From a virus, in IMG/VR virus record IMGVR_UViG_3300026518_000664, positions 1 through 24,309 of that record: 24,309 nt of DNA. One strand, given 5' to 3'. Made by a program: the position numbers and the translations under genes. The notes under the pieces are model-generated. The model made no database searches, had not been told where the DNA came from, and saw nothing but the letters and a program-made list of their open reading frames with translations. This document shows, piece by piece, positions 1-24,309 of this stretch. Positions within the stretch are counted from its first letter, which is position 1, and each line of letters opens with the position of its first letter.

Positions 1-149
1 TCAGTTAGTTGGTGAAGCTGTGGGCAAGGCTGCATCAAGGCGATTGGCTTTGCCGTTAATGTCGTTAATGGCTTCTTGCCAAAGTCGCAAGCTGTCATCA
101 TTAAGCTTACACTTATTATTGCGCTCAATAACACGGACTTTGTCCACAT
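1..149 (-). CDS. Embedded o-spanin (Rz1-like lipoprotein), 3' end cut by window edge
   Basis: This reading frame lies in the +1 frame inside the i-spanin gene, the classic Rz/Rz1 arrangement. It starts at ATG 149-147 and stays open for 49 codons to the window edge. The first 20 residues are a signal peptide: a charged MWTK start, a hydrophobic core and then LMMTAC, a lipobox-like end with Cys21 as the predicted lipidated residue. The mature part begins DFGKKPL and is short and rich in Pro, Thr and Leu, as Rz1 proteins are. By family knowledge it would sit in the inner leaflet of the outer membrane and join the i-spanin to fuse the membranes at lysis. No strong ribosome binding site is visible, and Met at the lipobox -3 position is not ideal. 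The stop codon lies outside the window. Confidence 0.68.
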   Translation of the reverse strand, partial: MWTKSVLLSAIISVSLMMTACDFGKKPLTTLTAKPIALMQPCPQLHQLT

Positions 150-366
150 ATTTTGTTCTGTAGATAACTTTTGATTTTTGTTTTTCATTCATTACCTCTT
201 GTATTAAATCAGCCGCTTCCTGCCCACGTTCAAGCATAAGCTGCTCATTCTTTTGTTGTGCAGCGTATAGCTCTGCATCTCGTGCGTTGTTTGTAACCTT
301 TACGCCAGCCATGAAAGCTGCGATAAGCATAACCACAAGTATGATTGCTTTAGCCTGTAGCGTCAT
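1..366 (-). CDS. i-spanin (Rz-like inner-membrane lysis protein)
   Basis: The protein has 121 residues. An N-terminal membrane anchor (about residues 5-22, IILVVMLIAAFMAG) is followed by a polar, mostly helical periplasmic region rich in Glu, Gln, Lys and Asp (about 25-100). This is the Rz-like i-spanin layout. The ATG at 366 is preferred over the in-frame ATG at 381. AGGGG sits four bases upstream of it, and it overlaps the previous stop as ATGA. The gene comes last in the lysis cassette, after a holin-like gene, and carries the Rz1-like lipoprotein in another frame, which strongly supports the call. Sequence similarity alone would be weak because spanins diverge fast. The gene ends at the window edge with its own TGA. 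Confidence 0.75.
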   Translation of the reverse strand: MTLQAKAIILVVMLIAAFMAGVKVTNNARDAELYAAQQKNEQLMLERGQEAADLIQEVMNEKQKSKVIYRTKYVDKVRVIERNNKCKLNDDSLRLWQEAINDINGKANRLDAALPTASPTN

Positions 367-593
367 TTCGCCCCTCTCCATGCTGCTACAATATCCTTAA
401 TCTGCACAAGCATTTTATCTCCGAAGAGATGCGCTGAAAACATAAACACCAAAGCCCAATATGAATACTCAATAAGCTTGTCGTTGCTTGAGTTCGTCCA
501 CGCAAGCCAAGCGCATATGGCAATCATCACGATGTTAGCCAAGCGTGTAACAACCTTGTGTTTGCCTATGAAATCTTGATTGTTATCCATCAT
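363..593 (-). CDS. Small membrane protein, holin candidate
   Basis: This 76-aa protein has two predicted membrane segments, about residues 15-33 (ANIVMIAICAWLAW) and 42-56 (YSYWALVFMFSAHLF). Both ends are charged and the C-terminus is short (AAWRGAK). Size, topology and position directly before the spanins fit a class II type holin, which would permeabilise the inner membrane to start lysis. This rests on topology and context, since I recognise no family motif. The start is ATG 593 or ATG 590. There is no good ribosome binding site next to either. A nine-codon minigene with a GGAG box starts at 612 and ends at 583, inside the start of this gene, so translation may depend on re-initiation. The stop overlaps the i-spanin start as ATGA. 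Confidence 0.6.
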   Translation of the reverse strand: MMDNNQDFIGKHKVVTRLANIVMIAICAWLAWTNSSNDKLIEYSYWALVFMFSAHLFGDKMLVQIKDIVAAWRGAK

Positions 594-613
594 TATTTGG
601 TAGTTGAATCATA

Positions 614-1012
614 TCAACACTCCTTGATTTCCAATGTAAACTTGTCATCAGCCAGTTTCATCAACTCATTGAAGGCATGGCGGCTTGCGAGCACTGCCAT
701 TTGCCCACCAAGCGGTTCAAATTGTTCGCCAACCAGTATGCAGCCTGTGCTATCTTTAAGCGGCACATTGCCTTTGTGTATAAGGATATGTGAGCGGTTT
801 GGCACATCTTTGATATGAATACAATGCCCAAACTTGGGCGATATGATTTTCTCGCATTCATAAATTCCAGCAGGGATGCAGCTGCGGTTTGGCTCATTGT
901 TGAAATCAGGGCGTTCCGCCGTCAGTGCAAAAGGAAAACCAAACTCGTCAAGAAATACACCGAATACGCCAAAGCCTGTTTTTGCAATGCGTTTGATTTT
1001 TAATTTTTGCAT
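614..1012 (-). CDS. DUF5675 family protein, candidate cell-wall lytic enzyme
   Basis: The protein has 132 residues and matches the DUF5675 pattern: CIPAGIYE (about 45-52), SPKFG (58-62), DVPNRSHILIHKGN (69-82) and DSTGCILVG (87-95). His79 in IHKGN and Cys91 in STGCILVG recall the His and Cys motifs of YkuD-type L,D-transpeptidases. That comparison is my inference, and the catalytic role is unproven. No lysozyme, transglycosylase, amidase or peptidase is recognisable elsewhere in the lysis block, so this is the best candidate for the endolysin function. There is no signal peptide, so it would need a holin to reach the wall. It begins at ATG 1012, sharing one base with the upstream stop (TAATG), and is followed by the holin-like gene. 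Confidence 0.7.
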   Translation of the reverse strand: MQKLKIKRIAKTGFGVFGVFLDEFGFPFALTAERPDFNNEPNRSCIPAGIYECEKIISPKFGHCIHIKDVPNRSHILIHKGNVPLKDSTGCILVGEQFEPLGGQMAVLASRHAFNELMKLADDKFTLEIKEC

Positions 1013-1395
1013 TATTTAAAATACCTCCCACAAAATTCCTTCAAGCTTTCAAGGCGTAAATGCTTGGAAGCTTGGGTTGCGTAGAGCAATGCGAAAAACA
1101 AAGCAAGCTGCTCCATCGTTTGCCACATGCCATCAATCGGTGCTTCATTTTCTAGTGTTAGCTCTGTGGTCAAATGCACAATAAACACTGGTGCGGCAAG
1201 CACACCGCCTACAATGGCAAGCAGTGAAGCTATGTTATGCTCAAGCATGTGCTGCTCTGTTAGCTTTTTGCTGTATGTTAGTCCGTGCGATTTTGCCGCT
1301 AAAAACATGAATCCATGCCATCCAGTCGCCATGATTAGAACTGGCTGCCAAAGTTCGCAAAATAAGTGCCAAAGGAATGAACCAAACTCAATCAT
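1012..1395 (-). CDS. Hypothetical membrane protein of the lysis block
   Basis: The protein has 127 residues and about three hydrophobic segments: about 10-33 (an aromatic-rich stretch around LIMATGWHGFMFLA), 54-75 (SLLAIVGGVLAAPVFIVHL) and 92-108 (MEQLALFFALLYATQ). The C-terminus is basic (SLKEFCGRYFK). I recognise no family. It is one of three consecutive multi-spanning proteins placed between the tail genes and the lysis genes, so roles as a holin, antiholin or superinfection-exclusion protein are possible but undecided. The ATG overlaps the preceding stop by eight bases (ATGATTGA) and its own stop overlaps the DUF5675 start, so translation is probably coupled. Confidence 0.65.
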   Translation of the reverse strand: MIEFGSFLWHLFCELWQPVLIMATGWHGFMFLAAKSHGLTYSKKLTEQHMLEHNIASLLAIVGGVLAAPVFIVHLTTELTLENEAPIDGMWQTMEQLALFFALLYATQASKHLRLESLKEFCGRYFK

Positions 1396-1762
1396 CTTGC
1401 TTCACCCCTGCCCTTTTCTTAATGATTGAAGGCGTGATGTCTTTCAGCACTTGGATAAGGATGGGGTACACTTCCATGCCTATCACTGCAATAAACGCCG
1501 TTGCGCCGCTTCTCGCCATATCACCATCGACTTGATGCACCAAGGCTTCAAAGATGGTCAATGAAACAACTGCACCAATAAAAAATAACAAACGCCATTC
1601 ACCTTTGGTCAGCTTGATATTGTATTTCTGTCTATACCAATAGTTGCCTGCAAAGGTTAGGATAACCACCCAAAAATAAACCCAGTTAGCCACCACGAAT
1701 GAGAAAGTAAGTAGCCCAAGCCACTTTAGCCAATGCCATAGCTCTAATAGATTGTCAGCCAT
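1388..1762 (-). CDS. Hypothetical membrane protein of the lysis block
   Basis: The protein has 124 residues. Predicted membrane segments are at about 14-38 (LGLLTFSFVVANWVYFWVVI), 58-74 (LLFFIGAVVSLTIFEAL) and 88-106 (TAFIAVIGMEVYPILIQVL). The tail is basic and then acidic (IIKKRAGVKQDD). No family is recognised. The ATG at 1762 overlaps the stop of the preceding membrane gene by eight bases, and its own stop overlaps the next one, so the three membrane genes look like one co-translated unit. Holin or antiholin is plausible from context only. Confidence 0.65.
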   Translation of the reverse strand: MADNLLELWHWLKWLGLLTFSFVVANWVYFWVVILTFAGNYWYRQKYNIKLTKGEWRLLFFIGAVVSLTIFEALVHQVDGDMARSGATAFIAVIGMEVYPILIQVLKDITPSIIKKRAGVKQDD

Positions 1763-2084
1763 GTTTCTTATTCCTATTCACATAATAAGTCACAGCAAAC
1801 AAGCCAGTTTGCATAATATCAAGTAAGCTTTCAGTGCTTGAGTTTTGATGCTTTCCAGTAAAGCCAAGCCATACAAATTTACGCTTAACGATGATAAAAC
1901 TACGCCATACACGTTGCTTCAATTCAATCAGCCCACCCATAGCAAAAGGCGAAAGTGGCACTACATACCAAGGCAGCAAGCCAAACATGAACGCCGCATC
2001 TGCAATAATGAACGCAACAAGCCCTGCATGGGCATGACCGACTGCGTTGTCGTCATCTATCATGTGCTGAGTTATTATGTTCAT
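1755..2084 (-). CDS. Hypothetical membrane protein, first of three in the lysis block
   Basis: This 109-aa protein starts at ATG 2084, which forms an ATGA overlap with the stop of the preceding gene. An upstream in-frame TTG at 2099 is possible but has less support. The first 17 residues include a polar His/Asp-rich segment (HMIDDDNAVGHAH). A long hydrophobic stretch follows (about 18-50, AFIIADAAFMFGLLPWYVV and onward), then a basic linker, and then NSSTESLLDIMQTGLFAVTY near the C-terminus. I recognise no family. Its position at the tail-to-lysis boundary suggests a role in lysis or the envelope. Confidence 0.62.
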   Translation of the reverse strand: MNIITQHMIDDDNAVGHAHAGLVAFIIADAAFMFGLLPWYVVPLSPFAMGGLIELKQRVWRSFIIVKRKFVWLGFTGKHQNSSTESLLDIMQTGLFAVTYYVNRNKKHG

Positions 2085-2458
2085 GCGAAACCAGCCCAAA
2101 TAGCAGGGGGTGTGATAGTTTCCGTTGCACCATCCATACCACCAACCACGATAGGGGTACGGTCATAGATTCGGTTATAAATCTTTTTGTTAGCAGCGCT
2201 CAAAGATGTGACAATATCCTGCCATTTGGCCGCTGATGAAATCACCTTGATCGTGGTTAGTTTTTTGAACTTAATAAGCTCCGCATCGCTTAGGCTTAAA
2301 ATAGAAAGCGTTTCATTGCCCTTTCTAATAGTTTGAGTGCGTAAAGCTTTCAAACCCAACGCTACGCCTTCATCATCAAATTCAACCATATCAGGGATGG
2401 TTTTGGCGATTTCTGCCAAAAATGCTACGCTATCTGTGCAGTGTGTCATGATATACAT
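2081..2458 (-). CDS. Hypothetical protein downstream of tail fibre
   Basis: The protein has 125 residues and is soluble, with no membrane segment. It is predicted to be mixed alpha/beta. The middle is polar (KALRTQTIRKGNETLSILSL), and the C-terminal part is AAKWQDIVTSLSAANKKIYN followed by RIYDRTPIVVGGMDG. A GGAG box lies six bases before ATG 2458. It directly follows the fibre gene, where many siphoviruses carry a fibre partner or assembly chaperone, so that role is a guess from position. I do not recognise the family. Confidence 0.65.
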   Translation of the reverse strand: MYIMTHCTDSVAFLAEIAKTIPDMVEFDDEGVALGLKALRTQTIRKGNETLSILSLSDAELIKFKKLTTIKVISSAAKWQDIVTSLSAANKKIYNRIYDRTPIVVGGMDGATETITPPAIWAGFA

Positions 2459-2459
2459 A

Positions 2460-4007
2460 TTAAGCTCCTAGTTCCATTTCTGATGGTGCGAAGTCGCGCA
2501 CGTTGATGTCGCTGATATTGACGTAGTTCGCGCCGCCTATTTCAATGCTAAGCGGTGCGCCATTGACTGGGATTGATGCCTTGGTTGCGACCCTCTCATA
2601 ATCAACCCAAATTTCTGTAATACCATTACTATTTACGATTTTTACATTGTGTGGCACGTTTGCTTGCATAATTGCGCGTGGTACTTGGATGATATTGTTC
2701 AAACCAATATAAAAATTTCCGCCATTAAAAAAGCCAACAGAGTGCCTTGCAAGGATGTTTAGAACACCCTTAACATTAAAAAGATTAACCGTATCCGAAT
2801 AATCAACTGGGCTTTCATAATCAAATTCTACACAGAAATCCTTAGTTATATCCACGGTTGGGAAGTTATCAACGGACTGAATGGATAATACGGAAGTCGC
2901 GCCAATCACCAAGCTAGAGCCCGTTGTTGGTACATATTGTGCAGCTACAGAGCCATTATTAACTTGTGGGTGTTGAAAATGAAAGCTTGAAACGCCATCG
3001 CCAGTGTGTGTGGGTCCGCCTGTAATGTTACGAACGTAATACGTTGAACCTGTCACTGTAGATGTTGCAGTAATCGCGCATAGGTAGATGCCATCGCCAA
3101 GGTGTTTCACCACCACCTTATCGCCAGTGACAAGCGTGTGAGTGCCGTTGATTAGGTTTATAGAAACATTTGCAAAAGTTAAGTCAGTCGCGTTTGCAAT
3201 ATACAGCGCAACATCCGTCACGTTTACGCCAGCTTTAAGCTTGAACTGATAGGTCTGCTGCCCTGCAAGCGTGATTATAGCTTTGTTTATCTCATGCAAT
3301 CCTGCTGCACCATTCTCTACAAAAGTGTGCATGGATGCTGCACCGTCTACACCAGTCGTGTTATTGGCTGTAACCGTGCCGCCGTTTGGTATGAAGTAGT
3401 TGCCGTTTTCGCTATCAGGCACGAAATTATGAATAGCTGGGTGAAAGCGCATACCAAGCCTACCATCGCTCCTAGCTTCAATCACTGGCTCGTTCACTGC
3501 TGCAGTCTTCAAAAGCCCTGTGAGGGAATCAATGTATGTTTCAGTATTTGGGTGCGTGAAGGTTGGTGTACCTACAAAACCTGCGCCACCATTTGTGATT
3601 TCATTCTTAGTTTTCAACCCCATGTGCATCATAGGGTTAGCTATCCGTGTTATTAATCCTTGTAATCCTTTCTTCTCATCCACAGAAAAGTGGACTTGTG
3701 TACCAGCATTGTTGGTGATTTGCAAAATCTCACCGATATTAATCTTGGCAGCCATTGCGCCATTGGCTAAAACTTGCCCCAGTGAGCCAATCATCCCTCC
3801 TACGTCTGGCCATTTGGCGCGAAACACACCGCCTAATTCCAGCCCATTTATAGCTTTAAGAATCTTGCCGATGAGGTCACCCTGACCGCCTGTGCGAATA
3901 TCATTTAGCTCATCTTCAATCAGCTTGATGTCGCCTTGTAGCGCCGTCTTGATGGATTCCCCATCATTCATAGTGTGCGTTGGTATTTCTGTTTTAATAA
4001 TTGCCAT
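2460..4007 (-). CDS. Tail fibre / receptor-binding protein with lectin-like C-terminus
   Basis: The protein has 515 residues. The N-terminal part (about 1-60) is helical and polar, including a helix around SIKTALQGDIKLIEDELNDI, which could be a trimerisation or attachment region. The middle is rich in Thr, Asn, Gly and Val, typical of beta-structured fibre shafts. From about residue 385 a beta-rich segment (FCVEFDYES, ITEIWVDYERVATKA, LSIEIGGANYVNISDINVR) resembles a concanavalin A/LamG-type sandwich that would bind sugars. The domain call is by pattern and has not been checked with a profile. It starts at ATG 4007, sharing one base with the stop of the tail-tip gene (TAATG), and is the last large structural gene before lysis. 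Confidence 0.75.
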   Translation of the reverse strand: MAIIKTEIPTHTMNDGESIKTALQGDIKLIEDELNDIRTGGQGDLIGKILKAINGLELGGVFRAKWPDVGGMIGSLGQVLANGAMAAKINIGEILQITNNAGTQVHFSVDEKKGLQGLITRIANPMMHMGLKTKNEITNGGAGFVGTPTFTHPNTETYIDSLTGLLKTAAVNEPVIEARSDGRLGMRFHPAIHNFVPDSENGNYFIPNGGTVTANNTTGVDGAASMHTFVENGAAGLHEINKAIITLAGQQTYQFKLKAGVNVTDVALYIANATDLTFANVSINLINGTHTLVTGDKVVVKHLGDGIYLCAITATSTVTGSTYYVRNITGGPTHTGDGVSSFHFQHPQVNNGSVAAQYVPTTGSSLVIGATSVLSIQSVDNFPTVDITKDFCVEFDYESPVDYSDTVNLFNVKGVLNILARHSVGFFNGGNFYIGLNNIIQVPRAIMQANVPHNVKIVNSNGITEIWVDYERVATKASIPVNGAPLSIEIGGANYVNISDINVRDFAPSEMELGA

Positions 4008-6844
4008 TAGATTAACCTCTCGATTCCGTTGTATGCTGATTTCATAATTAAATTGTTGCGGACAATGCTGCGCAGCGGGTCGTTTTCTGCGATGAACGCA
4101 GCCGTGCCAAACGTGCCTTGCCCACCTTGGCCCATTGATATGGTAACCGTGCCTCTGTCATCGCAGCCGAACCTTGGCATATTACGATTAGCAATAGTGT
4201 ATGATGTGGGCGCAACGGGGTCGGCAGGGCTTAAATCAAACTCACCACCAAGAACCAATCGCGGTGCGCACATCACAATGCCCGCGCCGCCTGCTTGGGG
4301 AGGCTCCCACAGCGTTCGCCCATCAGTGCCTGTGAAGCTGTTGCCATACATATGAACATAACCATCGTCTCGCAATATCTGATAACCCCTAAACATCTGA
4401 CCTGCAGGGGACACGCCCGAAATAATACCGCGACTGCCACTGCCCGACCCCACCAACATATCAGGAATGCCCAATAGTTTGGCGACTTTGCCATCGGCTT
4501 GCTTTGCGCCTGACACGATGTCCACCGCACCTGCGTATGCCTTGCCAATTCCGCCTGGGTTTTTTATGGCGAAAGTTTGCGAAGAAAGCACCTTGCCCCT
4601 GCGCTTACAGGAAAATGCCCAATAGTCCCAATAACCTTCTTCCCACCAAAATTGAACCAATGAATTATTACCAACCGCGCCATTGCCTGCATAGCCATTG
4701 AAGCGGTCAGACTTGCCTTTACCATCAAACTTGAAGCTCAAAGGGTCTGTGATAATCTCGCCATCGCCAAAGATGCGCGGTGTGCCGCCTGTGGTTGTCC
4801 AGGTGCCATACATGGTGTATGAGCCTGCATAACCAGTAGGCACATAATAATCGCCACCATCAAGCACAAGCGGGCTGCCCGTGGGCGATAGCAGCAGCAG
4901 ATTTCTATTGGCTGGGATTGCAGCAGGGTCTAGCCCATTCAGCCATGCCGAATTGGTGTATGAAGATTGTCTTCTAAAGGACTGTATCACTGGTGTGTCA
5001 GGCTGGTGAAACAGGGTGAAGGTGTTTCTATTTTTTGCCGTCTTTTTAATGATTTGAAACGTGCCTTGGATTTTCTCGCTTTTAGACGCTTGCACATCCA
5101 CATACACATTATCGCCAGTCTGCCACAAGTGGGTGCGCGGCAAGGCATCAATGGTGATGCTTTTGCCACCGCCCGAATATCTAGCCAGCAAGCCAGCGAC
5201 CAACACAAACACGGCATCCACCGCTTTATCATGCACACTGCGCAAACCTGACGCATAAATATCGACTTCACGACCCTTGCCATCCACATCCAAAGCAGAT
5301 TTATTTTCAAAATACGCAGTGCTTAAAAATTTGCCTTTATAACGCGGATAAACATCCCAGTGCAGGTTGATTTTGGATATATAATCTTGCTTGTTTACAT
5401 CAACAACCTTTAAGGTGTCGCTCTTGGCCAACGCGCCATCAAGCACCATCAATCGAGGGTCGCCATTGCTTTGGCGATTCAAAATAGCATCCAAAGATGG
5501 GTCTTTAAGAATCACCAAGCCCAGCGTGCCATCGCCTTGGGTTTCCAACTTGGCTTTAATCAAGCGCAAAATTTCGCGCTCAACGAAATACTTGGGCTGA
5601 ATGGGCTTGGTAAACACAAACTCAAGATTGGCAACCACATTGCCTGTGGTTAAATCGGTCGTGCCAAGAATCGCCTGAACTTCTGACCACATGGGATAGT
5701 TGATGTGATGCTTGAAATCAAGCCCAGCGTGCCAATGGTCGGGTAGGCGCGGCGGCACTGCCGTGTCCGACCACACAGGAACAATCGTTGTCCCCATTAG
5801 CTCAACAGAATAGCTGCTATAATTATACCCACCTTTGATATATGTCGTTGTAGGGGCTGGGTCGCCAGTGGGTACACGAAGCTCTACGGTCTCATAACGA
5901 ACAGGGAATGGGCCTATTGGGCCTTTACCGAAACCGCCACCTGGATAATATCTCTTTATTGGGTAGCCTGCTGTGTAAGCACGATATATATCAAATGCTG
6001 TGTCCACCCAAGAACCCGAAAGTATGATGTAATAACCCGTGAGCAGCAAGCAAGCCACATCAATAGCATCGCCTTTCGCAACCACCACTTCTTCAACGGC
6101 TGCGCCAATATCCGTGGTGGCTGGAGCGACTGTATCAAGCTGGCTTCGCAATACCGTGAATGTAATTGTGCCATCGGCATTAAGCGTGCGGCTGGTGACC
6201 TTCATGGCTTCTTTGTTGATGGCTAAATACGACCAATCTCGAACATACGGGAAATCAGTGTCTTTCTCTACCCTAGCGATGGTCAATGTGGTGGTGATGG
6301 GCACTAAGGCTGTGGCAAGCACGGCTTTGTGCAAATTCATGGTGTTATCACGCGCCTTAGCCAAAGGGTCTGCCAGCTTGATAGATTTAGTTGCGCCCTT
6401 AGTCGTCACGCCTTCAACTTGCATACGCGCCACTTGCTCGCGCTTACCCCATTCGTCGCCTTCATAAATACGGTACACATCGCAGATTTGGCGGCGCACA
6501 CCAAAGCCAGCAGCGCGATAATCTGCCACGATTTTATTAAAGATATTCTCTACATTGATAAGCTCGGAAGTGATAACGCCTTCCTTGGTCAGGTTGGTGA
6601 TGGGATTATAATCTTGCGACACTTCATGCAAAGAGCCGCCTTTTAAGCAGATGTGCCACCTGGTGTCTGCAGGCAAAGGGTCTGCCACTGTCTCTCTGAA
6701 TAAGCTTTTGGGTGCAGTGGCAAAATAATGGTCATTCACGCCCTCACGCCATACGCCGTTGGTAAACATAATCTCAAACACATAATGCTCGCGCTTGGCG
6801 ATTTTCATGGCGTTGGTAAATTGCTCAGTTAGAAGCTGCTTCAT
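4007..6844 (-). CDS. Large tail-tip / central hub protein
   Basis: The protein has 945 residues and is predicted to be mostly beta, with no membrane segments. It carries repeated short beta-hairpin stretches and several Gly-rich loops (PGGGFGKGPIGPF, GSGSGSRGIISG, QAGGAGIVM). It follows the tape measure and the 173-aa distal tail gene and precedes the fibre. In siphoviruses that is the slot of the baseplate hub or tail-tip protein that caps the tube and carries the fibres. No catalytic peptidoglycan hydrolase motif is evident. The ATG at 6844 overlaps the upstream stop as ATGA. The function comes from size and gene order, and I recognise no specific family. Confidence 0.7.
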   Translation of the reverse strand: MKQLLTEQFTNAMKIAKREHYVFEIMFTNGVWREGVNDHYFATAPKSLFRETVADPLPADTRWHICLKGGSLHEVSQDYNPITNLTKEGVITSELINVENIFNKIVADYRAAGFGVRRQICDVYRIYEGDEWGKREQVARMQVEGVTTKGATKSIKLADPLAKARDNTMNLHKAVLATALVPITTTLTIARVEKDTDFPYVRDWSYLAINKEAMKVTSRTLNADGTITFTVLRSQLDTVAPATTDIGAAVEEVVVAKGDAIDVACLLLTGYYIILSGSWVDTAFDIYRAYTAGYPIKRYYPGGGFGKGPIGPFPVRYETVELRVPTGDPAPTTTYIKGGYNYSSYSVELMGTTIVPVWSDTAVPPRLPDHWHAGLDFKHHINYPMWSEVQAILGTTDLTTGNVVANLEFVFTKPIQPKYFVEREILRLIKAKLETQGDGTLGLVILKDPSLDAILNRQSNGDPRLMVLDGALAKSDTLKVVDVNKQDYISKINLHWDVYPRYKGKFLSTAYFENKSALDVDGKGREVDIYASGLRSVHDKAVDAVFVLVAGLLARYSGGGKSITIDALPRTHLWQTGDNVYVDVQASKSEKIQGTFQIIKKTAKNRNTFTLFHQPDTPVIQSFRRQSSYTNSAWLNGLDPAAIPANRNLLLLSPTGSPLVLDGGDYYVPTGYAGSYTMYGTWTTTGGTPRIFGDGEIITDPLSFKFDGKGKSDRFNGYAGNGAVGNNSLVQFWWEEGYWDYWAFSCKRRGKVLSSQTFAIKNPGGIGKAYAGAVDIVSGAKQADGKVAKLLGIPDMLVGSGSGSRGIISGVSPAGQMFRGYQILRDDGYVHMYGNSFTGTDGRTLWEPPQAGGAGIVMCAPRLVLGGEFDLSPADPVAPTSYTIANRNMPRFGCDDRGTVTISMGQGGQGTFGTAAFIAENDPLRSIVRNNLIMKSAYNGIERLI

Positions 6845-7362
6845 ATCGCGCTCGGTGCAACAATGGCAGGCGCGATATATTGCGCTTGCGCGGCTGGGAT
6901 ATAATTGAAAGAGAAATCAAAACCAAACAAGAATTGATTGCGCACCCTTTTGGGCTGCGGAATTTTGTTTGCAATCACATCATAAACTTCATCTGGGAAA
7001 TCGACATTGGGTGTCCATTTGGCGACACCTGCAATATGGAATTTCACAAAAGCCATGAAAGCATCATAATCGCTTGCCATGCCAACTTCGCGCGTATGCT
7101 CAACCCAATCAATGGCGAAATCATCGCCTTCGCGGATGGCATGCGCTGTGACTTCCACATAGCCAAAATCAGACACTTCACGCGATACATTGGCTTGGAT
7201 TTTATCATCAAACTTGGTGTAACCGTGCTCAAGCAAGATTTGAATAGTGCTACCTGCAGGTGCAACATTGCCCATGGCCAAAGCTGCATAGAAATCAACC
7301 GCCTTATAAGGCGAGCGCAGAGGTGTATCCACCTCGCAGACGTATTCAAGCATACCAATCAT
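6841..7362 (-). CDS. Distal tail / minor tail protein
   Basis: The protein has 173 residues and is soluble. It sits directly after the tape measure, with an ATGA overlap at both ends. This is the position of distal tail or minor tail proteins (lambda M-like slot), which join the tube to the tip. Sequence features are an acidic beta-rich middle (FGYVEVTAHAIREGDDFAID) and a basic stretch (NKIPQPKRVRNQFLFGFDFS) before a hydrophobic, Ala/Pro-rich tail. I do not recognise a named family, so the call rests on gene order. Confidence 0.6.
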   Translation of the reverse strand: MIGMLEYVCEVDTPLRSPYKAVDFYAALAMGNVAPAGSTIQILLEHGYTKFDDKIQANVSREVSDFGYVEVTAHAIREGDDFAIDWVEHTREVGMASDYDAFMAFVKFHIAGVAKWTPNVDFPDEVYDVIANKIPQPKRVRNQFLFGFDFSFNYIPAAQAQYIAPAIVAPSAI

Positions 7363-10205
7363 GCTGCTTTCGCCATATCTTGCAGCACTTTGGCTTGGTC
7401 GGTGTCAGGCGTGAATGGTGTCCAACCATTACGCGCATCCGCTTCAAGCACATCCTTGGTACGCGCTGCCATTTCTTGAGCAGCATTCTCGCCCACATAA
7501 GCACCACGGTTGTCGTAGTTCATATAATAGTTGTGCACGACTGGTGCAGCAGGTTGGCTACCACCCACATTACCCACCGACGTGACAGGTGAGGCATCGC
7601 TGATAGTAGTTGGGCTTGGTGTGCTGCCACCTCCACCTGATGAAGGAATCGCACCGCCACCCATTTTCGCGCTGTTGATTGCAGCAAGATGCGCTGCGCC
7701 TTTTAGCCCCGCAATACCTGCAGCAGCAGCTGCACGGAACGGTGCGTCAGGAGTTGGGATTGAAAGTTGGCTTTCATACGCTTTTTGCATGGATGCGGCT
7801 GTGGATACAACAACTTCCCCCGCCTTCAAGACTTTTGCAAATTCAAATGCTTTCTTGCCCCTGCCTTCAACCAAAGCAGCTACTGCACCTAAACCTGATG
7901 ATGTTAAATCCATACGGGCGGCGTTCGCTTGTTTTTCAAGGTTGGCTTGTGCATCCACGCTCTTCTTGCGAATCTGTAAGATAGTGTTTGCAGCCGCATT
8001 CTCACGCGCAAGTTTTGCATCTATAAACTGGGTATCCAAATCAGCAGTCCAAAGATGTTGATCGAGAAGCCTCTGCTTCTCATCTTCCATACCTTGTAGG
8101 TCAGTATCAAGTTTAGCCTGAATGCGTTCTTCATCACTAAGCCTTGCTTCTTCGGCTTGCGCCTGAATACGCGCATATTTTGCTGCTTGAATACCAACAA
8201 CTTTATTGGCTGCGGCTTCTTGTGCTGCCGATTCCTTCGCCCACGTTTGCTCTAAATATCCTTGATACGCAGACTCCAAAGCCATCACTTGAGCAGAGCC
8301 TTCACCTTGTGTTGCAACCAACTGTGACCATGTCGCAACATATTTATCCGATATTTTTGTGAAGCTATCATCAAAAGATGCGTTCAACTCAGCGCCCAAA
8401 GCCTGCGCATCCGCCACAGATTTGGCAGCAACGGCTGGGTCAATGATATTTTTCTTTGGTGTTTTTAAGGGTTTCCCCGTGTCATCATTACCCGCGATTG
8501 GTATGCCGCCTGCTGCTGCTCTTTTAGCAGCATTGAAGTCGGATAAGAACTGCCTAACCTTTTCAGAATATTCAGTTTTCGACATCTTTCCAGAAAGAGC
8601 GTCCAAATCTAAGCCAAGGGCAATAATCTCCTGTCTATGTTCTTTGAACAACTTGTTTTTTGCCTTGAGTGCTGTTTGAAATCCTGCATCTTCAGCGGTG
8701 GCTTGGGCTTGGCTGGCTGCATAAGCATCCATAGCCACCGTGCCTAGCTCGAAAACTTTGAATACACCTTCTGCAGCAGCGAGGGGTAGCAATGATTTGC
8801 CAAGTGTTTTTGCGGCTGCCGTTGCCGTGCCCATGGTTATGGTTCCTGCTGCCAGTGAACCTGCCCATTGAGAAGCTGCTACTTTACCCAACACAAACTG
8901 TGCTGTAATCGCAGCAAGCCCAGTCGCAAGTTCGGGTGCATATTTAGACATATCACCGATTGAATCAGACGCGCTTGATGATGCTTTATAAAATTCTTTG
9001 AGTGCGGGTGTTAGCACTTTGCCCCATTTTTCAGAAGCTTCTGTTGCCGTTTTGTTGGCTCTAGCTTGTGCGCCCTGCAATCCTGATGATGCCTTTGCAG
9101 CATTGCCAATTTGACCTGCTGTTTCGCGCATGATGCCGTTATATTCAGCTTGTCGCTTTTGCGCGATGGTTAGCGACTTCTCGCCAATACCAAGCTGTTT
9201 CGCGTATTCTGACCACATCACACTTACATTTTTGGTGACACCCGCGTTATCAACAAGCATAGAGTTTTCGTTCTTTAAACCCTCTGTGGCTCCTGCTATC
9301 GATTCACCAAAACCTAACGATGCTTGCCTACCAAATGCGGCACTATCTTTAAAACGATTAATAATGTCGGTCGCTTCTTGTAAGCCAAAACCACGTATCA
9401 ATAGGTTTTTGAGAGAGCGAGCGGCTTCGGCATTGCTCATCATGCCGTCTGCTGATAACGCAAGGGCGGCGTTTAGTGTTGAATCTATGCCAGTCCCAGC
9501 ATGTTTTGCTGCCGATTCTAAGCCGAGCAGTGCTGCTTCTTTGCGAACAATGGCTTCTTCAGCCGTATTAACGGCTCTGCCGATGCCATAAAAAATGGCA
9601 GCAGCACCAACCATCCTGCCCACGCTTCCCGCTAGCATATCTGTTGACTGGCTTGCACCCTTCAATTCCTTATTTAACTCGGCGACCTTGGTTTTAGTTA
9701 CCTTGGATGCGCGTGCTAGTTCAGCCTGTGAGGCTGTGCCCGATGTTTTTAATCGTTTGTATGCTGCCTCAACCTTGCGGATTTCTTGGCTGATTTGGCG
9801 ATTGCTGCGCATACCCAATGCGGCATAAGATGCTGTTTTGCGCATGTGTGCAGATTGCGCACCCGTGACTTTTTTATAGGCTAAATCACCGCCTTTAATT
9901 TCCAAATTCAGTTCAGCTACTTTCTGCTTTGTGGCTTTGGATGCGCGTACCAGTTCATCCGATGATGACATGCCCCTAAAGGCAAGGCGTTTGTAAGCCG
10001 CATTCACTTGGTCTATCTCTGCCCGAATATCTTGATTGCTGCGTATGCCAAGTTTCGCCAGCGCATTGGATTTGATGGATGCAGCCTTTTCAGCAGCAGA
10101 TATGTCCTTTGTGGACTTTAAAGCTTTGGCAGCAACTTCATCAAAAGCGCGTAGGGCATCTGATTCATCGCCAAGAATCCCAACCTTTAATGTTTCACCT
10201 GACAT
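7359..10205 (-). CDS. Tail tape measure protein
   Basis: The protein has 948 residues. Long helical, Ala-rich segments dominate (about 1-190 and 590-770), with hydrophobic stretches in the middle (about 192-212 and 425-500) that fit the membrane-inserting part of tape measure proteins. The C-terminal 90 residues are Gly/Ser/Pro-rich with a globular end (NYYMNYDNRGAYVGENAAQE). Residues 48-105 and 126-183 are a tandem duplication with a 78-residue period: LGIRSNQ against LGMRSNR, AAYKRL in both, and KVAELN in both. It follows the G/GT chaperone pair, and its start lies inside the last 19 bases of the GT frame. No ribosome binding site precedes it, so translation is probably coupled. Length should set tail length, roughly that of a lambda-sized or slightly longer tail. 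Confidence 0.9.
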   Translation of the reverse strand: MSGETLKVGILGDESDALRAFDEVAAKALKSTKDISAAEKAASIKSNALAKLGIRSNQDIRAEIDQVNAAYKRLAFRGMSSSDELVRASKATKQKVAELNLEIKGGDLAYKKVTGAQSAHMRKTASYAALGMRSNRQISQEIRKVEAAYKRLKTSGTASQAELARASKVTKTKVAELNKELKGASQSTDMLAGSVGRMVGAAAIFYGIGRAVNTAEEAIVRKEAALLGLESAAKHAGTGIDSTLNAALALSADGMMSNAEAARSLKNLLIRGFGLQEATDIINRFKDSAAFGRQASLGFGESIAGATEGLKNENSMLVDNAGVTKNVSVMWSEYAKQLGIGEKSLTIAQKRQAEYNGIMRETAGQIGNAAKASSGLQGAQARANKTATEASEKWGKVLTPALKEFYKASSSASDSIGDMSKYAPELATGLAAITAQFVLGKVAASQWAGSLAAGTITMGTATAAAKTLGKSLLPLAAAEGVFKVFELGTVAMDAYAASQAQATAEDAGFQTALKAKNKLFKEHRQEIIALGLDLDALSGKMSKTEYSEKVRQFLSDFNAAKRAAAGGIPIAGNDDTGKPLKTPKKNIIDPAVAAKSVADAQALGAELNASFDDSFTKISDKYVATWSQLVATQGEGSAQVMALESAYQGYLEQTWAKESAAQEAAANKVVGIQAAKYARIQAQAEEARLSDEERIQAKLDTDLQGMEDEKQRLLDQHLWTADLDTQFIDAKLARENAAANTILQIRKKSVDAQANLEKQANAARMDLTSSGLGAVAALVEGRGKKAFEFAKVLKAGEVVVSTAASMQKAYESQLSIPTPDAPFRAAAAAGIAGLKGAAHLAAINSAKMGGGAIPSSGGGGSTPSPTTISDASPVTSVGNVGGSQPAAPVVHNYYMNYDNRGAYVGENAAQEMAARTKDVLEADARNGWTPFTPDTDQAKVLQDMAKAA

Positions 10206-10845
10206 TGATCATATACCCGCTGAAGAATTTCCATGCATGAGATAAACAAGGGCGGCTGGTCATACCAACCACCTGCCAAGGGCAATCGCGCGGCATCTGG
10301 AATGTTTGGATTAACAAAACGATTCCACGCCTTGAACACATCACTATGCTCTGTTTGAAAGACCACAGGGCAGGCGCTGCTTGGCGCAGACCCTTCAACC
10401 CAAACTTGCGGCTCATCAGAAAAACAAGGACCATTGGGAATTAACCTTTGTCTAAAGTGCTTGCAGTCGGAGCAGCTTCTTCCGTTTTTTCCTGCGAAGA
10501 AGTTTGCGGCGGCGTCGGCGACTTTTTTGCGTCTTCGTCACTCAAGATTAATTCTTCTATGACCAACGAGGAAAGCGCGTATAAGAATGGCCTAGCCTTT
10601 TCACCGTTTGGATTAATATTGAAGCCCAAAGCTTTTGGCTGCAGCCATTCACCGTTCACCGTGAGTTCTGATATACATTCGCGCATCGCATACAGCGCGA
10701 CAGTCACGGATGGATTACGCGAGCCCCCTAGAATACCCTGAATCTCCGCGATATGGTCAGACGTTACAAAGCCAAACTTCACATCAATACCAAATTCTTT
10801 ATCCTTAATTGGTGCGTCTTTTCGGTTTAATAGTTCAAATGACAT
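10187..10845 (-). CDS. Tail assembly chaperone fusion (GT-like) made by -1 frameshift
   Basis: The G-like gene is read to the AAG codon at 10524-10522. A slip back by one base at the A_AAA_AAG heptamer (10528-10522) then leads into a frame open to TAA 10189-10187. The product would have 219 residues (108 plus 111). The extension contains CSDC, then PCFSDEPQVWVEG, then DVFKAWNRFVNPNIPDAARL and GGWYDQPPLF, which reads as real protein. The -1 frame has a TGA at 10540-10538, only nine bases upstream of the heptamer, so the shift must occur between there and the zero-frame stop. This is the standard siphovirus design: the G and GT proteins guide tape measure and tube assembly. The GT frame ends inside the tape measure gene. 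The shift efficiency cannot be judged from sequence. Confidence 0.82.
10441..10845 (-). CDS. Tail assembly chaperone (G-like), zero-frame product
   Basis: The protein has 134 residues. The first 100 are a compact alpha/beta domain. The last 28 are low-complexity and polar (SPTPPQTSSQEKTEEAAPTA), which is where the frame changes in the longer product. It is followed by the tape measure and preceded by the tail tube gene, the usual slot of lambda G. A strong AAGGAGG box lies five bases before ATG 10845. By family knowledge the short form is abundant and coats the tape measure before tube polymerisation. The low-complexity tail explains why the slip can occur late in the gene without harming the folded domain. 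Confidence 0.82.
   Translation of the reverse strand: MSFELLNRKDAPIKDKEFGIDVKFGFVTSDHIAEIQGILGGSRNPSVTVALYAMRECISELTVNGEWLQPKALGFNINPNGEKARPFLYALSSLVIEELILSDEDAKKSPTPPQTSSQEKTEEAAPTASTLDKG
10522..10528 (-). promoter_or_regulatory. Programmed -1 frameshift heptamer A_AAA_AAG
   Basis: Read in the G frame the codons are GCA AAA AAG, giving A_AAA_AAG, the same heptamer type that works in Escherichia coli dnaX. Both tRNAs can re-pair after a one-base slip. No strong stem-loop directly downstream is obvious, and no clear Shine-Dalgarno-like stimulator lies just upstream. A second six-A run about 40 bases further on is not a canonical heptamer in this frame. Confidence 0.82.
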
Positions 10846-10866
10846 ACTGCCTCCTTGCTTTATATA

Positions 10867-11793
10867 TTAATCGATTAAAACGATGTATGAATTGTCAAAA
10901 TCACGGGCGGTGATGGACACCTCGCTATCCATGTTGATGCCATTCACGGCTGCTTTCACGGATGTGAGCTGCCCTTTATTCAAAGTGAAGGTGACGCGAT
11001 TGCCTACTGCGCCACATACGGATTTCAACTGCAACAAACCGCCAGCTTGTAAACGCTGCAAATCGGCTGGTGTGCCTATGGATGATTTGGTGAGGGTGAC
11101 GGCTGGTTTATCTCGGCTATCCATCTGCGCTTCATTTTTGCCGATTTTCTCGTGCATAGACAATGTGCCAGAAGATGCAAAAGAAAATGAGCCCACAGCA
11201 ATCGCCGTGCCGCCATCGGTGACCACATCCGATGATACCACGGCAATCGGCTCGGATTGCTGCTCCACAATGCCCGCAGGCACTGCGGCAATCGTAGGAT
11301 CTTTGTAGGCTGCCATAATTGTGCCTTTCACCAGCACATATCCATTGATAGGCTTATCCATGGTCAAGCCATCAAACATGGCATTTTCAAATTCATAACG
11401 TTGCCCATCTTGATACCAATAAAAGGTTGCTGTTTTGCGAGCTGCATTTGCGGCTGTAAAGGGTGTGATTTCGACTTTTACGCCTGCCGTGGTCACCACA
11501 TTATGGTTGGCACATTCCCAAAGGGGGGCATGGTCTGGGCGGATGCCTGCGCCGCCGCCGCTGCGCATATAAAATTCAACGGGCAATTTCATGCCTTTGA
11601 CGATGACCTTGCTTGCATTTTGCCCATGGGCGCGGGCAATGGTTTGGTCCTCTAGTTCCACCTGGTCGAACTCGACCACAGGGGTATTGACGATACGGAT
11701 ATAATCCGTGGCAGGCGCGGGCACGACTGGTGTGTTGGCTGCGGCTTGTACTCTGCCTAAGAGGGCGATTTCTTTGCTGTTGGTTACTGGCAT
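10867..11793 (-). CDS. Major tail tube protein
   Basis: The protein has 308 residues and is beta-rich with no membrane segment. It starts MPVTNSKEIALLGRVQAAAN, the usual opening of siphovirus tail tube proteins that describe a reference tube layer. Two related beta domains may be present: about 1-185, and a second starting near SEPIAVVSSDVVTDGG at about 195. Such extra C-terminal domains decorate the tube in many phages. AGGAG lies about seven bases before ATG 11793. It sits between the tail completion genes and the G/GT chaperones, as lambda V does. A 12-bp palindrome (TTAATCGATTAA) overlaps its stop codon. Confidence 0.82.
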   Translation of the reverse strand: MPVTNSKEIALLGRVQAAANTPVVPAPATDYIRIVNTPVVEFDQVELEDQTIARAHGQNASKVIVKGMKLPVEFYMRSGGGAGIRPDHAPLWECANHNVVTTAGVKVEITPFTAANAARKTATFYWYQDGQRYEFENAMFDGLTMDKPINGYVLVKGTIMAAYKDPTIAAVPAGIVEQQSEPIAVVSSDVVTDGGTAIAVGSFSFASSGTLSMHEKIGKNEAQMDSRDKPAVTLTKSSIGTPADLQRLQAGGLLQLKSVCGAVGNRVTFTLNKGQLTSVKAAVNGINMDSEVSITARDFDNSYIVLID

Positions 11794-11820
11794 GGTTCTA
11801 CTCCTATTTTCTTAACGTGT

Positions 11821-11952
11821 TTATGATGTTGGCTCTTCGTGATGCACAGGTTTGCGCGGCACGGGTGCTTTTTGGGGTGGGTTGGCTGGCGGCGATTTCT
11901 TGGCATCTGCCTTGGTGGTTTGCTTTGCTTTGTTGCTTGGTTTCGTAGGCAT
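11821..11952 (-). CDS. Small Lys/Pro-rich protein (43 aa)
   Basis: A short reading frame between the tail terminator gene and the tail tube gene. ATG 11952 has a GGAG box five bases upstream, and TAA is at 11823-11821. The product is very basic and proline-rich (MPTKPSNKAKQTTKAD, then SPPANPPQKAPVPRKP) and is expected to be disordered. The spacing fits the operon: it starts 14 bases after the previous stop and ends 27 bases before the next start. I recognise no family. Small Lys-rich proteins at this spot occur in other transposable and lambda-like phages, but the role here is unknown. Confidence 0.6.
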   Translation of the reverse strand: MPTKPSNKAKQTTKADAKKSPPANPPQKAPVPRKPVHHEEPTS

Positions 11953-11966
11953 AATAACTCCTTGAT

Positions 11967-12428
11967 TTAATACTCAGCCGTGCGCCATACGCGCAAGATG
12001 AGTGTGAAAAAATGATGCGGGTGGTTCGCATTGCCATCACCCACGCGCTCGGCGACTTCGACATCCATCACCAAGCCATTAAAGCGGCGGTCTTTGAGTA
12101 GGGCTTGAGCCGCCAACACTTCAAACTCGCCAATGCGCAGCAAATGCTCATCATCGAGCAGGCTTGCCTTTCTGAAATGTATGCCCAAATCCACATGGTA
12201 TTTTTCTGTAAGCTGGGCTGGCTCTCCCCTTTTGTGGGTAAGCACATCTTCAGGCTCGAAAATCACCGATGCCACGGGGAATTTTCCCGCCTTAATCTGT
12301 TTGTATGGGCGATTGCCCAACAACACGGTTAAGCTGGCTTTAAAATGCTGGGTAAGCCATGCGCTTAAAGGCGCATCTGCCAAAAGAATGGAGCGGATAT
12401 GCTCTTGAACTTGGTATTGTGTGCTCAC
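11967..12428 (-). CDS. Tail terminator / tail completion protein (U-like slot)
   Basis: The protein has 153 residues. An N-terminal helix (YQVQEHIRSILLADAPLSAW) is followed by beta strands and a C-terminal strand (HHFFTLILRVWRTAEY). This fits proteins that form a hexameric ring at the head-proximal end of the tube (lambda U, gp17-type). It precedes the tube gene and follows a gp10/Z-type gene, the usual order. The start is GTG 12428, overlapping the upstream stop as GTGA. The call rests on fold pattern and order and has not been checked with a profile. Confidence 0.65.
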   Translation of the reverse strand: MSTQYQVQEHIRSILLADAPLSAWLTQHFKASLTVLLGNRPYKQIKAGKFPVASVIFEPEDVLTHKRGEPAQLTEKYHVDLGIHFRKASLLDDEHLLRIGEFEVLAAQALLKDRRFNGLVMDVEVAERVGDGNANHPHHFFTLILRVWRTAEY

Positions 12429-12835
12429 GAGACACCCATCAAGGTTTTGCGCAATTCGGCTGTGATGCCTTTCATGCCTTCGCTACGGGTGGCTTCAATG
12501 CCATCAGTCACAAAAGGTCGGTCTTTATGAATGTTGGTGGCATAAATGGCAGTATTGATGAGAAAAGCCTCACCTTCGCGGGCGGTGATGCCCGCCTTGC
12601 TTTTGCCCGGCAACACATAATTTTCTAACCTGCGTAAATTCCCTGTACGAACAGGTACAGGATACGCGCCAGCAGCATCAGAATTGGAGCCTGACAATAG
12701 ACGATGCGCTTCTTTGTGCGCAGCCAAAACCCATTTGCCTAAACCGCGTTTGAGAGCTTTGGGCAGCCTTTTTTCTATGGCTGCCATGCGGCTGGCAAAG
12801 CGCTTGACGTTGCTTGTTGTGCTTAGCTTAATCAT
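12425..12835 (-). CDS. Tail completion / neck protein (HK97 gp10 / lambda Z type)
   Basis: The protein has 136 residues. A basic helical start (SNVKRFASRMAAIEKRLPKA) is followed by the signature of the gp10-like family: PVRTGNLRR in the middle, then a strand pattern ending in NTAIYATNIHKDRPF. These proteins join the completed head and tail. Both ends overlap the neighbouring genes by four bases (ATGA and GTGA), so expression is coupled to the connector and tail terminator genes. Confidence 0.78.
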   Translation of the reverse strand: MIKLSTTSNVKRFASRMAAIEKRLPKALKRGLGKWVLAAHKEAHRLLSGSNSDAAGAYPVPVRTGNLRRLENYVLPGKSKAGITAREGEAFLINTAIYATNIHKDRPFVTDGIEATRSEGMKGITAELRKTLMGVS

Positions 12836-13284
12836 GGTGCTGTGCCGTTTTGCTGAAAGTGGGAAGTCAACACCGCGCCAAAGGCTGGGGCGCTGCTTGC
12901 TTCTGTGGGCATGGCTGATGCTGATGGCAAAGCGGCAAGCTCTGCTCTGGCTTTGTCATAATAAGATTTGTAGTTTGTTTTGTAGCGTGTAAAACCTTGG
13001 TTCTTAGTATCTTCGCCACTCACGGTGACATCGCTCTCGATTTGATTCATGCGGCGAAGCCACAATTCAGCAGCAGCAAGGAATCGTTCGGTGCGTTTGA
13101 TGCGGTTGATTACCACGGCATCGGTGCTGTCGTAAACTGCTGCCCCCACGCGCTCTTTCACCACAAAAGCTTGCTCATCAAGCAGGGCTTGCAAATAAGC
13201 ATCCCACACTGCGCCATCTTCCACACCGAACTGTACGGCATTGAATTGTTCAGCTTTTAACTCGTCAGGCGTTGCTTTTGACAT
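12832..13284 (-). CDS. Head-tail connector protein (probable)
   Basis: The protein has 150 residues. ATG 13284 is preferred, with a GGAA box upstream. The in-frame TTG one codon earlier is less likely. The helical N-terminal half (DELKAEQFNAVQFGVEDGAV, FLAAAELWLRRMNQIESDVT) resembles the small helical adaptor proteins that bind the portal. The C-terminal 40 residues are low complexity (PSASAMPTEASSAPAFGA). Gene order, after the capsid genes and before the gp10/Z-type gene, fits a connector. No specific family is recognised. Confidence 0.6.
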   Translation of the reverse strand: MSKATPDELKAEQFNAVQFGVEDGAVWDAYLQALLDEQAFVVKERVGAAVYDSTDAVVINRIKRTERFLAAAELWLRRMNQIESDVTVSGEDTKNQGFTRYKTNYKSYYDKARAELAALPSASAMPTEASSAPAFGAVLTSHFQQNGTAP

Positions 13285-13374
13285 CAATCTTCCTTGTTGT
13301 TATCTGTTGTGTGTATCCATAAAGCTTTTGCAAACCAGCGGCGCGGGAGAGGCAGCCACCACACCACTGGCTTG

Positions 13375-13409
13375 AAAAAGCCAGAGGGGAATCTGTTCAA
13401 CCCCTCTGG
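13375..13409 (-). terminator. Strong intrinsic terminator after the head accessory gene
   Basis: On the minus strand CCAGAGGGG and CCCCTCTGG form a perfect 9-bp stem around an 11-base loop, followed directly by CTTTTTC. It lies 20 bases after the stop of the 119-aa gene, inside the head-to-connector gap (13288-13429). It would reduce transcription into the connector and tail genes. The rest of that gap holds no gene I can support. Confidence 0.82.
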
Positions 13410-13429
13410 TTTCGATGTTGCAGCTTGGT

Positions 13430-13789
13430 TTAAGCTGGTGGGTTCATTTCTTCCCAGAACGCATCACGTTCTGCAGCGGAAACTTCACAACCTGCATCTG
13501 CCAAAGCATTGCAATCGGGTTTGCCAGCTTTGGTAAAGTGAGCTTTATTCTCTTTATCCAGCGTGGCGACTGCTGCACTGAATGATTCCAGTGTGGCAGG
13601 GTCTTTTGTTGGTGCTTTTGTTTTGGCTTCTGCTTTCGCATCTGCATACTCAGCAAAACCGCCGTCAACAGCCCAAGATGCTGTTTTGGCATCACATTCG
13701 CATGTGTCGCCTGCCTCTACATTTTTCTTGCCGTCGATTGTTTTTAAGCCGTGTAAAAGCACCAGTGCTTTAATCGTTTTATTTGCCAT
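13430..13789 (-). CDS. Head accessory protein (HI1506/FI-like slot)
   Basis: The protein has 119 residues in two parts. The first about 47 residues (KTIKALVLLHGLKTIDGKKN, then EAGDTCECDAKTASWAVDGG) form a small beta unit of the kind found in phage head or base domains, with a Lys/Ala/Thr linker after it. The last about 45 residues (FSAAVATLDKENKAHFTKAG, then AAERDAFWEEMN) match the short C-terminal domain of Mu-like HI1506-type proteins, with GKPDCNALADA in the middle. It sits next to the capsid gene, where lambda carries FI/FII. GAGG lies ten bases before ATG 13789. It is flanked by terminators on both sides, so it may be transcribed as an isolated unit or by readthrough from the capsid operon. 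Confidence 0.62.
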   Translation of the reverse strand: MANKTIKALVLLHGLKTIDGKKNVEAGDTCECDAKTASWAVDGGFAEYADAKAEAKTKAPTKDPATLESFSAAVATLDKENKAHFTKAGKPDCNALADAGCEVSAAERDAFWEEMNPPA

Positions 13790-13821
13790 TTTCTTTATAC
13801 CTCATCTTTTTTATCGTGTGC

Positions 13822-13862
13822 AAAAAAGAAGCAACAGCACCGCACACGAGAACGATGCTGCT
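13822..13862 (-). terminator. Terminator-like hairpin after the major capsid gene
   Basis: On the minus strand AGCAGCATCG pairs with CGGTGCTGTT (ten pairs, two of them G-U) around a ten-base loop, followed by GCTTCTTTTTT. It begins ten bases after the capsid stop codon. Part of the loop (CGTGTG) is complementary to CACACG just after the T-run (13820-13815), so a pseudoknot or alternative fold is possible. It probably terminates only partially, because downstream head and tail genes need transcription. Confidence 0.68.
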
Positions 13863-13872
13863 ACTTATCGGT

Positions 13873-14943
13873 TTATTTCACAGTTGCGCCAAAAGTTCCG
13901 TCCACTTTATAAGGCACAAGTAACGGTGCGGATTGCGCCATCAAGTAACGCGCAGAAGGGTCGTCGCTTGTCCATGATTTGATAAACATTTCACGTGACA
14001 ACAAACCGCCAGCTTGAGCGCCTGGTACATTTGATATTTCGCCTTCAGTGGCTTGAATATCTTTGATTGCACCGAAATGACGAACACCTTCCATGCCGAT
14101 AGAGCCACCCATCACTGTGTTGGCAGGGATATATGCTGTTTCCACACCTGTTTCAGGGTGCACATATTTACCCGTGTAAACCCATAGGTTCACATTCTCA
14201 ACATGGCCTTTGTAAGAAAGACCAAGCTCGGGCACAGATAAAAGTTGCACTTCGCTACCAGCGCCAGCGCGACGGTTGTCCAAAGCGGCGATAAAATCAG
14301 CATCTTTGGACAGCGCATCATAAGCCAAGCCATCAAACGTAAGGTCGGTAATCACCACGCCTGAGTTAAGCGCGACTGTTTCCATCCATGCTTTCAAGTC
14401 TACCCATGGTGAAACACCAACATCACCCCATTGTGAGCCAGGAGCCAAAACAATGGTGTGGTTTGCATTGCGCCCAAAATCAACAACTTTGGTTTCAAAG
14501 CCTTTGCCAACCACTGTGACTTTACCTGTACGCATCACTTCAGAAGCCATCACTTCCAAACGGCGATTCAGGCGTTCTTTTTTCAAAAGAACTTCATCAG
14601 CCACAGCATTTTCAAGGCGCTGTGCAGGTGTTAAATTGCCAGCAAGTGGTTCGCCAGCACGGCGTTTTAATGTTTCACCAGCTTCAAAGATTGTTTTATC
14701 TTTGATATATGCTGGTTGAAAAGAATCCGTGCTAAAGCCTTGCTTCGCCATCAGTTGACCTTCAACTTCAGGTGCAACAAATGGTGCTAAACGGCGGTCA
14801 CGACCCTTGCTATCGAAGAAAATTTTCTCAGTGGCTGAGACTTCGATTTCAGGGAAGAACTTATCAAGCAATGGTGTTTTTGGATCTTCTGAGAAATCCA
14901 CAACACGGTTAAGTAGAGCGGGTGTAAAAATATCTAAGGCCAT
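13873..14943 (-). CDS. Major capsid protein (lambda E-like)
   Basis: The protein has 356 residues against 341 in lambda E. The start, MALDIFTPALLNRVVDFSED, is typical of the lambda E family, followed by the conserved region around FDSKGRDRRLAPFVAPEVEG. The C-terminal half contains the long beta region with YTGKYVHPETGVETAYIPAN. Downstream in the assembly path it makes the HK97-fold shell that the D-like protein stabilises. AGGAG lies eight bases before ATG 14943, a strong site that fits high expression. It follows the decoration gene by ten bases and ends near a terminator-like hairpin. Confidence 0.92.
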   Translation of the reverse strand: MALDIFTPALLNRVVDFSEDPKTPLLDKFFPEIEVSATEKIFFDSKGRDRRLAPFVAPEVEGQLMAKQGFSTDSFQPAYIKDKTIFEAGETLKRRAGEPLAGNLTPAQRLENAVADEVLLKKERLNRRLEVMASEVMRTGKVTVVGKGFETKVVDFGRNANHTIVLAPGSQWGDVGVSPWVDLKAWMETVALNSGVVITDLTFDGLAYDALSKDADFIAALDNRRAGAGSEVQLLSVPELGLSYKGHVENVNLWVYTGKYVHPETGVETAYIPANTVMGGSIGMEGVRHFGAIKDIQATEGEISNVPGAQAGGLLSREMFIKSWTSDDPSARYLMAQSAPLLVPYKVDGTFGATVK

Positions 14944-14953
14944 GGTTTATCTC

Positions 14954-15322
14954 CTATGCCTGAACTGTTTTAAGATGAATGCCAACGCTGCGAAGGTCTT
15001 CGCGAACGCTTGCTAGAGTGTGACCTGCGCCCAAAATCAACTTGCCTTCGTTGAATGAACCAGCATCATAAATTTGAGCGGCAACTGCGCCACCTGTTGC
15101 ATCAGCATCATTGACCAAAATGGCACGGGCTACTTGAGAGCCATCGACTGCAGCCGCTAAAGATGGAACATAGCTGCCTGTGGCAGTGACTTTGCCCAAT
15201 ACCGTGCCGCGTAAAACTGGCGCGCCACCCGATAGGTTGGTAATCGGGCGTGTAACCTGATCTTCGCCTGCAAGTAGGCCATTGGGGTCGTATGTGCCTT
15301 CGTTTGCTAAATTAACATTCAT
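14954..15322 (-). CDS. Head decoration protein (lambda D-like)
   Basis: The protein has 122 residues against 110 in lambda D. The pattern fits the HDPD family: a polar start, a GAPVLRGTVLGKVT strand region, SQVARAILVNDADATGGAVA, and the closing LRSVGIHLKT. By family knowledge trimers bind the expanded capsid and stabilise it against DNA pressure. AAGGAGG lies seven bases before ATG 15322, which overlaps the stop of the protease/scaffold gene as ATGA. It directly precedes the E-like capsid gene, giving a D-E gene pair as in lambda. Confidence 0.9.
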   Translation of the reverse strand: MNVNLANEGTYDPNGLLAGEDQVTRPITNLSGGAPVLRGTVLGKVTATGSYVPSLAAAVDGSQVARAILVNDADATGGAVAAQIYDAGSFNEGKLILGAGHTLASVREDLRSVGIHLKTVQA

Positions 15323-15813
15323 GATTGGCCTCCTTGACCTTTTTTGCGGTTCGCCATGCGTTTCGCAATGGCATCCATATCAGATACATCATCACCATCG
15401 TGGGCGTGAGTTGCATCTGCTGTAAGCATACTTTTGCCGCCTGTTGCTTTGGCATAAGCTTTGGCATCGCGAGACAAGGCAGCGACTGGCATGGTGTTCA
15501 GCATGTCTTTGTCTGCTTGGACATCTTCATCAGAATCACCGCATAGGTTGCTCAAGCGGCGACCTGCGTGGACTTGGTCCACCAAAGATGCTTTGTGGGA
15601 TTCAGCCGTTGCAATCAATGCGGTAAGCTGCTCAGGTGAGCGCTCACCAATCACGTTGGTGATGGCATCGTGTTTGCCCTGCAATGCTTGAAGGGCTTGT
15701 TTGGCGGTGTCCCGCTCATTGGTCACGGTTTCCACCGTGCTTGCTGTAGCTTGAAGAGCCGATACGTCAATTCCGGTCTGCTTCAATTCGGCAATAAGTT
15801 GTGTTTTGTTCAT
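15319..15813 (-). CDS. Scaffold protein from an in-frame internal start (Nu3-like)
   Basis: ATG 15813-15811 is codon 265 of the protease gene. A GGAG box lies five bases upstream (GGAGAAAGTATG), stronger than coding sequence alone would require. The product would have 164 residues beginning MNKTQLIAELKQTGIDVSAL. It is predicted to be helical in the first half, with a Lys-rich end (MANRKKGQGGQS) that could bind the capsid protein. Lambda makes its Nu3 scaffold the same way from gene C. The arrangement is seen directly. Expression of the short form is inferred. Confidence 0.75.
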   Translation of the reverse strand: MNKTQLIAELKQTGIDVSALQATASTVETVTNERDTAKQALQALQGKHDAITNVIGERSPEQLTALIATAESHKASLVDQVHAGRRLSNLCGDSDEDVQADKDMLNTMPVAALSRDAKAYAKATGGKSMLTADATHAHDGDDVSDMDAIAKRMANRKKGQGGQS

Positions 15814-16605
15814 ACTTTCTCCTGTTTTGCCATGATCTTGCTGACCGGAGTCAACAGAGCTGTTGTCGGGCTGATTTGTTCCAAGGTTGGTCAGCCCGTA
15901 AATTGTTTGTAATTCGTTGAGTGCTGCGCTGGTGTTTCTGCTTTGGTTGGAAAAGGCAGTGCGCTCCCCATCAGGTTCGCTATCAAAGCCTTGGGGGGCT
16001 TCGCCCATGTCTGCCAACTTTTCGATGCGGTCAACAAAACCCATCGCAAGGGCTTGCTCGGCGGTCAGATAGACATCAGTGCCTCGCGTCATCATCTCAC
16101 GCGCTTCATCTGCTGTGATGTTGGTGCGGTAGTCGTATGTGGCGACAATCGCATCGCGAACCGTTGGGATATAATCGGCATAAGCGCGAATTTCATCTTC
16201 AGTGCCAACAACGCCGCCTTGAACATCATGAATCATAAGCTGGGCATTCTCTGCCATCACGCGCTCATCACCTGCTTGAATAAAGAAAGAAGCCGCCGAA
16301 GCCGCAATGGAATCAATTTCCACGATTATATGTGCAGGGTGTTTGCGTAGGGCATTGTGCATGGCAATGGCTTCTGTGACCCAACCACCATCGCAGTGAA
16401 CACGCACACGAATTGTTTTGGCAGTGATGCGGCTAAGCATATAAATGAAATCAACCGCCCAAATGCCCCAGCTACCAATCACATCATAAATGTAAATCGT
16501 GGCTTCATCGTTAGCTTCATTGCGCAACTGGCAATAACTCTGCTGAGAACCAAAAGCTTGAGGCTTCATTTTCTGCTGCTTGGATTTGTTGCGTTTGTTT
16601 TTCAT
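15319..16605 (-). CDS. Head maturation protease (ClpP-type) fused to scaffold domain
   Basis: The protein has 428 residues. After a Lys/Gln-rich start, residues about 36-195 match ClpP-type phage proteases. Ser103 in IAASAAS, His126 in LMIHDVQGG and Asp177 in GTDVYLTAEQ are the likely triad. From about residue 240 the protein is polar and helical (ERDTAKQALQALQGKHDAIT), as expected for a scaffold. The combination resembles lambda C, although lambda C has an S49-type protease. It would digest the scaffold and itself during prohead maturation. AGGAG lies six bases before ATG 16605. An internal start makes the scaffold alone. Confidence 0.88.
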   Translation of the reverse strand: MKNKRNKSKQQKMKPQAFGSQQSYCQLRNEANDEATIYIYDVIGSWGIWAVDFIYMLSRITAKTIRVRVHCDGGWVTEAIAMHNALRKHPAHIIVEIDSIAASAASFFIQAGDERVMAENAQLMIHDVQGGVVGTEDEIRAYADYIPTVRDAIVATYDYRTNITADEAREMMTRGTDVYLTAEQALAMGFVDRIEKLADMGEAPQGFDSEPDGERTAFSNQSRNTSAALNELQTIYGLTNLGTNQPDNSSVDSGQQDHGKTGESMNKTQLIAELKQTGIDVSALQATASTVETVTNERDTAKQALQALQGKHDAITNVIGERSPEQLTALIATAESHKASLVDQVHAGRRLSNLCGDSDEDVQADKDMLNTMPVAALSRDAKAYAKATGGKSMLTADATHAHDGDDVSDMDAIAKRMANRKKGQGGQS

Positions 16606-16607
16606 GC

Positions 16608-18893
16608 TTACTCCTGAGCCGATGGTGCAGTGTCGCAGCGGTCGGATGGGTGGGTGTCTGCAACCACGCGAGGCAATGTGTTAAGTGTGTATGGGTTTCC
16701 AGCGACTAGGGCTGTGCAAATCGGGCAAGCATCGGGCGCAGGAATCCAATCAAATGAATCAGGGATTGCATCATCGGCAAGCTCTGCATCCCATTCGCCA
16801 CGCTTGGCTTTATCCCATGTCATGGCTGTTTCCGAGCGGGCGATTTGCTCCCACTTCCATGATGCGCCACCCATTTCGCGTTTCAGGTTGGCAGCGATAT
16901 TGATAGGATTATCACCCGCCGCAACACCAGCTTCTAACACGCGATGGATGCGTGGAATGAGCTTGTTTTCCATAAATTTTGTGAAATCTGTTTGGCTTGT
17001 TTTGAGGATTTCAGCCACGGCAGCCGCATTGCTTAATTCGCCAATGGGCGCTTCCAAACCTGTGCGCGTATAACCATCTATCACGCCCAATGCCCAAGCG
17101 CGCAAATAAGCTTGCGCCAATGCGCCTTGCGCCAAACCTTCGTTTTCTAAAATGTCGGATACAAACCCTGCAAGCTCGCCTGCAATCAATGCCTTGTCGG
17201 CATCGGTAAAGGTGAACCCATCGGGCTGCATGGCGTTTTGTGCGTTTGCTGATTCCAAGCCCAAGGCACGAACAATATACAAGGTGACTTCTTGCCATGC
17301 TTCATTGATGCCTTTCAAAGCATCGTTTTCGATTTTATCCATAGCTGGGTTGGCAATGGGTCGGGTTTCCAAATTGGTGAGGGTATGGTTATGGGTGTGC
17401 TGCGCAGCCTGATTGCTTGGCTTGGCTGCGCGTGGTGATAAGATATTATGCGTGGTAGTGGTTTTCTCACCATCGGCACTTTCTGTGGTCACTGAAATGG
17501 GTGTGTTTTTGTTTTCTGTTCCCGACCCAGCTTGCGGGGTGCGGTCTCGCAAAATATCCGATTGCGTGTTCATGAAGTTGGCTTGCGCTTTGGCAACAAT
17601 ATCCGACAAGTTCGGCTTATTAAATTCAATACGCCATGCTTTACGAACCATCCGAACCTTGTCCGCTGCAAAAGGGTCTTCAATCGCCACAAGTTCATCG
17701 CTCCATGAAATGCCAAGGGCGCGAAGATGGATTTTACACAACCGCTCAAGCTGCAACACTTCGCGGCTGTTTCTGTTCGCTGAACCTTGCTGCAACACTT
17801 CGCTTTGGTGCTTGGACATGCCTTGCACCGCACCTGTGTTGACACCCAACATCCAAGCGGGTTGACCTGTACCTGATGTAAGCTGCTCCACCACTTTGGT
17901 GATAGGAACATCAGCATCCAAGACCGTGCCTTCAGCACCAATGATTGAAATGGTCACTTCTGAATCTTTATCCACTGATGTGGCAAAATCAGCAGAATGA
18001 CCATTACGTTTGTTTTGCACGGCTGCTTGAAGCTGAGCAACCAGCGCCAAGCGTCGCACTTCTAAAGGGGTGTTGCCGTTGGCATCCACTTTATCACCAA
18101 GCTTGTTGCCGCACTTATACGACATGTGGTATGAAGGGTCGCCAAAACGCTCCCAAGTGTTGTCAATCGCATTGATGATGGTGAGCAGCGTTTCTGCGAA
18201 CACAGGCATGGAGCGCAATAGCGACACGCCATAGGCATCGGAATTTTCAACGCGGTATGCCAAGTAATGTATACGGCTTGCATCAAGCTCAACAAAACCT
18301 TTGCCATCAAAATATGCAGATGCCATGTTGATTGGGGTGCGGTGTTGCAAAATTTGTGCCACTTGCTCGGTGGCGGATGGGCGATGTGGAGTGCGAGATT
18401 TGGCAAGTGGGTTAAAATACCAAGCCAGTTCACCATTGGGTTTGCGTGAAGCGTGCATGGCTTTGGAATCGGCAACATTCAGCCTAAAAATACCTTGCGC
18501 ACCCAAAAGGTGCTCTGAAATCACAAAACCTTGCTCATGCGCTTCATCGCGCTGGGCGGCAACATATGCGCCCAAGCCAAACAGATTGTCGCCAACTTGC
18601 ACTTCTTGGATAAACTGATTTAAGGCTTCAATCGCCTGCGTATCTTCGCCGACCACGACAGGTGTGCCGTCCAAAAGATTGAAATTGTTGATGGCGGTAT
18701 CCAGCATGGGAATGGCTTCACGCAAGGCTTCATACAAGCCCGGCATGATTGCATTGCGCATATTGTCCTGAAACAAGTTGCTGTAAGCACCTTGACCCGC
18801 AGCGCTACGCGGCACGAGTTGCGACACCGCTGGCGATGATTCCACTTTATCAGCAGAAGGGGCGTTGAGGTCTATGACGTTGCTATCAGCCAT
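16608..18893 (-). CDS. Portal protein fused to a MuF-like C-terminal domain
   Basis: The protein has 761 residues from ATG 18893, the preferred start. An in-frame GTG at 18905 would add four. Residues up to about 430 look like a portal: a helical wing, NAIDNTWERFGDPSYHM in the clip/stem area, then GTGQPAWMLGVN. After a polar linker (about 455-515) comes a helical region ending in IARSETAMTWDKAKRG, the MuF-like signature, and then a terminal module with Cys723, Cys726, His748 and Cys753 that may bind zinc. Most phages encode portal and MuF proteins separately. The fused protein would form the DNA port and carry the minor head domain. The last about 50 residues match the plus-strand gene at 22154-22828. 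Confidence 0.85.
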   Translation of the reverse strand: MADSNVIDLNAPSADKVESSPAVSQLVPRSAAGQGAYSNLFQDNMRNAIMPGLYEALREAIPMLDTAINNFNLLDGTPVVVGEDTQAIEALNQFIQEVQVGDNLFGLGAYVAAQRDEAHEQGFVISEHLLGAQGIFRLNVADSKAMHASRKPNGELAWYFNPLAKSRTPHRPSATEQVAQILQHRTPINMASAYFDGKGFVELDASRIHYLAYRVENSDAYGVSLLRSMPVFAETLLTIINAIDNTWERFGDPSYHMSYKCGNKLGDKVDANGNTPLEVRRLALVAQLQAAVQNKRNGHSADFATSVDKDSEVTISIIGAEGTVLDADVPITKVVEQLTSGTGQPAWMLGVNTGAVQGMSKHQSEVLQQGSANRNSREVLQLERLCKIHLRALGISWSDELVAIEDPFAADKVRMVRKAWRIEFNKPNLSDIVAKAQANFMNTQSDILRDRTPQAGSGTENKNTPISVTTESADGEKTTTTHNILSPRAAKPSNQAAQHTHNHTLTNLETRPIANPAMDKIENDALKGINEAWQEVTLYIVRALGLESANAQNAMQPDGFTFTDADKALIAGELAGFVSDILENEGLAQGALAQAYLRAWALGVIDGYTRTGLEAPIGELSNAAAVAEILKTSQTDFTKFMENKLIPRIHRVLEAGVAAGDNPINIAANLKREMGGASWKWEQIARSETAMTWDKAKRGEWDAELADDAIPDSFDWIPAPDACPICTALVAGNPYTLNTLPRVVADTHPSDRCDTAPSAQE

Positions 18894-18964
18894 GTTTGCC
18901 GCCACTGGTCAACGGGTAATTGCTTTGCTTTTTCCCACACATGCGCCGAACTAGAACAACAACA

Positions 18965-18984
18965 ATCCGAAATGGTTAGGGGTA
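18965..18984. repeat. Direct repeat copy 1, downstream of terminase gene
   Basis: This copy matches 20952-20971 in 19 of 20 positions, including 16 identical bases in a row (GAAATGGTTAGGGGTA on the plus strand). It lies 28 bases beyond the terminase stop, in the 107-119 base gap before the portal start. Read on the minus strand in the terminase frame it encodes EALPLTISD, the same peptide as the end of the Bro-N protein. The gap holds no gene I can support. Confidence 0.8.
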
Positions 18985-19012
18985 ACGCTTCCGATTTGTC
19001 TTGTGGGTGATA

Positions 19013-20953
19013 TTATCGGTAGGCAGCACCGCAAGCAAAGGCATCATGCCCGCCATAGCTTCCTGCTAAAATATGGTTCATAATCAAAAGCCTGTCGGCA
19101 TCCACCAAGTGGTCATTTTTGTTGGGGAACGAGCGCCAGCGTGTGCCTTGGGTGAAGACTTGGCTGGTGTACATCTGCACCATTTCAGGGTCTAGCGGAT
19201 ATTGGGCTTTGCGCTTTTGCATCGCCATAGACAACAAATCAGTGCCTAGCTCTTTGCCGTTGACGCGCATGGGTTTGTCTGTTTTGTTGTCCAACACAGT
19301 ATCCCCATTCAAATCCACAGCATCAAATGCCGCGCCAAACATCACGCCCAGCAACCTTTCTTCAAAATTTCTATCGAGATAACGCTCTTCTGCATGAAGC
19401 TGCCCAATGACGGCTACGCCTGCCGAGCCTTGGTCAACGCCCCAGCATGGGCGCGAGGCTTGCGGGTCTATCAACATATCAATGGCGCGGATGAACTCAG
19501 CTTGTATCAAATAGTCCACACCCTTCATGTGCAGCCTAGAGTGGCGGCGCAATGAGCCGCTTCTATGCTCTGCTACCAAGATTTCGGTGGGGTCTTGGCT
19601 TAGCCCAAGGTCGCAGCCTGCCCAATGCTCGCCATCGCGGATATGCCCAAAAGCTTCAAGCACCAGCCGCTCGGCAATATCGCGCCATTCATCCACATCA
19701 TTCCATTGCGACACATGCTCATCGCGGTCAAAAATAAGCACTTCTCGACCTTCACAATCACCCACCATCTCAAAGCTGCACAGCTCAATGCCTATGCTGC
19801 TTTCTGATTTATTGGCGACAACTTTAAGCCTGCGGAACTCGACAATATCTGCCAAGACTGGTTTCAGCGTTGAAAATGGGAACACCGCATTGGCTCTATC
19901 GCCATCGCGCCCAAGCACATTCTGCTGATAACCTGGCGAATCTTGCCCGCCAAAGTTTTTAATGAACTGACGGCGGCGCTCCTCGCTCCAAAAGGGTTCG
20001 GGCATTTGCGTTTTATCCCAGTTGAACAAGACGCGAGGAACATCTTTACCTTTGGGCACACCATTGGGGAAGCGGCGCTTAAACTCGGCAAACGGCATAG
20101 CACTGGATGCCCAGCGGTAGAACTCACAATCCCTATCACCATCAGGCACGGAATATACGCGCCATTGACCTGTGGGCTTGCGACCACGCTCGACTTCTGT
20201 CCAATGCTTACTGTTTTTCAGCAGCGCAACCTCATCGCCCAATATCCAAGCATTGGCATGGATACCGCGAAATGCTGCGCCATTGATGCCCGCTGGACGA
20301 AAATCAATCACTGCCCTGCCATCGCTATGCTTGAAATTCATGGTGATGTACGGCGCTTTTTTCAGCCAACCCTTTTTGCACATGGCTTGCAGGTGCGGAT
20401 TAAGCTCAATTTGCTCTTCAATCGCATTGGCAATATCTGCCAGATGACCTTGCAGCGGGGCATAAACAAAGGATTGCACCCTGCGAATGGCATCGCCTGT
20501 GGCTGATTTTAGCTCTAGGTTGTGTAGCGTAGATGCGCTCCACAATAGCAGGGTGATGATTTCCCTTGTTTTTCCCACCTCTGCCCCATCCTTATGCACC
20601 ACATCGCCTTGGCGATAATTCACGCTTTCAAGCTGGTAATTCCAAAACTCATACGGAGCCATAGTGTCAGGGTCTTTCAAATTCATGTTTGCCCAGAGAT
20701 GGGGGCGGGCGTTGGTGAGCATCCAAGCATATTGCTCCACATTGAGCTGGCTGCCATCGGTGGCATGATAATCGCCGCGCATCAAGCCCTCAAAATTCAA
20801 GCCATGCGGCGCTTGCACCACCCGACCAAAGGCATCCATAAAGACTGTCTGCCGCTTCAACGTCTGCTCAATCGAGCGCTGCATAAGCTCGGTATAGTTG
20901 ACGATTTGCGATGGCTGGCGTGGCGACATGGCGCGATGTGTATCAGCCTTCAT
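19013..20953 (-). CDS. Terminase large subunit
   Basis: The protein has 646 residues. The ATPase motifs are a Walker A variant at about 121-129 (KDGAEVGKT) and a Walker B at about 237-241 (ILGDE). The nuclease part begins near WAGCDLGLSQDPT with Asp448, followed by Asp507 (WGVDQGS) and Asp618 (HLVDADR), fitting the three-acid RNase H-like centre of large terminases. It would pack DNA through the portal encoded next to it. ATG 20953 overlaps the Bro-N stop by 11 bases with no clear ribosome binding site, so translation is probably coupled. I see no separate small terminase upstream. The gene is bracketed by a direct repeat. Confidence 0.88.
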   Translation of the reverse strand: MKADTHRAMSPRQPSQIVNYTELMQRSIEQTLKRQTVFMDAFGRVVQAPHGLNFEGLMRGDYHATDGSQLNVEQYAWMLTNARPHLWANMNLKDPDTMAPYEFWNYQLESVNYRQGDVVHKDGAEVGKTREIITLLLWSASTLHNLELKSATGDAIRRVQSFVYAPLQGHLADIANAIEEQIELNPHLQAMCKKGWLKKAPYITMNFKHSDGRAVIDFRPAGINGAAFRGIHANAWILGDEVALLKNSKHWTEVERGRKPTGQWRVYSVPDGDRDCEFYRWASSAMPFAEFKRRFPNGVPKGKDVPRVLFNWDKTQMPEPFWSEERRRQFIKNFGGQDSPGYQQNVLGRDGDRANAVFPFSTLKPVLADIVEFRRLKVVANKSESSIGIELCSFEMVGDCEGREVLIFDRDEHVSQWNDVDEWRDIAERLVLEAFGHIRDGEHWAGCDLGLSQDPTEILVAEHRSGSLRRHSRLHMKGVDYLIQAEFIRAIDMLIDPQASRPCWGVDQGSAGVAVIGQLHAEERYLDRNFEERLLGVMFGAAFDAVDLNGDTVLDNKTDKPMRVNGKELGTDLLSMAMQKRKAQYPLDPEMVQMYTSQVFTQGTRWRSFPNKNDHLVDADRLLIMNHILAGSYGGHDAFACGAAYR

Positions 20954-21677
20954 CGGAAATGGTTAGGGGTAGAGCTTCTTCCGTCACGCCCTGCATAAAA
21001 TGATAAAACCGCTCTGCTTTGGGCATTCGGCTGATTTCAGCCAAAGCTAACGCACCTTCTTTTGCCAAGGTGTTTAACACTTTTTTGCGCCCCATCATGT
21101 CGATATGGGATAAAAGCAGCTTATATTTGTTGTCCAATCGGTGCATCACACCGCCGATGCCAACATAACCCATGGCATAAATGCAATCCACAGCCACATA
21201 GCGCGATAATCCTTCATGCTTGACCACGCGAATCAAAAAGCCTTCAAAACTGATGGTGGCATCCCCCATCATTTTATAGCCCCAAGGCAGGGTCTGTTGG
21301 GAAGATGGGGGCGATAGCTGAGGATGATGGCGCGGCGCGGGCTGGCTGGCATACGAACCTGTTTTGCGGATAGACGGCAGCACTTCGGATGTGACCCACT
21401 TGCGAAACGCCTTGGCTTCATCTTTGCGCGATTTGAAAATCAGATGATACATGCCTGATTCGGATACAACGTTAAAATCTCTTTCTTCGCCCATAGCACC
21501 CTTACCAGTAGTTAGGGTGCTTTCGTCATCATCGAGCATAGAAAGTGCTTTTGTGACGTTCGCAAGTCCAAGAATTTTGCAGATGTCTGCGGCAACAAAC
21601 CAAACTTGTCCATCATCGCCAATGCTGGTGCGTAGTTTCGGAGCTGATGGCGTGTAGTTGAATATTTGCTGATTCAT
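20943..21677 (-). CDS. Bro-N domain protein (antirepressor-like)
   Basis: The protein has 244 residues. Residues about 5-110 match the Bro-N domain: VWFVAADICKILGLANVTKA, then FNVVSESGMYHLIFKSRK, then AFRKWVTSEVLPSIRKTGSY. The linker is Pro/Gln/Ser-rich, and the C-terminal half is helical (SRYVAVDCIYAMGYVGIGGV). Such proteins usually act as antirepressors or DNA-binding regulators. Its place directly before the large terminase, with overlapping genes, is unusual and is where a small terminase would be expected. The C-terminus ends in EALPLTISDEG, repeated after the terminase gene. Confidence 0.82.
   Translation of the reverse strand: MNQQIFNYTPSAPKLRTSIGDDGQVWFVAADICKILGLANVTKALSMLDDDESTLTTGKGAMGEERDFNVVSESGMYHLIFKSRKDEAKAFRKWVTSEVLPSIRKTGSYASQPAPRHHPQLSPPSSQQTLPWGYKMMGDATISFEGFLIRVVKHEGLSRYVAVDCIYAMGYVGIGGVMHRLDNKYKLLLSHIDMMGRKKVLNTLAKEGALALAEISRMPKAERFYHFMQGVTEEALPLTISDEG
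20952..20971. repeat. Direct repeat copy 2, at the Bro-N/terminase junction
   Basis: This copy overlaps the end of the Bro-N gene and the first two bases of the terminase gene, and matches 18965-18984 in 19 of 20 positions. Together the two copies border the terminase reading frame almost exactly, which suggests a recombination or cassette-exchange event. Confidence 0.8.
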
Positions 21678-21880
21678 GATTGCACCGCCACATTCAAGTC
21701 GCTGCTGATGCGCTGGATTTCTGCATCCATGCTTAGCAGGGTGAAATACAAAGCTTCATCATCGCCAAGGTGGGCTAAGATATACTCAAAGCGGTAGTGC
21801 AAGGCATCGACTTTATCAATGCTGTCTAAGACTGGGCTAATATGGGGTGGTTTTTGGGGTTGTGCGGCGGTTTTACTCAT
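21674..21880 (-). CDS. Hypothetical small protein, first gene of the head operon
   Basis: The protein has 68 residues. After a Pro/Gln-rich start (SKTAAQPQKPPHISPV) comes a helical region (VDALHYRFEYILAHLGDDEA, then LLSMDAEIQRISSDLN). AAAGGAG lies about eight bases before ATG 21880, a strong site. The stop overlaps the Bro-N start as ATGA. No family is recognised. It is the leading gene of the minus-strand late block and the one nearest the divergent promoter region, so a regulatory or small-terminase-like role is possible but unsupported. Confidence 0.65.
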   Translation of the reverse strand: MSKTAAQPQKPPHISPVLDSIDKVDALHYRFEYILAHLGDDEALYFTLLSMDAEIQRISSDLNVAVQS

Positions 21881-22118
21881 GGTGAAGCTCCTTTCATTTT
21901 TGAATGGACACTTTTTGAAGAAGTGTCGGGTGTTTCAAACCGTGAAAGACGGCGGTGGTATTCCCCATAAAGGGTTTTTTATTCCCACCACACCCGAACT
22001 AAAACTTAGTTCAAGGCACAAAAAATCCAAGATGTTCGACCTTGGTTGTCGCTTTCAGGGTTTGAAGCCCTGCCACAACTGTAGTCATAAGCTTGCATCT
22101 TTGTCAAATATGGTTTAA
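21879..22118 (+). CDS. Doubtful plus-strand ORF across the divergent region (80 aa)
   Basis: This frame stays open from ATG 21879 for 80 codons through almost the whole intergenic region, which is longer than expected by chance for this composition. The peptide is basic, with GGGIPHKGFFIPTTPELK in the middle and CHNC near the end. There is no good ribosome binding site, and it starts opposite the first codon of the 68-aa gene. It may be a small regulatory or leader peptide, a gene remnant, or chance. I give it low weight. Confidence 0.22.
   Translation: MVKLLSFLNGHFLKKCRVFQTVKDGGGIPHKGFFIPTTPELKLSSRHKKSKMFDLGCRFQGLKPCHNCSHKLASLSNMV
21907..21927. repeat. Inverted repeat in the head-operon leader
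   Basis: GACACTT and AAGTGTC form perfect 7-bp arms around the seven bases TTTGAAG. It lies 27 bases before the first gene of the head operon, so it could be an operator or a leader hairpin near the ribosome binding site. The same TTTGAAG sits in the loop of the inverted repeat at 22056-22072. Confidence 0.6.
21996..22012. promoter_or_regulatory. 17-bp operator-like palindrome
   Basis: GAACTAA and TTAGTTC are perfect 7-bp arms around AAC. The size and symmetry match binding sites of dimeric helix-turn-helix phage repressors. It lies in the middle of the divergent region, where one protein could control both directions. No second copy is evident in the window, and no repressor gene is visible here. 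Confidence 0.5.
22056..22072. repeat. Short inverted repeat with shared loop
   Basis: CAGGG and CCCTG flank TTTGAAG, the same loop sequence as the repeat at 21907-21927. No T-run follows on either strand, so it is not an intrinsic terminator. Confidence 0.4.
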
Positions 22119-22153
22119 AAATTGCATGGGTAATCATCAGGGGGCATCCAACC

Positions 22154-22828
22154 ATGAAAACTTTGTATATTGCACTTCTAACGCTTGTCATGTGGCTATT
22201 TGTCCTGATGGCTTTTGCTATGTTGATGATGGTTGTTTTTAGCGATAAAAACTTGCTTATCCCTGCCGTGCTTCTCTTTGCCACACCAGCTTTGGGCGCA
22301 TGGTATTTGAGGAAAAGAGCGAAGGAGGTAAACATCATGGTCATGTTTCCACAACGCAAGTTGAAGAATAATAAACCTGAAAAGGACATCCACTGCCCGC
22401 ATTGCCAAGCGGCGTTTGAAGAAATGCCAAAGAAAAAAAGACGATGCCCATACTGCAAGGAATGGATATGGCCTATGCGCCCACCTGGTATGCAGCACAA
22501 ACGGCTGACAACCGTTGAACAAGCTTTGGCTTGGAAGCTTGAAGATGCAAAGCTGGACAGCCCACTTAGTTATGCGCGAGAGCTTACGAAACAAAGCTTG
22601 CCATCGACTCAAGCTTTTGACGATGCTGCTGAACAAGAATTTGCTGAGTTTCGTGAAGAAGTTAATGATGGTTTGATTCCTGATGCGTTTGATTTCATAG
22701 CTGCCCCCGATAGCTGCAATATATGCAAGCAATTTGCGCGCAATAGCCCCTACAAACTTGCTGATTTGCCAAAACCAGTGGTGGATACCCATGATGACTG
22801 TAGATGTTGTGTAGCTCCTCATGCCTAA
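22154..22828 (+). CDS. Membrane zinc-ribbon protein with MuF-type C-terminal module (moron candidate)
   Basis: The protein has 224 residues. Two hydrophobic segments (about 4-29 and 33-50) anchor it in the inner membrane. A zinc ribbon follows, with Cys81, Cys84, Cys98 and Cys101 (CPHC, CPYC), then a helical acidic region. The last 50 residues contain Cys188, Cys191, His213, Cys216 and Cys218. They match the end of the phage's own portal/MuF protein in 26 of 50 aligned positions without gaps (IPD-FD-I-APD-C-IC, then LP and DTH). It is the only convincing plus-strand gene, lying between two minus-strand operons. A GGGGG box lies about ten bases before ATG 22154, and a much stronger site precedes internal ATG 22337. 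The function is unknown. Interference with capsid or DNA entry of other phages is my inference. Confidence 0.8.
   Translation: MKTLYIALLTLVMWLFVLMAFAMLMMVVFSDKNLLIPAVLLFATPALGAWYLRKRAKEVNIMVMFPQRKLKNNKPEKDIHCPHCQAAFEEMPKKKRRCPYCKEWIWPMRPPGMQHKRLTTVEQALAWKLEDAKLDSPLSYARELTKQSLPSTQAFDDAAEQEFAEFREEVNDGLIPDAFDFIAAPDSCNICKQFARNSPYKLADLPKPVVDTHDDCRCCVAPHA
22337..22828 (+). CDS. Alternative soluble form of the zinc-ribbon/MuF-tail protein
   Basis: AAGGAGGT lies seven bases before ATG 22337-22339, which is codon 62 of the longer gene and in the same frame. This is one of the best ribosome binding sites in the window and far better than the one at 22154. Starting here gives a 163-aa protein that lacks both membrane segments but keeps the zinc ribbon and the C-terminal module. 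Either both forms are made or this is the real start. Sequence alone cannot decide. Confidence 0.6.
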   Translation: MVMFPQRKLKNNKPEKDIHCPHCQAAFEEMPKKKRRCPYCKEWIWPMRPPGMQHKRLTTVEQALAWKLEDAKLDSPLSYARELTKQSLPSTQAFDDAAEQEFAEFREEVNDGLIPDAFDFIAAPDSCNICKQFARNSPYKLADLPKPVVDTHDDCRCCVAPHA

Positions 22829-23106
22829 CTTCCACCTTGCATACGGATAGCCGATGGGTTGCGCACAATATCCAAAATCGTTACGGCAAATGCACCGGGG
22901 CCTTTCTTTCGCGCCCGCACATATTTGCCGCGTGGGGTGGCGATAAGCTGCTGTTGCTTGAGCGGGGTGTAGGCGTGACGCCAATACATCTGCCGCACTG
23001 AACCCTGAAAGCCTGTGAGCCGCTGCATCTCTTCAGGATTAAAATGCCCGCGCACCACAATGCGCTCGCCAGTCTTAATCAGAAACTCGCCATCATTCGC
23101 GCTCAT
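22825..23106 (-). CDS. Hypothetical protein, last gene of the right-arm operon
   Basis: This 93-aa protein starts at ATG 23106. GGAGG lies four bases upstream, and the start overlaps the previous stop as ATGA. It is basic and soluble: ERIVVRGHFNPEEMQRLTGF is followed by VRQMYWRHAYTPLKQQQL and by RGKYVRARKKGPGAFAVTIL. The basic middle could bind nucleic acid. I recognise no family. Its stop overlaps the stop region of the plus-strand membrane gene, so the two genes converge with no terminator between them. Confidence 0.65.
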   Translation of the reverse strand: MSANDGEFLIKTGERIVVRGHFNPEEMQRLTGFQGSVRQMYWRHAYTPLKQQQLIATPRGKYVRARKKGPGAFAVTILDIVRNPSAIRMQGGS

Positions 23107-23315
23107 GCTTCCTCCAAGGGCGGGTAGCCCATTTTTTTGCGGTAATACCAATCAACAGGCAGCTTTTTCGCATTCGTAACTCGTTTCCAAATCTCGGGCA
23201 TGGCTGCGTAGGCGTTGACGTTTTTTGCTTCATCTATCGCATCACACACTGCATCTAGCCCTATGTTGTCGTGCGCGTCTATGATGCGCTCCAGTATTTT
23301 TCTTAAATCACTCAT
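23103..23315 (-). CDS. Hypothetical small protein
   Basis: This 70-aa protein starts at ATG 23315, in an ATGA overlap with the preceding gene. An in-frame TTG at 23324 is less likely. It is helical: LRKILERIIDAHDNIGLDAV, then MPEIWKRVTNAKKLPVDW and a basic YYRKKMGYPPL end. No family is recognised. The coupled overlap on both sides shows it belongs to the right-arm operon. Confidence 0.62.
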   Translation of the reverse strand: MSDLRKILERIIDAHDNIGLDAVCDAIDEAKNVNAYAAMPEIWKRVTNAKKLPVDWYYRKKMGYPPLEEA

Positions 23316-23485
23316 GTTCCACAAGGCTCTTGGCTTGGTTGCTCTAGTTCTCCAGCTTCACACAGTTTACCGTCTTTGATAATCTGTCTTAAATTGAATA
23401 TCTCAGATTCAAGCTTTGGTATAACCTCATCTTCAAGCTTCCTAATCTTCTTAACGTGTTTAAGTGCTACTTTCTTATAATCCAT
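23312..23485 (-). CDS. Small coiled-coil-like protein (57 aa)
   Basis: This short gene fills the gap between two other small genes. ATG 23485 and the adjacent in-frame ATG 23488 are both possible starts, with GAGGTGGAAG just upstream. The product opens with basic helix (MDYKKVALKHVKKIRKLEDE) and continues VIPKLESEIFNLRQIIKDGK, a heptad-like pattern suggesting a coiled coil. It ends in a short acidic tail with two Cys. The start overlaps the preceding gene's stop, and its own stop overlaps the next start as ATGA. Function unknown. Confidence 0.65.
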   Translation of the reverse strand: MDYKKVALKHVKKIRKLEDEVIPKLESEIFNLRQIIKDGKLCEAGELEQPSQEPCGT

Positions 23486-23669
23486 CATCTTCCACCTCTC
23501 TTTTTTCGATTACTTTTCCATCTTCAACGTCAATCACCACGCTTGCGCCAAGCTTATCCCGAAATAGGGCATAGGTTTCGCTCTGCATAAATTCGGCAAG
23601 GCTTGGCGCATCACGCTGAATCGCCGCCCAAGCCTTTTTCTTTTGCTCTGGCGGCAATTTGGCAAGCAC
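23475..23669 (-). CDS. Hypothetical small protein
   Basis: A 64-aa protein if read from GTG 23669, whose first base is the last base of the upstream TAG. In-frame GTG 23678 and ATG 23714 are alternatives, and no ribosome binding site decides between them. The protein is charged: AKLPPEQKKKAWAAIQRDAP is followed by MQSETYALFRDKLGASVV and an acidic end (EDGKVIEKREVEDDGL). No family is recognised. It belongs to the coupled right-arm operon. Confidence 0.58.
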   Translation of the reverse strand: MLAKLPPEQKKKAWAAIQRDAPSLAEFMQSETYALFRDKLGASVVIDVEDGKVIEKREVEDDGL

Positions 23670-24193
23670 TACACGCACTCGACACCCTTTATTGCCCCAG
23701 ACGCTGCTGCACACATTGCTGCGGCTAACTGTTCGTTGATCACTCCGTATTTAATCCCTCGCCTCAACCTAGCCAGCCTAGCATCAAGCCGCTTATCCAA
23801 CTCATCCTGCAACTCATCTAGTCGCCGATGTGCTTTGGCTAGCCAATGCTCGGTGGTGTCTTCGTTCAAGATGAGCTGTGGCGCAACGGCTTTAGGAAGG
23901 TTACGCTCAAACATCTGCTGGATGCGCTTTTCCCTTTCAGATATAGACCCACCACCTGAATACATTACGCGCGGCGGCACTTCGGCAGCTTTCTTTTTTA
24001 GCTTGCCCTTAAATCTCTTGCGAGACGAGACCACCGCCACGCTCACATTGCCGCTTTCAAGCAGCACCTTATTTCTGGGGAATATCCCCTTAAGCTCATT
24101 CGCGCGGCTTTGCAGTTCACTTGAAGGCAAAGGGGTGTCGATTGAGACAACAAGCACATCATCTTTGCCCATGGATAAGCGGTCTATGTTCAT
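23669..24193 (-). CDS. Hypothetical protein of the right-arm operon
   Basis: The protein has 174 residues. The N-terminal half is mixed alpha/beta (DVLVVSIDTPLPSSELQSRA, then VSVAVVSSRKRFKGKLKKKA, strongly basic). The C-terminal half is a long charged helix (WLAKAHRRLDELQDELDKRL) that may form a coiled coil, followed by an Ala-rich end. AGGAG lies six bases before ATG 24193, which overlaps the preceding stop as ATGA. I recognise no family. The basic segment hints at nucleic-acid contact. Confidence 0.65.
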   Translation of the reverse strand: MNIDRLSMGKDDVLVVSIDTPLPSSELQSRANELKGIFPRNKVLLESGNVSVAVVSSRKRFKGKLKKKAAEVPPRVMYSGGGSISEREKRIQQMFERNLPKAVAPQLILNEDTTEHWLAKAHRRLDELQDELDKRLDARLARLRRGIKYGVINEQLAAAMCAAASGAIKGVECV

Positions 24194-24309
24194 GATTCCT
24201 CTCCTTTATCTTCCACAATATCTGCATCGACCACCTCGGCGTTGTTGAACTGCGGTATGCCTTGGGCGGGATGCAGCAAGCGACCGATATTTCGGCTGAA
24301 CTCGGCGGC
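24190..24309 (-). CDS. C-terminal end of an unidentified gene (partial)
   Basis: The last 39 codons of a gene that begins beyond the window edge, ending in TGA 24192-24190. The visible peptide reads FSRNIGRLLHPAQGIPQFNN and then an acidic tail (DADIVEDKGEES). The ATGA overlap with the next gene and the continuous frame support it as coding. The fragment is too short to identify. Confidence 0.6.
   Translation of the reverse strand, partial: AAEFSRNIGRLLHPAQGIPQFNNAEVVDADIVEDKGEES

Follow-up and report, generated by a model that had tools for sequence, protein, structure and literature searches.

A predicted membrane zinc-ribbon protein with a MuF-type C-terminal domain in a variable accessory slot of a temperate phage lineage

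Why would a phage whose portal protein already ends in a MuF-type module encode a second such module on the opposite strand, behind a predicted membrane anchor? The question is raised by P0001, a protein of 224 residues whose gene lies at 22154-22828 on the plus strand of a virus record of 24,309 bases, the whole of which was analysed and is called the window here. The portal, terminase and antirepressor genes are on the minus strand; the first reading of the sequence alone had noted that the gene is on the opposite strand. Upstream of P0001 there is a strong ribosome-binding sequence, AGGGGG (22139-22144, plus strand), and GGGGGCATCC, with the GGGGG core, is conserved in the sister phage L003. 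Residues 1-58 (22154-22327, plus strand) are predicted by hydropathy and AlphaFold2 to cross the membrane as two helices with a short loop between them; the two hydrophobic segments have Kyte-Doolittle means of 2.58 and 1.84, and the model places long helices at residues 2-29 and 32-58. Because R53-K54-R55 follows the second helix, both ends of this hairpin are predicted to face the cytosol. A four-cysteine zinc ribbon (C81, C84, C98 and C101) and its linker occupy residues 81-130 (22394-22543, plus strand) in the comparison of the two phages, and this part includes the linker WIWPMRPPGMQHKRLTTVEQALAWKLE, which is invariant between the window and L003 phages. The ribbon probably binds zinc. 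The two membrane segments and the four-cysteine ribbon of the earlier reading were thus borne out by hydropathy, the modelled helices and the cysteine positions. The remainder, residues 135-224 (22556-22825, plus strand), is a MuF-type C-terminal domain according to alignments, a profile, the AlphaFold2 model and BFVD; it carries CxxC...DTH...CRC and a deletion of nine residues at the MuF helix motif. Scans of P0001 against Pfam, PHROGs, NCBIfam and padloc gave no toxin domain.

The L003 phage (record G001) encodes a homologue, P0006, which is 59% identical to P0001 over the best segment. In residues 1-130 the dN between the two is 0.15 against a dS of 1.6, and the changes by codon position number 24, 15 and 58. 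From the homologue, the low dN relative to dS and the excess of third-position changes, P0001 is judged to be a genuine gene. Residues 78-130 are 92% identical (dN 0.045), whereas residues 131-224 are 33% identical with a dN of 0.69 and a saturated dS. This contrast indicates that the ribbon is strongly constrained and that the tail changes fast, and such divergence is compatible with changing targets or with a loss of constraint. The tail of P0006 retains APDxCxxC and CRC and has gained one CxxC, and its score of 12.6 bits by the portal-tail profile equals that of the best shuffle.

The order of genes in the G001 record runs from pyrG (CTP synthase) through tRNA-Gly, tRNA-Cys and tRNA-Leu to a tyrosine integrase, with a CII-like regulator later, and P0006 is carried by an integrated prophage. 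Immediately ahead of the small terminase-like gene, close relatives have another tyrosine recombinase gene (L003 9504-10475, L004 221-1198, L009 237-1307 and others); G001 has this recombinase besides the integrase next to its tRNAs. No relative with the full P0001 architecture was found in the genome_contigs, phages and plasmids sets, and L003 was the sole relative among the viral contigs. L011 had been considered as a further relative and was rejected as an unrelated zinc-ribbon match. A search of 46 lineage records for the hairpin and ribbon gave nothing except one weak, chance-like match, and a terminase search of genome_contigs gave no relative.

The portal/MuF fusion of the window phage is a protein of 765 residues (16608-18905, minus strand; PHROG portal 2.4e-30, minor head protein 8.1e-10), and its residues 665-763 (16617-16913, minus strand) were found by tblastn to be the counterpart of P0001 residues 135-224. 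The final 51 residues of P0001 align without gaps to the end of this portal with 26 identities, the CxxC, DTH and RC positions being aligned, and the best of 20,000 shuffles reached 13. The gapless match of 26 in 50 residues in the sequence-only reading was therefore real, but its extent was too short, as the homology covers about 90 residues (135-224). Residues 163-224 matched the portal with an E of 5.7e-15, and the gapped tblastn alignment of residues 135-224 with portal residues 665-763 showed 36% identity with an E of about 8e-16. A profile made of 42 portal tails scored P0001 at 54.7 bits, against 12.5 bits for the best of 300 shuffles. Minor head families in PHROGs were reached weakly by P0001, and minor head proteins of Enterococcus, Lactobacillus and Lactococcus phages were weak matches.

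In the AlphaFold2 model, the pLDDT is above 90 over most of residues 160-224, and the structural elements of the tail have the same order as in the portal's domain; this model is not independent of the portal tails, because the input alignment held them. The top BFVD matches of the tail include MuF-like and minor capsid proteins, none of them below an E of 0.001, and a fold search of the PDB with the MuF tail gave no meaningful match. At the curated cut-offs of PF04233 and TIGR01641 P0001 had no match, and the portal itself reached only 13.0 and 21.1 bits. MuF and SPP1 gp7 minor head proteins (PF04233, TIGR01641, PHROG) have the same C-terminal zinc knuckle, APDxCxxC...HxxCRC, and in the models their helices and strands follow one another as in P0001; the knuckle positions CxxC...H...C are present in the alignments at the C-terminus of P0001. 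Taken together, the profile, the comparison with minor head proteins and the fold support a MuF-type tail. P0001 differs from MuF/gp7 proteins in that it lies away from the portal (3.2 kb from the portal gene and on the other strand, neither beside it nor fused to it), has the hairpin and ribbon in front, falls below the Pfam cut-off and is without the MuF helix motif. This core motif of the lineage, W-x-W-E-Q-I-A-R-[ST]-E, is deleted or diverged in both P0001 and P0006.

The sequence-only reading had called the tail a copy of the phage's own module, and this part was not upheld. The BLAST scores of P0001 were 77.8 bits with L013, 76.6 with L012 and 69.3 with both L014 and L020, all above the 66.6 bits of its own portal, and several sister portals share 27-28 of 51 residues with the tail against 26 of 51 in its own. 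In the tree, the P0001 tail is placed among the closest portal relatives of the window phage on a long end branch of 3.25, though P0001, L083 and L050 have long branches that make the tree unreliable for them. In the tail, the deletion at the conserved MuF helix motif removed nine residues. From the sister-portal scores, the long branch and the lost residues, the tail is judged to derive from the lineage's domain, to be old and to have diverged. A recent duplication of the window phage's portal end, for which the 26 of 51 identities could be quoted, is refuted by the scores and the tree, and we give it hardly any credence. The portal/MuF proteins of L038, L039, L023, L027 and L056 have long extensions past the zinc module, several of about 250 residues or more, which may be MuF-type cargo. 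The portal of the window phage has no extension after the zinc module, and the idea that P0001 is an immunity protein against a portal-fused toxin was rejected for this reason.

The gene is located in a slot whose content varies between relatives. One boundary is g108 (22825-23151, minus strand), which is convergent with P0001 and has homologues by the slot in L003, L004, L009, L072/L074 and L077; the stop of P0001 overlaps the stop of g108 by a few bases. The far boundary is the large terminase gene (19013-20953, minus strand; 25% to a phage protein annotated as terminase large subunit and 35% to a Microcystis phage protein), which was found in 41 of 46 lineage records. In the window, the slot holds P0001, a Bro-N antirepressor gene (20943-21677, minus strand; Pfam Bro-N 5.3e-29, PHROG antirepressor 3.2e-45; 54% identical in L003) and, in the same orientation as the antirepressor, an ORF of 68 residues to which the family scans assigned no family (21674-21880, minus strand). 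In L003 it contains HicAB, the Bro-N antirepressor, an ORF of 66 residues and P0006. A ParB-domain DNA methylase and an HTH gene occupy it in L074/L072, and a MazF/PemK-like toxin in L077. In L009 only about 0.15 kb separates g108 from the terminase, with neither P0001 nor an antirepressor, and in L004 the two genes are adjacent and the slot is empty. Among the sister phages that share this terminase and portal, most have no P0001. The G+C content at the locus is 44-46% against about 50% around it, a modest dip. The variable cargo, the empty slot and the G+C dip are marks of a moron site, and together with the opposite strand and the homologue in an integrated prophage they agree with the moron-like character that had been proposed. 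The gene does not stand alone between two operons, as had also been proposed, since its accessory cassette also contains the antirepressor and a possible sRNA, and the stop codons of P0001 and g108 overlap.

About 230 bp between P0001 and the 68-residue ORF are conserved between the window and L003 phages. This antirepressor leader region contains an sRNA-Xcc1-like RNA (21917-21999, minus strand; 43.7 bits), with a counterpart at 5759-5842 of L003 (minus strand; 43.3 bits); both scores are below the Rfam cut-off of 53, and the E is about 6e-6 in each phage. In Xanthomonas integrons, sRNA-Xcc1 is found upstream of symE (PMC12444791), which suggests that the RNA seen here may be a mobile control RNA. 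A terminator-like hairpin of the intrinsic type, CCAAGGTCGAACATCTTGG followed by a T-run (22027-22045, minus strand), may separate the operons, and a promoter-like TTGACA-N18-TACAGT (22078-22107, minus strand) is conserved in position in L003 as TTGACA-N18-TAAAGT; promoter- and terminator-like sites are no more numerous in this region than expected by chance, and these are candidates. On the plus strand, no promoter upstream of P0001 passed the promoter scan. A 7-bp inverted repeat, GACACTT...AAGTGTC (21911-21931), lies just upstream of the 68-residue ORF and is possibly an operator.

The portal-tail profile was also run over 47 whole lineage records. All 47 had a main portal or MuF match, and a credible second match was present in only four; the sample is small, contains many fragments and was gathered with the P0001 tail, so these rates are not to be generalised. 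The second matches were in the window (57.9 bits), G010 (63.9 bits), G041 (34.4 bits) and G001 (P0006, weak at 14.0 bits), each of them encoded opposite the portal strand. G040 also gave an extra match, on the same strand as the portal, but its 9.2 bits were too low for it to be counted. In G041, the match is the end of a non-portal ORF of 190 residues, L083 (L086:3402-3974, minus strand), which is divergent from HicAB and immediately precedes the small terminase-like gene; a Rha antirepressor is encoded about 1.2 kb beyond. In G010, it is the end of another non-portal ORF, L084 (L087:5147-5725, minus strand). An XRE repressor-like gene and a lipoprotein gene (Pfam Lipoprotein_16) precede this ORF, and a Cro-like HTH gene diverges from it; such a place is a usual one for lysogeny genes. 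The two ORFs have no zinc ribbon or hairpin, their phages are more distant, and searches for relatives returned only the ORFs themselves. It is possible, though we would not regard it as probable, that temperate phages of this lineage have repeatedly recast the portal/MuF C-terminal domain as small accessory proteins, some of them membrane-anchored, which are encoded opposite the portal strand with antirepressor, repressor or toxin-antitoxin genes and serve as capsid-part mimics that sense or block the portal or packaging complexes of rivals.

For P0001 itself, our tentative best explanation, held at well short of even confidence, is that it is a moron whose tail mimics MuF and engages the portal or packaging components of other phages, which would amount to exclusion. 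P0001 would be an accessory gene of a temperate phage that shares its cassette with an antirepressor and is read in the direction opposite to the late genes. Its hairpin is predicted to be seated in the inner membrane, with the ribbon and the MuF-type domain toward the cytosol. The tail is derived from the portal/MuF C-terminal domain of the lineage and has diverged since, with the zinc-knuckle fold kept and the core helix motif lost. In a lysogen or early in infection, the protein would display this MuF-like module at the membrane, where it could engage another phage's portal ring or its packaging partners and block head assembly, packaging or DNA entry. Alternatively, such engagement could cluster the P0001 membrane protein.

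Several precedents bear on this proposal. The SPP1 portal binds gp7/MuF strongly (PMC6316719), which makes a MuF-type tail a plausible portal ligand. In P22, the late operon contains a variable region in which sieA is found with an antirepressor (PMC8022706); the immI/sieA region is comparable in combining variable late-operon content, an antirepressor and a superinfection-exclusion gene. P0001 has the SieA-type layout, a predicted membrane protein near an antirepressor in a temperate phage, but unlike sieA it matched no known exclusion family in the family scans and bears a capsid-type module, so that an exclusion role would be by analogy. RIP1 and TerI are prophage proteins acting on terminase (conference report PMC12908700), and are similar in that prophage proteins are reported to act on the packaging components of other phages; they target terminase, whereas P0001 bears a module of the portal/MuF component. 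The SPP1, P22 sieA and RIP1/TerI cases together suggest membrane mimicry of a capsid part against competing phages as the proposed action. MuF polymorphic toxins (PMC5576092) also join a MuF-type module to an unrelated domain in temperate phages, but there MuF is N-terminal, the gene is by the portal gene and the toxin is C-terminal, while P0001 has the module at its C-terminus and showed no toxin domain. Phage morons and accessory hotspots (PMC9122126) are comparable as extra genes in a slot that varies between relatives, with toxin-antitoxin and methylase genes.

Several observations count against MuF mimicry. P0001 is without the MuF helix segment, a possible portal contact. The P0006 tail at shuffle level is not significant alone, so the module may be dispensable. 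The padloc scan of P0001 matched no defence family of note, a single weak match being disregarded. Moreover, MuF is fused to the portal in this lineage, and no free MuF is expected to enter the cell. A less likely reading is that P0001 is a lysogenic-conversion or switch protein. Its ribbon and linker would then make contact with nucleic acid or with a regulator of the host or phage, and the MuF-type knuckle would be a zinc module of a generic kind. Such a protein may act together with the divergent antirepressor, one example being a membrane sensor by which induction is tuned. The ribbon and linker are the most conserved part and the tail is less so, as such a role would favour, and in both phages the gene is divergent from Bro-N across the conserved region with the sRNA-Xcc1-like RNA. 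A generic knuckle leaves the MuF-type tails of three otherwise unrelated small ORFs unexplained, and position is the sole tie to the antirepressor.

The lost helix segment, the long branch and the barely recognisable tail of P0006 would also be consistent with a tail that is a decaying recombination relic, the hairpin and ribbon alone being functional. We consider this quite unlikely, as P0001 keeps all the CxxC, H and CRC positions, its tail is modelled with high pLDDT (from an alignment that held portal tails), and P0006 retains APDxCxxC and CRC and gained a CxxC. Less likely again is an assembly factor of the phage's own, which would hold portals or initiation complexes at the membrane while heads are being assembled. 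The portal-type module, the predicted membrane anchor and the nearby terminase and portal genes would suit such a factor, but most sister phages that share the terminase and portal lack the gene, it is transcribed against the late genes, and the slot elsewhere holds toxin-antitoxin genes.

In the survey of muf genes, 614 were found in 611 phages, nearly always one per phage and usually near the portal (PMC5576092), which indicates that it is rare for a phage to have two MuF-type modules. It is unusual for an accessory slot to supply a second one that is membrane-anchored, as predicted here. The P0001 architecture is not described in the literature that we found; the MuF domain and the moron principle were already known, and it is their combination that this literature does not describe. 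The recurrence of small MuF-tailed ORFs opposite the portal strand leads to a simple testable prediction. If the mimicry proposal is true, CxxC...HxxCRC in a non-portal ORF would be a sequence handle for finding more cases, the portal/MuF interface would be one more part of the virion turned by prophages against their competitors, and capsid-part mimicry would be a kind of prophage immunity that the literature found does not describe.
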